A stretch of DNA of 64,000 bases, taken from the NCBI RefSeq assembly GCF_017357825.1, contig NZ_CP046072.1:2108001-2172000 (forward strand), written 5' to 3'. The DNA is from Sulfurimonas aquatica. GTDB taxonomy: Bacteria; Campylobacterota; Campylobacteria; Campylobacterales; Sulfurimonadaceae. How positions within the stretch are numbered: position 1 is the stretch's first letter; every line of letters begins with the position of its first letter. The notes beneath the pieces were generated by a model. That model was not told the DNA's origin, did no database searches, and saw only the letters and a program-made list of their open reading frames with translations. Positions 1 to 64,000 of the stretch are shown piece by piece. The translations under genes were made by a program, and so were the position numbers.

Positions 1-482
1 AAGTCATATTGAATTTCAGCTATCTCAGCAGCAGCACTGAAATCATCCTCTTGCAGAGCTTTATATTCAGCTTCACAGAGTTTATACATGAACTCTAACT
101 CAACTCCTATATGATCTCCTGCCATTACTCTAGCTTGATCAAGTTCAACTCTAAATTCATATTTATTGTATAAAACTTGAATAGGGTTTTCACCACCAGT
201 TTCCATCTGTTGATCATCTCTTCTATAAAAAGACTCATAAGGAACCAAGTGAAGTAAGAAAAGGTTAGTAAAATCAACATTTAGATACTGTTCAATCAAG
301 TCTTTATTACTCATATTCTTTCTTTTATCCCACTTTTGAAACTCAGGGAAAAATGATAAAATATTTTCATCTTCTAAAATTAACTTTAATAGCGTTTCAT
401 CTACTTCATTCATTAATATTCTAGAAATTAATGCATATATGTTTATACGAGCTAATTGCTCATTTTTTAGATCTTCGTGCAT
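1..482 (-). CDS. TorD/DmsD-type molybdoenzyme chaperone (partial, C-terminus outside window)
   Basis: The reading frame opens at ATG 482-480 (MHEDLKNEQLARINIY) and stays open to base 1, giving about 160 residues without a stop. The all-helical, acidic composition and the stretch LFLLHLVPYESFYRRDD near residues 75-92 fit the TorD/DmsD cytoplasmic chaperones, which bind the Tat signal of a DMSO-reductase-family enzyme and hold it until the molybdenum cofactor is inserted. It follows the catalytic subunit on the same strand, 78 bases downstream, which supports that job. A weak AAAGG lies upstream of the ATG. The TorD assignment is by overall look plus context; the partner is inferred. Confidence 0.8.
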   Translation of the reverse strand, partial: MHEDLKNEQLARINIYALISRILMNEVDETLLKLILEDENILSFFPEFQKWDKRKNMSNKDLIEQYLNVDFTNLFLLHLVPYESFYRRDDQQMETGGENPIQVLYNKYEFRVELDQARVMAGDHIGVELEFMYKLCEAEYKALQEDDFSAAAEIAEIQYD

Positions 483-520
483 GAAGAGTGTACCTTTTGA
501 AAAAAATTTATTGGAAGTAT

Positions 521-550
521 ATTAAAGCACCACTTATTGTGGGCTTTAAT
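521..550 (-). promoter_or_regulatory. Intercistronic hairpin between molybdoenzyme and chaperone genes
   Basis: ATTAAAGC (521-528) pairs with GCTTTAAT (543-550) and CCAC (530-533) with GTGG (539-542), leaving one bulged base and a 5-base loop: a 12-pair stem. No T-run follows on the minus strand, so it looks like an mRNA-stabilising or attenuating hairpin that could keep chaperone expression below that of the catalytic subunit, not a strong terminator. The role is inferred. Confidence 0.55.
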
Positions 551-560
551 AAAAAATGTG

Positions 561-3500
561 TTAAGCGTCTTTAATCTCAACAGCATATGCTTTATTAGAT
601 AAAGGCACAGCTGGACGCTTAATGTGTTGTGGACGACGTAATTTGTCACCAGTCTGAAGTGGACGAGTTAACGTATCTCTCCATGATTGGAAAACTTTCA
701 TATTGTTTTCATAGTTAACAACGATGTCACCAATCTTATCATCAGCTTTCGCTTTTTCGATGATAACTTTTTGGTGCCATGCATGGTTACCTGCAATTGG
801 ATCTGGATGTGAAGGAGCTACAGCATTTTGCCATGAACCACTAAGACCATCCCACCAGATATTGTCAAGATCTTTATTGTACTCTTTAAACTGCCATACA
901 TCATGACGAGGTGTAATTCCACCAGCTGGCTTAAGTGTACCAACCTTACCATCATTTGTCATGTCATATAGAGGTGAACCAACACCCATGATACCAAGAG
1001 CATGCTCAAACCCTGGAACATTAACAGAATTTTTAAGTTTCCAACGACCAGCATGGTGTGAACAAGCAAGAACACCAGGACGAGTACCTTCAGTAGGTAC
1101 AGCCATAGCTACAAAGTAACCACTCTCTAGTCCAGAAACAGTATCTGTAATTCTTACTCTAATAGCATCACCACGTTTAAGACCTAACTTCTCAGCATCT
1201 TTAGTGTAAATCCAAACTGGATTATGATTCTGTGAAATCTCCATAAGGTGTTTAGAGTTAACAGAACGAGTATGAATATTATACGGTAATCTAAATACTG
1301 TGTTTAGTGCAAACTCATTCTCTGCATGCATCATACTATGGTGAACATGAGTTACGATATGCTCCATTTTCTTGTACTCGCTCGGATTACGAGGATAAAT
1401 AGGAATAGCATACTCTGGCCATTTCCATTCAGAGAACCACTCAGAGAAAAACTCTAGTTTTTTACTTAAAGTATGGAAACCTGCAAGTACTTTATCATCT
1501 TTAACAAGACCAATAGAGTGCTTACGTCCATCATGTTCTACCCATAATGCACCAAACTCATCTTTTTTAACATGATGTCTATCATATTTTTTACCATGAG
1601 CATATACATAATCACGATCAACTTTTAACTCATCTTCTTGAGGTTTGTAAACATTTTCCTCTTCAGTCCAAGATCCAAAGTCTCTCATGTAGCTATAAAC
1701 TGGGAATTCTTCATCTTTATAAATTTCATTAGCTTTAGCAGTAAGTTTAGGTAAAAGGCTAAACGCCGCATCAAAATACTCAGGTACAGTAAATGCACGT
1801 GAAGGATCTTTTTTAGATGCCCAGTACTTACGAATACCTAAGCTACCATCAGGATCAATGTGATGAACCATAATATTTGCCCAGAATTCAGTCTCTTCCC
1901 AGATTTCTCCAAGACCATATTTCATGTGTGCTTCTAGTGTAGCACGAGTTGGATCTTTAGCTTTCCATCCCATTTTCTCAGCTGCAACTCTAAGAACCGC
2001 TTGACGGAACTCAGTACGTTTTTCAGGCTTAGAAGGAGTAGACTGTTGATCATTTCTCTCACCAGCAAGACCAGTTGGTAAAATGTAGTCACAATACCAG
2101 TTAGTCTCACTCCAAGTAGGAGATAGGTTAAAAGATAATTCAATTTTATCTTCGCGTTTAAGTGCTTCTATCCATCTGAAACCATCTGGATTAATCCATA
2201 CTGGATTGTACATACGAGGCATCCAAACTGCAAGTTTCTTAGGTATATTTAGACCTTTCTTAGTCCACTTATCTTGCCACTCTTCATCCATAAGAAGGTG
2301 AGGCATAATATGACTCATCTCATATGAAGATAGTGGATATTCTGGTGGCCAAGCGATTTCGTTCCAAACATCAACTTTTGGAGCTCTCTCACCTGCAACA
2401 GTAGCCTTATCACCTTTACCACCAACAGAAATTTCGTGCCAGTGGTGGAAACTTGTACCACCAACATCACCACGAAGTGCTCCACGAAGTACTAAAGACA
2501 AGAAACCAGCACGAGTAATCATCCAACCACCACGGTGTGCAATTGGACCTGAACGCCATAAGTAAGTAGCGATCTTATCACCAGCACCAATGTACATTTC
2601 CCATAATTGATCTAACTTATCTTCCATACCTTCAAGTTTACACTCTTTAACTACATACTCTTTTGTAAATGGAGCATATAGTTCTTGAATCATCTTGATA
2701 AAGTCTTCGTAAGTGTCACCTTTAGGCATCTCAGCAATATATCCATTTCCAACCATATGTTTTTCAATGTATTCTCTGTTTGCCATTAGGCGATCCCAGT
2801 TTACCCACTCTTTAACAAAGTCATGAGCAACTAGATCTTCACCATTTTTAGCTTTTTCGTTAAGAACACGATTTGCTAAGTATAGGTATAAAGCTGTTTC
2901 AGTACCTGGCCATGCAGGAATCCAAAGGTCAGCCATACCAGCTGAATTTGACATACGAGGATCAAGAACAACCATTTTAGCACCACGTTTACGTGCATCA
3001 GCGATTAAACCTGCTGATTGTTGGAAGTAGTGACCAGCATCTGCAGCATGTGATGATTGTAAGAAAATCAGATCAGCATTTGCCCAATCCGGAGAGTTTC
3101 TATCATCATTTGCCCACTGAATAGTACCTTGACGAGCACCAGCAGAACAGATATTTGTATGAGAGTTGTAACCATCAAGACCCATAGTATGTGGAACACG
3201 GTGACCAAAACCATTCTCATTTGGACGACCAACATGGTACATGATAGATTTTCTAGACATCTCATCACCAACTTTAAGAGTATCGTGCATTTTCTTACCG
3301 ATAGCTCCCATAGCTTCATCCCATGTAGTACGAACCCATTTACCTTCACCACGTTTAGAACCTGGAGCTCTTTTTAATGGAAAAGGTATACGGTCTGGAT
3401 CGTACATTTGAGAAAGTACTGCATAACCTTTAGCACAGTTACGTCCACGTGAACCTGTACTAAATGGGTTACCCATATATTTCTTAACTGTAAAAGTCTC

Positions 3501-3842
3501 TTTATCAACCCATGCAGTAAGTCCACAACCTGCTTCACAGTTTGAACAAACTGTAGGAACAAGTGTGAAATTATTTACTTTAATACCATCTGGATTTTCA
3601 GCAGACTCTACACCATGACGGTCAATACCACCACGCTTCCAATCATCTCCATCAAGCTCTGAGAAATTATCCCAATCAGCATGATCTGGATAAAAGTTTA
3701 TTGAGTCTGGAGTATTTGTGAACTTACTCTCATTTACTGACTCAGCCGCTGCATCAGTTGCAAATACACCCTTAGCAATTGCTACACCAGCAACGCTAAA
3801 TGCAGCACCTTTTAAAAATGTTCTTCTACTTTGTAAATACAT
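561..3842 (-). CDS. Tat-exported molybdopterin oxidoreductase, catalytic subunit (DMSO reductase family)
   Basis: 1093 residues. A Tat signal (SRRTFLK at residues 5-11, then a hydrophobic stretch) points to folded export to the periplasmic side. A 4Fe-4S site follows with C99, C102, C106 and C136, then the bis-MGD domains; C232 in NICSAGAR sits where the Mo ligand is expected. The C-terminal region has the usual dinucleotide-binding barrel (about 960-1080). It is longer than PsrA/PhsA or DmsA and nearer in size to TtrA, SrdA or SoeA types. With the NrfD and FeS genes upstream it should exchange electrons with the quinone pool. The substrate (polysulfide, tetrathionate, sulfite, selenate or other) cannot be decided from the sequence. 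Stop TAA, 14 bases after the anchor gene. Confidence 0.9.
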   Translation of the reverse strand: MYLQSRRTFLKGAAFSVAGVAIAKGVFATDAAAESVNESKFTNTPDSINFYPDHADWDNFSELDGDDWKRGGIDRHGVESAENPDGIKVNNFTLVPTVCSNCEAGCGLTAWVDKETFTVKKYMGNPFSTGSRGRNCAKGYAVLSQMYDPDRIPFPLKRAPGSKRGEGKWVRTTWDEAMGAIGKKMHDTLKVGDEMSRKSIMYHVGRPNENGFGHRVPHTMGLDGYNSHTNICSAGARQGTIQWANDDRNSPDWANADLIFLQSSHAADAGHYFQQSAGLIADARKRGAKMVVLDPRMSNSAGMADLWIPAWPGTETALYLYLANRVLNEKAKNGEDLVAHDFVKEWVNWDRLMANREYIEKHMVGNGYIAEMPKGDTYEDFIKMIQELYAPFTKEYVVKECKLEGMEDKLDQLWEMYIGAGDKIATYLWRSGPIAHRGGWMITRAGFLSLVLRGALRGDVGGTSFHHWHEISVGGKGDKATVAGERAPKVDVWNEIAWPPEYPLSSYEMSHIMPHLLMDEEWQDKWTKKGLNIPKKLAVWMPRMYNPVWINPDGFRWIEALKREDKIELSFNLSPTWSETNWYCDYILPTGLAGERNDQQSTPSKPEKRTEFRQAVLRVAAEKMGWKAKDPTRATLEAHMKYGLGEIWEETEFWANIMVHHIDPDGSLGIRKYWASKKDPSRAFTVPEYFDAAFSLLPKLTAKANEIYKDEEFPVYSYMRDFGSWTEEENVYKPQEDELKVDRDYVYAHGKKYDRHHVKKDEFGALWVEHDGRKHSIGLVKDDKVLAGFHTLSKKLEFFSEWFSEWKWPEYAIPIYPRNPSEYKKMEHIVTHVHHSMMHAENEFALNTVFRLPYNIHTRSVNSKHLMEISQNHNPVWIYTKDAEKLGLKRGDAIRVRITDTVSGLESGYFVAMAVPTEGTRPGVLACSHHAGRWKLKNSVNVPGFEHALGIMGVGSPLYDMTNDGKVGTLKPAGGITPRHDVWQFKEYNKDLDNIWWDGLSGSWQNAVAPSHPDPIAGNHAWHQKVIIEKAKADDKIGDIVVNYENNMKVFQSWRDTLTRPLQTGDKLRRPQHIKRPAVPLSNKAYAVEIKDA

Positions 3843-3855
3843 TTAAATTCTCTCC

Positions 3856-4755
3856 TTAACTAAGTGGTAATAATTGTGGAATTATTAGCCATACATGTTT
3901 AACAATTGCTAAACCTACTATCGCTAATATTGAAGCAAGTTTCAGGATTGTTTCTGATTTACTTGAACGACTTAATACGATTAGTAACATTGGAAGTAAA
4001 TAAGCTATCCACTGTCCTAACCAGAACATTACAGTATATGGACCATCATCTTTGATGTAACCTAAAACTACAGTTACCTCTTCAGCTTTCATTGGGCCAA
4101 AAATATACTCTGACATATAGATGATAAATGCCATTAATGCACTTAATCCAAGAACAACACCTAAAGACTTTTTAGCTTCATATGTTAATCTCTCGCCACC
4201 TATTAAAATCATAGTTGCAGAACCAGAAAGTAGTGCAGCTAAAATCATTTGTGCAGATTCAGTTGGCATTTGCCATAACTCACGAGCTGTAGCTTGTGCC
4301 ATAAGACCAGCAGTATAAAGTGTAACCGGAATAGCTAATATAGTTGTCCAAAGTAATACTTTGTCATAAACTACATCATTCTTCTTCCAAGCTAGGAATA
4401 CTAATAGAGTCAGTAGACCTAAGAAACCAGATGCCATGATAGCACCAACAGTAATTGCAGAAGTTAAATGAGGATAGAAAAATATATGCCACATTCTAAA
4501 TGGTTGATGTAAATCAGCTAGTGTAAATAGTAAGAATATATTAATAAATACAAATGCTACTATTGCAGTTGTTAATCTTAAGTGTTTTGATGCATCTGGA
4601 TGCGTTCTCAAAAGCATGAAAAGCATAAAAATAACACCAGTACCTATACTCTTCGCCCACATATTAACTGTAACTAACCAAGGCCAAACGATACCTGGTA
4701 GTGCAGCATCTAAAGTTACTACAGCATTTGTTGCTGCTAATGTTTCATGTACCAT
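3856..4755 (-). CDS. NrfD/PsrC-type membrane anchor, quinone-reactive subunit
   Basis: 299 residues with about eight hydrophobic membrane segments (for example around 25-45, 60-80, 96-120, 130-150, 165-185, 195-215, 238-260, 270-295). The W-P-W-L-V-T-V-N start and the charged loop after helix 2 fit the NrfD/PsrC family, which anchors Mo-bis-MGD enzymes and exchanges electrons with menaquinone. Its ATG overlaps the last base of the FeS-protein stop codon, showing translational coupling. No haem-binding pattern was seen, so electrons probably pass directly from quinone to the FeS subunit. Confidence 0.87.
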   Translation of the reverse strand: MVHETLAATNAVVTLDAALPGIVWPWLVTVNMWAKSIGTGVIFMLFMLLRTHPDASKHLRLTTAIVAFVFINIFLLFTLADLHQPFRMWHIFFYPHLTSAITVGAIMASGFLGLLTLLVFLAWKKNDVVYDKVLLWTTILAIPVTLYTAGLMAQATARELWQMPTESAQMILAALLSGSATMILIGGERLTYEAKKSLGVVLGLSALMAFIIYMSEYIFGPMKAEEVTVVLGYIKDDGPYTVMFWLGQWIAYLLPMLLIVLSRSSKSETILKLASILAIVGLAIVKHVWLIIPQLLPLS

Positions 4756-5390
4756 TAGTGGTGTCCTCCTACTGGAAGTGTTGTAATCTTATTAAATAAG
4801 TTATAACCTTCTTCTCTTCTTGATGCAAGAGGATTCAGGTGAGCTTGACTTGCTCCAACATAGTAGTGACGTGGGTTAGTTCCCTTTTCAGGTTTACGAA
4901 CTTGAACATCAGTATGACGTTGGATATATTTAGAGATATCTGAAGCAGGATCTTCAACATCACCAAATATATTTGCTTCAACAGGACATGCAACAACACA
5001 AGCCGGCATCATAGATGAAGCAATACGGTGAGCACAATAAGTACACTTGTCAGCAGTTTGAGTCTCAGGGTCTATATAGATTGCTCCATAAGGACATGCC
5101 ATAATACAACCAGCACAACCAATACAACGCTCTTTATCAATATTTACAATTCCATTATCAAGATAGTGAAGTGCAGATACTGGACAAATTCTCTCACAAG
5201 GAGCATTTTCACAGTGATTACATCTTAGAGGTGTAAAAGTTCTTTTAGTCTCTGGGAAAGTTCCCACATCCACATACTTAACGCGAAGTCTCCATGTACT
5301 CAGTGGAACTTCATTCTCCACTTTACATGCGATCTCACAACCTTTACATCCCATACATAGGTGTAAATCAACTAGGAAACCTAATTGCAT
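4755..5390 (-). CDS. Four-cluster 4Fe-4S electron-transfer subunit (DmsB/PsrB/TtrB type)
   Basis: 211 residues holding sixteen cysteines in four groups: C12/15/18/22, C57/60/65/69, C89/92/95/99 and C116/119/131/135. This is the standard ferredoxin-like wire between an NrfD anchor and the Mo catalytic subunit. There is no Tat or Sec signal, so it would have to be carried out with the Tat-tagged catalytic subunit. First gene of the operon; a strong AAAGGAG lies 5-6 bases before the ATG at 5390. The order B-C-A is the one known for ttrBCA and srdBCA, rather than the A-B-C of psr or soe. Confidence 0.9.
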   Translation of the reverse strand: MQLGFLVDLHLCMGCKGCEIACKVENEVPLSTWRLRVKYVDVGTFPETKRTFTPLRCNHCENAPCERICPVSALHYLDNGIVNIDKERCIGCAGCIMACPYGAIYIDPETQTADKCTYCAHRIASSMMPACVVACPVEANIFGDVEDPASDISKYIQRHTDVQVRKPEKGTNPRHYYVGASQAHLNPLASRREEGYNLFNKITTLPVGGHH

Positions 5391-5467
5391 ATATTCTCCT
5401 TTGGCCGCTATTGGGCTTATTTATGTTTTATTACTACAACTTATTTTCTTTAAAAGAAACCCTAATA

Positions 5468-5522
5468 CTTAAGGTAATCAGAGCTTTTTTAACTACGGTT
5501 ATATTATCTAACTTACCTTAAG
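5468..5522. repeat. Inverted repeat upstream of the molybdoenzyme operon
   Basis: CTTAAGGTAA (5468-5477) and TTACCTTAAG (5513-5522) are perfect 10-base inverted arms separated by 35 bases, 78-132 bases upstream of the FeS-subunit ATG. This distance fits an activator or repressor site for the operon. No regulator gene lies next to it. The rest of 5391-5702 is AT-rich with no reading frame of note. Confidence 0.5.
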
Positions 5523-5622
5523 GGAGTTATAAATTTGTAATTTTATTTAGATATATTTTTGTTGATGTGTAATTTTGAGAGTAGAAAATTGAATTTATTT
5601 TACTAATAGAGTGTTTAAGTAA

Positions 5623-5685
5623 AAGATAAGTTAAGAGTAACTAAATCTCCTTAATTACTACTATAGCCTTAGATTAACTTATCTT
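5623..5685. repeat. Second inverted repeat in the same intergenic region
   Basis: AAGATAAGTTAA (5623-5634) and TTAACTTATCTT (5674-5685) are perfect 12-base inverted arms with a 39-base spacer. It sits just downstream of hisD (stop at 5703) and 233-295 bases upstream of the FeS gene. The arms resemble those at 5468-5522 (shared CTTAA/TTAAG core), so both may be targets of one regulator, or this one may help end hisD transcription. There is no T-run. Confidence 0.45.
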
Positions 5686-5702
5686 AGACTATAAATTAGT
5701 TA

Positions 5703-6995
5703 TTACTTAGTTAAACGCACTCTTACAGACTGTTCGTGGGCAGTAAGGCCTTCAGTATTCGCTATTAAAGCACACTCTTGACCTATCTCATTGATAGCCT
5801 TCTGACTAAATGAAATTATAGAACTCTTTTTCATAAAATCTTCAACACCAAGTGGCGAGTAAAATTTAGCTGTTCCACCTGTTGGAAGTGTATGATTTGG
5901 ACCTGCAACATAGTCACCAATTGCTTCAGGAGTATTGTGCCCTAAAAATATTGCACCTGCATGTTTTATAAATGGAAGTAAATCAAATGGTGATACAGTT
6001 GCTACTTCTAAATGTTCTGGCGCGATGTCATTCATAAGTTTAATAGCTTCATCCATATCAGCTGTTACGATAATAGCACCGCGTTCTTCTATGGACTTTC
6101 TTGCTATCTCTTGGCGTGGAAGTTTAAGCAACCAATTTTCAAGTTCCACCTTCACTTCATCTGCTAACTTTTGAGATGGTGTTATTAGGATTGAACTTGC
6201 CATTTCATCATGTTCTGCTTGAGAGAGCAGGTCAATTGCTAAGTGGTTTGCATTAGCACTATCATCTGCTAAAATTCCTATTTCACTCGGTCCAGCAATC
6301 ATGTCGATATTCACATCACCAAAAACCATCTTTTTTGCAGTTGCAACAAAAATATTCCCAGGTCCAGTGATAACGTCAACCTTAGGAATATTTTCAGTTC
6401 CATAAGCCATCGCAGCAATTGCACTTGCCCCTCCAACTTTAAAAACTTGAGTTACTCCACATAAGTGACAAGCGGCAAGTAAAAGTTCATTTGGTTCATT
6501 GTCTGGTGTTGGTGTACAAACAACAATATTTTCAACTCCTGCAACTTGAGCAGGAATAACATTCATAAGTAGTGATGATGGGTAAGCTGCTTTTCCACCT
6601 GGTATATAAAGTCCCGCACTATCAACAGCGGTTACTTTTTGGCCTAAAATAGTTCCATTTTCTTCTGTGTCAAACCATGATTTTGGTTTTTGTTTTTCAT
6701 GATAAAGTTTAATTCTATCATATGCTAAATGTAGTGCAGACTTTAACTTTGTATCTAAATTATCGTATGCTTTACTCATCGACTCAGTAGATATTTTCAA
6801 CTCATCATCTGAAGATGGCGTCCAGTTGTCAAATTTAGTGATGTGCTGTATAAGTGCAGCATTTTTTTGAGTTTTTATCTCTTCTATTATATTTCCAACT
6901 ATAGCACTTACATGTGCTATGTCCATCTTACCACGACCTAAAAGTTCTTCAAACTTCTCACTAAAATCACTTGCGTTAGATTTTATAAACATCAT
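5703..6995 (-). CDS. hisD: Histidinol dehydrogenase
   Basis: 430 residues, the normal length. Carries the family core around VPGGKAAYPSSLLMNVIPA (about 131-149), VITGPGNIFVATAKK (about 209-223) and IDMIAGPSEIGILAD (about 230-244), plus EHDEMA and the C-terminal PNHTLPTGG stretch that holds the zinc-binding histidine. It oxidises L-histidinol to L-histidine in two NAD-dependent steps in the cytoplasm. The ATG at 6995 is followed by a second ATG; a GGA about 8 bases upstream favours the first. It starts 2 bases after the thioredoxin-fold gene and is the last gene of an aroK-trx-hisD operon. Confidence 0.96.
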   Translation of the reverse strand: MMFIKSNASDFSEKFEELLGRGKMDIAHVSAIVGNIIEEIKTQKNAALIQHITKFDNWTPSSDDELKISTESMSKAYDNLDTKLKSALHLAYDRIKLYHEKQKPKSWFDTEENGTILGQKVTAVDSAGLYIPGGKAAYPSSLLMNVIPAQVAGVENIVVCTPTPDNEPNELLLAACHLCGVTQVFKVGGASAIAAMAYGTENIPKVDVITGPGNIFVATAKKMVFGDVNIDMIAGPSEIGILADDSANANHLAIDLLSQAEHDEMASSILITPSQKLADEVKVELENWLLKLPRQEIARKSIEERGAIIVTADMDEAIKLMNDIAPEHLEVATVSPFDLLPFIKHAGAIFLGHNTPEAIGDYVAGPNHTLPTGGTAKFYSPLGVEDFMKKSSIISFSQKAINEIGQECALIANTEGLTAHEQSVRVRLTK

Positions 6996-6997
6996 AT

Positions 6998-7435
6998 CTA
7001 TTTTCCACTCTTTTTTATTTTATTAAAGTCCATCTTCACAATCTCTAGTGCTTTTAAAAAGTTCGTCTCATCCATTGCACCCATTAGAGGTTGATACATA
7101 GGATTTCCATCTGATTTTAAAAACCACATTGTTGGTGTGCCTGGTCTCCATAACTCTCTAGGCATTGCATCATTCTCATCACTATAAGCGATAATAGAGA
7201 CAAAATCTTTGTTTAGAGAGTTTATAACATCTATATTTGAAAATGTAGTCTCTTCTAAAATTACACAATATTTACATGAGTGTCTTGAGTAAACAAAAAG
7301 AACTGGCTTGTTCTCTTTTTTTGCTTGAGAAATTCCTGAATCAAAATCTTTTGCCCAGTTTATTTTAACTGTACTCTCAGATGCTACAAGGGTAGTTACT
7401 AAGAGTAATAAAAAACTTATAATCAATTTATGCAT
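6998..7435 (-). CDS. Periplasmic thioredoxin-fold protein (DUF255/SoxW-like)
   Basis: 145 residues with a Sec signal (about 1-19, cleavage near VAS-ES). The C-K-Y-C redox motif at about residues 54-57 is preceded by VLFVYSRHS, and a cis-Pro loop GTPTMWF follows at about 97-103: a thioredoxin fold acting outside the cytoplasm, probably as a thiol-disulfide reductase. It overlaps aroK by 8 bases and precedes hisD by 2, so it is co-expressed with biosynthetic genes to which it has no clear link. The partner is unknown; related proteins act on c-type cytochromes or Sox proteins. Confidence 0.8.
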   Translation of the reverse strand: MHKLIISFLLLLVTTLVASESTVKINWAKDFDSGISQAKKENKPVLFVYSRHSCKYCVILEETTFSNIDVINSLNKDFVSIIAYSDENDAMPRELWRPGTPTMWFLKSDGNPMYQPLMGAMDETNFLKALEIVKMDFNKIKKSGK

Positions 7436-7943
7436 ATTTTTTCACCTTTTTAAGTAATTCTTTTGAGCACTCAGACGCACTCTTGTTTGTTACGTCCACA
7501 ACTATATCTGCAAGTTTTAAGTATTCCGGTCGTCTAGCTTTATAAAGTTCTTTAGCTTTTTTTAAATCTTTCAAAAGAGGACGTTTCTTTAACTTTTTTG
7601 CTGCATTTGGATGCGCTTCTATTCTTTTAATAATTTCATCAAACGGAGAATCAAGTAGGACTATTATACCAATCTTTTTTAGATTTTTTTGCTTATAAAA
7701 ACCTCCACCAGTTGATACAAGTGTATTTTTTACACTAGCTTCCAACCAGAGCGAAACATTTTTTTCTAAATTTCTAAAATACTCTTCACCATCTGTTTCG
7801 AAAATATTCTTAATTTTTCTATTTTCCATACTCTCTATGAGGTCATCAGTATCAATAGCAATATACTCAGATGATTTGATCACCTCTCTTGCCACACTTC
7901 CTTTACCAACACCCATAAAACCAATCAAGATAACATTTTTCAT
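7428..7943 (-). CDS. aroK: Shikimate kinase
   Basis: 171 residues. P-loop GFMGVGKGS at 8-16, shikimate-binding D-T-D-D near 31-34, the STGGGF glycine motif near 77-82 and an R-rich lid (KKRPLL about 119-124) are all present. It phosphorylates shikimate at the 3-hydroxyl in aromatic amino acid synthesis. The P-loop has Gly where Ser/Thr usually follows Lys (GKGS), a tolerable change. First gene of the operon; a TATAAT box at 7984-7979 on the minus strand gives a leader of about 30 bases. Confidence 0.93.
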   Translation of the reverse strand: MKNVILIGFMGVGKGSVAREVIKSSEYIAIDTDDLIESMENRKIKNIFETDGEEYFRNLEKNVSLWLEASVKNTLVSTGGGFYKQKNLKKIGIIVLLDSPFDEIIKRIEAHPNAAKKLKKRPLLKDLKKAKELYKARRPEYLKLADIVVDVTNKSASECSKELLKKVKKYA

Positions 7944-7971
7944 AAATATCTATCCCTACCCTATGTTAATT

Positions 7972-7998
7972 AAGTGCTATTATATATAAAGGGCACTT
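7972..7998 (-). promoter_or_regulatory. aroK -10 box flanked by an inverted repeat
   Basis: TATAAT reads on the minus strand at 7984-7979, 36 bases before the aroK ATG. It lies inside an inverted repeat AAGTGC (7972-7977) / GCACTT (7993-7998) with a 15-base spacer, which could be an operator covering the promoter. The -10 is well supported by position; the operator is a guess. Confidence 0.45.
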
Positions 7999-8048
7999 CT
8001 AAAAACCTTAGTATAAAGAATTTGCCACTTTGATTTAATAACTCAAGG

Positions 8049-8054
8049 TATAAT
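8049..8054 (+). promoter_or_regulatory. -10 box for ctp protease operon
   Basis: TATAAT 31 bases before the ATG at 8086 predicts a leader of about 25 bases. No good -35 at normal spacing, which is common in this phylum. It would drive ctp and probably the pur genes behind it. Confidence 0.5.
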
Positions 8055-8085
8055 AACTCTTTAAAAATATATCATAGGTTTAAAT

Positions 8086-9405
8086 ATGAAAAACAAAAAA
8101 TTCATTACACTTGGATTTGCATCTGTAACATTATCTCTTGGTCTTCTGTTTAGCTCAAATCTTTTTGCTGAGAGTTCAAAACTAGTTCCCAAAGAGAGTG
8201 AAACATCAAGACTGCAATCTCTTGCAAAGTTTACTAAGGTAATTGGTATAGTTGAACAATACAATGTTGATGACATAACTATTGAAGAGCTAATGGACAA
8301 GGCACTTGATGGAATGATGCAAAATCTCGATGCTCATTCAAACTACTTGACTAAAAAAGATTATAAAAAGTTAAAAGTGCAAACAAGTGGTGAGTTTGGT
8401 GGGCTTGGTATCACTGTAGGAATGAAAGATGGAGCATTGACAGTCATATCCCCTATAGACGGTACTCCAGCAGATAAAGCAGGACTTCAATCTGGCGACA
8501 TTATTTTAAAAATTGATGAGAAATCGACAATAAGTATGACTATAGATGAAGCAGTCTCTCTGATGAGAGGAAAAGTTGGTGATCCAATCGATGTAACAAT
8601 AGTCAGAAAAGGTGAAATGAAACCACTAGTTATTCATATCGTCCGTGGTATTATTACTATAGAATCTGTTCATGTTAAAACAATTAATGATGATACTCTT
8701 TACATAAGAGTCGCAAGCTTTGATCAAAAAGTTGCAGCAGATGTTGCAAAAGAGATTAAAAAAAGAAAAGCTACTACTAAAGGCATTATTTTAGATTTAA
8801 GGAACAATCCTGGTGGACTCTTAGATCAAGCAGTCGACTTGGTTGACCTCTTTGTAGACAAAGGTGATATCGTATCTCAAAAAGGGCGTCAAGAGAGTGA
8901 CGCGAAAACATTTACGGCGTCTTCTAGAGCGACTCTTACAAAAGTACCTATGGTTGTTCTTATAAATGGTGGAAGTGCTAGTGCTTCTGAAATTGTTAGT
9001 GGAGCACTTCAAGACCATAAACGAGCTGTTTTAGTAGGAGAGAACACTTTTGGAAAAGGAAGTGTTCAAGTAGTTCTACCTATAACAAACGATGAAGCTA
9101 TTAAACTTACTATTGCAAGATACTATCTACCTAGTGGAAGAACCATCCAAGCCGTTGGAGTAAAACCAGATATTGAAGTTGCTCCAGGTGAAGTAAAAAC
9201 TCGTAAAAATGAGTTTGCAATTAAAGAATCTGACTTAAAACAGCACCTTGAAGAAGAACTTGAAAAAGTTGATGGAAAAAAAGATGAAATAAAAGAAGAT
9301 AAAAAAGAGAATAAAGATATAATTACGTCAGAAATGCTTACTAAAGATATTCAACTCAAAGAAGCTGTAGATATTATCAAAGCTCTTGTTATAATTAAAG
9401 GATAA
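8086..9405 (+). CDS. S41 carboxyl-terminal processing protease
   Basis: 439 residues: Sec signal (1-28), an N-terminal helical part, PDZ domain (about 95-180; GGLGITVGM then [17 protein letters not shown]) and the S41 peptidase core. Catalytic Ser lies in [10 protein letters not shown] (about 293-302) and the Lys in FGKGSVQ (about 322-328), the Ser-Lys dyad of CtpA/Prc. The C-terminal tail (about 395-425) is Lys/Glu-rich, probably a surface-exposed linker. It would trim periplasmic or cell-wall proteins. Four bases separate it from purC, so it likely leads the purine operon transcript. Confidence 0.93.
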
Positions 9406-9409
9406 ATGT

Positions 9410-10123
9410 ATGGAAAAAAGAGGACTCCTCTATGAAGGTAAAGCTAAAAAATTATTTTTAACAGATGATGAGAACTTAGTTATTTCAGAATTTAAAGATG
9501 ATTTAACAGCGTTTAATGGTGAGAAAAAATCTAGTGAATCTGGAAAAGGTGCACTAAACAACAAGATTTCCACTGAGCTATTTAAGCTTTTAGAAGCTAA
9601 TGGAATTCAGACTCACTTCGTAGAGATGTTAGATGATAATCATATGCTTCACAAAAAAGTTGATGTAATCTTAATAGAAGTTATAGTTCGTAATATTGCG
9701 ACAGGTTCACTATCAAGAAATCTTGGAATAGAAGATGGAAAAGTTCTACCATTTACGCTTGTAGAGTTTGACTACAAAGATGATGCGCTAGGTGATCCAA
9801 AACTTAATGATCAGCATGCTCTTATTTTAGGCTTAGTAGATTATCAAGATGAACTAGATAAACTTCGTCGTATGGCTCGCCAAGTAAATGACATATTAAA
9901 GCCTTATTTTGCAGACAAGGGTCTTAATCTTGTTGACTTCAAGTTAGAGTTTGGTAAAGATTCAAATGGAAATATAATTCTTATTGATGAAATTTCACCT
10001 GATAATTGTCGTTTTTGGGATATAGAGAGTGGAGAGAAGATGGATAAAGATAGATTCCGTCAAGGTTTAGGTGGGTTAAAAGTAGCTTATGAGCAAGTAT
10101 TACAAAGAATATTAGGAAATTAA
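9410..10123 (+). CDS. purC: SAICAR synthetase (phosphoribosylaminoimidazole-succinocarboxamide synthase)
   Basis: 237 residues, the usual size. N-terminal [11 protein letters not shown] and the [13 protein letters not shown]-like segment (here [13 protein letters not shown], about 89-101), with [13 protein letters not shown] near 192-204, are family hallmarks. It ligates aspartate to CAIR in de novo purine synthesis, using ATP. It is followed by purS (3 bases) and purQ, so three steps are grouped here; purL is not in the window. Confidence 0.97.
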
Positions 10124-10126
10124 TAA

Positions 10127-10366
10127 ATGAAAGCAATAGTAAATGTATCTTTAAAAACAGGTGTTTTAGACTCTCAAGGAAAAGCGGTGCATCATGCACT
10201 AGATTCTCTTCACTTCAGTGGTGTAAATGATGTGCGTGTAGGAAAACAGATAGTTTTACAACTAGATACTGAAGATAAGACACAAGCAATGAGTGATGTC
10301 CAAAAGATGTGTGAAGAACTTTTAGCTAACACAGTAATTGAAGATTATGAGATAGAGCTAGTTTAA
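10127..10366 (+). CDS. purS: FGAM synthase subunit PurS
   Basis: 79 residues, the typical small PurS. The start KAIVNVSLKTGVLDSQGKAV and the later VRVGKQIVL are diagnostic. PurS bridges the glutaminase PurQ and the synthetase PurL in the three-part FGAM synthase, helping ammonia transfer. The stop codon overlaps the purQ ATG by one base (TAATG), so the two are translationally coupled. Confidence 0.96.
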   Translation: MKAIVNVSLKTGVLDSQGKAVHHALDSLHFSGVNDVRVGKQIVLQLDTEDKTQAMSDVQKMCEELLANTVIEDYEIELV

Positions 10367-11040
10367 TGAAGGTTTCAATTTTACAATTTCCAGGAACAAA
10401 CTGTGAATATGATACACAACATGCCTTTGAAAGCCTTGGAGCTACAACAGAGATAATATGGCATAAATCTGAGTCAATTCCTAGTGATACTAACCTTTTA
10501 GTTGTGGCTGGTGGTTTTTCTTATGGTGACTATCTTCGAAGTGGTGCTATAGCAAAGTTTTCTCCTGTTATGAAAGCTGTAACAGAGTATGCTAACAATG
10601 GTGGCAAAGTTTTGGGAATCTGTAATGGTTTTCAGGTTTTAACTGAAGCTGGTTTACTCCCTGGTGCACTTAAGCGCAATGATGGGCTTCACTTTATCTC
10701 TAAATATCATCATCTAAAAGTTGAAAATAACGACAATATATTTTTAGAAGAACTAAATAATGGAGATGTAGTTAATATCCCAATAGCTCATCATGATGGA
10801 AACTACTATATAAATGAAAGTGGACTTCAAGACTTAAAAGATAACAATCAAATTCTCTTAACCTACAGTGACAAACAAGGTAATACTTTAAACCCTAATG
10901 GAAGTGTAAATGCCATTGCTGGTGTTTGCAATAAAGAGAAAAATGTATTTGGCTTAATGCCCCATCCTGAGCGTGCAATGGAGATGATTCTTGGCTCAAA
11001 CGATGGAGTAAATATGTTAAAAGGTTTCCTTCAATCGTGA
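10366..11040 (+). CDS. purQ: FGAM synthase glutaminase subunit PurQ
   Basis: 224 residues of a class I glutamine amidotransferase. FPGTNCEYDT at 8-17, the nucleophile Cys in VLGICNGFQVL (about 82-92) and the His/Glu pair in MPHPERAME (about 203-211) form the triad. It feeds ammonia to PurL. Its TGA overlaps the GTG start of the next gene (GTGA). Confidence 0.97.
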   Translation: MKVSILQFPGTNCEYDTQHAFESLGATTEIIWHKSESIPSDTNLLVVAGGFSYGDYLRSGAIAKFSPVMKAVTEYANNGGKVLGICNGFQVLTEAGLLPGALKRNDGLHFISKYHHLKVENNDNIFLEELNNGDVVNIPIAHHDGNYYINESGLQDLKDNNQILLTYSDKQGNTLNPNGSVNAIAGVCNKEKNVFGLMPHPERAMEMILGSNDGVNMLKGFLQS

Positions 11041-12083
11041 TAAAACTACTTTTTACTACTCTTCTTTTTATCACTTCATTATATGCAAATAAAGTAATCT
11101 ACTTAAGTTATAGTGAAGCACCTCAAAGAGTAATAAAAGGTGAAATATTCCCTATAACACTAAAAGCCCTCTCAACTGTTAAAGATTTTGAGGACATTAT
11201 TTATGACTTTTCAAATCATAGTGGCCTAAAACTCTTAACTTCAGAGCCACAAAGAGAGTATAAAGGTAAATATTTTTACGATACATTTTTCTTTATGAGT
11301 ACCCAAAAGTGGGCTAAACTTCCTGATGTTACAGCTTCATTAGTCGCTTCTTTAGAGTATGATAGTAGTACAGTTATTGGTAAAGAGCTTAATGTAATCA
11401 CGTTAAACCCAAAAAAGAATTTTTCTAATATTATTGCAAATAAACTCGAGTTAGTTGAGTACAAAACAACTAGTTACGATAATAAGCACAATATCATTAT
11501 CTTTGTAGCATCTGGATTTAATACAGATATCTCTACAATGAATTTTGAAAATGTTTACAAACAGGGTGTTGAGTCAATAAGTCAATCCTACGATGAGTCA
11601 CGTATAACCTATTTTGTGATAGTAGATAAAAAAATGGAAAACTTTGAGTTCTCATACTTTAATCTTGTAGACAATAGGTTTGAACTCATTCAAATTCCCA
11701 TAATTGTTAATGATGACAGTGTAACAACACAAAGTGATTTAAAGCCAAAAGATCAATCACGAGAGAGATTGAAAATAAATATTGCAGCTGGAGTAGCAGT
11801 TGTAGCTTTTATTTTCATACTTTATAGAAGAAAATATATATATCTAATTATGATTCTCATTCCTTTAGTCTATATAGGATATTTATCAATTCCACAAAAA
11901 GATATATGCATAAAAAAAGGTGTGCAGATTCATCTTCTTCCAGTTTTAAATGGAACTATATTTGAGACCACATCTTCTAGATACACTCTCACAAAAGAGG
12001 GTTCAGTAAAAGGCTTTATAAAAGTAAAACTACAAAATGAAAAAATTGGATGGGTGAGAAATGAAGATACTTGCTCATATTAA
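11037..12083 (+). CDS. Membrane-attached SH3-domain protein of unknown function
   Basis: 348 residues, GTG start overlapping the purQ stop. A Sec signal (1-17, ...SLYANK) is followed by a beta-rich extracytoplasmic region (about 20-240) that resembles the Ig-like parts of BatD-type proteins, two close membrane segments (about 250-285) and a C-terminal SH3-like domain ending in EKIGWVRNEDTCSY. The topology puts both large domains outside the cytoplasm. I do not recognise a named family. The last 23 bases overlap plsC, so it is co-translated with a phospholipid acyltransferase, suggesting an envelope role. Confidence 0.7.
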   Translation: MIKLLFTTLLFITSLYANKVIYLSYSEAPQRVIKGEIFPITLKALSTVKDFEDIIYDFSNHSGLKLLTSEPQREYKGKYFYDTFFFMSTQKWAKLPDVTASLVASLEYDSSTVIGKELNVITLNPKKNFSNIIANKLELVEYKTTSYDNKHNIIIFVASGFNTDISTMNFENVYKQGVESISQSYDESRITYFVIVDKKMENFEFSYFNLVDNRFELIQIPIIVNDDSVTTQSDLKPKDQSRERLKINIAAGVAVVAFIFILYRRKYIYLIMILIPLVYIGYLSIPQKDICIKKGVQIHLLPVLNGTIFETTSSRYTLTKEGSVKGFIKVKLQNEKIGWVRNEDTCSY

Positions 12084-12759
12084 TTGGTTAATAGCTACCG
12101 CTATTATCTTTTTCTCTCTGGCTCTTTCCATCCTTATGTATCCAATCATGCCAAGGCCCTATTCTAGAAAAATAGCTGCATGGTTCATTCGTCTAACTAT
12201 CTTTTTCTCCACAACAGTAAAAGGAGAAGAGGACCCTCAAGTGCAGATGTTTCTTATAAACCACCAGAGTGATTTAGACATTGGCGTTATGGAAACAATA
12301 ACAAAAAAAGACCTAGCTTGGGTAGCGAAGAAAGCGCTTTTTGATGTTCCTTTTTTTGGTCTTGCCATGAGTTTACCAGAAGATATTGAAGTTGAACGCG
12401 AGAGTAAAACATCTCTAGTAAAACTACTTCGAGCAGCAAAAGACAGACTCGCAAAAAAACGAGTCATAACTATGTTTCCAGAAGGAACACGCTCTCGAAC
12501 AGGAAGAATGCTTCCCTTTAAATCTGGAGCGAAAGTAATTGCAGATATGAATCAGCTAAAAGTACAACCCATTGTATTAGTTGAAACTGCTTCATGTTAT
12601 GATATTAAACATTTTTTCTATATGCCAAAAGATATTAAAGTAGTTTATATGGATTCTTTTATAGCAGATAAAAATGATGAAAATTGGCTGAGTGACTTAC
12701 GAATAAAAATGCAAAAGGTGTATGATGATGAGTTGGCAAGCAATAATAGCAATAGGTAG
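12061..12759 (+). CDS. plsC: 1-acyl-sn-glycerol-3-phosphate acyltransferase
   Basis: 232 residues. An N-terminal membrane helix (about 7-30), the acyltransferase motif NHQSDLD (about 67-73, H-X4-D) and FPEGTRSR (about 139-146) identify PlsC, which adds the second acyl chain to lysophosphatidic acid at the inner membrane. The start lies 23 bases inside the previous gene; the ATG at 12061 is the only one that keeps the membrane helix. Its 3' end overlaps crcB by 38 bases. Confidence 0.92.
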   Translation: MKILAHINWLIATAIIFFSLALSILMYPIMPRPYSRKIAAWFIRLTIFFSTTVKGEEDPQVQMFLINHQSDLDIGVMETITKKDLAWVAKKALFDVPFFGLAMSLPEDIEVERESKTSLVKLLRAAKDRLAKKRVITMFPEGTRSRTGRMLPFKSGAKVIADMNQLKVQPIVLVETASCYDIKHFFYMPKDIKVVYMDSFIADKNDENWLSDLRIKMQKVYDDELASNNSNR

Positions 12760-13117
12760 CGGTGGCTTTATTGGAGCGGTACTGCGTTCTTATTTAAATG
12801 GTCTTATCTCTCAGAGGGTCTCTCATATACTCCCTTTTGGAACACTCGGGGTAAACCTACTTGGTAGCTTTATAATGGGTTGTTTAATCGCTTACTTTAT
12901 GCATACGACTATCTTCTCTGTACATATGAAATCATTTCTAACTACGGGAATTTTAGGTGCACTTACTACATACTCAACATTTGCTATGGAGAGTTTTTTA
13001 CTTCTTCAAGGTGGTAACATAGTTTTAGCACTTACTAATATGTCTCTAAATCTTTTTGGAACTATTTTTATGGCTGGGAGTGGGTACTACCTTATTAACA
13101 ATGTCGTTAAATTTTAA
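12722..13117 (+). CDS. crcB: CrcB/Fluc fluoride channel
   Basis: 131 residues, four membrane helices. GGFIGAVLRSYLNG (about 14-27), the NLLGSFIMG segment and TYSTFAMES (about 81-89) are the conserved pore elements of Fluc channels, which form dual-topology dimers and expel fluoride. Three ATG codons in a row open the frame; any of 12722, 12725 or 12728 could serve. No fluoride riboswitch is visible, since the upstream bases are plsC coding. The 3' end overlaps the convergent ABC gene by 11 bases. Confidence 0.93.
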   Translation: MMMSWQAIIAIGSGGFIGAVLRSYLNGLISQRVSHILPFGTLGVNLLGSFIMGCLIAYFMHTTIFSVHMKSFLTTGILGALTTYSTFAMESFLLLQGGNIVLALTNMSLNLFGTIFMAGSGYYLINNVVKF

Positions 13118-13682
13118 CTATCTCGTCCGCACACCATCTTGCTAATTCAATATCATGTGTAATAAGTAGCATAGCCATACTATCTAAATGCTTAACCAGC
13201 ATTCCCATAACCTCAAGCTGAATAACATTATCAAGAGCCGATGTTGGCTCGTCTAAAAGAAGTACATCAGGTTTCATAAGTATAGCACGTAGGATAGAAG
13301 CACGCTGAAGCTGTCCACCTGAGAGCTCATGTGGCAATTTCAAGAGTAGGCTCTTCTCAAGGTTTAAAATTAAGAGATATTTTTCTAACTCATCTGTAAG
13401 GGCTACATCTTCTATTTGATTTAAGAGTGTGTAGCTTGGATGAAAAGAGCTATATGGGTCCTGAAAAACTTGAGAATATGAACTTACTTTTATCTCTCCA
13501 CTTAAAGGTTTTATATTTCCTAGAATAAGTTCAAAAAGTGTACTTTTGCCAGCTCCACTCTCTCCTACTATCGCTTTAATCTCACCTCTTTTTAAAGAGA
13601 TATTAAAGTCTTTTAAAAGTAACTTATCCTTTGTAAAACCAAAAGATAAGTTTTTTACTTCTAAAAGAGTACTCAAATTCAT
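13107..13682 (-). CDS. Orphan ABC transporter ATPase, DppF/NikE-like
   Basis: 191 residues, compact. Walker A GESGAGKST (about 39-47), Q-loop in QVFQDPYSSFHPSY, signature LSGGQLQRA (about 120-128), Walker B VLLLDEPTSALD (about 140-151) and H-loop ITHD (about 173-176) are all complete. The FQDPYSSFHP wording is typical of the oligopeptide/nickel (Dpp/Opp/Nik) importer ATPases. It is short for that group (usually 250-330) and lacks the C-terminal oligopeptide extension. No permease or binding protein lies nearby, so the transporter it serves is unknown. Confidence 0.85.
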   Translation of the reverse strand: MNLSTLLEVKNLSFGFTKDKLLLKDFNISLKRGEIKAIVGESGAGKSTLFELILGNIKPLSGEIKVSSYSQVFQDPYSSFHPSYTLLNQIEDVALTDELEKYLLILNLEKSLLLKLPHELSGGQLQRASILRAILMKPDVLLLDEPTSALDNVIQLEVMGMLVKHLDSMAMLLITHDIELARWCADEIVKI

Positions 13683-13685
13683 TTC

Positions 13686-14372
13686 CTATGTTAATGCTAA
13701 ATAGCTCTTAGTCAGCTCTTTGTAGAGATGGTCTGGCTTTATATCTGAATTTTCTTCCCAGATACGCTTCATTACAACATTGTCCTCTTCTCCATTCCAA
13801 ACTTTTATATACGACCCATCTTTGTATCCGTTATCTTGACGGAACTGATTGAGTATGTTTTTGCCAACGTAGAGTCTATAAAGCGTCTCTAAGTCTAAAC
13901 CGCTCATAACGACTAAATCAAAAAAGTCTGATATAAGCTCTTCAAGTTTTAACTCTTTTTTACTCAAAACTAAACGCATAATATTCTCTATTTTATCAAT
14001 AACTTCATCTTGTGATGAAAAAGAGTCTGATTTTATATCTATTGTTGCGAAACTAGGAAGTTGTGAAATATTGATTCCTAAATCTTCTACACCACCTCTT
14101 AAGTTTTGTGAGTAGTTCTCAATAGCTAAGCTCATAATAAAATGCCATACATCAACAACTTCAATTTGATGATTATCCCAATCAGGCTCTTTATCAATGC
14201 TTTTCCAGTGCTTCCATGAAAAACTATCTACCATTTCAGCACACTCCATATATATACAGCGTCTCCAGTTAATAGTTTTATGGTTCTTTGTTATACCTTT
14301 TGTCCATTCATCTCCATTTGTTGCATCATTAAGTTGATTTTGAAGCTGTAACATAAGTAAAATCTTATCCAT
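13686..14372 (-). CDS. dut: Dimeric all-alpha dUTP diphosphatase
   Basis: 228 residues. The MazG-like metal sites are clear: ECAEMVDSFSWKHWK (about 44-58) and HQIEVVDVWHFIMSL (about 68-82). This is the dimeric dUTPase found in Campylobacter and some phages, unrelated to the trimeric enzyme. It cleaves dUTP (and dUDP) to dUMP, limiting uracil in DNA. It starts three bases before the ABC ATPase gene, on the same strand. Confidence 0.93.
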   Translation of the reverse strand: MDKILLMLQLQNQLNDATNGDEWTKGITKNHKTINWRRCIYMECAEMVDSFSWKHWKSIDKEPDWDNHQIEVVDVWHFIMSLAIENYSQNLRGGVEDLGINISQLPSFATIDIKSDSFSSQDEVIDKIENIMRLVLSKKELKLEELISDFFDLVVMSGLDLETLYRLYVGKNILNQFRQDNGYKDGSYIKVWNGEEDNVVMKRIWEENSDIKPDHLYKELTKSYLALT

Positions 14373-14434
14373 TTATATCCTTTGATTTTTTAGGCTTCTT
14401 GTAAAAAGAATTTATTTGCATATTTTATCTAATA

Positions 14435-14443
14435 TGCTAGAAT
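14435..14443 (+). promoter_or_regulatory. Extended -10 promoter for the 57-residue Cys4 gene
   Basis: TGCTAGAAT (14435-14443) is an extended -10 element 37 bases before the ATG at 14481. It lies in the divergent gap between dut and the small gene, and supports the small gene being expressed on its own. Confidence 0.45.
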
Positions 14444-14480
14444 TCAACACTTAAAAAAGGTTATTTAATGAAAAGAGAAT

Positions 14481-14654
14481 ATGAAAAGAATTAATTGTAG
14501 AAAATGTGAGTACTATTTTGTAACATGGGAAGCAAATAAACCTCATGGCTGTAAAGCTTATGGTTTTAAATCTCCTCAGATTCCATCATTAGTAGTATTT
14601 CAAAGTAGTGGATCAGATTGTTCCATGTTTAAACAAAAAACTATGGCCAAATAA
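14481..14654 (+). CDS. Small four-cysteine protein of unknown function
   Basis: 57 residues, starting MKRINCRKCEYYFVTWE. C6, C9, C24 and C47 could bind a metal: a C-X2-C knuckle then two further cysteines. It also has PHGCKAYGFKSPQIPS, a well-ordered Gly/Pro-containing centre. I recall similar short proteins in Campylobacterota but know no function. The frame ends 14 bases inside the convergent YhbP-like gene. It has its own extended -10. Codon use matches its neighbours, so I treat it as a real gene. Confidence 0.75.
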   Translation: MKRINCRKCEYYFVTWEANKPHGCKAYGFKSPQIPSLVVFQSSGSDCSMFKQKTMAK

Positions 14655-15054
14655 TTTTTTTAGCAAAACCTAGTCGATTATCAGTCATTTTAAAACTATT
14701 CACCTCTATCTTCCAAAGCTTAGGCGAGAGTGCTTTAGCATATGGAAATCTTTTAAAATACTCTTTTTTAAATTTTTCATCTCGCAACTCTAAAAAAATA
14801 CCCTTAAATTGAACACCTTGAATATTTCCTATCTCTTTAGTCTCTAAAAGGATATTACCTGCAATTTTTGGATTATTGTTTATATGGAGTATGTGTGTTG
14901 TTTCCATGCTACTTGCAACAACAAATGATTGACTCGATTCATCATAAACATAAAAGAGGCTACAAGAGCTTATCTCATCTTCATAAAACGTTGCAAGAGA
15001 CATGACATGGTGTTCTTGAATAAAGGAGTGAATTCTAAAAAGACTATCCTTCAT
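14641..15054 (-). CDS. YhbP/UPF0306 family, FMN-binding split-barrel protein
   Basis: 137 residues. The pieces GVQFKGIF (about 80-87), KRFPYAKALSPKLWKIEV (about 101-118) and the ending FKMTDNRLGFAKKIIWP match the shape of E. coli YhbP as I recall it (RGVQFKGEI, FTDNTLGFGKKMIW). The fold is that of pyridoxamine-5-phosphate-oxidase-like FMN proteins; the function is not established. It is the last gene of the probable ovothiol cluster, 5 bases after the small ORF, so a redox or flavin role there is possible but only inferred. Confidence 0.8.
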   Translation of the reverse strand: MKDSLFRIHSFIQEHHVMSLATFYEDEISSCSLFYVYDESSQSFVVASSMETTHILHINNNPKIAGNILLETKEIGNIQGVQFKGIFLELRDEKFKKEYFKRFPYAKALSPKLWKIEVNSFKMTDNRLGFAKKIIWP

Positions 15055-15059
15055 TAACT

Positions 15060-15281
15060 TTAGAGCTTATAAAGATAGTTCTCTAAAGTTTCAGCATCAT
15101 TTATAGAGCGCTTGTCAAGCATCATTTGTGCTATGGAGTCATCAGTAAGCATTTTATATATCTCATTTGGACTGCTCATATTGTAGTAACTTTTAATAAA
15201 CTCTAATAGCATGTCAAAATTATCATCTTTTGTACTATATTTTTTATGTTCTTTGTACTCATCCCAGTTAATTGTTGCCAA
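15060..15281 (-). CDS. Small acidic protein of unknown function in the ovothiol cluster
   Basis: 73 residues if translation starts at TTG 15281 (MATINWDEYKEHKKYST). That codon has GAAGGAA six bases upstream, inside the end of the PLP-enzyme gene. An upstream in-frame TTG at 15302 would add seven residues but has a poorer site. The protein is helical, with KSYYNMSSPNEIYKMLTDD in the middle and no cysteines or membrane segment. It overlaps the preceding gene by 14 bases, which indicates coupling. I do not recognise the family. Confidence 0.65.
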   Translation of the reverse strand: MATINWDEYKEHKKYSTKDDNFDMLLEFIKSYYNMSSPNEIYKMLTDDSIAQMMLDKRSINDAETLENYLYKL

Positions 15282-16476
15282 GGCTTTTCCTTCTATTCTC
15301 AAGTGCGGTTTTTAATCTTTCAATTATAAGTAACATTTTAGCAGATGAAACAGCAAAGTTCAACCTCATATAGCCACTTCCCTCTCGTCCAAAGCTTATT
15401 CCGGCATTGAGCCCAAGCTTAGCTTCGTTTATGAAGAATTCTCTGATTTTTTTATCTTTTAGCTCAAGGCCATGACAATCTATCCAAGCTAAGTAAGTAG
15501 CTTCAATCGGCGTTAACTTAAGAAACTCATTATACTCATGACAGAGTTCTTCAAGTTGTAAATAATTGGAGTAGAGATGCTTTTTAAGATCTTCTAACCA
15601 ATACTCTCCCTCTTTATAAGCCGCTTCAAACGCCACATGAGAGAGAACACTTCCTTGTGCAAAATGTATTCTATTATAAGCTTTTAAAAACTTCTCTTTA
15701 AGCTCTTGATTATGGATAGCTACACTACTCATAGCAAAACCAGCCATGTTAAATGTTTTACCAACGCCATACGTACTAAGAGTTATATCGCTTGCCGCTT
15801 TAGAGAGTGATGCAAAAGGAATATGTTTATTTTCTCCATAAACTAAATCAGAGTGTACCTCATCTGCAAGAACAACTATATTATTTTCTATACAAACTTC
15901 TAGGATTGACAGTAGCTCTTCTCTTGTCCAAACTCTTCCAACAGGGTTATGAGGAGAACATAATAGAAGTAACTTCGTATCAGAGTCTATTTTTGATTTT
16001 AAATCTTGTATGTCAAAAGCGTATTTTCCATCTTCTCTTTTTTTAAGTGGATTTTTTACAAATTTTCTCTCAAGCTCTAAGACACTATGAAAAAATGGAG
16101 GGTATATTGGTGTTTGAACTATTACTCCTTCTCCTTTTTTAGTAAACGCTTCTATTGCCACACGGATGGAAGCAACCACGGAGTGAGAGTAGATCATATC
16201 AGCTCTCTTATAAGATATTCCATGTCTTTTTTCAAGCCAAGAGCACTGAGCTTCAAAGGCGGAATCAGGAACCTCTTCATAACCTATGATAGGATGATCA
16301 AGCCTTTTTCTCACAGCATTTAAAACAAAGTCTGGAGTATCTATATCCATATCGGCAACCCAGGCAGGTTCCACGTCAACTGTTCCAAAAAGTTCTTCTC
16401 TTAAGGTATATTTCTCAGCATTCGTATCTTTTCTACAAGCACTATGTGAAAAATCATAACTTACTTTTTCTTCCAT
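15268..16476 (-). CDS. PatB/MalY-type PLP C-S lyase, candidate OvoB sulfoxide lyase
   Basis: 402 residues, fold-type I. The PLP-lysine motif STYGVGKTFNMAGFAMS (Lys about 239), the LLCSPHNPVGRVW stretch (about 170-182), VVLADEVHSDLVY (about 203-215) and the C-terminal R-L-N-F are those of the MalY/PatB cystathionine beta-lyase group. It overlaps the end of ovoA by 16 bases. Ovothiol synthesis needs exactly a PLP lyase (OvoB) to cleave 5-histidylcysteine sulfoxide between the two OvoA steps, so this is the best candidate. A plain cystathionine or cysteine lyase cannot be excluded from sequence. Confidence 0.85.
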   Translation of the reverse strand: MEEKVSYDFSHSACRKDTNAEKYTLREELFGTVDVEPAWVADMDIDTPDFVLNAVRKRLDHPIIGYEEVPDSAFEAQCSWLEKRHGISYKRADMIYSHSVVASIRVAIEAFTKKGEGVIVQTPIYPPFFHSVLELERKFVKNPLKKREDGKYAFDIQDLKSKIDSDTKLLLLCSPHNPVGRVWTREELLSILEVCIENNIVVLADEVHSDLVYGENKHIPFASLSKAASDITLSTYGVGKTFNMAGFAMSSVAIHNQELKEKFLKAYNRIHFAQGSVLSHVAFEAAYKEGEYWLEDLKKHLYSNYLQLEELCHEYNEFLKLTPIEATYLAWIDCHGLELKDKKIREFFINEAKLGLNAGISFGREGSGYMRLNFAVSSAKMLLIIERLKTALENRRKSLGNN

Positions 16477-18563
16477 ATACTAACCTCTGAAATTGTATGT
16501 TGGTACTTACGCGCCGTCTCTTTAATGACAAATTCCAAATCTTCTCTATGGATAAGTTCAAATTTATCGCCTAAAACAGTTTGTAAACTCTCTATAGTTT
16601 TCACTTCTTTACCACTTTCATCTGAAAAACCACCAAGCCAAAACTCTTTTTTTGTAGAACTCTCTTGCCATGTATATGGAGAGGTAATCATTAATATGCC
16701 ATCTTTATTAAGTCTCTCATCTATAGTATCTAAAAATAATCTTGGATTATAGAGTCTATCTATAAGGTTTGTTGCCATTATAAGGTCATAAGAAGTAAAG
16801 TTTGGCTTTAGATTACAAGCATCGCCCTGCCAAAAAGAGACCTTCTCTTTTAACGAATCATATCCCAACTCTGAAATTGTAACTTTCTTATTTGTTGCTA
16901 AGCTTCCCTCTTCAAGAGTACTAAACGCGACATAAGAGTCTGACTTTAACTTCGCCCCAACCTGAACGAAACGCACCGAGAAATCAATGCCCTCTACTTC
17001 ATCAAATGTTTTTGCCAACTCAAATGTTGCTCTTCCCGTTGCACAACCAAGGTCAAGCGCTTTACCTCTGTTAATTGCATACTTTGAGGCAATAGCTGCC
17101 GTAGACTTGGCAAAATTTTCAACGCCAAAATGCGTATCTCCATACTGAAATTCACAATACTGCGAAACTAACTCGTCACTCTCATATATATCTGCCACTT
17201 CTTCATCCTTTGTATTTGTAACTACGTATCTAAAACCCGCATTTTGATAAAAATGTCGTCTAAAAGCATATCTAGAATGCTTTGTTATTAAATTTCCACT
17301 GCTTGCCCATGACGAGCCCAGTATAAGAGCATGCTTCTCATCAAACGTTGGAACAGAAAAGTCATCATAAGCTTCATGTACTTTAAAACCATCAAAAGGA
17401 CGGATTGGAGTTCTACTCCACTGCCATACGTTTCCTACAACGTCATAAATGCCATGAAAATCAAACTCATTCACAGGACAAGAACTTGCATAGTGATAAA
17501 AATCCAGATTAGCTCTACTCTCATGAAAGTCTGGAATATCTTTTATTTGCGCTTGATTATAAATAGCTCTGTATTCTACTTCGCTTGGAAGAGTATAAGA
17601 TACTCCACTCTTGTTTTCTTTATATCTACAAAATGCTTCTGCTTCTAGTGCGTTAACTTCAACGGGCCAATCATCTGGCATTTCTATCTCTAAAGCGAGT
17701 GTTCTATATTTATAAACGCCATCTTTAAAAATCCAAAAAGGTGGATGTTTTACACCAGTGAGTTCTAAAAACTCTTTTCCCTCATCGCTCCATAACTCTT
17801 TGTTCTCATAGCCGCCATCTAGTACAAACTCCATAAATTCGCCATTACTAACAAGATATTTCGATGCTTTAAAGTCAGGTATGTCTTGATTAAACGCCCC
17901 ATATTCATTGTCCCAGCCATATAGCGCATGAGATGGCTTTTCTACTCCAAGGTGAATATCACAACCTTTTATTTCAACAAGCTCATTCATTGGTGCTTTT
18001 GAGCTTTTTGTACATATAGGAAAATCAACCGTCTCTTTTACAAGTTCGATGGGCATCTGTCTATGTAGTACTAATGACGTCTCAATATGAATTCTCTCAT
18101 GCTCAATCCCCATAAGAATAATCCACATAGCAGACTTTTGGGTAATTGGTAAAGAGAGTGGTATAGTTGTAATCAGCTCATCAACAAGTTCTCTCACCCT
18201 ATTCCTATATGCTCTTACGTCTGTAACCTCTGGCCAATTGGATCTTGCGTTCTCCATATCATCCCATGACATCTCATCAACACCTACGGCAAATATAGAC
18301 TCATAGCTTGGATTAATTCGCTGTGAAATAACTTTCATTGCCATAAGTTTATTAATGTAAAACGTAGCGGTATGTCCAAAATAAAATATCATTGGATGAC
18401 GAGTGATTTCAGACTTTTTATAAAATACATCATCATCTTTAAGAACTTCAAACACTTTTTCAAAAAGATCAAATGTATTATGAAAGTACTCTTTTATCTC
18501 TTGGCGTTTAGTCTCAATACTATCGCCATACAGTAACGGAGAATATCTACTCAGTTTACTCAA
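16461..18563 (-). CDS. ovoA: Ovothiol biosynthesis bifunctional protein OvoA
   Basis: 700 residues in three parts: a DinB-like N-terminal domain (about 15-165) with the iron site H155-X3-H159-X-E161, a formylglycine-enzyme-like domain (about 190-440; YVVGNVWQWSRTP-type core, here DVVGNVWQWSRTP), and a SAM methyltransferase (about 480-700; ALDLGCATGRATFELA). OvoA joins cysteine to histidine as a sulfoxide using iron and oxygen, and later methylates 5(4)-mercaptohistidine to ovothiol. The start is TTG 18563, with AAAGGA at good distance. The need for oxygen is notable in what is probably a microaerobic organism. Confidence 0.93.
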   Translation of the reverse strand: MSKLSRYSPLLYGDSIETKRQEIKEYFHNTFDLFEKVFEVLKDDDVFYKKSEITRHPMIFYFGHTATFYINKLMAMKVISQRINPSYESIFAVGVDEMSWDDMENARSNWPEVTDVRAYRNRVRELVDELITTIPLSLPITQKSAMWIILMGIEHERIHIETSLVLHRQMPIELVKETVDFPICTKSSKAPMNELVEIKGCDIHLGVEKPSHALYGWDNEYGAFNQDIPDFKASKYLVSNGEFMEFVLDGGYENKELWSDEGKEFLELTGVKHPPFWIFKDGVYKYRTLALEIEMPDDWPVEVNALEAEAFCRYKENKSGVSYTLPSEVEYRAIYNQAQIKDIPDFHESRANLDFYHYASSCPVNEFDFHGIYDVVGNVWQWSRTPIRPFDGFKVHEAYDDFSVPTFDEKHALILGSSWASSGNLITKHSRYAFRRHFYQNAGFRYVVTNTKDEEVADIYESDELVSQYCEFQYGDTHFGVENFAKSTAAIASKYAINRGKALDLGCATGRATFELAKTFDEVEGIDFSVRFVQVGAKLKSDSYVAFSTLEEGSLATNKKVTISELGYDSLKEKVSFWQGDACNLKPNFTSYDLIMATNLIDRLYNPRLFLDTIDERLNKDGILMITSPYTWQESSTKKEFWLGGFSDESGKEVKTIESLQTVLGDKFELIHREDLEFVIKETARKYQHTISEVSIWKKK

Positions 18564-18584
18564 AAAAATTCCTTTAGATTTTGT

Positions 18585-18597
18585 TATAATTATTATA
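18585..18597. promoter_or_regulatory. Two overlapping divergent -10 boxes, pgeF (+) and ovoA (-)
   Basis: TATAAT reads right at 18585-18590 and left at 18597-18592, separated by one base, in the 33-base gap between ovoA and pgeF. The rightward box is preceded by TGT, an extended -10. Its predicted start point falls on the pgeF ATG (18597). The leftward one gives ovoA a leader of about 22 bases with AAAGGA. Confidence 0.55.
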
Positions 18598-19328
18598 TGC
18601 TAATTAATCAAACATCTATATTAAATAAGTTTCATGAAATAACTTACACCTTTACAACTCAGAAAGACCTAAACCTTGCATTTCATGTAGGTGATGATAA
18701 TCTTCAAGTAATCCAAAACCATGAAAACTTAGCAAAGAGTATGGGTTATCCTATAAACGAACTTGTACATATGCAACAAATTCATTCTGATATGGTACAT
18801 ATTGTAAATGATAATGACAACTTTAAAACTCCTCCAACCTGTGATGCTCTCATAACTAATAAAGTAGCTACTCCTCTTATGGTTATGGTAGCTGATTGTT
18901 CACCTATTCTATTTTATGATTCAGAAAAAAAAGTTATAGCTGTAGCACATGCGGGAAGAGCGGGCAGTTTTAAAAATATTGTACAAAATGTAGTCAGCAG
19001 TTTGGCAAAAGAGTACAACTCTAAGCCAGAGAATATTATAGTCAGCATAGGTCCAAGTATTAAAAGTTGTTGTTATGAAGTAGGTTCTGAGATATATGAT
19101 GAAGCAAAACTACTTAATCTAGAGTATTCAATACAGATTAGAGATGAAAAGTATTATCTGGATATTAGTACAATCCTTCACAAGCAACTCTTAAGCGCAG
19201 GAGTAAAAGAGAAAAATATTGAAATATCCACAGAGTGTACATGCTGTTTACGTGAAAAGTATTACTCCTACCGCGCAGAAAATAAAACTGGTAGATTTTG
19301 TGGACTTATCTACCTTAATGCTCAATAG
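18597..19328 (+). CDS. pgeF: Peptidoglycan editing factor (YfiH/laccase-domain family)
   Basis: 243 residues. Metal-site residues are present: the H in MQQIHSDMVH (about 57-66), AVAHAGRAGS (about 118-127), and CCYEVG (about 158-163), with a CTCCLREKYYSYR tail. The family hydrolyses mis-incorporated L-serine from peptidoglycan precursors and also has adenosine-deaminase-like and phenol-oxidase activities. The frame opens with ATG 18597 and no other start precedes the conserved YTFTTQKDLNLAFHVG (residues 17-32). The -10 box ends six bases before the ATG, so the mRNA looks leaderless. Confidence 0.93.
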   Translation: MLINQTSILNKFHEITYTFTTQKDLNLAFHVGDDNLQVIQNHENLAKSMGYPINELVHMQQIHSDMVHIVNDNDNFKTPPTCDALITNKVATPLMVMVADCSPILFYDSEKKVIAVAHAGRAGSFKNIVQNVVSSLAKEYNSKPENIIVSIGPSIKSCCYEVGSEIYDEAKLLNLEYSIQIRDEKYYLDISTILHKQLLSAGVKEKNIEISTECTCCLREKYYSYRAENKTGRFCGLIYLNAQ

Positions 19329-19330
19329 TT

Positions 19331-19735
19331 TTATATCTCATAAAAATAAGTTTGAAAAGATTGGTCTAGGTCTGAGAGTTTAATATTAAAAACTTCTCTT
19401 ACTTTACTTTGAGCATCAACCCAAAATGATTCAAGTATAACACTAGCACCGGAATTTTCATGTGGAAGGAAAAACTGTCCTTCTACTGATTCTAAAATAT
19501 CCAATACAACAATATCCTTAGCCTCACAAGAAAGTTTATAGCCTCCGTTTGCCCCTCTGACACTTGTAACAAAACCATCTTTTTTAAGTGTTGAGAGAAT
19601 TTGTTCTAGATAACCATGAGATATTTGTGTAACGGCGGCTATCTCTTTTATCTGCATTAATCTTGATTTTGGAGCATGATAGAGAGCATGCATAGCAGCT
19701 ATGGCATAGACTCCTTTCGTTGATACACCAACCAT
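19331..19735 (-). CDS. Rrf2-family transcription regulator without FeS ligands
   Basis: 134 residues. The winged-helix part STKGVYAIAAMHALY ... MQIKEIAAVTQISHGYLEQILSTLKKDGFVTSVRGANGGYKL is textbook Rrf2. The three-cysteine cluster site seen in IscR, NsrR and RirA (about residues 90-106) is missing; only one cysteine remains (in SCEAKD), so it should sense a ligand or partner protein, as CymR does, rather than a FeS cluster. It starts one base after the DUF4395 gene and converges with pgeF with 2 bases between stops. Confidence 0.9.
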   Translation of the reverse strand: MVGVSTKGVYAIAAMHALYHAPKSRLMQIKEIAAVTQISHGYLEQILSTLKKDGFVTSVRGANGGYKLSCEAKDIVVLDILESVEGQFFLPHENSGASVILESFWVDAQSKVREVFNIKLSDLDQSFQTYFYEI

Positions 19736-20170
19736 TTAAATTACTATTTTCTTATAGATATGGTAAATTTTACACCCTAAACAGTATGAAAAGAGTACTT
19801 CTAAAACTATACATGCCAAAAGAGTAATACTTAAAATATAAAAAAGAACAGTAATGTTCATTGCACTAATAATAGCAATAAACACTAAAAATATGAGTCC
19901 AAAGTAAGCAGCTAAACGCTTAGCTGCAGAATCAACCATAACACTACGTATATGTAAAATTTGTTTTGTTTTAAAGCTTATAATATGCATTAGACTATAC
20001 TCTTTTTCTATAAAAAGTCTTGTAGCAAAGTCTAAAATCAAAAAATAAACTATATATGTGTTGTGAGTAAATAAATATGTAGTAAATAAAATTCCTACAT
20101 AAAAGGCAGTAATTCTAGCCACATTTCCATCAACTTTTACAAATGATACTGGACAAGATTTGCCATTCAT
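19736..20170 (-). CDS. DUF4395 family membrane protein
   Basis: 144 residues, four membrane helices (about 20-40, 43-58, 86-105, 108-128). It starts NGKSCPVSFVKVDGNVARITAF and ends with CLGCKIYHIYKK; the CP at the start and C-X2-C near the end fit the DUF4395 pattern. In other bacteria such proteins often sit near thioredoxin or rhodanese genes, hinting at sulfur or redox work, but no function is proven. It is directly coupled to an Rrf2 regulator, which may control it. Confidence 0.8.
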   Translation of the reverse strand: MNGKSCPVSFVKVDGNVARITAFYVGILFTTYLFTHNTYIVYFLILDFATRLFIEKEYSLMHIISFKTKQILHIRSVMVDSAAKRLAAYFGLIFLVFIAIISAMNITVLFYILSITLLACIVLEVLFSYCLGCKIYHIYKKIVI

Positions 20171-20243
20171 TAGAGACCCTTTTACTTAATGTTCTTATTA
20201 ATTTTCGCAATATTATTAAATAATCACTTTAAAGTAAAGTAAA

Positions 20244-20260
20244 CATAGTGGATTACTATG
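20244..20260. repeat. Inverted repeat between dxs and the DUF4395-Rrf2 pair
   Basis: CATAGT (20244-20249) and ACTATG (20255-20260) with a 5-base spacer, starting 5 bases after the dxs stop. On the minus strand a T-rich run (GTTTACTTTACTTT) follows, so it could be a weak terminator for dxs. It is also about 75-90 bases before the DUF4395 ATG, where an Rrf2 autoregulatory site might be. Confidence 0.4.
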
Positions 20261-20264
20261 GATT

Positions 20265-22076
20265 CTAATCTATCTTTTGCACTAACTGGGATGGCAATAA
20301 CCCTAAAGACTCTTCTACTTTAAGAGTATTTCCATGAGTAATAAACTCATCTTCATATTCAAAACTAGTAAGATTAATATTTGTAATTTTGTTTCTTGCA
20401 AAAAATTCTAAGATAGCAGAACCAACGCCACCCATTTTAGAGCTATCTGAGAATACATACCATTTAGTATGTTTTTTTGCCATATCAAATAGCATCTCTT
20501 CATCTAACGGTTTTACAAAACGTAAATCTAAAATAGTTACCTCTTTATCTAGTAATAATGAAGTCTCATATGCACGTCCCACCCCATTTCCATAGCCAAT
20601 AAAAAGAGTGTCGCTATTAGCTGTCTTTAATAGTTGCGATTTTCCTAATTCAAAAGGAGAAGACTCAGCTAAATTACACTCTTTAAAAGAGCCTCTAGGG
20701 TAACGCAAAGAGCATGGGTGCTCATACTCAGCGGCAAATGCCATTGCTTGATGAAAAGACTTCTCATCTCTTGGAGCAAAAAGTGTCATATTTGGAATGG
20801 CTCGTAAAAAACTAATGTCAAATACACCCTGATGAGTCTCTCCATCTTCACCGACAATTCCAGCACGATCAAGTGCAAAAACAACAGGTAAATCCATTAA
20901 ACATGTGTCATGAATAACTTGATCGACGCCGCGTTGTAAAAAAGTAGAGTAGATTGTACAAAATGGCTTAAAGCCCTCTTTAGCTAAAGCACTCATTGAT
21001 GTTACTGCATGTTGTTCTGCAATAGCAACATCCCAAAATCTATCTGGATAAGCATCTATGAGTTGTGTTAATCCCGTTCCACTAGGCATAGCAGCAGTAG
21101 CCCCTACAATTTTCTCATTATTTTTTGCAAGATGAAGAAGAGCTTCTGTATATATTTGTGTAGCACTTTTAGATGAACTTTTTTTAGATGAATCTCCACT
21201 ATCAAGATCAAATGGTCCAACACCATGCCACTTCTCTTCTTGTCCTTCTGCTATTTGATAGCCTTTTCCTTTAATTGTCTGAGCATGAACAATGACAGGC
21301 TTACCAAGTTTCTTTGCTTTTTGAAGTATATCTATAAGAGATTCTAAGTTATGTCCATCAATGGGACCTATATAATCTATGCCCATCTCTTCAAACATTA
21401 TTCCTGGCGTGATAAGCTTAAGACTCTCCTCCATTTTTTTAGCGATGTAGTGAGCCCCTTCACCAAAGTTATCGACAAAATTTTCAGTATGGTGTTTAAA
21501 CTTTTGATAAAAAGAACCAGCCATTGCTGAGCTTAACATTCGGCTTATTGCACCTATTGGCTTTGCTATACTCATCTCATTGTCATTAAGGATAATAACC
21601 ATCGGATACTTTCTATCACCCAATTCATTAAGCGCTTCATAGACCATTCCAGCCGTCATTGAACCATCGCCAATCATAACGACCGGAATTCTAGAGTCTT
21701 GCTCATTTTTCAAGGCTATAGCCTTTGCGGCGCCTACTCCTAAAGAGATAGAAGTTGAACTATGTCCAGCAACAAAATAATCATGCTCAGACTCACTAGG
21801 TTTTGTGTAACCACACATTCCATCAAATTGACGCAGAGTATCAAACTCTTCCCATCTATCTGTCAAAAGCTTATGTGCATACGCCTGATGTGACACGTCA
21901 AAAATAAAAGGGTCACTACCTGAGTCAAAGACCTTATGCATTGCAACAATAAGTTCGGTAGCGCCAAGCGTTGAACTTAAGTGTCCACCATTTTTACTCA
22001 CAACTCTCAATATTTCTTCGCGTATGTCGGCGCATATTACTTCGAGTTCTTGAACTGTTTTTGATTTTATATTCAT
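20265..22076 (-). CDS. dxs: 1-deoxy-D-xylulose-5-phosphate synthase
   Basis: 603 residues. Thiamine-diphosphate site VVMIGDGSMTAGMVYEALNE (about 151-170), the HLSSTLGATEL start with its catalytic His, and the transketolase-like EDGETHQGVFDISFLR segment (about 415-430) are present. It condenses pyruvate and glyceraldehyde 3-phosphate in the first step of the MEP isoprenoid pathway. It follows fliH by 6 bases, at the end of a lysA-to-dxs run conserved in C. jejuni. Confidence 0.97.
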   Translation of the reverse strand: MNIKSKTVQELEVICADIREEILRVVSKNGGHLSSTLGATELIVAMHKVFDSGSDPFIFDVSHQAYAHKLLTDRWEEFDTLRQFDGMCGYTKPSESEHDYFVAGHSSTSISLGVGAAKAIALKNEQDSRIPVVMIGDGSMTAGMVYEALNELGDRKYPMVIILNDNEMSIAKPIGAISRMLSSAMAGSFYQKFKHHTENFVDNFGEGAHYIAKKMEESLKLITPGIMFEEMGIDYIGPIDGHNLESLIDILQKAKKLGKPVIVHAQTIKGKGYQIAEGQEEKWHGVGPFDLDSGDSSKKSSSKSATQIYTEALLHLAKNNEKIVGATAAMPSGTGLTQLIDAYPDRFWDVAIAEQHAVTSMSALAKEGFKPFCTIYSTFLQRGVDQVIHDTCLMDLPVVFALDRAGIVGEDGETHQGVFDISFLRAIPNMTLFAPRDEKSFHQAMAFAAEYEHPCSLRYPRGSFKECNLAESSPFELGKSQLLKTANSDTLFIGYGNGVGRAYETSLLLDKEVTILDLRFVKPLDEEMLFDMAKKHTKWYVFSDSSKMGGVGSAILEFFARNKITNINLTSFEYEDEFITHGNTLKVEESLGLLPSQLVQKID

Positions 22077-22082
22077 ATATTT

Positions 22083-22871
22083 TTACTCACTTAAAGCGGC
22101 TTTTTTAACTCTTTGAAATCTTTTTGATACTTGTGCATCTATATTTCCAGCATCACTCATTACTACAACTCCACCTTCACTTATAGCACTATCTGAAACT
22201 ATCTCAATATGCCCAAGTTTACCAAGTGATTCTGATAAACTTCCATGATTTTTTGGATTTACTTTTAATGTAATTTTTGACGCTGATTGTAACTCTTTTA
22301 TTAACTCTTCTGAAAGAACCTTAGCAATCTCTGAAGAGTTATTAGCTATTTCTACTTTAATGACCTCTTGAGATATATCTAAAGCAGCTGAAATCAATTC
22401 ACTTTTAATACCTTCAAGCGCTGACTCAAACTCTGTAGCACTATGCTCTAACTTAGCAACCGAAGATGCAAAAAGTTCCATAGAGCTATTTCCACTGCGT
22501 TCAATATCTTTTAGTGCTTTTGCAGCTCCTACTTCCATACCCTCAGCATAAGCCTCTTCTTTTGCAATTTCTAGTTGCTTCTTATACTCTTCTTCTTTAG
22601 CCTCTAACTTCATCTGTAACTTAATAAAATTTGAGGACATTTCATCTGTTTTTTGCATAAGAGATTCAATAAGAGACTCTTTAGAACTACTGCTTAATGC
22701 ACTTGAGTCTATGTCACTTGCTCTTGCTTTTGGATGGTACTCTTTTGTATAGCCACCATTAATTTCCTCACCATTGGAGCTAGTAGATTTTGGTGCTGAA
22801 GAGATTACTTTAAATTTATATTTATCTACACTGTGTGATTCTATTGAATCATTTGGAATTATTGATGCCAT
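22083..22871 (-). CDS. fliH: Flagellar assembly protein FliH
   Basis: 262 residues. A Ser-rich N-terminus, a long coiled coil (about 70-130; KLEAKEEEYKKQLEIAKEEAYAEG) and the C-terminal FliH/YscL domain ending VSKRFQRVKKAALSE fit FliH, which binds the FliI ATPase and regulates flagellar export. The assignment is strengthened by position right after fliG (4 bases). Confidence 0.9.
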   Translation of the reverse strand: MASIIPNDSIESHSVDKYKFKVISSAPKSTSSNGEEINGGYTKEYHPKARASDIDSSALSSSSKESLIESLMQKTDEMSSNFIKLQMKLEAKEEEYKKQLEIAKEEAYAEGMEVGAAKALKDIERSGNSSMELFASSVAKLEHSATEFESALEGIKSELISAALDISQEVIKVEIANNSSEIAKVLSEELIKELQSASKITLKVNPKNHGSLSESLGKLGHIEIVSDSAISEGGVVVMSDAGNIDAQVSKRFQRVKKAALSE

Positions 22872-22875
22872 TATA

Positions 22876-23904
22876 CTACTCTATCATCTCTTCAGTTGAA
22901 CCCATCTGAATAGTTCCAGCTTCTGCTAGACCATTTACAACTTCAACTATTTTTCTCTGAGCTACCTCAACATCTTTCATCTTAACAGCACCAAGGAACT
23001 GCATCTCTTCTTCAAATGCTTCACGAGCACGCTCACTCATAGCTGAGAAAAACTTCTCTTTAAGCTCTTCTGGAGAAGATTTAAGTCCTAGCATTAAATC
23101 TGCTTTATCCACAGCTTTTAATATCTCAGCTATTGCAAGTTTATCAAGTGAAACAATATCTTCAAAGGTAAACATCATCTCTTTAATAAGTGTTGCTAAC
23201 TCTTCATCTACCTGCTCAATATTTGAGAGTGTTGATTTAGAACTCTTAGCACCAAGACGATTAAACACATCAGCAACAGCACGTGGACCACCCACTTCAA
23301 CTTTATATGAAGCGAGTGATTCTAGCTTTGATTCTAGTACTGCGGAGACTCGCTTAATAACTGATGGAGATATATCTCCAAGTTTAGCCATTCTCATCGC
23401 TACTTCACTTCGTAACTCGTCTGGGAAGAACTGAAGGGTATCTGCAGCTTCTGTCGCATCCATATGTGCCAAAATAAGGGCAATTGTTTGTGGATGCTCA
23501 TTTATAATAAAGTCCGAGAGTTGCTGCGGTTTAATTTTAGATAGATATGCAAAGTTTTGTGTATTTTGCATATTTTTGGAGAGTTTTTCCAAAACTTTTT
23601 TAGCTTCATCTGGGCCAAGAGTTCTATGAAGTAGCTCACGCGCATACTCCATACCTCCACTTGTTAGATACTGTCCAGATTGAAAGATCGCGTGAAACTC
23701 TTCAAGTATAGCAGTGGCGACGGCCCTATCTATACTTGTATTTGCTACGATAAATTTTGAGACTTCAGTAATGCTATCAACACTCATAGCCGCAAAAATA
23801 GCCGCTGTAGTGTCTTCTCCAAGTTGAAGAAGCAAAATAGCAATTTTTTCAGACATACTCATCTCATCAAAAACTGCCTGCTGTTGTGGAGTTAAATTTG
23901 CCAT
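22876..23904 (-). CDS. fliG: Flagellar motor switch protein FliG
   Basis: 342 residues, normal length. Contains EHPQTIALILAHMD (about 135-148), the GG-like hinge regions and the C-terminal torque helix with the charged residues (about 285-305, SERAREAFEEEMQFLG). FliG couples stator and C-ring to turn the rotor and sits on the FliF ring. Transcribed from fliF with an 11-base gap. Confidence 0.96.
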   Translation of the reverse strand: MANLTPQQQAVFDEMSMSEKIAILLLQLGEDTTAAIFAAMSVDSITEVSKFIVANTSIDRAVATAILEEFHAIFQSGQYLTSGGMEYARELLHRTLGPDEAKKVLEKLSKNMQNTQNFAYLSKIKPQQLSDFIINEHPQTIALILAHMDATEAADTLQFFPDELRSEVAMRMAKLGDISPSVIKRVSAVLESKLESLASYKVEVGGPRAVADVFNRLGAKSSKSTLSNIEQVDEELATLIKEMMFTFEDIVSLDKLAIAEILKAVDKADLMLGLKSSPEELKEKFFSAMSERAREAFEEEMQFLGAVKMKDVEVAQRKIVEVVNGLAEAGTIQMGSTEEMIE

Positions 23905-23915
23905 ATATTAATTCC

Positions 23916-25622
23916 TTAAGACTTTTGGCCAGGTATACCTGACTCTTCACTTATTAATGCTTGAAGAAGAGCTGCAATATCTTCTGGTGCATCATCTGCC
24001 ATTGTTCTTACTTTGTCAAGTATAACGTCATATTTAAGTTCATCTTCATTAAATCCTTCACCAACACCTAGTTGATCCTCAACTTTTTTACGCATTGCTT
24101 GTACTTTTTCTACTAAATCTTCTTCTTCGTCATCTTCCACATTTAATACTGGACTCTCAAGTTCCTCTTCTTCACGAGAAACTTCCAGCATTTTATCAGC
24201 AAATGGAGATATGATTTTTTTATAAAGTATAAATAAGAGTATAAGTACAAACAGGTATTTGAACAATCCAGTAAATGGTGCTAAATATGCTTCACTCATA
24301 GCAAGTGCATTCGTAACACTGTCTGCAACTGCTTCAGTTTTTTCTCTATCAAACTGTAAGTTCTGCACACTAATCTGATCACCTCTATCTTCATCTATTC
24401 CAATAGAACGACTTACTAGTGATTTTAGCGCTGAAATATCTGCATCATCGAGTGCAACATAATCAACTTCATCTGTTGGCTCTCCATTTTCATCAATCTT
24501 TGTTTTATACTTACCATCAACAAGCACAGCTGCAGTGATGCGTTTAATCCTTGCAAATTGACTTTTTACAACGCTAACTGTTTTTCCTACTTCGTAATTT
24601 GTTGTACCTGTATTTTTTTCATATTTTTCAGTTGTTTTAGATCCACTAAGCCCTTGCACTGGACCTATATTACTAACAGTACCCGGAACACCACCTACAG
24701 GTTCAGCTGAGCCACCATCACGTTTCTCTTCACTTACTTGCTCACTTCTGACTACGTTTTCAGGATCGTATGTTTCAGACGTAGAATTTTGAATAGAAAA
24801 GTCAAACTCTATGCTAACCTCTGCTACCACTTTATCTTTGCCACCGACAAAAGGAGAGATAACTTCTAAAATTTTATTTTGGCGTTTTTTTTCTTCTTTT
24901 ACTTTGTACTTTTGTTGAACAGTTGAGAGCTCACCCATTTGAGCCATTTCATCTTCATCACCTAGTGTCTCACCACTACTACTCACCAACATAACATTTG
25001 AAGAGGTAAGTTTAGGAACTGATGCTGCTACTAAGTTTTTGATACCACGGACCTGCTTAGCTGAAAGAACTCTATCCTCTTTCATCTCGACCATTACTGA
25101 AGCAGTTGGTTCAACTTGCTTAGATACAAAAAGTGTATCTTTTGGCAATGCTAAACTTACACTTGCTTTTTCTATTGGCTCGAGTGCGTTAATTGTTCTG
25201 GAGAGCTCTCCCTCTAAAGCACGAAGATGTTTAATTTTTTGATCAAAACTTGTAGCTCCAAACTCCTGCTTATCAAAAAGTTCGAACCCTACTCCACTAT
25301 CTTTAGGAATACCTAAAGAAGCTATGGAAATTCGCTGTTTATAAACCGCTGAACTTGGAACCTTGATGACATTATTTGCGCCAAGTTCGTAAGGAATGGA
25401 GTCTTTTTCAAGTTGTTCTACAACTTTTGCCGCATCGGAGGAGCTTAAGGAATCAAATAGAACTTCATAATTACTTCTTTCGCTTTTTTTAGCAGTAAAG
25501 ACTACCAAAAAGATTAAAAAACTTATAATCCCTGCAATTGCAATAGCGATGATAATCTTTTGCTGTTTAGTTAGTTTTGCATACAAAACAACTAATTGTG
25601 AAAAAAGTACTTTAAAGTCCAT
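23916..25622 (-). CDS. fliF: Flagellar MS-ring protein FliF
   Basis: 568 residues. Two membrane helices (about 22-44 and 448-468) bracket a large periplasmic domain with YVLFDSLSSSDA-like (here YEVLFDSLSSSDAAKVVEQL, about 53-72) ring-building motifs, and EKASVSLALPKDTLF (about 152-166). The C-terminal cytoplasmic tail carries the FliG-binding end. FliF makes the ring on which the flagellar basal body is built. The gene follows hisC after 19 bases. Confidence 0.96.
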   Translation of the reverse strand: MDFKVLFSQLVVLYAKLTKQQKIIIAIAIAGIISFLIFLVVFTAKKSERSNYEVLFDSLSSSDAAKVVEQLEKDSIPYELGANNVIKVPSSAVYKQRISIASLGIPKDSGVGFELFDKQEFGATSFDQKIKHLRALEGELSRTINALEPIEKASVSLALPKDTLFVSKQVEPTASVMVEMKEDRVLSAKQVRGIKNLVAASVPKLTSSNVMLVSSSGETLGDEDEMAQMGELSTVQQKYKVKEEKKRQNKILEVISPFVGGKDKVVAEVSIEFDFSIQNSTSETYDPENVVRSEQVSEEKRDGGSAEPVGGVPGTVSNIGPVQGLSGSKTTEKYEKNTGTTNYEVGKTVSVVKSQFARIKRITAAVLVDGKYKTKIDENGEPTDEVDYVALDDADISALKSLVSRSIGIDEDRGDQISVQNLQFDREKTEAVADSVTNALAMSEAYLAPFTGLFKYLFVLILLFILYKKIISPFADKMLEVSREEEELESPVLNVEDDEEEDLVEKVQAMRKKVEDQLGVGEGFNEDELKYDVILDKVRTMADDAPEDIAALLQALISEESGIPGQKS

Positions 25623-25641
25623 TAATGTCTCATATTAAATT

Positions 25642-26736
25642 TTATAATAGTTCTGATGTTAGTTCAAAAAAGCGAGTGTTTTGTTCTTTTGTTCCAACTG
25701 TTACACGAATTGCATTCATTCCATAACCACTTAAGTCTCTCACAATCATCCCTTTTCTAAGTAAAGAGTCCGATATTTGAGTAGAATTTTGAGCATCATT
25801 GAGGCATAAAGTAACAAAGTTTGTATAACTCTCTATTATATCTATATTTTTCTCATTTACAAACTCTTTATAACGATTCATCTCTTCAAAATTTAATGCG
25901 ATACAATTATTTACAAACTCTTGGTCTTCAATCGCAACAGACGCCGCTTCAAGAGAGAGTGTAGTGATATTAAAAGGTGGTCTTAATTTATATAGCTCTT
26001 TAATTATTTTTGGATTTGATATTCCATAACCAACTCTCATTCCACCAAGTCCATAAGCTTTAGAAAATGTACCAAGATATATAACGTTGTCAAATTTTTC
26101 TATTAACTCTTTAGGAGTTATACTCTTATTTTTATCTTTAAATGCCGCATACTCCATATAAGCGCCATCAACAACAACTAATGTCTCACTATCTATCTTG
26201 GATATAAACGCAACTAAATCAGTTGTGCTAATAGCATCGCCCGTTGGATTATTTGGAGTACATAAAAATATTATTTCTGGTTTTTGGGCCTTATAAAGTT
26301 CATAAAACTCATCCAAATCATGCTCTTGTGACGCCGTTCTAATTACTTGAGCTCCTATATGTTTTGCATAAATCTCATACATGGCAAACGTAACGCTGTT
26401 CATTAATATTTTTGAATTAGAATCTGCCTTAGCATGCATGATAAATTCAATAACTTGGTCACTTCCGCTACCAATAATTATGTTTGGAACCTCAATGTCA
26501 AAGTGTTTTTTCACTGCGTCTTTGAGTCTTGTCATACTATCATCAGGGTATAGCGACATCTTTTTGACAATAGCACCTACCGCATCTTGAACTTTAGTAG
26601 AACAGCCATAAGGATTCTCATTTGAAGCAAGTTTTACAATCTCTGTGGATTCAATTCCAAACTCGCGTACGACTAACTCTATTGGCTTTCCAGCCTCATA
26701 AGTTTTTATATTTTCTAATTTTTTATTAAATTTCAT
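25642..26736 (-). CDS. hisC: Histidinol-phosphate aminotransferase
   Basis: 364 residues, fold-type I PLP enzyme. [12 protein letters not shown] (about 36-47), [10 protein letters not shown] (about 159-168), [10 protein letters not shown] and the PLP-lysine motif [17 protein letters not shown] (about 218-234) are all typical HisC. It converts imidazole acetol phosphate to histidinol phosphate. The ATG touches the pheA stop (one-base overlap). Aromatic substrates are also possible, fitting its place behind pheA. Confidence 0.94.
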
Positions 26737-27815
26737 TATTCGCCTTTAACATAACTTCCAAGCCATGTCACTTCATTGGTGTGTTTCTCTAAAACTTTTT
26801 GAATTTTAGCCTCGTCTATATGACCATAAAAATCAATATAAAACCAATATCCAAATCCACTCTTATCTTTTGATGGACGAGACTCAATTTTAGATAGATT
26901 TATTTTTTGATCATCAAAGTCCTGTAAAAAGTGTACAAGCGAACCTGCTTCCACCGCATCCTTTAATCGCACTAATATTGACGTTTTATCATGTCCGCTT
27001 ATAGCGTTTTTAAAGTCGCTCAGTATTATAAAACGAGTTGAGCTATCATGTTCGTCTTCTATGTTTTCAAACATTGTAGGAATGCCATAAAGCTTCGCAG
27101 CTATATGTGAACATATTGCGGCTGAATTCTCATCTTCAGCTGCTAGAATAGCAGCCTTGGCAGTTGATTCTACGGGAATTTGGTCGATATTAACAAAGCC
27201 ATGTTCAGATAAAAATTCTCGACATTGACCAAAACCCTTGTCTTTTGAGTATATTTTTTTAATGTCTTCTAGTTTTTTTGCCTTCGTAGCAAATGACATA
27301 TGTATCGGCATATAAAGTTCTGCCACAATTTTAACAGAACTTTTAGAGAGTAAATCTAACGTCTCTCCTACAATTCCATCACGAGAATTTTCAACTGGGA
27401 CTACTCCAAATTTAGCACGTTTTGACTCTAATGTTTTAAAAACTGAATGAATAGAGTTTAATGATAAATAATCACTCATTGCGCCAAATCTACTCTCAGC
27501 AGCTTGGTGAGTAAAGCTTCCCTCAGGTCCTAGGTATGCTATACGTTCTGGTAACTCTAAGTTTCTTGAAACTGCAAATATTTCTAGATAGATCGCTTCA
27601 ATTGCGCTTTTATTTAGTACTCCTCCGCTCTCTTTACTCATCGTAGTCAGTCTCTCAATAATGGCTTTTTCGCGCTCGGGTCTATAGATGGCCCCACCCG
27701 TGTCATTTTTAATTTCACCAACTCTCTCAACGACTTTCATTCGCTTATTAAGCAGTTCTAATATCTCATTATCAATAGCGTCTATAGCTACTCTACAATC
27801 ATCTAAAGTTTTCAT
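26736..27815 (-). CDS. pheA: Chorismate mutase / prephenate dehydratase
   Basis: 359 residues. N-terminal AroQ chorismate mutase (about 1-90; [16 protein letters not shown]), prephenate dehydratase (about 92-270; [36 protein letters not shown], and the STRFIIL motif) and a C-terminal ACT domain with [18 protein letters not shown] for phenylalanine feedback. It makes phenylpyruvate from chorismate. Overlaps the HAD gene by 4 bases. Confidence 0.97.
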
Positions 27816-28603
27816 ATTTTCTCCAACTTGTATTGATCTAAAATATCTTGCATATCAGCATATATAAAATCTGGTTTTAACTCATCTTTTAAAAATGGCA
27901 CTATCTCATCTTGCGTTTTATATTTTCCACTAGTTACAAAAATAGTATTCATGCCAAGCTCTTTAGCTCCACCCAGGTCGCCCTTAACGTCATCGCTAAT
28001 CATAGTGATATTCTCATAAGACGCATTACTATCTTGCGACATCAGTCTTTTAAGAGATTCAGAATAAAAAGAAATACTTGGCTTACCGACTACGTCATAG
28101 CTAGAGCTTGTAGCAAACTCCAACATCTTTAAAATTGCACCAACTCCAGGGTAACGTTTAGAGTTTTTTGCATAAATAGATGTCTCATGCATTCCAACAA
28201 GAGTAGCGCCTGCAAGAATAAACTCTATCATCTGCGCATATTCATCTGCCATAAAGTTCTCTTTAATCGCTATTAGCACCGTTTTTGGATTATTAAAGTC
28301 CAGTTTATATCCCATGCTTTTGAGTGTTTCTAAAAACTCATCTGCTCCATAAGCGGCTACCGCTTCTTTATCAACTCTTGATTCGAGCAGCATTAAAGGA
28401 TCTATGTATTTATCATATGAAAATTCAAATCCTAATGATTGTAAAAATTCATAAAAATCTGATGATTTTTTCTTTGTATTATTTGTTACAACCATATAGG
28501 GAATATTTCGCATATTTAAATTGTTTATAAACTCTATGCTCCCACGAATAGGTGATTTATCTTCATCACTAATAAGAGTGCCCTGAACATCTATGAAATA
28601 CAA
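27812..28603 (-). CDS. HAD-IIA family phosphatase (NagD-like)
   Basis: 263 residues. Motif I is YFIDVQGTLI (residues 2-11), with D5 and Q7 in place of the usual D-x-D; motif II VVTNNTKKKSSDFYEFL (about 38-54) and the late VGKPSISFY and MISDDVKGDLGGAKELG motifs are normal. Q in place of the second catalytic Asp could weaken phosphatase activity and is notable. The same gene lies between lysA and pheA in C. jejuni (Cj0315). Substrate unknown. Confidence 0.88.
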   Translation of the reverse strand: MYFIDVQGTLISDEDKSPIRGSIEFINNLNMRNIPYMVVTNNTKKKSSDFYEFLQSLGFEFSYDKYIDPLMLLESRVDKEAVAAYGADEFLETLKSMGYKLDFNNPKTVLIAIKENFMADEYAQMIEFILAGATLVGMHETSIYAKNSKRYPGVGAILKMLEFATSSSYDVVGKPSISFYSESLKRLMSQDSNASYENITMISDDVKGDLGGAKELGMNTIFVTSGKYKTQDEIVPFLKDELKPDFIYADMQDILDQYKLEKI

Positions 28604-28619
28604 ACCATATCCTCTTGAT

Positions 28620-29831
28620 TTAAGCTTTTAAAAACTCTTGCTCTAAAGCGATTAGATCTTCAAAAGTTTCACGCTTTCTTATGAGTCTATCTTCTCCGCT
28701 CTCAAGTGCCACCTCTGCACTACGTCCACGTGTATTGTAGTTGCTTCCCATGCCAAATCCATATGCACCAGCACTGTTTACAATAACTAAATCATTATGA
28801 TTGAGTGGGGGTAGTGGATAGTTCTTAGCAAAAAAGTCACCACTTTCACATACTGGACCTACGATATCTACAGCCCGTGGCTCCTCTTTTGAGTCTGTTA
28901 TAACGTCTATCTTATGATAAGCATTATAAAGTGAGGGGCGTAAAAGATCATTCATCGCACCATCTATAACAACAAACTTTTTCTCTCCATTTTGCTTCTC
29001 GTACAGTACTTTTGAGATAAAATAGCCTGCGTTTGCAGTTAAGAAACGGCCAGGCTCACATAAAATAGTTAAATCGAGTGCAGTCAATGTTCCTAAAATA
29101 GCTTGAACATAGTCATAAGGCTTAATGGTAATCTCATTATCGTATCTAATTCCTAATCCACCACCGATATCAAAAAACTTAAGCTCAATGTTTATTCCCT
29201 CTAATGAGCGAACTAAATCAGCAACAATTTCTGCTGATTCGCGGATAGGTTCTAACTCCGTTAGTTGTGAACCTATATGAAAATGAATTCCAACAGGATC
29301 TAGATGCTCTGAATTATTTGCTTTGATGTACATACGTTTAGCGCTATTTAAATCAACACCAAACTTATTATCATGAAGACCAGTTGAAATATATGGATGC
29401 GTTTTAGGATCTATGTTTGGGTTAACGCGAATACTAATACGTGATACTTTGCCTAACTCTTTGGCGATAAGTTCAACGCGACCAAGTTCCGCTTCACTCT
29501 CAACGTTTATATATAAAATATCTTTTTCTATAGCTTCGCGAATCTCATCATCACTCTTTCCAACACCAGAAAAAATAATTTTATAAGAAGGCACTCCTGC
29601 CAAAAAGGCACGTCTCACCTCTCCAATAGAGACACAATCAGCTCCACTTCCCATATCTGCAAAATGTTTGACAACGCTTAAGTTTGAGTTTGCCTTAACA
29701 GCGTAAGCGATAATGGACTTTCTACCTTTAAAAGCGCTTTTCAACTCATCATACTGAGCAGCCATGTAATCAAAATCATATACATAGAGTGGCGTTTGGT
29801 ACTTATTTGCTAGTTCTTTAAAATCAATCAT
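28620..29831 (-). CDS. lysA: Diaminopimelate decarboxylase
   Basis: 403 residues. PLP lysine in IIAYAVKANSNLSVV (about 40-54), HFHIGSQLTELEP (about 189-201), FFDIGGGLGIRY (about 222-233), CEPGRFLTANAGYF and the VCESGDFFAK catalytic Cys region (about 325-334). It makes lysine from meso-diaminopimelate. First of the lysA-HAD-pheA-hisC-fliF-fliG-fliH-dxs run. Confidence 0.97.
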   Translation of the reverse strand: MIDFKELANKYQTPLYVYDFDYMAAQYDELKSAFKGRKSIIAYAVKANSNLSVVKHFADMGSGADCVSIGEVRRAFLAGVPSYKIIFSGVGKSDDEIREAIEKDILYINVESEAELGRVELIAKELGKVSRISIRVNPNIDPKTHPYISTGLHDNKFGVDLNSAKRMYIKANNSEHLDPVGIHFHIGSQLTELEPIRESAEIVADLVRSLEGINIELKFFDIGGGLGIRYDNEITIKPYDYVQAILGTLTALDLTILCEPGRFLTANAGYFISKVLYEKQNGEKKFVVIDGAMNDLLRPSLYNAYHKIDVITDSKEEPRAVDIVGPVCESGDFFAKNYPLPPLNHNDLVIVNSAGAYGFGMGSNYNTRGRSAEVALESGEDRLIRKRETFEDLIALEQEFLKA

Positions 29832-29902
29832 ATAAATATTTCCGAATTCTTTTTTAAGTGATTTTATCTAAAATGTGCTTATATTGGTGTTAAGAGGTAG
29901 TT

Positions 29903-30973
29903 TTACGTGGCTGTTCTATATTTACGCCACTGCAACGCGGCTAGTATAAAAAGTAAAAATATAGGAGCGATAACGCCTAATTCACTTGGAATTGTTTTTG
30001 TATTTGAGAGTTCAATAAGCATAAAAAGTATGCCCCAAACCAAAAGAGTTGAGAGAATGGCTCCAAAACTAAAGAGTGAAACATTTAGAAAACGCACGCT
30101 TATTGGAACAAAGAAAAAGATGATAATTATAAGAAATGGCACAAAAAATGGATAGATGAAAATCTTATAAAGCGCGCCTTTAATGCTACTAGTATTTATG
30201 TTCTGACCATTTAAAAGTATGATTGCGTCTATAGCGTTTTTAATGGTAAAGTTAACTTTTCCCTCATAAACCTGATCTAAAATTTTCGGACGGAATCCTT
30301 CTAATATTTTCAAATCATTTGATTTACTTATTTTTATTCCATTTGAGGTGAAACTTAGCTCATCAGGTTTTGTAATGACGTCCGCTTCTTTTATTAGCCA
30401 GTATTCATCCCTATATACTGCTGAGGATGCTACTACAACCTCTTTTAATGAGTTGTTTTTTATACTAAATACACGTATCCCCTCTGCTTTTTCTTGCAAG
30501 GGAAGCATCTTGGAAAAATATACATACTGCCCTTTATATGTAAAGAAAAGGTCTCTAGTTGGACTTAAATACTGAGAGTTCTTTTTAATATTGTTAGAAA
30601 ATTCATCTGCTCTAGCAAAACTAGACCAAGAGTGAAGAGAGATAAAAATAACTATTATACTTGTAGAGACGACAACGAAAGGGCGTAGAATATCGACTCT
30701 TGAGTATCCTAAAGAAAAAAAGGAAACAAGCGCGTTTGATCGTATTAAAAATATTTTTGTTGATATCATGGCAAATACCAATGCAATTGGAAGGAGCATA
30801 TCTATGGCAAAAAAAGATTTATATACTAGATATATTAAAAGTAAATTTGCAGATTTTGAGAGGCCATCGGTATTGCCCATGTAGTCAAATCCAACCAAGA
30901 ACATGACTAGAGCACCAAGAATTATAAAAAAATACTTTAGATAGTGAAAGGCCACATACTTAAAGGCTAACAC
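29903..30973 (-). CDS. LptF/LptG-family permease (YjgP/YjgQ)
   Basis: 356 residues with six membrane helices: four within about 1-120 and two to three in 270-350, around a periplasmic beta-jellyroll (about 130-260). This is the layout of LptF/LptG, which with LptB takes lipopolysaccharide from the inner membrane to the periplasmic bridge. Which of the two it is cannot be told. It overlaps pth by 7 bases and matches Cj0313 in gene order. Confidence 0.88.
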   Translation of the reverse strand: MLAFKYVAFHYLKYFFIILGALVMFLVGFDYMGNTDGLSKSANLLLIYLVYKSFFAIDMLLPIALVFAMISTKIFLIRSNALVSFFSLGYSRVDILRPFVVVSTSIIVIFISLHSWSSFARADEFSNNIKKNSQYLSPTRDLFFTYKGQYVYFSKMLPLQEKAEGIRVFSIKNNSLKEVVVASSAVYRDEYWLIKEADVITKPDELSFTSNGIKISKSNDLKILEGFRPKILDQVYEGKVNFTIKNAIDAIILLNGQNINTSSIKGALYKIFIYPFFVPFLIIIIFFFVPISVRFLNVSLFSFGAILSTLLVWGILFMLIELSNTKTIPSELGVIAPIFLLFILAALQWRKYRTAT

Positions 30974-31521
30974 TTAAGTGACCTAATAGCATACTTAGAA
31001 CTTGTATCTTCCATAGAATTTTCAAGTAAAAAAGTCACTGCGTCACATGTATGAGAGATAAACTCATCTAAATGTTTTATTTGATCCTCATTAAACGCAC
31101 CAAGTACATAGGAGGAGACTTCTCCCTTGTGTTCAGGCTTTCCGATACCCATTCTAATGCGAATGTACTCACGAGAAATTTTAGAATCAATTGATTTGAG
31201 TCCATTATGGCCACCATGCCCACCTCCCAACTTAAAACGCAGACTTCCAAAGGGAAGGTCTAAATCATCATGTATTACAACAACATTCTCTACTTTATAA
31301 AAATTTTTAACCTTAATGACAGAGTCACCTGAGAGGTTCATATATGTTTGTGGTTTTAATAAAAAATGATTTTTAAATTTGAAAGTTTGCCCAAGAAACG
31401 AGCTTGACGTGACATCTATGGCGTTAAATCTTGATGAGAGCTCATCAATGACCATAAAACCAATGTTATGGCGTGTACTTTCATAGTCAGATCCAGGATT
31501 CCCTAGTCCGACTATAAGCAT
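30967..31521 (-). CDS. pth: Peptidyl-tRNA hydrolase
   Basis: 184 residues. LIVGLGNPGSDYESTRHNIGFMV (residues 2-24; Asn and His catalytic), KPQTYMNLSGDSV (about 57-69), VIHDDLDLPFG and GGHGGHNGLKSI (about 108-119) identify Pth. It frees tRNA from stalled peptidyl-tRNA. Sixteen bases after rplY. Confidence 0.97.
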   Translation of the reverse strand: MLIVGLGNPGSDYESTRHNIGFMVIDELSSRFNAIDVTSSSFLGQTFKFKNHFLLKPQTYMNLSGDSVIKVKNFYKVENVVVIHDDLDLPFGSLRFKLGGGHGGHNGLKSIDSKISREYIRIRMGIGKPEHKGEVSSYVLGAFNEDQIKHLDEFISHTCDAVTFLLENSMEDTSSKYAIRSLKC

Positions 31522-31537
31522 GCTAATATTTTCTTTA

Positions 31538-32074
31538 CTACTTAGCTTTAATTATACTAAGTACAGATACACGCTCGCTATCTGTGAAAGTAATGTTTTC
31601 TACTGCTGCTAAATCACGAATAAGTCTTGAGTCACCAACATCCATTGAACTAACATCAACATTAATTGCACTTGGAATATTCTCAATTGCTGCTTTAACA
31701 CGTAAACGTCTTTTAGCAAGGTGAACTAGACCTTTATTCTTAAGGCCTATTGCATCACCTTGTGGTACAACTGGAACATGATAGTGAGTCACAACACCTG
31801 GTTGTGCTACCATTAAATCAACATGTAATAGATTACCTGTAACTGCTTGTGATTCATAAGACTGAACTACTACGCTCATCTCTTTACCAGCAATATTTAC
31901 TGGGAATGCTAAAGTCTCTTTATTACGAACTGTACGGATGTACTCATTCATTTTAAAAGCCGCATTAATATTTTCTAAGCCTTTTCCATAAATGTTCGCA
32001 ATTAGATAACCATCTCGGCGTAGTGCATTTGTAGCACCTTTACCAGTACTCTCTCTAACGATACCTTCTAACAT
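31538..32074 (-). CDS. rplY: 50S ribosomal protein L25 (long CTC type)
   Basis: 178 residues: L25 domain (about 1-90, with RKD-like RESTGKGATNALRRDGYLIANIYGKG) plus the C-terminal TL5/CTC beta domain (about 95-178). It binds 5S rRNA. The rplY-pth-lptG-lysA order is the one in C. jejuni. Confidence 0.95.
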   Translation of the reverse strand: MLEGIVRESTGKGATNALRRDGYLIANIYGKGLENINAAFKMNEYIRTVRNKETLAFPVNIAGKEMSVVVQSYESQAVTGNLLHVDLMVAQPGVVTHYHVPVVPQGDAIGLKNKGLVHLAKRRLRVKAAIENIPSAINVDVSSMDVGDSRLIRDLAAVENITFTDSERVSVLSIIKAK

Positions 32075-32130
32075 ATAAATTCCTTGTGTTTTAAAAATGG
32101 ATGAAATTATACCCTCTTAAGCATTAATAA

Positions 32131-33315
32131 TTACTTTAATTCAAAAACATCGTCATCATCTCGATTTATCTTTCTTCTCTCTTTTGGCTCTTCATCTTTA
32201 CTTCCCATACCACCTGTAAGACCACTGATTTTAAGTTCTAAATCTGAAGCACTTGTTGCGTTTTGAAGTGCTTGTTCTTTTGAAATTATTTTATTATCAT
32301 AAAGCTCAAGTATAGATTGATCAAAACTTTGTGATTTATAGTGCTCTTTTCCAGCTTCAATAGCATCTCTTATCTCATAATCTCTATCTTCCATAATCAA
32401 TTTTTCAATTGTTGGCGTGCGTACTAAGATTTCCATAGCTGCACGACGACCACCATCTACAGTTGGCACTAATCTTTGAGATATAATTCCTTGAATAACA
32501 CCAGCGAGAGAGACTCTAACACGATTTTGCTCATCTGTTGGAAACTGAGAAATTATACGGTTAATAGTCTCTTTTGCATCAATGGTGTGTAGTGTTGATA
32601 CAACTAGGTGACCAGTATCAGCAGCGTGTAGAGCAAGGTTAATAGTCTCTTTATCTCTCATCTCTCCAACTAAAATAATATCTGGATCCTCACGCAGAGC
32701 TGCCCTTAGAGCTGTTCCAAAAGTAAGTGTATCTTGACCAACTGAGCGTTGATTTATAATACATCCTCTATCTTTATGCACAAACTCAATCGGATCTTCA
32801 ATAGTAATAATATGCTTTTTCTTCGTTAAATTTATCTCATTTATTATTGCGGCCATAGTAGTTGACTTACCACTACCAGTAACACCAGTAACTAGGACCA
32901 ACCCTCTCTCTTTTTGAGTAAAACTACGAACTACTTCTGGAAGGTGCAGTTCATTAAATGATGGAATTTTTACAGGGATTACACGAAAAACTGCTGAAAC
33001 TCCATCCATTTGAAAAAAGATATTTACACGGAAACGATTATTATCATCAAATGGATAGACTAAATCGAGCTCTTTTTTCTCAACAAACTCTGCAAATTGA
33101 CCTTTGAGTAACTCTTTAGCAAATGTTAATGCATCTGCCTTTGAGAGAATACCACCAGAAAATTGCACAATATTTCCATTAATCCTAGCTCGTATTACAG
33201 AGTTTGCTTTTATATGAAGGTCACTTCCCCCTATTTCAATCATCTTCTTAAGATGAATTCTAACTCTTTTTAATTGTTCAAATGTTAATTTGCTTACATC
33301 AACATGATCACTCAT
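32131..33315 (-). CDS. pilT: PilT-type retraction ATPase
   Basis: 394 residues. Walker A GVTGSGKST (about 144-152), the Asp box IEDPIEFVHKD, Walker B ILVGEMRDKET (about 215-225) and the His box STLHTIDAKETI (about 240-251) define PilT. The C-terminal AIRSG-like element is degenerate (EIRDAIEAGKEHY), and a basic tail (KERRKINRDDDD) follows. It retracts type IV pili in other bacteria; no pilus genes lie in the window. The gene starts 4 bases inside the end of tal. Confidence 0.9.
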   Translation of the reverse strand: MSDHVDVSKLTFEQLKRVRIHLKKMIEIGGSDLHIKANSVIRARINGNIVQFSGGILSKADALTFAKELLKGQFAEFVEKKELDLVYPFDDNNRFRVNIFFQMDGVSAVFRVIPVKIPSFNELHLPEVVRSFTQKERGLVLVTGVTGSGKSTTMAAIINEINLTKKKHIITIEDPIEFVHKDRGCIINQRSVGQDTLTFGTALRAALREDPDIILVGEMRDKETINLALHAADTGHLVVSTLHTIDAKETINRIISQFPTDEQNRVRVSLAGVIQGIISQRLVPTVDGGRRAAMEILVRTPTIEKLIMEDRDYEIRDAIEAGKEHYKSQSFDQSILELYDNKIISKEQALQNATSASDLELKISGLTGGMGSKDEEPKERRKINRDDDDVFELK

Positions 33316-34292
33316 AATGACTCCAGTATATCTCTAAACGCATCTTTAAACGAAACTAAACCATCATCAATCTGTTTATCTAATAAGCCATCAAAATCTA
33401 TTCCTGCATTTTTAATTTTTAAAAAATGCTTTTCTATTACATCTGCATTTATAGGCAGTGCCTTAGCCGATTTTTTGTTTTTTCTAAAGGCTTGAATTGT
33501 CTCTATTGGAGCAGTATTTACACTATTAAATGCTAAAAGATTTTCTATGTAATAATCAGCTGCTAAAGAGTCATCTTTAACACCCGTGCTTGCAAAAAGT
33601 GTACGGCATCCATTGACGTTCATACTCTCAACTTCAGCATATATAGCAGCACTATTATATATTCCGCTTAGGGCTACATCAATGCCTAGTTCACTCAACT
33701 TAGCATCAAGAGCTCTATCTATTCGACTCACAAATACGCTTATCACCGTGTCTACATAAGAGCCAAAAGTCTCAACTCCTGCTTTAAATGCCTCAGCACA
33801 CTTTATCGCCTGTGATTTTTTAAAAATAAGTGTCGCGTTAACTGGAATACCAAGTGAAGTTAACTCTTTCATAGCAAGGTAGCCCGCATCGGTAGCTGGC
33901 ACTTTAATCATGACATTTTTTCTATTTATACTCTTAAAAAGTCTTTTTCCCTCGGCAATAGTTGCCTCAGCATCATCACAAAAGAAAGGATCAACTTCTA
34001 TACTTACATATCCATCATCATTTTTATCATAAAGTGGTTTTAAGATATCTGCAGCTTTTGTTATGTCATAGATTGCAACTGCTTCATATTTCTCTTTTGG
34101 CGAGAGAGAACCAAGGGTCTGAAGCTGTTCTTTATATGCAGGAGAGTTTAGTATAGCATTTTTAAAAATGGCAGGATTTGATGTGGCACCATTAATCACA
34201 CCACTATTAATGAGCTCTTTAAACTCATTATCAAGATAATCTCTTTCAATAAAATCTGCCCAGAGTGAAAACTTCAAATCTTCTATATACAT
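33312..34292 (-). CDS. tal: Transaldolase
   Basis: 326 residues. N-terminal FSLWADFIERDYLDNEFKELI, GATSNPAIFK (about 36-45), VSIEVDPFFCDDA and NVMIKVPATDAGYLAM (Schiff-base Lys about 131) show the transaldolase family, which moves dihydroxyacetone units in the non-oxidative pentose phosphate pathway. The active Lys is in IKVPAT. Long form, as in other Campylobacterota. Confidence 0.92.
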   Translation of the reverse strand: MYIEDLKFSLWADFIERDYLDNEFKELINSGVINGATSNPAIFKNAILNSPAYKEQLQTLGSLSPKEKYEAVAIYDITKAADILKPLYDKNDDGYVSIEVDPFFCDDAEATIAEGKRLFKSINRKNVMIKVPATDAGYLAMKELTSLGIPVNATLIFKKSQAIKCAEAFKAGVETFGSYVDTVISVFVSRIDRALDAKLSELGIDVALSGIYNSAAIYAEVESMNVNGCRTLFASTGVKDDSLAADYYIENLLAFNSVNTAPIETIQAFRKNKKSAKALPINADVIEKHFLKIKNAGIDFDGLLDKQIDDGLVSFKDAFRDILESL

Positions 34293-34341
34293 TGCAATTC
34301 CTAACTAAAATTTTACCTATTATAGCTAAGAAAAAATAAAA

Positions 34342-35649
34342 TTACGATAGTTTTTTTGGAACTCGTATGATGAAGGATGTGCCTTTTTCTGAGCTTTGAA
34401 CATCTATCTTTGAGTTAAACTGTTTTTGCATAATCATCTGGGACATATAGAGACCAAGACCCGTACCATTTTTACCTTTAGTACTAAAATATGGCTCAAA
34501 AATACGGTCTATATTTTCACTACTAATTCCGTTCGCATTATCTTTAACTATGAATTTAATGTAATCATTATCAGATAGAACTTCTATTATTATTTTTGCA
34601 TCAGACCTATCAACTTCCTTAAGTGCATCTATCGCATTATTTACGATATTCAAGACCACCTGAATCAGTTCATTAACATATATAGTAACCATCTCATTCG
34701 TATCATCTTTAAGTACTATCTCGATTGTATTTATTCTTCCTTGAATAAGACTCATTACTTTTTGCAGTAACTCTTGTGTAGTGATTTGGCTTAACTCTTT
34801 GTTTGGATTAAAGTATGTTTGAAAGTCATCAATAGTTTCAGAGAGATAAACAACAGTATCATTAATTTGCACTAGTGCATTATCAAGCTCATCTTCATTG
34901 AACTCTTTATCTAGCATTCTTTTAAGCTGTAAGTTTGAGATACTTAATGTTACAGTTGAGAGGGGTTGTCTCCATTGATGTGCGATCATACTTATCATTT
35001 CACCCATTACGGCTTGTTTTGACTGTAGGGTTAAGAGTTTGTCTTTGCTACTGAGTTCATCAATAGTATCTTGAAGTTGCTTTTGCTGTTTTAGAATTAG
35101 ACCCTGTCCCTCTTGCATCTTATGTTGATAAAAATATATAATTAAACTTATAATTACAAGTACAAAGTTTAAGTAAGTCACTTGGTATAATGAGTAAGAG
35201 ACTTCAATCAAACCTTGCAGTGGTGTCAGCATTATCATAAAAATCATAAAAAATAGCCAGTAACTACAGTACTTCTTGTCTTGTAGGTAAAGTAGGATTA
35301 TGGGATATGTAAGTACCCATATATGCTTCATTTGAGAAGGTTCATATGCATATATAAGAAATAAAAAGAAGAGAGAAAACTGAAAGGTAATCATAAACGA
35401 TACAAATTTCAGTCTCTCTTTATTCTGTCGTAAAAGAAAAATTAAAGCGATATTTATTAAAAGTAGAAAAATCTCTATAGGAACTATTATTCCTTGAACA
35501 TCTTTAAGTATATTACCGATTAATCCAAATATTAAACCTGTGGATGATAAAAGTATTGCTACATTTACCATCTGAAATCTACCTCTAAGATCTAATTCAG
35601 ACTCATCAAACTCCCAATTACTTGTAAAAAAATTATTTCTATTTATCAT
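34342..35649 (-). CDS. Membrane sensor histidine kinase
   Basis: 435 residues. Five to six hydrophobic segments make up about 25-190, followed by a short coiled coil (about 190-215), an H-box SMIAHQWRQPLSTVTLSISNLQ (His about 224) and the N-, G1- and G2-boxes (NIVNNAIDAL, DNANGI, KGKNGTGLGLYMSQ). It should sense something at or in the membrane and phosphorylate a response regulator that is not in this operon. It lies 9 bases after pabB, an odd partner. Confidence 0.88.
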   Translation of the reverse strand: MINRNNFFTSNWEFDESELDLRGRFQMVNVAILLSSTGLIFGLIGNILKDVQGIIVPIEIFLLLINIALIFLLRQNKERLKFVSFMITFQFSLFFLFLIYAYEPSQMKHIWVLTYPIILLYLQDKKYCSYWLFFMIFMIMLTPLQGLIEVSYSLYQVTYLNFVLVIISLIIYFYQHKMQEGQGLILKQQKQLQDTIDELSSKDKLLTLQSKQAVMGEMISMIAHQWRQPLSTVTLSISNLQLKRMLDKEFNEDELDNALVQINDTVVYLSETIDDFQTYFNPNKELSQITTQELLQKVMSLIQGRINTIEIVLKDDTNEMVTIYVNELIQVVLNIVNNAIDALKEVDRSDAKIIIEVLSDNDYIKFIVKDNANGISSENIDRIFEPYFSTKGKNGTGLGLYMSQMIMQKQFNSKIDVQSSEKGTSFIIRVPKKLS

Positions 35650-35658
35650 AACTATCCA

Positions 35659-36597
35659 TTAAGGTAAGTATATCTTTTCTAAGAGTTCATTATACTCTGC
35701 GTTTACATTACTATCCAATGTAATGCCACCACCACTCTTATAAACATATCCTTCTTCATTTTTTTGTAAGAAGCGTATCATAACACCACTATCTAGCTTG
35801 TTTCCATCATATACACCAAACACTCCACTAAAAAAGCCTCTTTCATACTCTTCAACCTTCTCTATTATGGAGAGTGTACTCTTCTTTGGTGCGCCACTTA
35901 TACTTCCTGCTGGCAAAATAGCTTCCAAAACATCTCCTATTTTCTCATGCCAAAATTCCCCTAACTCACCACTAATGTGTGAGCTAACCTGCAGTAACTC
36001 TTTTTTACCAGCATGGATGGACTCAACATATCTAAACTCTTCGACTTTTACGTCTTTGGCTACTATCGAGAGGTCGTTTCGAAGTAAATCAACAACCATT
36101 ATGTGTTCCGCCATCTCTTTTGCATTGTTTAAAATAGTGTTTTTTGCACCGGGCAATGATGCATCGATAGTCCCTTTCATAGGAAACGTATGTATTTTTG
36201 TATCTTCTATTTGTATGAATTTTTCAGGAGAGAAGCATACAAATTCATTTTTATAACGCAACTTATAGCGTGCATTGGCACATTGATAAACCTCTTTTAA
36301 ACTAAGCGAAGTTTTTACGGGAGTTGCCTGCGTCAGATTTAATATATATGTATTGCCTGATTTTATCTCATCTATAATTTTTTCAAATTTTTTTTTATAC
36401 TGAGTGAAGTCTATCACCTGCACTTCAAGTTTATTATCATGTTTTTTATGTAAAAAATTCTCATCTATGCAAAAGTCGATATCAGAGCTTTCCAAATCTT
36501 TTAAAAGAATCACCTCTAAATTTTCAGCCTTAAAGTCTGTTATAAATAAAAAAGGCTCTCTTCTCTTTCCTAAAGAGTTTAAGTCAGAAAACTTCAT
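35659..36597 (-). CDS. pabB: Aminodeoxychorismate synthase component I
   Basis: 312 residues, short for the chorismate-binding family because the N-terminal part is trimmed. SGNTYILNLTQATPV, FPMKGTIDAS (about 134-143), EMAEHIMVVDLLRNDLS (about 156-172), and GSISGAPKKSTLSII (about 229-243) form the active site. It makes aminodeoxychorismate for folate. A fused lyase (PabC) domain is absent. Seven bases after pyrB. Confidence 0.9.
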   Translation of the reverse strand: MKFSDLNSLGKRREPFLFITDFKAENLEVILLKDLESSDIDFCIDENFLHKKHDNKLEVQVIDFTQYKKKFEKIIDEIKSGNTYILNLTQATPVKTSLSLKEVYQCANARYKLRYKNEFVCFSPEKFIQIEDTKIHTFPMKGTIDASLPGAKNTILNNAKEMAEHIMVVDLLRNDLSIVAKDVKVEEFRYVESIHAGKKELLQVSSHISGELGEFWHEKIGDVLEAILPAGSISGAPKKSTLSIIEKVEEYERGFFSGVFGVYDGNKLDSGVMIRFLQKNEEGYVYKSGGGITLDSNVNAEYNELLEKIYLP

Positions 36598-36604
36598 CTA
36601 ATGG

Positions 36605-37480
36605 CTAGTTCTTACCAATAAGTTTTTTTAAAATTGCCATACGAATATTTACGCCATTTGCAACTTGTTCAAGAACTTTGCAGCGTTTATCATCTAAGAG
36701 TGCATCACTAATGTCAATATTTCTATGAACTGGACCTGGATGGAGTAATATTATATCTCTATCTCCAATTAACTCTGGCGTTATACAAAAATCGCTTGCA
36801 TAATCTTTTAGTGAAGCGTAACTTTGTGAAGAGTGGCGTTCTGTTTGTGTTCTAAGACTCATAATTGCATCTACTTCATCCATAATCTCTTCTAAAAAAT
36901 GAGTAGTTCGTAGAGAAGTCTTTGGTAAAAAGTGTGGAGGTGCGACTAAGATTACCTCCATTCCAAAACGTGAAAGAAGTTCTATGTTTGAGTTTGCAAC
37001 ACGAGAGTTTTTTATATCACCCACTATGGCTATTTTCTTTCCCTCAAGATTTTTAAAGTGCTCTTTTAAAGTATATAAATCTAAAAGCGCTTGAGAAGGG
37101 TGAGCATGGGCACCATCTCCTGCGTTTAATATACTCGCCTTAGTATAGTTGGAGAGTATCTTTGGAACGCCAGAGTTTTGATGACGCACGATAATGGCAT
37201 GGGGACCCATAGCATCAAGGTTCATAGCAGTATCTACTAATGTTTCGCCTTTCTTTGTAGAACTCTGTGCAACATCTAAGTGGACTATCTCTGCACCGAG
37301 GCGTTTAGCTGCTATCTCAAATGAGCTTTTAGTTCTTGTGGAGTTTTCAAAAAAAAGAGTGATTATAATCTTATCTTTGAGTATTCTCTCAAATTTCCCA
37401 TTACTAAACTCTTTGGCATCTACTAAGATAGACTCAATCTCTTCTTTAGTAAAATCATCTGTTCGAATTAAGTGTGCCAT
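36605..37480 (-). CDS. pyrB: Aspartate carbamoyltransferase, catalytic subunit
   Basis: 291 residues from ATG 37480 ([10 protein letters not shown]), which has GGAG eight bases upstream; a TTG just before it would add one residue. [20 protein letters not shown] (about 45-64) is the carbamoyl-phosphate site, [11 protein letters not shown] and LHPGPVHRN (about 241-249) follow. First dedicated step of pyrimidine synthesis. Follows bioD by about 18 bases. Confidence 0.96.
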
Positions 37481-37498
37481 CAAAGAGTCTCCATATAT

Positions 37499-38152
37499 TT
37501 ATTTTGTAAAATTATACAGGACATCACTGATAGTGTCAATGTCCTCTTTTACTTTTAGTACCTTTTTACTCGTATTTATAAAGTAAGGCTCACTCACACT
37601 ACTAAAACTGCTATCTTTATCTCTGCAGTTAAATGCCACGACAAAATCAATCTCTGCATCCATTAATGCTTTTGAGCTCAAAAGTGTATCGTTTATACAC
37701 CCTAGTGAGCAGTGAGTAACAAGAAGGGCTGATGCCTTAAACTCTTTAATCAAGTCAATTATCATATACTGACTATCTATAGGAACATATAGTCCTCCTG
37801 CCCCCTCTATAAGTAAAACATCACATAATGGTTCAAGTTTATCAATAGCAGAGTTTATCTTTGCTAAATCTAATTTCTCTAAATCTGAAGCTACATAAGG
37901 AGCTGCTGGCAATTCATAACTTATAGGCACAATATCTTCAATACATATCTCTTTAAACTCAGGGTTTAACTCCTGCACAAGTGACAAAAGAAGAGTACCA
38001 TCAGGATAAACTCCATTAATAACTCCTGTCTCAATAGGTTTTATAACACCGACTCGAAGACCTCTTGAAGCATACTCTTTTAAAAGTAGTTTCGTTGTGT
38101 ATGTTTTGCCAATATCTGTGTTTGTAGCAGTTATAAAAATTCTTCTTGCCAA
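37499..38152 (-). CDS. bioD: Dethiobiotin synthetase
   Basis: 217 residues. P-loop TATNTDIGKTYTTKLLL (about 8-24), VIKPIETG and LLIEGAGGLYVPI (about 113-125) define BioD, which closes the ureido ring of dethiobiotin with CO2 and ATP. Head of a bioD-pyrB-pabB-kinase run. Confidence 0.93.
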   Translation of the reverse strand: MARRIFITATNTDIGKTYTTKLLLKEYASRGLRVGVIKPIETGVINGVYPDGTLLLSLVQELNPEFKEICIEDIVPISYELPAAPYVASDLEKLDLAKINSAIDKLEPLCDVLLIEGAGGLYVPIDSQYMIIDLIKEFKASALLVTHCSLGCINDTLLSSKALMDAEIDFVVAFNCRDKDSSFSSVSEPYFINTSKKVLKVKEDIDTISDVLYNFTK

Positions 38153-38200
38153 TATCTTTCTCTTTTTAGCAAATTATATCTCAAAGTGTTTAAAGATACT

Positions 38201-40201
38201 CTAGTGCTTTGCTTTACCACAGGAGATGTGTTTACAAAGTACTTGCTCTAAAGATTGTCTCTCTATAGGCTTTGATATATAGTCATCCATTCCAATATCC
38301 AAAAATCTCTGTTTATCTTCAGCAAAAGCATTTGCAGTTACGGCAATTATTGGAGTTCTAGGGACATCTCTTAACTTTTCTAAACGTCTTATCTCTTTGG
38401 TTGCTTCACTTCCATTCATGACAGGCATGTTCTCATCCATTAAAATAACAGAGTATGATCCTAACTTGTATGCCTCGACTGCTTCTGCTCCATTGTTTGC
38501 AATAATAACATCAAGCCCCGATTCATTTAAAAGTATCTCCATTAGTATTTGATTAGATAGGTTGTCTTCAACTAACAAGACTGAACCTAAGAGTTCAATC
38601 TTATTCTCTTTAGTTGCCTCTTCTATCTCTAGCTCTTCGTTAGCATTTGAAAAAACATCTACTGACATAATAAACTCACTACCCTTGCCCAAAACACTTT
38701 TTACCTCTAAATCTCCACCCATCATATTCATGAGTGTTTTACTTATAGAAAGACCAAGTCCCGTTCCACCAAATTTTCTTGTTGTAGTATTATCTTCTTG
38801 CTCAAATGCATTAAATATTCTCTCTAAATTCTCCTCAGCTATCCCTACTCCATGATCTTTAACACTACAGACAAGAAGATTTTTTTCTTTTAAGAAGCTT
38901 ACTTTCACATCTACTTGACTAAGGTGACCTGAGAACTTTATTGCATTGCCTAAGAGGTTTGCATACACTTGCTTTATCCGAGTAGTATCGCCATACGCAA
39001 CTTTAGGGAGTTCATCATCCATATCAACAACTATTTTTATATTTTTTTTGAGTGCTTTTTCTTCTAAAAGGTCTGTTACTAAATTAAAAAGACTTTTAGT
39101 ATAAAAAGCTTTTTGTTCCATATGAAGCTTTCCGCTTTCTATCTTAGAAAAATCTAATATGTCATTTATGATTGTTAAAAGTGAATAACCAGACTCTTTA
39201 ATAATATTTAACTTTTTCAATTTCTCTTTAGATGTTTCATCTTTAAATAATAGATCAATAAAACCTAAAATAGCATTCATTGGGGTTCTTATCTCATGAG
39301 ACATATTAGCAAGAAAGTCTGACTTAGAAACACTTGCTTTGTTCGCTTCTTCTTCAGAGACTAGTAGTTTCTTATTTAATACTTTAAGATGTCTATTTTT
39401 CTCTTCAAGATCTTTCTCTATTCTATGTCGAATGGCGACTTCTTTTTGCAGCGCAACATTTTGATCAATCATGTCTACGTTTACGCCAATCCTTGCAATT
39501 ACCTCTTCTTTTATATATGGTTTTGTTATAAAGTCATTTGCTCCAGCCTTTAAAAACTCAATCGTAATAATGGGTTCAGAGTGTATAGAAATAGCTAAAA
39601 TAGAAACCTCTGTACGAGAGTAATGCTTTCTAATTTCTCTAGTTAGTTCAGCTCCATTCATTCCAGGCATCTCATAATCAACAAGGGCAATTTTAACATT
39701 ATCATTTTCTCGAAGCATTCTTAATGCTTCAACACCATCTTTAGCTTCAAGTGCAGTGTAATTTTGATGTTCAAGTAGGTCTTTAAGTGCATAACGGCTT
39801 GACTTTGAATCATCAACTATTAAAATTTTTGTATTTTTATTATTAAGTATGCGTTTAACTGTTGATTGAAGTAGTTCTAAGTTTTTATCATCATTTAGTA
39901 CAATATAATCAACTAGTTTTTTATTAATTACCTTCTCTCTAAGCATCGGATGAAAACTTCCTGTCATTGCGATACAAGGTATGTTCAACTTTAAAAGATA
40001 ATCAAGAACACAATCCCCACAATCAGGTAAATTAATATCTACAATAGCTAGAGTCACTTTTTCTTTACTTTGAGAGGTAATCTCTTTTACTTCGCTCATA
40101 TCTTGTGCAACTATTACAGTAACCAAGAGTGATTCGATAAGAGTTTTTTGATACATAGCAATTGTTTTGCTATCTTCTACTATAAGTATTAAATCTTTCA
40201 T
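38201..40201 (-). CDS. Soluble hybrid histidine kinase with two N-terminal and one C-terminal receiver
   Basis: 666 residues, no membrane helix. REC1 (about 1-115, DINLPDCG Asp site), REC2 (about 122-240, LVDYEMPGMNGAEL and the FITKPYIKEEV Lys), a coiled coil (about 245-285), HisKA (SDFLANMSHEIRTPMNAILGF, about 290-310), HATPase (about 400-520, FGGTGLGLSISKTL) and REC3 (about 540-655, LMDENMPVMNGSEA). Such REC-REC-kinase-REC proteins take phosphate from several inputs. Partners are unknown. Confidence 0.92.
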   Translation of the reverse strand: MKDLILIVEDSKTIAMYQKTLIESLLVTVIVAQDMSEVKEITSQSKEKVTLAIVDINLPDCGDCVLDYLLKLNIPCIAMTGSFHPMLREKVINKKLVDYIVLNDDKNLELLQSTVKRILNNKNTKILIVDDSKSSRYALKDLLEHQNYTALEAKDGVEALRMLRENDNVKIALVDYEMPGMNGAELTREIRKHYSRTEVSILAISIHSEPIITIEFLKAGANDFITKPYIKEEVIARIGVNVDMIDQNVALQKEVAIRHRIEKDLEEKNRHLKVLNKKLLVSEEEANKASVSKSDFLANMSHEIRTPMNAILGFIDLLFKDETSKEKLKKLNIIKESGYSLLTIINDILDFSKIESGKLHMEQKAFYTKSLFNLVTDLLEEKALKKNIKIVVDMDDELPKVAYGDTTRIKQVYANLLGNAIKFSGHLSQVDVKVSFLKEKNLLVCSVKDHGVGIAEENLERIFNAFEQEDNTTTRKFGGTGLGLSISKTLMNMMGGDLEVKSVLGKGSEFIMSVDVFSNANEELEIEEATKENKIELLGSVLLVEDNLSNQILMEILLNESGLDVIIANNGAEAVEAYKLGSYSVILMDENMPVMNGSEATKEIRRLEKLRDVPRTPIIAVTANAFAEDKQRFLDIGMDDYISKPIERQSLEQVLCKHISCGKAKH

Positions 40202-40370
40202 AAGTAGATATTATCATAATATTTTATTATTTGGAATAAAGTTAAATATTTGGATATAAAAGCTAAGTGAGCTTGCAATTAGATTAATTTTTTGTTGAAA
40301 AGTAATTCAAAAGAAAAGACGAAGGATTTTTAATTAGTGGGTATTAGATTTGGATGTTTTTGTAAAGGAG

Positions 40371-40415
40371 CTTACGCAAGTAAGTAACTGAGCAAATCAT
40401 CCGAAGATGATGCTC
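40371..40415. repeat. Two adjacent hairpins downstream of ilvC
   Basis: Hairpin A: CTTAC-GCAA-GTAAG (40371-40384). Hairpin B: GAGC (40390-40393), bulge AA, ATCATC (40396-40401), loop CGAA, GATGAT, GCTC (40412-40415). Read from ilvC (minus strand) hairpin B has a UUCG loop, the most stable RNA tetraloop. There is no T-run. It may be an ilvC 3' end, an mRNA protector or a REP-like repeat. The remaining bases of 40202-40429 hold nothing clear apart from a 16-codon GTG mini-ORF at 40337-40387. Confidence 0.55.
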
Positions 40416-40429
40416 AATAATTAAAAATA

Positions 40430-41476
<1,047 letters not shown>

Positions 41477-41594
41477 TTAAGTCTTCGCTTAAGTCTTTTA
41501 AAATTTTGTGGCATTATACTCAAACTTTTGTAAAACTATTATTAGAGTAAGCTTAGATTTGTGAGTAAGATTTCTTCTTTAATATCACACTCTG

Positions 41595-41600
41595 TATAAT
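41595..41600 (+). promoter_or_regulatory. -10 box for the NYN-like gene
   Basis: TATAAT 36 bases before the TTG start at 41636; the leader also carries AAGGAA at 41625-41630. The rest of the 41453-41635 gap, which must hold the ilvC promoter too, shows no other clear element. Confidence 0.45.
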
Positions 41601-41635
41601 AATGAAAAATTATGTACTAACTTTAAGGAATTTAC

Positions 41636-42373
41636 TTGTCAATTAATAAACAAAAAATATCTATTGAACATAGGTATAGAGGGAGTATAGAACTTCCAGA
41701 CAATAAAGATGCAAAAGATATATTCTTCCGTGTAAAACAAGCTTATGCAAATCATGACAAGATAAATATTTCACTCGTTTTTTCTAAATCAAAGATTTTG
41801 AAACTTAAACGCTATCAAAAAGGTGGGGCAGAAGAGGAGATAGAAAATCTTGATCTCTATATAGCACTAGGAGAAATTTTAGGCTTTCCTACAGAAGACG
41901 CTAAAAAACTAAAAAATACGATTCTTTTAACAACTGATAAAGCGCATACAAGTTTCAATATTACCAAGCGATTAAAACTTATTAATAAAAAAAAGGCTTC
42001 TAAAGCAGAAGACAACTATCTCTTTTGGGATATAGAGAACTTCTCCAGTATCTCTTCAATTTTTACAGAGATCATAGAAAAACACGACATAGAAGACGAT
42101 CACATCTTTTTAGCGGCAAATCCAGACTCACTCTACCTAAAGCGCGCAGAGTGGGAAGCAAACCTTTTTGACTACGGAAAGACTCTTAACTCATTTGAGT
42201 TTATAAAGTGCGACCATGGAAAAAACGTTGCCGATGATGTTTTACTTGAAAAGTTTATAAACGCCAGGTTAAAAAACTCTAATGTTTTTGTTTTAACCTT
42301 TGATAGAGAGCTAAAGGAACGTTTTTGCGAAGTTGCAAATACAAGTAATAATCTCTATATTATGGCTAAATAA
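41636..42373 (+). CDS. NYN/PIN-like putative nuclease
   Basis: 245 residues from a TTG start (ttg tca att) with AAGGAA five bases upstream. The N-terminal half (about 1-125) is basic and helical. The C-terminal half has a hydrophobic strand ending in acid, YLFWDIENFSS (about 127-137), then HIFLAANPD, then NVADDVLLEKF (about 197-207) and FVLTFDREL (about 218-226). D-x-E-N, D-D and D placed this way are what NYN/PIN metal-dependent ribonucleases show. The assignment is by pattern only; no neighbour explains it. Its end overlaps the convergent membrane protein gene by 8 bases. Confidence 0.6.
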   Translation: MSINKQKISIEHRYRGSIELPDNKDAKDIFFRVKQAYANHDKINISLVFSKSKILKLKRYQKGGAEEEIENLDLYIALGEILGFPTEDAKKLKNTILLTTDKAHTSFNITKRLKLINKKKASKAEDNYLFWDIENFSSISSIFTEIIEKHDIEDDHIFLAANPDSLYLKRAEWEANLFDYGKTLNSFEFIKCDHGKNVADDVLLEKFINARLKNSNVFVLTFDRELKERFCEVANTSNNLYIMAK

Positions 42374-43079
42374 ATCCAAAGTATTGTGCGGTTAAAAAGA
42401 TACTAAAGAGTATAGGCTGGTGAATAAGATAAATAACTAAAGAGTTTTTTCCAAGATAAGAAAGTACTCGATTAGCTCTACTTGGAGAGTTAAAAAAACG
42501 ATTGTTAAATATAACTGTATGAAGTCCAAAATTTCCAAACGCCATTCCTAGTAAAAAAACTCCAAACCATGGAAATATTGTTGCTAGATCTTCTGTATTT
42601 TTTGTTGGAAGATGCAGAGGAGTTTTTAAAATATCAAATAGCCAATGCATGTTTATAATAGAAAATGCATACCCAAGGATAATAAATATTCCAAGGAATA
42701 AAGAGGTTTTTGGAAATCTTAAAAAAAGTAACCCAACAATAGAAGCAAATAAAAAGAAGTGTAGTATTCCAAAATATATCCAAGTATTTGGAAACTGCGT
42801 ATAACTTCCTATAGATACAAGAAGACTTGCAAAACTTAGTACAATAACCCTGCGTTTAACTTTAAAAAAATTAATTTCTTCTTTATTTGCAAGAATCAAA
42901 CTAATGCCAGCGGAAAATACGAAGATACTCACAATGAGATATCTAAAGTACTTCCAAAATTCTCCTCTTCGTACATCAAAATCTACAATGTTAAAATTAT
43001 CTAAATCAAAACTCAAATGAAACGTTATCATGAGTAAAATTGCAAATCCGCGAAAAATATCTAAACCAGATATTCTCAT
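42366..43079 (-). CDS. DUF1624/HGSNAT-like membrane acyltransferase
   Basis: 237 residues, seven or more membrane helices. It begins RISGLDIFRGFAILLMITFHLSFDL, the hallmark of DUF1624 and heparan-alpha-glucosaminide N-acetyltransferase-like proteins, where D and H serve in acyl transfer across the membrane. The ending SLVIYLIHQPILFSIF is also typical. The acceptor is unknown. It follows ruvX by 5 bases. Confidence 0.82.
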   Translation of the reverse strand: MRISGLDIFRGFAILLMITFHLSFDLDNFNIVDFDVRRGEFWKYFRYLIVSIFVFSAGISLILANKEEINFFKVKRRVIVLSFASLLVSIGSYTQFPNTWIYFGILHFFLFASIVGLLFLRFPKTSLFLGIFIILGYAFSIINMHWLFDILKTPLHLPTKNTEDLATIFPWFGVFLLGMAFGNFGLHTVIFNNRFFNSPSRANRVLSYLGKNSLVIYLIHQPILFSIFLTAQYFGFI

Positions 43080-43084
43080 CTAGC

Positions 43085-43486
43085 CTATCCGTTTTGCTTT
43101 TTTTTGTAGAGGTATCTTTGAAGAATTATCATAGCGGATATGGAGTCTACTCTTCCATCACGAATATACTTTATCTCGCCCTTCATAAGGTTCTCAGCTT
43201 CTAAAGAGCTCCCAGCTTCGTCTTGATAAAAAACTTCACCCTCAAACGCCACTAAATTCATAAAGTGAGCGATTCGGCGTTTCATCTCATCTTCGCTACT
43301 TCCACCTAGAGGAACGCCAATCACTACGGCGTCAATTTCCCACTCTCTTATCACTTTTTTGACTTCGTCTGAGGCTTGGTTACGATTTTTTCGCATAACT
43401 GCCGGGAGAGGCGTTACTAAGTCTTTATGTGCAGAGTATGCTAAACCTATGCGTTTTAGGCCTAAGTCTATAGCAAGATACTTCAC
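43085..43486 (-). CDS. ruvX: RuvX/YqgF Holliday-junction-resolvase-like protein
   Basis: 133 residues. LAIDLGLKRIGLAYS (residues 4-18), VVIGVPLGGSSED (about 55-67) and the final VDSISAMIILQRYL (about 114-127) are the RNase-H-fold elements of YqgF. It is needed for 16S rRNA 5' processing in E. coli. One base separates it from mnmE. Confidence 0.93.
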   Translation of the reverse strand: MKYLAIDLGLKRIGLAYSAHKDLVTPLPAVMRKNRNQASDEVKKVIREWEIDAVVIGVPLGGSSEDEMKRRIAHFMNLVAFEGEVFYQDEAGSSLEAENLMKGEIKYIRDGRVDSISAMIILQRYLYKKKQNG

Positions 43487-43487
43487 C

Positions 43488-44825
43488 CTATTTTCCTAAA
43501 CAAAAGGAGCCAAACATCTTATCTAGCATTTCATCATTTTCAAAAGGTCTTGTGATACTCGACATCTCTTTTACTGCTTCATTTAGATGGAAAGAAAAAA
43601 TCTCTAACTCCTGATCTTCAAGAGGGAAAAACGCTTCTTTTATATTACTCATCGTAGCTTCAACAGCTGAGATTTGGCGTTCTGATATGAGCATCATCTC
43701 ATCCGAATTATTACTCTCATTCATAATCTCTTCGAGTCTATCAATAAGCTTCGAGACATCATCTTTAGAGTTTAAAGATATATCAAAATCAAGAGAGTCA
43801 AGCATAAACTTCTCTTCTAAGTCAATCTTATTTTTCACTACAATGATATTTTTACTCTCTTTGTATTTCTCTATAAGTCTAGCAATCTCTATATCTTCAT
43901 CATTAACTACTCGAGAGCTATCAAAAAGCGCAACTACGATCTCACTACTCTCTATGGCTTCTAAACTTCTCTCAATCCCTATACGTTCTATCTCATCATC
44001 CGCTTCACGAATTCCTGCAGTATCTACTATTTTAATTAAATGCGTGCCAATTTTGACTTGCTCTTCTATAGTATCTCGCGTTGTTCCAGCTATCTCGCTT
44101 ACGATTGCTCTACTATAATTCAAAAGAGCGTTCAAAAGAGAACTTTTCCCAACATTTGGCTTACCAATAATAGCTACTCGAAAACCTTGCATCAAACCTT
44201 CACGAGACTTTGAAGCCTTTAGCGTTTTGTTTAGCAGCGTATGAAGTTCTTCTAACTTTTCTTTTATCTGCAGAACTAAATCTTCGGGTAAATCTTCCTC
44301 AGCGTAATCAATACTTACTTCACTATATGCAAGTATATGGATAATCTCATCGCGTACAGACTCTATGAAGCCTTTAAGAGAGCCTTTCATTTGCTGCGCT
44401 AATACTTTTGCGGCGTCTTCACTTTTTGCTTCTATAAGTTGAGCTATGGCTTCTGCTTCACTCAAGTCTATACGGCCATTAAAAAAAGCGCGCTTTGAGA
44501 ACTCACCAGCAGTTGCAAGTCTTGCCCCTGCGCTCAGTACGCTTTTAAGTATGCTTTGAGCAACTATAAAACCGCCATGACATTGGACTTCTATAACATC
44601 TTCAGCAGTAAAAGAAAAAGGAGCTTGAAAGTAAAGTACAATACTTTCGTCAATGAGTTCATCTTGAGAGTTATATACGTTTGTGAGTGTGGCGTAACGG
44701 GTTTTGAAATTATCTTTTTTGGTAATGTTCTTTGCTATTTCTAAAGCTTTATCACCACTGATTCTGATGATGGAAATAGAGCCAATGCCATTTGCAGTAG
44801 CAATAGCCGTAATAGTATCTGACAT
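43488..44825 (-). CDS. mnmE: tRNA modification GTPase MnmE
   Basis: 445 residues. N-terminal folate-binding domain (TITAIATANGIGSISIIRISG), a helical domain, the G domain (about 215-375; GKPNVGKSSLLNAL, DTAGIRE, NKID) and the C-terminal CLGK (FCLGK). With MnmG it makes the 5-carboxymethylaminomethyl group on wobble uridine. In an operon khpB-mnmE-ruvX. Confidence 0.97.
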   Translation of the reverse strand: MSDTITAIATANGIGSISIIRISGDKALEIAKNITKKDNFKTRYATLTNVYNSQDELIDESIVLYFQAPFSFTAEDVIEVQCHGGFIVAQSILKSVLSAGARLATAGEFSKRAFFNGRIDLSEAEAIAQLIEAKSEDAAKVLAQQMKGSLKGFIESVRDEIIHILAYSEVSIDYAEEDLPEDLVLQIKEKLEELHTLLNKTLKASKSREGLMQGFRVAIIGKPNVGKSSLLNALLNYSRAIVSEIAGTTRDTIEEQVKIGTHLIKIVDTAGIREADDEIERIGIERSLEAIESSEIVVALFDSSRVVNDEDIEIARLIEKYKESKNIIVVKNKIDLEEKFMLDSLDFDISLNSKDDVSKLIDRLEEIMNESNNSDEMMLISERQISAVEATMSNIKEAFFPLEDQELEIFSFHLNEAVKEMSSITRPFENDEMLDKMFGSFCLGK

Positions 44826-44857
44826 CTATTTTCTCCTATAGCTAAATCTTAAAAAGT

Positions 44858-45811
44858 TTAGCTGTTGTGGTAATCATTAACTATAATATATTTAAGACCA
44901 TCTTTTGTAGAGCGAATAACTACATATTTTTGAGGGTATTTTTCACGTAACTCTTTAAGTGCAATTTGAACTAAAACGCCATCAAGAATTTTCGTTTGAG
45001 CGCGTCCATCTTTATCTATATTTTCATATACGTTCGTTAAGTACCTTGCAACCGACTCTTCTTGATTTTTTAAAAACTCAGCTATTTCTAAACGCAATTG
45101 AATGTCATACTTAGAGTTTATCCAGTTAAAAAGCATATATGAGAGTGCTTTGTATCTATAACCCTCTTTTCCAATTAACAGTGCTGCGTCATCACCCTTA
45201 AACTCTATAAGAAGCGTTTCATTGTCATAAGCGCTTACGTCTATCTTATCTATATTAAAACAAGTAAGATTGAACATAGAGTTAATTTCGTTGCTAACTT
45301 CTTCAACTATGGCACTCATATCTTTGCTGACTTCTAGTGGAGTCTCTTCTTCCCCACTCTCGTCAAACTCATCATCATAATCTGCTGTATAGTTAAGTCC
45401 ACTTCCTATCTCATCTTCATCGTCTTGATCGCTAACAAACGACGCTGGCATGATAGTCTCGTTAAGCATTGTATGAGAAGGCTTAGGAGTAGCTTCCTCT
45501 GCAGGGGCCTCTTTCTCTTTTTTCTTAGGAGATGGCGTTGCTTTATCTTTCTCTTTTGGAGTCTTTATTGACTCTTTTTCTGGAGCTTTGGCTTCTTTAA
45601 CTTGAGCTTTAACTTCAGGAGTCTTATCAACGCTTTGTGTAGCTTTGCTATCAATCGCAGCTACAATAATAGCCGACTTTTTAAACATACCTAAAAAGCC
45701 CTTACTTGGCGTTTGAATCACTTCAACTACAAGTTGAGTAACAGAGCAATTAAACTTACTTGCAGCATTTTCATATGCTTCTTCTAGCGTTACTGCTTCA
45801 ATCTTAACCAT
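44858..45811 (-). CDS. khpB: KhpB/Jag RNA-binding protein
   Basis: 317 residues. Jag_N domain (about 1-50, TLEEAYENAASKFNCSVTQL), a long Lys/Pro/Glu linker (about 60-110), an acidic stretch (about 125-165), a KH domain (about 185-250, LIGKEGYRYKALSYML) and an R3H domain (about 250-310). It binds RNA and in other bacteria works with KhpA on cell-envelope gene expression. Two bases after yidC, its usual place. Confidence 0.92.
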   Translation of the reverse strand: MVKIEAVTLEEAYENAASKFNCSVTQLVVEVIQTPSKGFLGMFKKSAIIVAAIDSKATQSVDKTPEVKAQVKEAKAPEKESIKTPKEKDKATPSPKKKEKEAPAEEATPKPSHTMLNETIMPASFVSDQDDEDEIGSGLNYTADYDDEFDESGEEETPLEVSKDMSAIVEEVSNEINSMFNLTCFNIDKIDVSAYDNETLLIEFKGDDAALLIGKEGYRYKALSYMLFNWINSKYDIQLRLEIAEFLKNQEESVARYLTNVYENIDKDGRAQTKILDGVLVQIALKELREKYPQKYVVIRSTKDGLKYIIVNDYHNS

Positions 45812-45813
45812 CT

Positions 45814-47421
45814 CTACTTCTCGCTTTTTTTCTCTACTACAGCTTTTGCGTCTTTCGCATTTTTAAACTGTTGGTTTACTATTGACTGCTGAGCAATTGA
45901 GAAAAGGTTATTTACAAACCAGTAAAGTACAAGTCCTGATGGGAAAGTTATAAAGAAAACTGTAAAAATAACAGGTAAAAACTTCATAACTTTTTCTTGC
46001 ATAGGATCTGTGAAGTTTGTTGGCGTAAGTTTTTGTTGAAAAAACATTGACGCGCCCATAAGAACTGGCAATACATAATAGCCATCCATACGAGAAAGGT
46101 CATTTATCCATAAAATCCATGGAGAACCTTGAAGCTCAACTGCATTTAAAAGTACGCGATAGATTGCAAAAAAGACAGGAATTTGCATTAACATTGGTAA
46201 ACAACCACCAAGAGGATTAGCTCCATGTTTTTTATACATATCCATAGTTGCTTGGTTTAAACGCGCTGGATCAGACTTGTACTTCTCTTTAAGATCTTTC
46301 ATCTTGGGAGCAAGCTCTTTGATCTTCTGCATAGAGACCATACCCTTATATGTTAATGGATAAAGAATAGCTCTGATTATTGCGGTTAACGCGATAATCG
46401 CCCATCCCCAGTTTCCGAAAATTCCATGTAACCATGAAAGAAGCGCAAAAAGTGGTTTTGAAGCAAAAGTAAACCATCCATACTCTATTGCGTTTGTTAA
46501 AACTGGATTGATAGCTTCTAATGTTTTATAATTTTTCTGACCAATATAACCACTAAACTTAATGTTTTGTAGCCCGTCAAAATATGTAATTGGATTATCG
46601 TCACGGTCTCTTTCAACTATGATGTTTCTCTCTTTAGCAAAGCCATACATGATAGACGCAGTATACTGATCAAACGCAGAGATAAGCTCTACTCCAGTAA
46701 AAGACTTTCTACCCTCAGCATCTCCATCTTCGATGATGGTTACAAGTTCATCATCAGTATAAACCATAGCGCCAACGACTGTCATCATCTGCTCAGTCTC
46801 ATTAACTTGTGGACGTTGACCTAGGTAAACAAAGTATCTCTTATCTTGTGAGAGTGAAATCTCTACGTCATAATGGCCATCATCATAAAATGTAAGTTTT
46901 TTTACTACCTCAAGAGTTGATAACTTTTGAGTAAGAGTTACGCTCTTAGGCGAACCATCTATATTTAACTCTGCCGCACTTGCGGTATACGCGACTGAAG
47001 TTGCTTCTGCGTTTAAATTTTCATCTAAAAATCTAATATAAAGAGGTTTAGTTCCAAATGCAGGAATCAACTGAGCATGGTTATCCTCTTTATCTCTAAA
47101 TTTCTCTTGACGTAACTCTTTTGAAGAGATACGACCAAGTGTATCCATTTTTAAAATATAATTTTTATTTGTAACGGTTAAAATATTATTTGTAGCGCTT
47201 GCCGCTATCTTATCTTGTTTGGAGATACTATGACCAGCTGGAGAATCTACTACTGTATTACTCTCTTCATTTGTGCCTTTAAGCTCTACTGTTTTGGTTT
47301 TAGCACCTTGTGCCGCCTCCATCTCTATTGGTGGAAAAATCGCTGTATAAGCTACGAAAAAAATTACTGACAATAGTACTGCTACTAAAAGTCTCTGATT
47401 TGGTGACAATTTGTCTAACAC
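45814..47421 (-). CDS. yidC: Membrane protein insertase YidC
   Basis: 535 residues, gram-negative type. One N-terminal membrane helix (about 8-25), a big periplasmic domain (about 60-320), and five C-terminal helices with the YKGMVSMQKIKELAPKMKDLKEKY coiled stretch and the Arg in the hydrophilic groove (NLFSIAQQSIVNQ tail). Inserts inner-membrane proteins, alone or with Sec. Three bases after yidD. Confidence 0.97.
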   Translation of the reverse strand: MLDKLSPNQRLLVAVLLSVIFFVAYTAIFPPIEMEAAQGAKTKTVELKGTNEESNTVVDSPAGHSISKQDKIAASATNNILTVTNKNYILKMDTLGRISSKELRQEKFRDKEDNHAQLIPAFGTKPLYIRFLDENLNAEATSVAYTASAAELNIDGSPKSVTLTQKLSTLEVVKKLTFYDDGHYDVEISLSQDKRYFVYLGQRPQVNETEQMMTVVGAMVYTDDELVTIIEDGDAEGRKSFTGVELISAFDQYTASIMYGFAKERNIIVERDRDDNPITYFDGLQNIKFSGYIGQKNYKTLEAINPVLTNAIEYGWFTFASKPLFALLSWLHGIFGNWGWAIIALTAIIRAILYPLTYKGMVSMQKIKELAPKMKDLKEKYKSDPARLNQATMDMYKKHGANPLGGCLPMLMQIPVFFAIYRVLLNAVELQGSPWILWINDLSRMDGYYVLPVLMGASMFFQQKLTPTNFTDPMQEKVMKFLPVIFTVFFITFPSGLVLYWFVNNLFSIAQQSIVNQQFKNAKDAKAVVEKKSEK

Positions 47422-47424
47422 TAG

Positions 47425-47751
47425 TTACCCTTTATATGAAAAATTTTTTATAATGTAATGTCGGTTTTTTTTATTTGGTACCCACCAATATTTTATAGTA
47501 TCAAGCTCAAGTTTTTTGGGGTTACATTTTAATTTATCGAGCAATGGATGCTCTATCCCACCATCAAAAAGCTGATTACAACGTAGTATTCTAGTAAAAG
47601 AGTGGTAAAATGCACTTGAAATTGAGTTATTTTCGAAATTTAGACGTGCAAATTCGCTACAAGATGGGTAATAACGGCATGAACCAAAACCAATTAGCGT
47701 AAAAAACTTCTGATAGAGCCATAATAACCCTAATAATAATTTTTTAATCAC
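47425..47751 (-). CDS. yidD: YidD membrane protein insertion efficiency factor
   Basis: 108 residues, GTG start at 47751. A membrane-associated amphipathic N-terminus, then the family signature SCRYYPSCSEFA (about 24-35) and RCNQLFDGGIEHPL (about 58-71). It overlaps the end of rnpA by 8 bases. Helps YidC insert proteins in E. coli. The C-terminal KNKKNRHYIIKN tail is longer than usual. Confidence 0.93.
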   Translation of the reverse strand: MIKKLLLGLLWLYQKFFTLIGFGSCRYYPSCSEFARLNFENNSISSAFYHSFTRILRCNQLFDGGIEHPLLDKLKCNPKKLELDTIKYWWVPNKKNRHYIIKNFSYKG

Positions 47752-48097
47752 TACTCACTTCTTTAAACATTTTTGCGTTTGTAAGTACTTTTTTAAAGTC
47801 ACTGGTAAGTTTTTCATGAGAGCTGTCAAATAGACCGACTTTTGCAACAAATACATAAGAACCATCTTTAAGAGAGTCGGAATATTCACAAAAAAGAGCT
47901 CTGAGTCTACGTTTAGCTCTATTTCTTTTAACAGCGTTACCTAACTTTTTTGTTGCGGTAAAACCTACTTTGTGAATTCCATTTTGAGAGAGAAAAAAAA
48001 GTACAACACCGCTAGAATGTTGATTCTTTCCTTTGTTATAAACATACTGAAACTCCTTATGGAGCTTTAGTGTGTTAAATCCGCCTAAACTGACAAT
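47744..48097 (-). CDS. rnpA: Ribonuclease P protein component, apparent ATT start
   Basis: 117 residues in the classic slot between rpmH and yidD. The signature is clear: [25 protein letters not shown], written in short as VGFTATKK then [13 protein letters not shown]. The N-terminus reads [20 protein letters not shown]. Upstream in frame come AAG and then the stop TAA (48103-48101); no ATG, GTG or TTG occurs before the conserved domain. The only near-cognate start is ATT at 48097-48095, with AAAGG eight to nine bases upstream inside rpmH. The gene overlaps rpmH by 13 bases, so translation may also depend on coupling. RnpA helps the RNase P RNA mature tRNA 5' ends. Confidence 0.9.
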
Positions 48098-48219
48098 CTT
48101 TTACGACCTTTAGCTCTACGACGGTTTAAAACTCTACGTCCATTTTTAGTAGCCATACGTGCTCTAAAACCGTGAGTTCTTTTTCTAGGTGTTGAATGGG
48201 GTTGGTATGTTCTTTTCAT
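48085..48219 (-). CDS. rpmH: 50S ribosomal protein L34
   Basis: 44 residues beginning [18 protein letters not shown] and ending [12 protein letters not shown], the near-universal L34. The ATG is at 48219-48217, preceded by AAAGGAT. It heads the rpmH-rnpA-yidD-yidC-khpB-mnmE-ruvX operon. No dnaA gene or DnaA-box cluster lies next to it here, unlike in many bacteria. Confidence 0.98.
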
Positions 48220-48305
48220 TTGACATATCCTTTATGAAATTAAGTTCGAAATATTACAAAAATATTACTTAAAAGGTCATTAAGATTGAACTAGTGTTAT
48301 GGTAA

Positions 48306-50882
48306 TTACGATACAAGTACCGCAATTTCACCATTTTCTATGTTAAAACTTACTTTTGAACCCTCCATAACTTTACCTTCTAAAATTAAGTCGGCAAGTC
48401 TATCTTCTACTATCTCATATAGAGCACGTTTGAGTGGACGTGCACCATACACAGGGTCAAATCCAGCTTCTGCTATATATGCTTTTGCTTCTGGACTTAA
48501 GACTAACTCAATATCTCGTTGTTCAACTTTTTTAGCAATATCTTGAAAAAAGATATCTACTATGCCTGTTATTTCATCCTGGCCAAGCGCGTTAAATATC
48601 ACTATATCATCTAAACGATTTAAGAATTCTGGTTTAAATGCCTGCTTTAACTCAGCCATTACTAAAGAATCTAGCTCATCCGACTGTTCATTATTTATAA
48701 TTTTATCACTTGCTATGTTTGATGTTAAAATAATTATAGTGTTTGAAAAGTCGATTGTCACACCTTTGTTATCTGTTAAACGCCCATCATCTAAAACTTG
48801 AAGCAACATGTTAAAAACATCTGGATGTGCTTTTTCTACCTCATCGAACAAAACTACACTATATGGTTTTCTTCTTACTGCTTCAGTAAGCTGTCCACCC
48901 TCTTCATAACCTACATATCCAGGAGCAGCTCCCACTAAACGCGATACTGAGTGTTTTTCCATATACTCACTCATATCAATTCTTACCATTGCATCTTCAC
49001 TATCAAACAAAAATTTTGCAAGTGTTTTAGCCGTTTGCGTTTTACCTACACCTGTTGGACCTAAGAACAAAAAGCTACCAATCGGTGAATTTAAATCTGA
49101 AAGACCTGCCTTGTTGCGTTTAATAGCTCGAGCAACAGCATGAGTAGCCTTTCCTTGACCTATAACATCTTTGTTAAGTTCCGCTTCTACATTTAAAATT
49201 TTTGTCTGCTCAGATTGGAGCATCTTATTTACTGGAATATGTGTCCAACGCGATACAACAGAGGCAATAGAGTCTTCATCAACACTATTTTTAAGTAGTG
49301 TTCCTTCAGCTTGGAGTTTATCCCAGTTTAGATTTATCTGCTTCTCTTCTTCTAGAAGCGCTGGAATTTCCCCATATTCTATCTCTGCAGCACGGTTAAA
49401 TTCAGACGCACTTTTAGCACTAGCTGCTTCGCGGCGTTTTAGTTCTATCTCATTTTTTATTTTAGATATTTTCTCAAACACCTCTTTTTCAGTAGCAAAC
49501 TGAGACTCTAAAGCTCTTACTTCCTCATCAACATCTGCTAACTCTTTTAGAATTTCCAAGAGTCTTTTCTCATTTGCTGGCGTTGTCTCCATCTTTAGTG
49601 CTTCTTGTTCAACGTGGAGTTCTGAGCTTTTACGTTTAGCCGTACTTAAAACTGTAGGCTCAGACTCTATCTGCATCTTAAGCTCAGCTGCTGCTTCATC
49701 AATCAAATCTATCGCTTTATCTGGTAGGAATCTATCTGCTATATATCTATCAGAGAGACGCGCCGCTGCGACTAATGCACTATCTGTAATGGTTACGTTA
49801 TGGTGAGTCTCTAAGCGCTCCTTAATTCCACGAAGAATCTGAAGAGACTGGTTTACACTTGGTTCATCTAAATTAATAGGTAAAAAACGGCGTTGTAGTG
49901 CTGTGTCTTTTTCAAAGTACTTTCTATACTCTTTAAGCGTAGTAGCTCCAATAGTATGAAGTTCTCCACGAGCAAGTGCAGGTTTTAGAATGTTTGCGGC
50001 GTCCATGCTTCCCTCACTAGCTCCCGCTCCGACTATAGTGTGAATCTCATCAATGAAAAGGATAATATTACCACTCTGCTTAACTTCATCTATTACAGAT
50101 TTTAGTCTATCTTCAAACTCTCCTCTATATTTAGCGCCAGCTATAAGTGAACTCATATCTAATGCTACTACTCTTTTATTTTTTAGTGATGTAGGAACTT
50201 CCCCATTGTAAATTCTCTGGGCAAGTCCTTCCACTAAAGCTGTTTTACCAACTCCAGGCTCACCTAAAAGCATAGGATTGTTTTTTGTTTTACGAATTAA
50301 AATCTGCATCATACGACTTATCTCTTCATCACGTCCTATTACAGGAGAGAGATTTCCCTCTGCTGCTTCGCTCGTTAAGTCAATTCCATACTTCTCTAAC
50401 GCCTCAAAATTTTCATCAGAACTTTGTGAGTCTATTTTTGCCCCACCACGCGCCGCTTCTAAATTTTTAGCAAACTCGCTTACATCTATGTACTTTGGTA
50501 AAAGAGAAGCCAATGGTTCAGTTTTTAAATTTGCCAATATATATGTATCAACAGCTAAAAAAGCGTCTCCATTTTGTGTCATAAGCCCTGCTGCACCCTC
50601 TAGTGAACTTACAAAGTTTCTAGATAGTTTAATGTTCTCTTTTGTAATAGAAGAGGACTTGGCAAGCTTCTCAGCTAAACTCTTTACATCTAACTCAATT
50701 GCTGACTTATCAATATTCATTTTGTTAAACATCTGATTTAGAACTGAACTAGAATTTGTTAAAAGTGCCCATAAAAAGTGCACTAACTCTACTTCTTGAT
50801 TTTTATTATGCAGTGCTAATGAGACTGCTGACTCAATACTTTGTGTCATATTATGTGTTAATTTCTCAAATATATTATTCAT
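48306..50882 (-). CDS. clpB: ClpB disaggregase
   Basis: 858 residues from ATG 50882 ([11 protein letters not shown]), which has AAAGGAT eight bases upstream; a longer frame to 50930 crosses the promoter and is rejected. ClpN domain, AAA-1 with Walker [14 protein letters not shown] (about 203-215), the coiled-coil middle domain (about 400-520), and AAA-2 with [14 protein letters not shown] (about 600-613). It unfolds aggregated proteins with DnaK. The promoter carries an HspR-type operator. Confidence 0.97.
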
Positions 50883-50910
50883 TTTTATATCCTTTTTATT
50901 TGTATGAGTA

Positions 50911-50941
50911 ATTATATCACCTTGAGTCACTCTTTGTCAAG
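50911..50941 (-). promoter_or_regulatory. clpB promoter overlapped by a HAIR-like (HspR) operator
   Basis: On the minus strand: TTGACA (50940-50935), an 18-base spacer, TATAAT (50916-50911), both perfect, with the start point expected near 50904. Laid over it is CTTGACA (50941-50935), seven bases, ACTCAAG (50927-50921). The HAIR consensus is CTTGAGT-N7-ACTCAAG, so 12 of 14 bases match and the two changes create the -35. A bound repressor would cover the -35. Confidence 0.75.
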
Positions 50942-51005
50942 TTAGTTTAGTTATTGTTCATAAAGAATAAATTTTCTTGCTCTCAGCAAAACTTAGAATC
51001 AAATT

Positions 51006-51014
51006 TGCTATAAT
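51006..51014 (+). promoter_or_regulatory. Extended -10 promoter for the nitroreductase gene
   Basis: TGCTATAAT (51006-51014), an extended -10, lies 26 bases before the ATG at 51041; AGGAAG precedes the start codon. It is divergent from the clpB promoter about 70 bases away. Confidence 0.55.
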
Positions 51015-51040
51015 TTCAAAAATTTATTTAGGAAGTATGT

Positions 51041-51721
51041 ATGCCAACAGTTTTAGAAGCTTTAAAAAACCGTTCTTCAAAAAGAGCCTATACTGATAAA
51101 AAAATACCAAAAGAGATTTTAGAAGAGATTTTAAGTGCAGCGGCAATGACTCCAAGTGGGGCGAATATGCAGCCATGGGTAACTTATGCTATCAGTAATA
51201 AAGAGACTTTAAAGAGTGTTGGAGATGCTATCATTGAGAAAATGAGCACTGGTGTAATGCATGACCAGTTTATACAGTACTATCCTGTTAAATGGACTAA
51301 TCCTTATAAGAAACGCCGTATTGTTACGGGGGCTGGTCTTTATAAACTTATGGATGTTGATAGAAAAGACGATGCTACTAGACTTCAGATGTGGCATGAC
51401 AACTTTAGATGGTTTGGTGCGAGTACCGTAATCTTTGTATTTACAGATAAGGCAAATATAGATGGGGCGCAAGGTGCGTTTATTGATTGTGGTGCTTATA
51501 TGCAAAGTATCATGCTAGCTGCTCAAGAGTATGGAATTGACAGTTGTCCTCAAGGTTCTACTACAGAGTTTGGTAAAGTAGTTGCTCGTACGTTAGAGAC
51601 TCCTGATAATTTAGCTCTTTTATATAGTGTAGTTTTAGGCTATGAAGATAAAGAAGCTAAAATAAATAGCTACCAACCAGAGAAAGTTAGATTAGAAGAT
51701 AGTGTAACTTTTATAGACTAA
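51041..51721 (+). CDS. Nitroreductase-family FMN oxidoreductase
   Basis: 226 residues. KNRSSKRAYTDKKIPKEILEEIL (about 9-31) with the FMN-binding R-S-S-x-R pattern, TPSGANMQPW (about 37-46) and the later ACPQGS-like SCPQGSTTEFG (about 180-190) match the NfsB/NfnB-like family. It would reduce nitro compounds or quinones with NAD(P)H. The physiological substrate is unknown. Its 3' end overlaps the convergent PLP gene by 11 bases. Confidence 0.88.
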   Translation: MPTVLEALKNRSSKRAYTDKKIPKEILEEILSAAAMTPSGANMQPWVTYAISNKETLKSVGDAIIEKMSTGVMHDQFIQYYPVKWTNPYKKRRIVTGAGLYKLMDVDRKDDATRLQMWHDNFRWFGASTVIFVFTDKANIDGAQGAFIDCGAYMQSIMLAAQEYGIDSCPQGSTTEFGKVVARTLETPDNLALLYSVVLGYEDKEAKINSYQPEKVRLEDSVTFID

Positions 51722-52565
51722 ACTTTTGCTCATACCGCTTGAGCATACTCTCATTTCCACTCACTCCTCCGCTATGAATATACAATACTTCTTCATCTAC
51801 TTGATTTAGAAGTGCTTCGAACATAGCCGGAGCATATAGTAAATCAAACTTTATTCCTGCTTCTTGTAGCTTTTTATAAATAGTATAAAACTCTCTATAG
51901 GGTTTTGCAAAATGATACTTCTTTTTCGGTTCTAAAATAATTAAGTTACTTGGTATATCTCCAAGTGCCGACATCTGCTCTTTAAGGTAAGTTGTGTTTC
52001 CAATACATGGTGTGGTATATACTTTAAATTCAGGAAGAGCTAATGCTAAAAAAAGAGCTGTTGTCCCTGTTCCTGATGGTGTGGCTACACTCTTTACATC
52101 TAACATTTCAGCTCTTATCTCCTCAGCTAAAACACCAAGTCCCTCTTTTGCACTAGTGTTAGCCCCACCTTGATCAATAATAAAAGTCTTCTCGTCTGAA
52201 TTTACTCGTAAGGATGCGATAAAGTCACGGTAAAGTTCTTCTTCTATCTCAATATGCTCCATCCCAAAATTAAGTGAATAAAAATAGTTGCCTCTCTTTT
52301 GCTCTTTTTGAGACTTAGATACAGGTTTAGTGTAGTAAACAAATTTCCACTTTTTTTTGTGACACATCGCTGCAATAGCGAGCATAGCATTTGATTGTGT
52401 TCCACCATAAGAAATTATTTTTGAGTATTTATTGTCAGGAGTCTGTAAGAGTGCGTATAGTTTTCGGTATTTGTTCCCTGCTAAAAATGGGTCAATAAGG
52501 TCGTCACGCTTAACAAGAAACTCTCTGCCCTCTAAAGTGATTTTAGAGATGCTTGAGTTTTGCAT
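51711..52565 (-). CDS. PLP enzyme of the ACC deaminase / D-cysteine desulfhydrase family
   Basis: 284 residues, fold-type II. PLP Lys lies in FLAGNKYRKL (about 28-37), followed by SYGGTQSNAMLAIAAMCH (about 53-70) and the glycine loop SGTGTTALFLALALPE (about 171-186). Family members cleave D-cysteine or ACC. The sequence is a bit shorter than DcyD (about 330). The substrate cannot be settled here. 15 bases before the PpiC gene's end. Confidence 0.82.
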   Translation of the reverse strand: MQNSSISKITLEGREFLVKRDDLIDPFLAGNKYRKLYALLQTPDNKYSKIISYGGTQSNAMLAIAAMCHKKKWKFVYYTKPVSKSQKEQKRGNYFYSLNFGMEHIEIEEELYRDFIASLRVNSDEKTFIIDQGGANTSAKEGLGVLAEEIRAEMLDVKSVATPSGTGTTALFLALALPEFKVYTTPCIGNTTYLKEQMSALGDIPSNLIILEPKKKYHFAKPYREFYTIYKKLQEAGIKFDLLYAPAMFEALLNQVDEEVLYIHSGGVSGNESMLKRYEQKFSL

Positions 52566-52580
52566 GAGGAGTTTTAAAAA

Positions 52581-53411
52581 TTATTTGATTGTTGCTTTTT
52601 TCTGTAGAGCATCCATTTTCTCTTTCATAACAGTTTTAAATTTTTCCATCTTTAAACGCTGTTCAATAAAAGCTTTTACATCTGAATATGCACGAGTAGC
52701 TGCAGCTTTTTTCTCTTCTAAATAGATAACATGAAATCCAAACTGAGTTTTAACAGGCTCTTTTGTAATAGTTCCCTTTTTCATACTAAATACTTTATCA
52801 TTAAACGCAGGAACCATTTGACCCTGAGTAAAGAAACCTAAATCTCCACCTTTTGGTCCACTAGGTCCTGTTGATTCTGATTTTGCAAGTTCAATAAATT
52901 TAGATTTTAACTTTTGACCACTTAAAGATTTAAGTTTAGAGATGATTTTTTTAGCTTCTGCTTCTTCTTTTACAAGAATATGGCGAGCGTGAACGCTCTC
53001 TTTTTCATTGTATTCTTCTTTGTTTTTATTATAGTAATCTTTTAAATCTTTATCAGAGATACTTATGCTATCAAGCTGCTTTTTTTGCCAAACTTGAACT
53101 GCAAGTTCTTTTTTCATTCTCTCTTCTAACTTTGCATACTCTGTCTTATACTCTGTTGAGTTTAAAATACCTGTCTTTTTTGCATCACCAAAGATTAACT
53201 CTTTACCTATAAGTTGCTGTAGTACTTGCTGTCTAAATTCAGCTTGCTTATCTGCAGGAACTTGGTTAAACCTTCCTTGAGTAGCATTCATAAGTTCAGC
53301 ATCAACCTCATTCTGAGTTATAGCTTTTCCATTTACAGTTACTAAAGTGTTTGCACTTGCAACTAAACCTGTAAGAAGGATAGTAGATAGAAATTTTGTC
53401 GCAGTATTCAT
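52581..53411 (-). CDS. Periplasmic PpiC-type peptidyl-prolyl isomerase (SurA-like)
   Basis: 276 residues. Sec signal (1-20), N-terminal chaperone-like helices with QQVLQQLIGKELIF, then a parvulin domain (about 128-230; HARHILVKEEAEAKKII, FAKSE-like LAKSESTGPSGPKGGDLGFF, and VKTQFGFHVIYLEEKK). Similar to C. jejuni Cbf2/PEB4, an outer-membrane-protein folding factor. Stands alone in the transcript with the PLP gene behind it. Confidence 0.9.
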   Translation of the reverse strand: MNTATKFLSTILLTGLVASANTLVTVNGKAITQNEVDAELMNATQGRFNQVPADKQAEFRQQVLQQLIGKELIFGDAKKTGILNSTEYKTEYAKLEERMKKELAVQVWQKKQLDSISISDKDLKDYYNKNKEEYNEKESVHARHILVKEEAEAKKIISKLKSLSGQKLKSKFIELAKSESTGPSGPKGGDLGFFTQGQMVPAFNDKVFSMKKGTITKEPVKTQFGFHVIYLEEKKAAATRAYSDVKAFIEQRLKMEKFKTVMKEKMDALQKKATIK

Positions 53412-53477
53412 TTTGATTCCTCATTTATTAATTACAAGAAGTTTAATCTCAAATAACTAACAATTATTAAACAGCTA

Positions 53478-55427
53478 CTACTCCTGCTCTATATTTAGAT
53501 ACTTTTGTAAAATACTCTCTAACTTTTCACGTGTTAAAGGTTTCGCCATATAATCATCAAGGCCTTTAGCTATAAGCATATCTCTGTCTCCATCCATAGC
53601 CATTGCAGTAAGTGCAACTATAGGTGTATCACCATTTGGCGTTACAGCCTCTTTTATCTCTTTAGTAGCCGAAATTCCATCTTTTTCTGGCATATCTATA
53701 TCCATAAAAACAATATCGTATTTAAATTTAGCACACATATCCACTGCTTCTACTCCATTGATTGCTGTTGAAACTAAAATATTGTAACTTTGTAGCAGAA
53801 TTTGAATAAGTCTCTGGTTTATTAGATTATCTTCAACAACTAATGCCTCACAATGTGGTCTGATTTTGAGTTTAGCTTTTTCCTCTTTCATCACTAAACT
53901 GTTTATTGTATAGAGATGCTTTGCAACATTACTTGCAAGAAGTGGTCTTGCTATAGTCTCATCAATTAGGTGAGTCAGTTGTGTTGGTAGTTTTCCTCCA
54001 TTGTCTAAAAGGAGAGTAATAGGTGTTTTCTTAACATATGTACCAAGTTGTGATCTCCAAGAAGCATCATCTTTATCTGCAACTATATAAAGAGCTTCAA
54101 CTCCACTATAAACATTTTCATCTAGTTGATTTGACTTAACAACATCTATAGCAAAAGCACGTAAGTATATAGTTAAAAAGTTTGCTTCATCTACCCTCTT
54201 TTGATCTAAGAGAAGTACTTTAACTTTTGTCTTAGGCATCATTTTAAAGTTCTGCCCAACACTTGCTTTAAAGTTAAGGACAAAATTCACATAAGTTCCT
54301 TCTCCTCCATTGCTTTGAATCTTTAACTCTGAACCAAGTAGTTTTATAAGGCCTTGAGATAAATTTAGTCCAATTCCAAGTCTTTCATTACCTGCATTAC
54401 TTGATGTAAAGGGTTCATTTATAGATGCCATCTGTTCTGCAGAGATTCCACTCCCATTGTCCTTAACACCAAAACCAATACTACAATCACCATTTTTCTG
54501 GCGTTTAAGAAGTTTTACTTCTATAATAACCTTTCCACCTTTTGGTGTGTACTTCACAGCATTGTCAATCAAAGAAAACATAACTTGGTTTATTTTTTTA
54601 GCATCGCTGTAAACTTCTTGAGGTAACTTTGGATCTATAAAAGTTAAAACTTTCACACCCTTTTGTGAGCCCTCTTTACAAAAAACAAATGCGAGTCTTT
54701 CCATATTTGGCAAAATGTTTAAGGGGAGTGAATCAACCTCCAGTCTTCCGCTTTGAAGTTGGGAGAGATCTAGAAGTGTTTCTATATTTGTCATTAGGTT
54801 TTTTGATGAGTGGCTTATCATATTTATATATTCAAGCTGTTGTTTGTCTAAATTTGTCTGTTGCATAAGTTCAACAAAGCCTAAAATTGCATTCATTGGT
54901 GTCCTAAATTCATGTCCAATATTTGCTAAAAACTTAGTTTTTAATTTTTCAACTGCCTCTGTATTTACTTTGGCTTCGTGTAGTTTAGAAACATCTTCTA
55001 ACTCTAAAATGTAAAAATTTGTATTTTTTGAATAGCTATGGCACTTCGCCTTTATACTTAATACACTCTTATCTTTTCCAAGTATACGCAGTGAGTAACC
55101 ATTAGTTTTATACTTCTTTATATAATCTAGCCAACTCTTATCTGACTCTGTAAATATCTCTTCACTTTCACTTAAAAACATATCACGGATACTTTCATTC
55201 TTCTCATTAAACTCCGCTATATCTGCAAAGTCAAAAGTCTCAAGGAAGCTTTTAGAAGCTCCTATCCAACCCTCTCCCTTAAAAAAATAAACCATCATAG
55301 AGCTACTACTATCTACTATTTCAGCAAAGAAATCTCTATCAAAATAGTTATCAAAATTTATACCTTTAGTTGCAGAGTTTTTATTTTCCCTAAAATTTGA
55401 GAGTGAAAGTCGTGAAAAAATACCCAT
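53478..55427 (-). CDS. Soluble hybrid histidine kinase with C-terminal receiver
   Basis: 649 residues from ATG 55427 (MGIFSRLSLSNF), chosen because AAGGA lies about 8 bases upstream; 35 more in-frame residues upstream look non-coding. Sensor-like N-terminus (about 25-150, PAS-like), HisKA (KTKFLANIGHEFRTPMNAILGF, about 165-186), HATPase (about 280-385), a degenerate receiver (about 390-500, lacking the phospho-Asp context), and a true REC (about 525-640; VFMDIDMPEKDGISATKE). No cognate regulator in the window. Confidence 0.9.
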   Translation of the reverse strand: MGIFSRLSLSNFRENKNSATKGINFDNYFDRDFFAEIVDSSSSMMVYFFKGEGWIGASKSFLETFDFADIAEFNEKNESIRDMFLSESEEIFTESDKSWLDYIKKYKTNGYSLRILGKDKSVLSIKAKCHSYSKNTNFYILELEDVSKLHEAKVNTEAVEKLKTKFLANIGHEFRTPMNAILGFVELMQQTNLDKQQLEYINMISHSSKNLMTNIETLLDLSQLQSGRLEVDSLPLNILPNMERLAFVFCKEGSQKGVKVLTFIDPKLPQEVYSDAKKINQVMFSLIDNAVKYTPKGGKVIIEVKLLKRQKNGDCSIGFGVKDNGSGISAEQMASINEPFTSSNAGNERLGIGLNLSQGLIKLLGSELKIQSNGGEGTYVNFVLNFKASVGQNFKMMPKTKVKVLLLDQKRVDEANFLTIYLRAFAIDVVKSNQLDENVYSGVEALYIVADKDDASWRSQLGTYVKKTPITLLLDNGGKLPTQLTHLIDETIARPLLASNVAKHLYTINSLVMKEEKAKLKIRPHCEALVVEDNLINQRLIQILLQSYNILVSTAINGVEAVDMCAKFKYDIVFMDIDMPEKDGISATKEIKEAVTPNGDTPIVALTAMAMDGDRDMLIAKGLDDYMAKPLTREKLESILQKYLNIEQE

Positions 55428-55490
55428 ATATATTTCCTTAAGAATGTTTAAAGCTTTGATTATATCACAAAAAGAGGGTAAAATGCTTTT

Positions 55491-56132
55491 ATGAAAAAAG
55501 CAACAAAAGTAGAGATACAAGAGATACATCAACTCTTTATAGATAGATATAGTGATGCTGTAACAGAGCTAACATATAAAAATGCATATGAACTTGTAGT
55601 AGCTGTTGCACTCTCAGCACAATGTACTGATAAGCGAGTAAATATTCTCACCCCACCTCTTTTTGCTAAATATCCATCTCCTGCCGAGCTTGCAAATGCA
55701 GAGCTTGATGATGTCAAAAGCTTTATAAATAGCTGCTCATTTTTTAATAACAAGGCAAAAAACATTATTGCTATGGCACAAAGAGTAGTAGAGCACTATG
55801 GGGGTGAGATCCCTATGAATGAAAAAGATCTTCAAACACTTGCCGGTGTTGGTCAAAAAACTGCAAATGTTGTTATGATAGAGTACACGGGAGCTAATCT
55901 TATGGCTGTAGACACCCATGTCTTTAGAGTAGCACATAGACTAGGACTAAGTGATGATAAAACAGCCATTAAGACAGAAGCAACCTTAGTGAAAAAGTTT
56001 AAAAACAACCTCCATGCCCTGCATCAAGGGATGGTGCTCTTTGGTCGATATATATGCAAAGCCAAGAATCCCGACTGCGATAACTGTTTTTTAACACAGT
56101 ACTGCAAAACAAAAGAAACATTCAAAGTTTAG
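55491..56132 (+). CDS. nth: Endonuclease III
   Basis: 213 residues. The helix-hairpin-helix LAGVGQKTANVV (about 117-128), Lys about 124, the catalytic Asp in AVDTHVFRVAHRLGL (about 142-156), and the FeS cluster CKAKNPDCDNCFLTQYC (about 186-202; C-X6-C-X2-C-X5-C). It removes oxidised pyrimidines. Divergent from the hybrid kinase gene, with a 63-base gap. Confidence 0.97.
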   Translation: MKKATKVEIQEIHQLFIDRYSDAVTELTYKNAYELVVAVALSAQCTDKRVNILTPPLFAKYPSPAELANAELDDVKSFINSCSFFNNKAKNIIAMAQRVVEHYGGEIPMNEKDLQTLAGVGQKTANVVMIEYTGANLMAVDTHVFRVAHRLGLSDDKTAIKTEATLVKKFKNNLHALHQGMVLFGRYICKAKNPDCDNCFLTQYCKTKETFKV

Positions 56133-56133
56133 A

Positions 56134-56139
56134 TATAAT
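56134..56139 (+). promoter_or_regulatory. -10 box just before the lipoprotein ATG (possible leaderless mRNA)
   Basis: TATAAT ends six bases before the A of ATG 56145, right after the nth stop codon. A start point seven bases downstream would fall on the ATG. No SD is present. Read-through from nth is the alternative. Confidence 0.4.
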
Positions 56140-56144
56140 TTCTC

Positions 56145-56366
56145 ATGATTAAAATTACCCCTTATTTACTACTTTTAATAGTTCTTTTTACCGGCTGTGT
56201 AAACAAGCATGGCATCTCTGCTAAATACTATAGTGATTGTAAAGAGTACTATGACTTGCAAGGTTACTATCATAAAGAGTGTGGAGAAGATGACCTGATT
56301 ACTTATGAGCAGATGAAAAATGTTTTAAAAAAGAAAAAAACAGAGCCAGAGGGTAATGTTTACTAA
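56145..56366 (+). CDS. Small lipoprotein of unknown function
   Basis: 73 residues. A signal with lipobox LFTGC (Cys 17) is followed by a mature part of 57 residues with a pair of cysteines (DCKEYY, ECGED) that could form a disulfide, and a Lys-rich end. Three CDS-type features (lipobox, stop just before cmoA, normal codon use) support a real gene. It ends 4 bases from the convergent cmoA stop. The function is not recognised. Confidence 0.78.
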   Translation: MIKITPYLLLLIVLFTGCVNKHGISAKYYSDCKEYYDLQGYYHKECGEDDLITYEQMKNVLKKKKTEPEGNVY

Positions 56367-56370
56367 CCCT

Positions 56371-57078
56371 TTACTTCACTGCTATAAAAGTAGCAAAGTT
56401 AGCCCAACGAAACAGAACCTCACAATGAGAAAATCCAGAGTTTAGTGCCATTTTTATATTTTCATCTTCACTATAAGGGACAAGAACATTCTCTAAAGCC
56501 TCACGTTTTTGCATAATCTCATACTCAGAGTAGCCTTGAGTCTTTTTAAAATCATAATAGCACTCTATTAAATCTTTATTGAGTTTAGGACTATGTGAGA
56601 TAACCTTTTCGCTAAATATAAAAACACCCTCTTTTTTAAGCGCGGCTGATATTTTCTTCACTAACTCTTCACGTACAAGAGGGCGTATAAACTGCAGAGT
56701 ATAGTTACTGATAAATACATCCGCTTCTTTGTACTCATAAGTTAATATATCTGCATTTTTAACTTCTATATCTACGCCAAATGCTTCACACTTACGTTCA
56801 GCTTGCGCAAGCATAGCTTCAGAGTTATCTAGTCCAATTAATTCGGCGTTTACTTCTAGTTTTCTGTGTATATTTAAAAGTAAAGATGCAGTGGAACAGC
56901 CAAGGTCATACACTAGTCCATTTTCACTTAAGTTTTTATGGGTAAAAAACTCGGTAATTTTTTGCGACTCTTTATAAAAGGGAACACTTCTCTCTAACAT
57001 ATCATCAAAGACTGCAGCGACCTCTTCATCAAATTCAAACTGTTTTTTTATTGGTTTTGTAAATACTTTATCATTCAT
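56371..57078 (-). CDS. cmoA: Carboxy-SAM synthase CmoA
   Basis: 235 residues. [20 protein letters not shown] (about 16-35), [15 protein letters not shown] (about 56-70), [10 protein letters not shown] (about 122-131) and the Arg residues of the prephenate-carboxylate pocket match CmoA. It makes carboxy-S-adenosylmethionine from prephenate and SAM, for 5-oxyacetyl-uridine in tRNA. CmoB is not in the window. Confidence 0.93.
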
Positions 57079-57103
57079 AAATGCAATTTTACCTTATTTA
57101 GCC

Positions 57104-57109
57104 TATAAT
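57104..57109 (+). promoter_or_regulatory. -10 box for the 116-residue membrane protein
   Basis: TATAAT, 27 bases before the ATG at 57137; AAAGG precedes the start. Divergent from cmoA. Confidence 0.45.
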
Positions 57110-57136
57110 TAAAACCTACAATTACAAAGGTTTTTC

Positions 57137-57487
57137 ATGGAGATTTCTACTTCAAGCTGGATGATGATATTTTTCATACTTGCTCTAATTATAAGTATAT
57201 GGAAGATATATGCTTTTTTACCAAATAAACAACTAGTTGATGATGATAGAACGAAGGAGCAGTCTGATGTGCTCTATACTATTATGCTTGATATAATTAT
57301 TTTAAAAGAGGGAGACTTAGATGAGAAAGAGTTGTTTGAAGCTATGAAAAATCATGCTTCTTTTGACAAAGATAGCTTTTGGAGATTTAACCTCAACAGG
57401 CTCAATCTACTTTTATCTAACTACTACTTGAAAAATCCAAATGTCAAAAATATCAAAGATATATACGAGCAGAGTCAAGATATTTAG
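57137..57487 (+). CDS. Single-pass membrane protein of unknown function
   Basis: 116 residues. An N-terminal helix (about 9-27, MMIFFILALIISIWKIYAFL) is followed by an acidic helical cytoplasmic part with LKEGDLDEKELFEAMKNH and NRLNLLLSNYYLKNPN. No known motif. It stands between cmoA and the hemerythrin gene, ending 2 bases from the convergent hemerythrin stop. Confidence 0.7.
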   Translation: MEISTSSWMMIFFILALIISIWKIYAFLPNKQLVDDDRTKEQSDVLYTIMLDIIILKEGDLDEKELFEAMKNHASFDKDSFWRFNLNRLNLLLSNYYLKNPNVKNIKDIYEQSQDI

Positions 57488-57489
57488 AT

Positions 57490-58296
57490 TTACTTATTAT
57501 TTAACTCCCATTTGGCTATTTTGCTATCTTCGTGAATAACATGAAGAACTACCCACTCTTCTATAAATAGTGCTAAATTATCTTCAATCTCTTTTAAAGA
57601 GAGCAATGAGAATTTTTTAATGAATTCATTCATTTTTATTTTAATATTCTCATGTATCACAATATGCTCTTTTAAAGCAGGATAATTAATCGACTCCATA
57701 TACTTCTCTTCATTGCTAAAGTGTTCAATTACATATTTATATAATTCATGAATTATATTTTTAATTTTTTCTTTTCTCTGATGTGCAGGAACATATCTAA
57801 AAGCTTCATTCGCTATTTCAAAAAGGTGTTTATGCTCTTTATCAATGAGATCATTACCCAGCAAGTATGTGTCATGCCACCTTACACCTTTAATATCTAT
57901 ATGATACTTTTCACACCAGTGACGCATTTTCATATCTTCAAATTTAATATGTGTGATTATTGTGTTCTCAATATTAAATGCCAACTCTCTTTCTAGAGTG
58001 CTGATTGACTTATGCTTATGATTTTCTCTCCACTCTTGAAAATCTTTCTTAATTTTATCATGCGATTTTTTTTCATTTTGAAGGCCGGGATAGCCTATTG
58101 AGTCCATAAAGTCTTCTTCATGCATCATATGAATTTCAAAGTAATCACTTAATCTTTGTATTAGTGAACTCATCTTCTGCTCTTTTTGAGATGGTTCAAC
58201 AACACAAAAGGCTTCGTTTGCAATTTTGAAAAGCTCTTGATGCTCCTTATCAAGCATCAAATGACCTAACTCATACTCCTTCTTCCATTCAAACAT
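57490..58296 (-). CDS. Tandem (two-domain) hemerythrin-like protein
   Basis: 268 residues, two hemerythrin domains with an exact 136-residue period. Copy 2 has all seven ligands: H155, H192, E196, H211, H215, H252, D257. Copy 1 has H19, H56, E60, E75, H79, H116, D121: Glu replaces one iron histidine (E75 for H211). Bacteriohemerythrins bind oxygen at a di-iron centre. Here one site is normal and one altered. The protein has no membrane segment, so it is cytoplasmic, likely for O2 storage or sensing. Confidence 0.9.
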   Translation of the reverse strand: MFEWKKEYELGHLMLDKEHQELFKIANEAFCVVEPSQKEQKMSSLIQRLSDYFEIHMMHEEDFMDSIGYPGLQNEKKSHDKIKKDFQEWRENHKHKSISTLERELAFNIENTIITHIKFEDMKMRHWCEKYHIDIKGVRWHDTYLLGNDLIDKEHKHLFEIANEAFRYVPAHQRKEKIKNIIHELYKYVIEHFSNEEKYMESINYPALKEHIVIHENIKIKMNEFIKKFSLLSLKEIEDNLALFIEEWVVLHVIHEDSKIAKWELNNK

Positions 58297-58330
58297 GATT
58301 GCAAACCCTTCTTTGTATCTTCATAATTTT

Positions 58331-58373
58331 ATTATATCACTTTCAGTTTTAAATTAGCTAACAATTATATAAT
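58331..58373. promoter_or_regulatory. Divergent -10 boxes for hemerythrin (-) and rhodanese (+)
   Basis: TATAAT reads leftward at 58336-58331 (35 bases before the hemerythrin ATG) and rightward at 58368-58373 (31 bases before the rhodanese ATG). AAGGAA precedes the rhodanese start. The small inverted repeat TATGTT/AACATA lies in the rhodanese leader. Confidence 0.5.
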
Positions 58374-58403
58374 TCTATGTTATAAAAAACATAAGGAAAT
58401 ATA

Positions 58404-58868
58404 ATGAAAAAAAGATTACTTTTATCGCTACTTACTTTAACACTTACGACTTCGGCTATAGCTTATGATACTAATATGGCAGATAGACTCAATAAATTCT
58501 ATTCACATATGACTCAAAAAGCTTGTGCTGACTCTAAACTATTTATAGAGGCCCAAGAGACGATGAAGATGTTACGTAAAAATGAAAAATTTACTCTACT
58601 AGATATAAGAACAAAAGGTGAAAATGCAATTATTACTCTGAGTGCCTTTAATAGTCTACATATACCAATTGAAAATCTCTTTGAAAAAGAAAATTTAGCT
58701 AAGCTACCAACAGATAAACCTATAGTGATTGTATGTCATTCGGGAACAAGGGCACTACTTGGTGCAATTGGATTAAAACAGATTGGATTTAAAAAAGTTC
58801 AGGTTTTAAAAGGCGGTTTAGTAAGTCTAGCAAAAGCAAATAGCACAAAGAATGCACCTTTGCTATAA
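58404..58868 (+). CDS. Exported rhodanese-domain protein
   Basis: 154 residues. Sec signal (1-20, ...TSAIAYDT), then a rhodanese fold (about 50-145) with FTLLDIRTKGEN and the active-site loop IVCHSGTRALLGAIGL (Cys about 113). It would move sulfane sulfur in the periplasm, fitting a sulfur-oxidising lifestyle. Its cell location is inferred from the signal. Confidence 0.87.
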   Translation: MKKRLLLSLLTLTLTTSAIAYDTNMADRLNKFYSHMTQKACADSKLFIEAQETMKMLRKNEKFTLLDIRTKGENAIITLSAFNSLHIPIENLFEKENLAKLPTDKPIVIVCHSGTRALLGAIGLKQIGFKKVQVLKGGLVSLAKANSTKNAPLL

Positions 58869-58880
58869 TGAGTCAAGTTT

Positions 58881-58908
58881 TCATACTCTTAATATTCTAA
58901 GAGTATGA
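58881..58908. terminator. Inverted repeat between convergent rhodanese and fba genes
   Basis: TCATACTCTTA (58881-58891), loop of 6, TAAGAGTATGA (58898-58908): 11 perfect pairs. It lies between two convergent stops and probably ends both transcripts. Neither side has a clean T-run, which is unusual for an intrinsic terminator. Confidence 0.6.
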
Positions 58909-58912
58909 GGCT

Positions 58913-59992
58913 TTAGTTTCGATCCATCGCGTTTAAGTCTTTAAATGCTTGAAGAACACGCTTTACTAAAGTTTCTTGTCCAGCACGTAACCATTTTCTT
59001 GGGTCATAGTATTTTTTATTTGGTTTATCATCACCTTCAGGGTTACCAATTTGAGCCTGCATATAATCACGATTTTTCTCATAGTAGTCTCTTGTACCTT
59101 CCCAAGTTGCCCACTGAGTATCTGTGTCAATATTCATTTTGATAACGCCATAGCCTATTGCTTCTTTTATCTCACTAGGCTCTGAACCTGATCCGCCATG
59201 AAACACAAAGTTCACAGGTTTAGCAGAAGTTCCAAACTCTTGTTCAATATATTTTTGAGAGTTATCGAGTATTTTAGGTGTGAGTTGTACATTTCCTGGT
59301 TTATAAACACCATGAACATTTCCAAATGAAGCGGCAATAGTAAAGTGAGGAGATACTTCGCTTAACTCTTTATAAGCATATGCAACATCTTCAGGTTGAG
59401 TGTAAAGAAGCGAGTTATCAATGTTTGTATTATCAACACCATCCTCTTCTCCACCTGTAACGCCTAACTCTATCTCTATACTCATCTCTATTTTACTCAT
59501 GCGTTCTAAGTAGTTTTTACATAAAAAGATGTTTTCAGTTATGCTCTCTTCTGAGAGATCAAGCATATGAGATGAAAAGAGTGGAGTTCCATTTGCCTTA
59601 TAATAGTTTTCACTTGCAGTAAGAAGTGCGTCTATCCACGGAAGAAGTTTTTTTGCAGCATGGTCTGTATGTAAAATAACAGCCACACCATAAGCTTCAG
59701 CCATCATATGAGTATGAAGAGCACCAGAAACTGCACCAGCTATTGCAGCTTTTTCATCTTCATTTGAGAGTCCTTTACCTGCATAATAAGACGCTCCCCC
59801 ATTACTAAACTGAATGATAACTGGAGAATTCGCTTTTGCAGCTGCTTCTAAAACACCATTAATAGAGTCTGTCCCTACAACATTAACAGCTGGAATAGCA
59901 AATCCAACTTCTTTTGCATGTGCATATACTTTTTGTACATCTTCTCCAAAAAGAACACCAGGTTTTACGATATCTAAAATGCCTTTACTCAT
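58913..59992 (-). CDS. fba: Class II fructose-bisphosphate aldolase
   Basis: 359 residues. AIPAVNVVGTDSINGVLEAA (about 33-52), ILHTDHAAKKLLPW (about 106-119; Zn His and catalytic Asp), EIELGVTGGEEDGVD and the FHGGSGSEPSEI phosphate site (about 264-275). It splits fructose 1,6-bisphosphate, here most useful in gluconeogenesis. ATG at 59992. Confidence 0.96.
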   Translation of the reverse strand: MSKGILDIVKPGVLFGEDVQKVYAHAKEVGFAIPAVNVVGTDSINGVLEAAAKANSPVIIQFSNGGASYYAGKGLSNEDEKAAIAGAVSGALHTHMMAEAYGVAVILHTDHAAKKLLPWIDALLTASENYYKANGTPLFSSHMLDLSEESITENIFLCKNYLERMSKIEMSIEIELGVTGGEEDGVDNTNIDNSLLYTQPEDVAYAYKELSEVSPHFTIAASFGNVHGVYKPGNVQLTPKILDNSQKYIEQEFGTSAKPVNFVFHGGSGSEPSEIKEAIGYGVIKMNIDTDTQWATWEGTRDYYEKNRDYMQAQIGNPEGDDKPNKKYYDPRKWLRAGQETLVKRVLQAFKDLNAMDRN

Positions 59993-60091
59993 TACACTTC
60001 CTAAAAATTTAATTCACTAATTATAATATATAGTATATTTAAAAGAACTTTATGTTAAAATTGTTCAAAATCACTCGTAATAAAAGAGCCT

Positions 60092-60745
60092 ATGCTTAAG
60101 CCAAAAAATAAAGAGATAAATACTGATATTGTACTAATAGATATTATAAACTTCTCTAAATTGAAATCAGCACAACAACTTGAAATAGTTAGTTTTATCA
60201 CTCAAAGCTATAGAAGAATGATAGAGAAGATGCTACATGATTCAAATATGCCTCTTTCTAGACTTATTCTTGGCTACATTTCGACTGGTGATGGTTTTTA
60301 TTGTCTACTCAACCCTAGACTAAAAGGGTTTGGAACTATACTGGGCCTTAGCTTTAACCATTTTTCTGATCAAATAGCCAAGAAGTATCCCTATTTCGAA
60401 GGTGTTAAAATTGCTGTTCATACAGGAATAGTGCATGAGTTCAAAGACATATTAGGTAATACTAACTTTATAGGTGATGGATTAAATGATTGTGCTAGAT
60501 ACTTAGAGGTAAAGCACTTTACTATATCTACTGTTATGATTTCAGATAGTGCTTATGAGTATTTGAAAAAGTTTCTTCATCATCATCAAGACTATAATAA
60601 GCTTTTAGTCCAAAGAGAATTTAAACACTCTAATGTGCATACCTTTCATGATAAACATGGAAATGAGAAAAAAGGTTGTTTGGTATGGTTAAGAAAATCA
60701 GGTATCATTAATCCACCTGACATCAACTTTAATTCACTGATATAA
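60092..60745 (+). CDS. Standalone class III nucleotidyl cyclase domain protein
   Basis: 217 residues, nearly all one cyclase homology domain. Metal aspartates D17 (VLIDIINFSKL) and D67 (STGDGFYCLL), and the transition-state pair N132/R136 (GDGLNDCARYLE) are present, as is VKIAVHTGIVH (about 105-115). The two base-choosing positions are I63 (usually Lys) and N125 (usually Asp), so nucleotide specificity should differ from adenylyl cyclase. No sensor or membrane part. It lies 24 bases before a coiled-coil protein. The product is unknown. Confidence 0.8.
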   Translation: MLKPKNKEINTDIVLIDIINFSKLKSAQQLEIVSFITQSYRRMIEKMLHDSNMPLSRLILGYISTGDGFYCLLNPRLKGFGTILGLSFNHFSDQIAKKYPYFEGVKIAVHTGIVHEFKDILGNTNFIGDGLNDCARYLEVKHFTISTVMISDSAYEYLKKFLHHHQDYNKLLVQREFKHSNVHTFHDKHGNEKKGCLVWLRKSGIINPPDINFNSLI

Positions 60746-60769
60746 AAAATAAAACTTAAAAGGAAAACA

Positions 60770-61432
60770 ATGAGATTTACAATAGATGCATACTCGAAAC
60801 AATTTAAAATGTCCACTGAGATGATAAACTCAAAACTCAAGGCTAAAAAACTAAATTATATTATTGAAGATGGTATTACATATATTATAGTTAAACAGAG
60901 TTCTGTTATAACTTCTGAAGAAGCACAACCGAGTGAAAATCCTCCTAAAAGCCCTCCTCCCGTTAAACAAAAAACTACCGTCGCTATGGTTCTCTCTTTG
61001 TATCAAAAAGAGAATCAACAGCTCAAAGATAAAATCGTTCAACTTGAATCAAAAATTGACAAACTTATTAATGATAAAGAGCAGATGCTTCGAGATGAGA
61101 TGAGTAGAATAGAACATGTTTACTCTACTAAAGATGAACAGCTAAAAAATATAATAGAGTTAATAAATACAAAACTATCATCAGAGCAAACCAATACGGT
61201 ACACGAAGTAGAAACTCTCACAAGTATCGAAGTAGAAAAAGCACCTGTTCAAGAGAAAATTGTAGAACTTAAAGATTATCTAAAAACACTTGACTTAGAA
61301 TCATATCAACGTAAAGTTATAAAAAAGAGATTTTTAGCCGCATATGATGAAGACATCCGTGTTATAAAGCAAAATGGCAAGCTCTATTTAAACTTTTCCA
61401 AATATGACTATAGCGATCTACTGGAGTACTAA
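60770..61432 (+). CDS. Coiled-coil protein with N-terminal HTH-like part
   Basis: 220 residues. The start (about 5-45, SKQFKMSTEMINSKLKAKKL then a short beta hairpin) looks like a small DNA-binding or MerR-like fold. A Pro-rich stretch (NPPKSPPPVKQ, about 56-67) precedes a long coiled coil (about 75-145), a Val/Glu linker, and a C-terminal domain with DLESYQRKVIKKRFLAAYDED and LYLNFSKYDYSDLLEY. AAAAGGAAA lies before the ATG. I do not recognise the family. Its gap of 24 bases from the cyclase gene suggests an operon. Confidence 0.7.
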   Translation: MRFTIDAYSKQFKMSTEMINSKLKAKKLNYIIEDGITYIIVKQSSVITSEEAQPSENPPKSPPPVKQKTTVAMVLSLYQKENQQLKDKIVQLESKIDKLINDKEQMLRDEMSRIEHVYSTKDEQLKNIIELINTKLSSEQTNTVHEVETLTSIEVEKAPVQEKIVELKDYLKTLDLESYQRKVIKKRFLAAYDEDIRVIKQNGKLYLNFSKYDYSDLLEY

Positions 61433-61755
61433 AAGTACTCTAATGGGTAAATAGTCTCAACTTCTTCGACCTAACAACTCTCACCAACACTCTCTTTTAC
61501 ACAAACTAGCAAATATAAAACATAATAAATAATTAATAACACATATAGAAAATCAGTGATTAATACTTTCAAAAACTAAAACAGTTAATTAAAGTATAAA
61601 ATTTACACGGAAAACCGTATATAATACCATATATGGTAGATATAATATAATTAAAATATGATATAAAATACATTTTATATATTTTAATACACATATAATA
61701 TATTATAATACATAATTAAATGTATATTTAAGTATATAATCCGTATAATCTTCCA
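61433..61755. promoter_or_regulatory. AT-rich intergenic region with palindromes
   Basis: About 320 bases without a gene, extremely AT-rich from about 61500 on. Visible elements: the perfect 14-base palindrome TACCATATATGGTA (61625-61638); the hairpin ATATAAAA-TACA-TTTTATAT (61661-61680); TATAAT boxes at 61735-61740 and 61744-61749 just before the HTH gene. A regulatory or bent-DNA region is likely; no origin or att site is evident. Confidence 0.5.
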
Positions 61756-61995
61756 ATGCAAATAAATGATTTATTCAATATTCTTCACAACTCATTAGAA
61801 TCACAGAACAATGGGAAAAAAATATCTTTAAAAGATATGGCTTCTAACTTTGGAATTTCTATGAGAACATATCAAGACTGGAAGCTTGGACGTGCTAAGC
61901 CACAAGCTGCTGCAACAGTCATGCAAATGTTAGGAAAGTTAGATGATGATGAGATCATAAGAGCTGTTCGAAAAATAAATGCACTAGAGGGCTAA
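61756..61995 (+). CDS. Small helix-turn-helix protein
   Basis: 79 residues. ISLKDMASNFGISMRTYQDWKLGRAKPQAAATVMQML (about 23-59), short as NFGISMRTYQDWKLGRAKP, is an XRE-type HTH; the rest is helical. The TATAAT at 61744-61749 ends six bases before its ATG and no SD is seen, so the mRNA may be leaderless. It probably regulates itself through the palindromes upstream. Five bases before the next gene. Confidence 0.78.
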   Translation: MQINDLFNILHNSLESQNNGKKISLKDMASNFGISMRTYQDWKLGRAKPQAAATVMQMLGKLDDDEIIRAVRKINALEG

Positions 61996-62000
61996 GTAAT

Positions 62001-62234
62001 ATGAGCGTACTTACAAAAAACGAAAGAGATGGACTAGAAGAAGTATTTTTATCTATAAATTCACATAGAAGCAGATACCAAAAACTCAAAGAAATATCAT
62101 CTTTAATAATGAAGCAACAGAGTAGCATTGACTTCAATAAACTCTTAAAACAGGCTAAGCATGGGATAAAAGAGGCCAAAAAGTCTAATTTCATCCTTAA
62201 TATCACTAAAAAGAAGAAAAATTTAAGCAAATAA
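62001..62234 (+). CDS. Small basic protein of unknown function
   Basis: 77 residues. Helical, net basic, ending in a run of lysines (KKKKNLSK). It contains NERDGLEEVFLSINSHRSRYQKLKEI and no membrane segment. Position directly after the HTH gene (5 bases) and before hup suggests nucleic acid binding, but this is only inference. Confidence 0.6.
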   Translation: MSVLTKNERDGLEEVFLSINSHRSRYQKLKEISSLIMKQQSSIDFNKLLKQAKHGIKEAKKSNFILNITKKKKNLSK

Positions 62235-62306
62235 ACTATAAAGTACTTATAGCTGAATTATTTCATTTTCATGAAAATTCGGAAATATTAAATCCAAGGG
62301 TAATTT

Positions 62307-62591
62307 ATGAACAAAGCTCAATTCGTTGAATTAGTACAAGCAAGTGGCGACTACAAAACTAAAGTAGAAGCAGAAGCTGCAATTAAAGCATTTACAGAAG
62401 CTGTAACTACTGCATTAGTTAAAAAAGAGGAAGTTTCTTTAGTAGGCTTCGGAAGTTTTGCTGCTGCTCTTCAAAAAGGTAAAAGTGGAAAAGTACCTGG
62501 TACTGATAAAACTTATACAACTCAAGATAAAATGGTTCCTAAATTTAAAGCTGGTAAAGGTCTTAAAGACCGTGTTGCAGCTGGTAAATAA
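62307..62591 (+). CDS. hup: HU-family nucleoid protein
   Basis: 94 residues. MNKAQFVELVQASG start, VSLVGFGSFAA (about 43-53) and KVPAFKAGKGLKDRV-like ending (here MVPKFKAGKGLKDRV, about 76-90). The DNA-binding arm reads GKSGKVPGTDKTYTTQDK, the version seen in other Campylobacterota. AAGGG precedes the ATG; a 14-base palindrome (62265-62278) lies in the leader. A terminator follows. Confidence 0.96.
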   Translation: MNKAQFVELVQASGDYKTKVEAEAAIKAFTEAVTTALVKKEEVSLVGFGSFAAALQKGKSGKVPGTDKTYTTQDKMVPKFKAGKGLKDRVAAGK

Positions 62592-62598
62592 AAATTAA

Positions 62599-62628
62599 AT
62601 TACTGTCAGGTTTTTGGCAGTAATTTTT
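62599..62628 (+). terminator. Rho-independent terminator of hup
   Basis: Arms ATTACTGTCA (62599-62608) and TGGCAGTAAT (62615-62624) pair over ten positions with one G-U, loop GGTTTT, and a T5 run to 62628. It sits only 6 bases before the next ATG. Confidence 0.85.
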
Positions 62629-62634
62629 CTTATA

Positions 62635-64000
62635 ATGAAAATACCTTTCATAGACTCACTTTTTAAAAAAGAAATAAAACCTCTCAGTGTTCCTGATTCC
62701 ATACTTGTAAAAAAGTTAAAAGAACTCTCTTCGCAAACAGACATATCATTATACAAAGACATGGAAATTTATCACCATACTAAAAGTTTTCATATACCGC
62801 TTATGATGTTAGATGCTTCTCGTGGTCTTTATATTTTTGAAGCAAAAGATTGGACATTCGATGAATTAAAAAATGCAAATATTCAAAAAGCAGAGAATCA
62901 AACCTCTTCTCATGACACTTTAGCATTTCAAAATAGACAAGATATAATAAGAAAAAAATTCAATGAACTCACACACAGTGATGGAATACCTATTTTTAAC
63001 TACCTTTTGATGGAAAATTTAAATGCTGATGAATATGAGCATTTAAATGATTCATTTAAAGAGTTACTCCCTCGTGAAAAGATTATTTTTAGCGACTCAT
63101 CTCAAGGTGATATACTTAAAAAACTCCATGATGCATCAGCACCTCATAAAAATCTTTGTAATGTAAATGACACAATGGGAACACTGTTAACGCAGTATGC
63201 AATTTTAGATGATAGACTAAATCTTTATCTCTGTAGTGATGAACAGATCTCACTTATAGATCAAGAGATAGGTAAAGAAACAATTATAAAAGGTAGCTAC
63301 GGAAGTGGTAAAAGTAGTGTTTTACTTTTAAAAACAGTTGTTGAACTTTTTAACAATCCTCATAAAAAAATTCTAATTATAAAACCTACAGTACTTGCAT
63401 GTGATATCTTAAAGAAAAAACTCTTAGATATTATAGAACATGGGATTATTGAAGTTGACTTAACATCTGTAGAAATTTTAACTCCATTAGAGCTTCTAAA
63501 TAAGCATCAAGCTAAACTTGGAAGAGAGACACTTGATAATCTAGATATTGATAACAAACTCATGAGTAAATCATTTAATGTAGCTGATATTATCATGTGT
63601 GATGATGCAGATCATTTTTCTACAGATTTTATTGAATACTTAAAACATCTACAAAAGAAATCTCAACTTCTACTCATATATACTGATACTCAAGAGAGTG
63701 ACTTAAATAAAGAGTATAGAGTAGCAAGGGAGACTATCTCTTTTCATCAAACAAACCCTCATGCCAAGGCACTCCATATCATATCTACACTATTAGCAAA
63801 AGGTGAAGAAAATATAGTACTAGTTAGTAATAGTCTAAGTGCTCAAAAACTAAAAGATGATTTGGAAGACTTTATTGAGTATGAGCCAAAAATAGTAGAT
63901 AGTTCTCAACATATCATTAACCAAAGTAATATTAACTTCATATTTTGTACATATGCTGACCTCAATGAGCTCTCTGCAAAACATATTATTTTAATGGATT
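62635..64000 (+). CDS. P-loop helicase-like protein (partial, continues beyond window)
   Basis: 455 codons are visible, starting MKIPFIDSLFKKEI. Walker A GSYGSGKSS (about 222-230) and a Walker-B-like IIMCDDADHF (about 320-329) with IFCTYADLNELS later resemble superfamily 1 (UvrD/Rep-like) helicases, with an N-terminal domain of about 200 residues of unknown kind. The ATG at 62635 has no SD; TTG at 62614 is in frame and would overlap the hup terminator hairpin. The 3' end is outside the window, so domains after this cannot be judged. Confidence 0.7.
   Translation, partial: MKIPFIDSLFKKEIKPLSVPDSILVKKLKELSSQTDISLYKDMEIYHHTKSFHIPLMMLDASRGLYIFEAKDWTFDELKNANIQKAENQTSSHDTLAFQNRQDIIRKKFNELTHSDGIPIFNYLLMENLNADEYEHLNDSFKELLPREKIIFSDSSQGDILKKLHDASAPHKNLCNVNDTMGTLLTQYAILDDRLNLYLCSDEQISLIDQEIGKETIIKGSYGSGKSSVLLLKTVVELFNNPHKKILIIKPTVLACDILKKKLLDIIEHGIIEVDLTSVEILTPLELLNKHQAKLGRETLDNLDIDNKLMSKSFNVADIIMCDDADHFSTDFIEYLKHLQKKSQLLLIYTDTQESDLNKEYRVARETISFHQTNPHAKALHIISTLLAKGEENIVLVSNSLSAQKLKDDLEDFIEYEPKIVDSSQHIINQSNINFIFCTYADLNELSAKHIILMD

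Follow-up and report, generated by a model that had tools for sequence, protein, structure and literature searches.

The question raised by this locus is what a nucleotidyl cyclase-like protein without the usual purine-choosing residues would make, and whether the coiled-coil protein encoded directly behind it receives the signal. An earlier note, made from the DNA alone, had read the two genes as a nucleotide-signal pair, and had pointed to the pyrimidine cyclases of Pycsar phage defence as enzymes that also lack the standard residue pair. The genes lie on the chromosome of Sulfurimonas aquatica, in a stretch of 64,000 nucleotides that was analysed as a whole and is called hereafter the window. 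The features are the following.

58913–59992, minus strand: class II fructose-bisphosphate aldolase (by inspection), divergent, left flank in Sulfurimonas
60092–60745, plus strand: 217-aa single-domain protein with class III nucleotidyl cyclase fold, lacking a sensor (open reading frame, model, alignment)
60140–60142, plus strand: codon of D17, first metal-binding Asp (Asp in 46/46 intact homologues)
60278–60292, plus strand: codons 63–67, I-S-T-G-D, with I63 at the Lys/Glu position, T65, and D67 as second metal Asp (alignment)
60464–60499, plus strand: codons 125–136, with N125 at the Asp/Cys position and N132 and R136 as transition-state residues (each in 46/46 intact homologues)
60650–60658, plus strand: D187-K188-H189, subfamily signature (46/46 intact homologues; also in a distant, TIR-linked relative, genome G095)
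60770–61432, plus strand: partner, 220 aa, with winged-HTH-like start, long coiled coil and small C-terminal domain (open reading frame, model)
60770–60904, plus strand: partner residues 1–45, predicted BldC/Xis/MerR-like winged-helix fold (Foldseek, VIA)
60980–61195, plus strand: partner residues 71–142, single long helix of 72 residues, coiled coil (model; ten-residue pLDDT means 81–96)
61756–61995, plus strand: small HTH-like protein on the right flank (all matches weak)
62307–62591, plus strand: HU-like DNA-binding protein (by inspection), right flank

Translation and alignment placed D17, D67, N132 and R136 at the class III cyclase positions, and I63 and N125 at the purine-reading positions, which carry neither Lys/Asp nor Glu/Cys. 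All this had been stated in the earlier note, which was also right that the 217-aa cyclase has no sensor domain and is followed 24 bases downstream by the coiled-coil partner. T65 lies two residues before the metal Asp D67, I63 four before it, and N125 seven before N132. Conservation was examined in 48 distinct homologous sequences, of which 46 are intact and two decayed (G009, and G428, whose copy lacks the start and stops early). L15, D17, T65, D67, N125, N132, R136 and D187-K188-H189 were unchanged in 46/46 intact homologues. Position 63 was Ile in 34 and Val in 13 of the 47 rows aligned there, and the position three after the second metal Asp was Tyr (Y70 here), replaced by Phe in 8 of 47 aligned rows. 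With T65 and N125 invariant and only Ile or Val at position 63, the base pocket is, as judged from this alignment, selected and not drifting.

The three ordinary cyclases (PF00211) of the same genome served as a control on the residue reading. They have Lys (KYIGD, KFIGD) at the offset of position 63, read by motif distance as the automatic alignment gapped that column, and Thr at the offset of position 125; at the DKH site they have GKD, GRH or GQS. The window cyclase shares with such adenylyl and guanylyl cyclases the fold and the Asp-Asp-Asn-Arg catalytic set, but differs from them by Ile/Asn in place of Lys/Asp or Glu/Cys, by the DKH motif, by a longer spacing of the metal Asps, and by the absence of a sensor domain and of any PF00211 match, the latter being a library convention and not a biochemical criterion. 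No library match rose above chance (best E 0.085 in Pfam, 0.031 in NCBIfam and 0.053 in PHROGs, none in PADLOC), and sequence searches against solved structures gave chance matches only.

In contrast to these sequence searches, structure prediction, a check that the earlier note had proposed, gave a clear result. The AlphaFold model, built with ten sequences (pLDDT 77, pTM 0.79), has a class III cyclase fold over residues 1–203 by both Foldseek and VIA, with VIA Z up to 17.5 (best match 8hbf, 180 aligned, rmsd 2.9). The best Foldseek match was 9bcv (E 8.3e-9); the uridylate cyclase 8jsz came third (E 1.3e-8) and BcPycC, 7r65, was at rank 46, both standing among purine cyclases in the list. In VIA, 8jsz scored Z 15.5 (193 aligned, rmsd 3.2). 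On the strength of the model, the window cyclase is an unnamed subfamily variant within the class III cyclases. If active, it represents a subfamily that four family libraries (Pfam, PADLOC, NCBIfam, PHROGs) miss, and its base pocket differs from those of all adenylyl, guanylyl and pyrimidine cyclases compared.

How far this pocket resembles that of the Pycsar cyclases was judged from passages of PMC11224242, with offsets from the two metal Asps (D1, D2) calculated from the residue numbers published there. EaPycC, which uses CTP, has Phe at D1−2, Arg at D2−4 and Gln at D2−2; AnPycC, which uses UTP, has Phe at D1−2, Lys at D2−2 and Phe at D2+3; for BcPycC, also a UTP enzyme, the residues are Y50, D94 and R97. 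The window cyclase has L15 at D1−2, I63 at D2−4, T65 at D2−2 and Y70 at D2+3, in addition to N125 at the Asp/Cys site. It therefore shares with the PycC enzymes (clades A–E) the class III fold and a non-standard residue pair, and its polar invariant residue two before the second metal Asp may recall Q144 of EaPycC and K104 of AnPycC. However, the set L15, I63, T65, Y70 and N125 equals none of the three studied sets, and D17 and D67 are 50 residues apart, versus 44 for the corresponding residues in two PycC enzymes of that source, so that a few residues are inserted ahead of the second metal strand. As for membership of a PycC clade, there was no PADLOC match and the residues differ from those of the three enzymes. 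Purine cyclases with non-standard pairs are also described in passages of PMC4215837, among them the guanylyl cyclase Cya2, with Glu-Gly, and enzymes with Thr at the second site, so that the product cannot be read from the sequence.

The test of pairing across genomes that the earlier note had suggested came out in its favour. The cyclase precedes the partner in 45 of 48 distinct sequences, with 13–186 bases between match ends (median 23); among intact cyclases it does so in 44/46. The unpaired ones are the decayed G428 copy, near a contig end, and those of G040 and G056, which have other neighbours. The reverse dependence does not hold. Of 37 same-genus genomes, tabulated by hand, 35 have a close partner and only 17 an intact cyclase, leaving 18/35 partner-bearing genomes without an intact cyclase. 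Matches to the partner family, paralogues included, were found in 181/185 genomes of the family, and partner matches in 39/60 relatives and 124/397 genomes of the phylum; cyclase matches were found in 21 of the 60 relatives, two of them decayed. Conservation of the partner was 0.83 with a cyclase (31 sequences) versus 0.77 without (14 sequences) for residues 1–45, and 0.80 versus 0.76 for residues 161–220. By the cut-offs used, and uncorrected for kinship, no partner position switches or loses its residue in the cyclase-less set. Since it is retained in cyclase-less genomes with similar conservation, the partner is no obligate receptor, and on the same grounds the idea of a signal enzyme with a dedicated receptor is not supported. 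The nucleotide-signal pair of the earlier note therefore survives in part: the cyclase fold, the non-standard residues and the conserved pairing stand, whereas the partner's role as receptor, which its conservation without cyclase, the paralogue described below and the lack of any cyclic-nucleotide-binding family match all speak against, is not supported.

The partner itself resembles no named family closely. In Pfam no family was above cut-off, and there was no cyclic-nucleotide-binding, TIR or membrane family; its best match in Pfam, PADLOC, NCBIfam and PHROGs together was a tail tape-measure family (E 0.0062), which is not convincing, and the PADLOC match to HEC-07 (E 0.065) is at chance level. 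Structure comparison of its start gave BldC (6ama) as the best Foldseek match, with E 0.18 and probability 0.98, no match reaching E 0.001 or lower, and VIA aligned it with the phage Xis protein 4j2n (Z 6.1, 49 aligned, rmsd 3.8), under the safe level of that tool. RacA (5i44) was among the weaker matches (VIA Z 3.8), and four relatives of the paralogue matched HTH_17 (E 6e-5 to 3e-6, one above cut-off). These modest scores for a winged helix, followed by the helix of residues 71–142, agree with the coiled-coil protein with HTH-like start of the earlier note, and the partner may accordingly resemble BldC/Xis/MerR-like winged-helix proteins with a coiled coil, such as RacA, in its predicted N-terminal fold and long helix. 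It differs from RacA-type proteins in that matches are weak and an extra C-terminal domain is present, and binding to DNA is a prediction from the model. PycTM, PycTIR and CNBD families were absent from its fold matches, which excludes nothing. The top VIA rows (8ohd, Z 7.0) were coiled-coil matches and were set aside as uninformative. An internal repeat, considered because both ends read strand-helix-helix-strand-strand, was unsupported (profile comparison probability 0.2%).

A second partner paralogue, roughly 25–40% identical, is present in 36/37 same-genus genomes. In the genome of the window it lies 10 bases behind a YajQ-family gene (PF04461; L119:4389-5547, that is G000:C1 at about 73.4–74.5 kb). 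Such proximity recurred at 4/5 loci examined in other families of the order: a single gene separates the paralogue from a YajQ-family gene in L135, and three genes do so in L128, L134 and L136. At the remaining locus, L127, the stretch fetched contained no YajQ-family gene.

Inspection of the surroundings revealed a fixed order in Sulfurimonas: aldolase (reverse), cyclase, partner, FapA-family gene where present, small HTH gene and HU gene. The sister genera g25 and g26 have the same right flank of cyclase and partner, with different genes on the left. In the stretches fetched, many of them short, the aldolase was found with 31 and the FapA-family gene with 23 of the 48 distinct cyclase sequences. 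The distance from aldolase to partner was 727–1025 bases with a cyclase (72 loci, some from the same genome), 561–571 bases with a decayed copy (G003, G009), and 101–176 bases without one (19 loci, 13 genomes); no cyclase remnant was detectable in these 19 gaps. Distances between 30 loci correlated alike for cyclase, partner and aldolase (r 0.53, 0.52 and 0.50, with 0/2000 permutations each), as expected for vertical descent. A promoter scan was uninformative (13 found versus 11.3 in shuffles).

Within its own family the cyclase was matched in 92/185 genomes, with decayed or truncated copies in G003, G009, G428 and G465 and a copy split over two contigs in G032. A search of 397 genomes of the phylum matched 33: 27 belong to the same family, two are G040 and the more distant G095 (E 1.8e-12), and in four the match is weak and partial. 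These four (G154, G210, G268, G329) match the profile over part of its length, within open frames of 615–932 aa, and were set aside, as was G303, matched with the G095 relative as query. G056, of the same order, carries a relative in the 60-genome set. Spread beyond Campylobacterota was seen through one contig scan for close relatives, which gave nine homologous loci, seven of them from Sulfurimonas or Sulfurimonadaceae, and through searches of plasmid, phage and viral sequences: plasmid and phage records gave weak partial matches only, none full-length, and viral contigs none. The variable position and the phage or plasmid carriage of a mobile defence gene were thus not found, synteny being fixed within the family, and the history of the cyclase looks, from these comparisons, like vertical descent with repeated loss and not like mobility.

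To what cellular function the cyclase belongs is best approached through its neighbours. In relatives the unit often has a third gene, whose product matched Pfam FapA_N above cut-off in both proteins scanned (E 6.8e-7 and 1.7e-9). According to passages of PMC6877527, FapA binds the PTS protein EIIA-Glc in Vibrio, and passages of PMC11607428 report its gene in flagellar operons, in a neighbourhood with sigma-28, YjfB and a transmembrane HTH protein; these passages mention no cyclase. In many relatives a FapA_N protein likewise comes after the partner, but the locus in the window has no FapA_N gene. There, an AT-rich gap of about 320 bases (61433–61755) separates the partner from the small HTH gene, at the place where many relatives have the FapA-family gene. 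By hand tabulation, the gene is present locally in 10/17 same-genus genomes with an intact cyclase, one copy being a fragment, and in 12/18 without any cyclase match; the seven of 17 cyclase-bearing genomes that lack it include that of the window. Because genomes lacking the cyclase, too, have it behind the partner, it was rejected as a cyclase-specific partner and is a neighbour of the partner, not of the cyclase.

The two unpaired intact cyclases have neighbours of their own. In G040 (L116:3498-6393) the gene is directly upstream, on the same strand, of a flagellin-like gene, FlaG, FliD and FliS. In G056 (L117:10493-11491) the cyclase has a fused C-terminal coiled coil and lies next to a gene of UDP-GlcNAc 2-epimerase type, with a possible bearing on flagellin glycans; a methyltransferase-domain gene is found further on.

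Co-occurrence with the flagellar gene FlhA, tabulated by hand, was examined in the 104 near-complete genomes of the family (at least 97% complete, at most 5% contaminated). An intact cyclase was present in 0/10 FlhA-less versus 54/94 FlhA-bearing genomes (Fisher p 0.0004), the ten FlhA-less genomes falling in four genera and thus not being independent. Over all 185 family genomes, FlhA was present in 82/88 with cyclase versus 77/97 without (p 0.01), and the six of 26 FlhA-less genomes that do carry a cyclase are all at most 94% complete. The same trend in the 60-genome set (21/21 versus 34/39) was not significant (p 0.15). The co-occurrence is no more than suggestive of a motility link.

Taken together, the reading that we favour, at a probability of roughly 0.45, is that of an active housekeeping class III cyclase serving a motility or cell-pole programme as an optional input to the partner module. 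The enzyme would belong to an unnamed subfamily of long standing in the Sulfurimonas family, would work as a dimer like its relatives, and would make what is presumably a 3',5'-cyclic mononucleotide. It would act as a housekeeping signal enzyme of that programme and would be encoded by the first gene of a unit consisting of cyclase, HTH/coiled-coil protein and often a FapA-family protein; the partner would bind DNA or a scaffold and would do its work also where the cyclase is absent. The fold prediction, the conserved catalytic residues, the fixed synteny and the patchy presence with decayed copies are observed, and the motility part draws on the FapA_N gene of relatives, the flagellar neighbours in G040 and the FlhA co-occurrence. 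Counting against it are the tie of the FapA-family gene to the partner, the non-independent FlhA-less genomes, the lack of the cyclase in about half of the genus, and the decayed or truncated copies in four genomes.

These losses fit a cyclase-fold protein without catalysis, which would bind a nucleotide and control the partner through contact, as do the adjacency to the partner at every intact family locus examined and the fused coiled coil of the G056 cyclase; nevertheless, the metal and transition-state residues are invariant in the 46 intact copies, which would be needless in a silent protein, and we regard this reading as very improbable. An ordinary adenylyl cyclase with altered purine-reading residues, supplying cAMP to Crp-like or other cNMP-binding proteins elsewhere in the genome, is a possibility to be taken seriously, although somewhat unlikely. 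Five cNMP-binding domain matches were found in the genome, including one in an open frame that, at 233 aa, is CRP-like in length, so that receptors of cAMP or cGMP may exist. Mycobacterial cyclases with Gln/Asn and Asn/His pairs make cAMP. Lys and Thr in the genome's own ordinary cyclases and, in the passages of PMC4215837 mentioned above, the pairs of Cya2 and of the enzymes with Thr further illustrate how base-choosing residues vary. In contrast, the invariance of T65 and N125 and the restriction of position 63 to Ile or Val in the 46 intact homologues are not what this explanation predicts, and three PF00211 cyclases are already present.

A Pycsar-like phage-defence pair, in which a pyrimidine cyclase makes a product that switches on the coiled-coil protein, would place the locus among systems that use cyclic pyrimidines as messengers of phage defence (PMC11224242, in the passages available). 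The absence of both standard pairs, a polar residue at position 65 (T65) as in PycC, and the third place of 8jsz in Foldseek agree with it, and a further argument comes from G095. There (L118:3970-5720, contig C6), a 384-aa distant relative lies 17 bases behind a Thoeris ThsB-like TIR gene (Pfam ThsB TIR E 1.3e-15; best PADLOC match PDC-M50B, 1.4e-11, with ThsB at 2.7e-10), the two forming a candidate defence pair. This relative is weakly above cut-off for PF00211 (23.1 versus 21.9 bits), and shares the I-x-T-G-D-G, N125 and DKH features with the window cyclase; with it as query in the 397 genomes, 26 of the 27 other genomes matched belong to the Sulfurimonas family, at 27–36% identity. Given the shared features and the TIR neighbour, one member of the subfamily is found in defence-like surroundings, and it plausibly has a common ancestor with the window cyclase. 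Against defence at the window itself, the residue set equals none of the three studied PycC sets, VIA puts some purine cyclases (Z 17.5, 17.3) above 8jsz (15.5), a ranking compatible with kinship to PycC, and the partner, about as conserved without the cyclase, belongs to no cyclic-nucleotide-binding, TIR or membrane Pfam family, PADLOC being at chance level for both proteins. The locus is chromosomal and fixed between aldolase and HU, plasmid and phage matches are weak and partial and viral contigs have none, and no adjacent Pycsar-type effector, that is a cyclic-nucleotide-binding domain with a TIR (PycTIR) or membrane (PycTM) domain, was found at the window locus. The hint of the earlier note at Pycsar is therefore weakened by residues and locus, the TIR-linked relative keeping a defence origin in view, and a present-day defence pair is in our opinion decidedly unlikely.

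A bolder form of the favoured housekeeping reading, unlikely as it stands, joins the two lines: the fixed chromosomal cyclase would make, as an everyday flagellar or cell-pole signal, a cyclic mononucleotide other than cAMP and cGMP, such as one of a pyrimidine, and would share its stock with the TIR-linked cyclase, having been domesticated in the Sulfurimonas family. The G095 relative makes the direction of such domestication, from defence cyclase to housekeeping or the reverse, testable. We know of no housekeeping pyrimidine signal tied to motility, which would thus be new; one study (PMC12489823) is said to ask what else cCMP and cUMP do in Pseudomonas. In the open-licence literature on Sulfurimonas cAMP, on Campylobacterota or flagellar cyclases and on FapA, none of the matches listed was, judged by title and opening of the abstract, on the cyclase-partner pair.

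Some other genes of the loci deserve mention. The G095 locus also has SbcC/SbcD-like genes (by inspection), the larger of which has LmuB as its best PADLOC match. In the window, an ATPase/helicase-like open frame (62614–63999, plus strand, running off the end; Pfam matches all under cut-offs) keeps its position in many relatives and diverges fast (22–54% identity). A protein with two hemerythrin domains is encoded at 57490–58296 (minus strand). Further away, at 15268–18563 (minus strand), OvoA (5-histidylcysteine sulfoxide synthase, both domains above cut-off) lies beside a PatB-family C-S lyase, likely constituting an ovothiol pathway.
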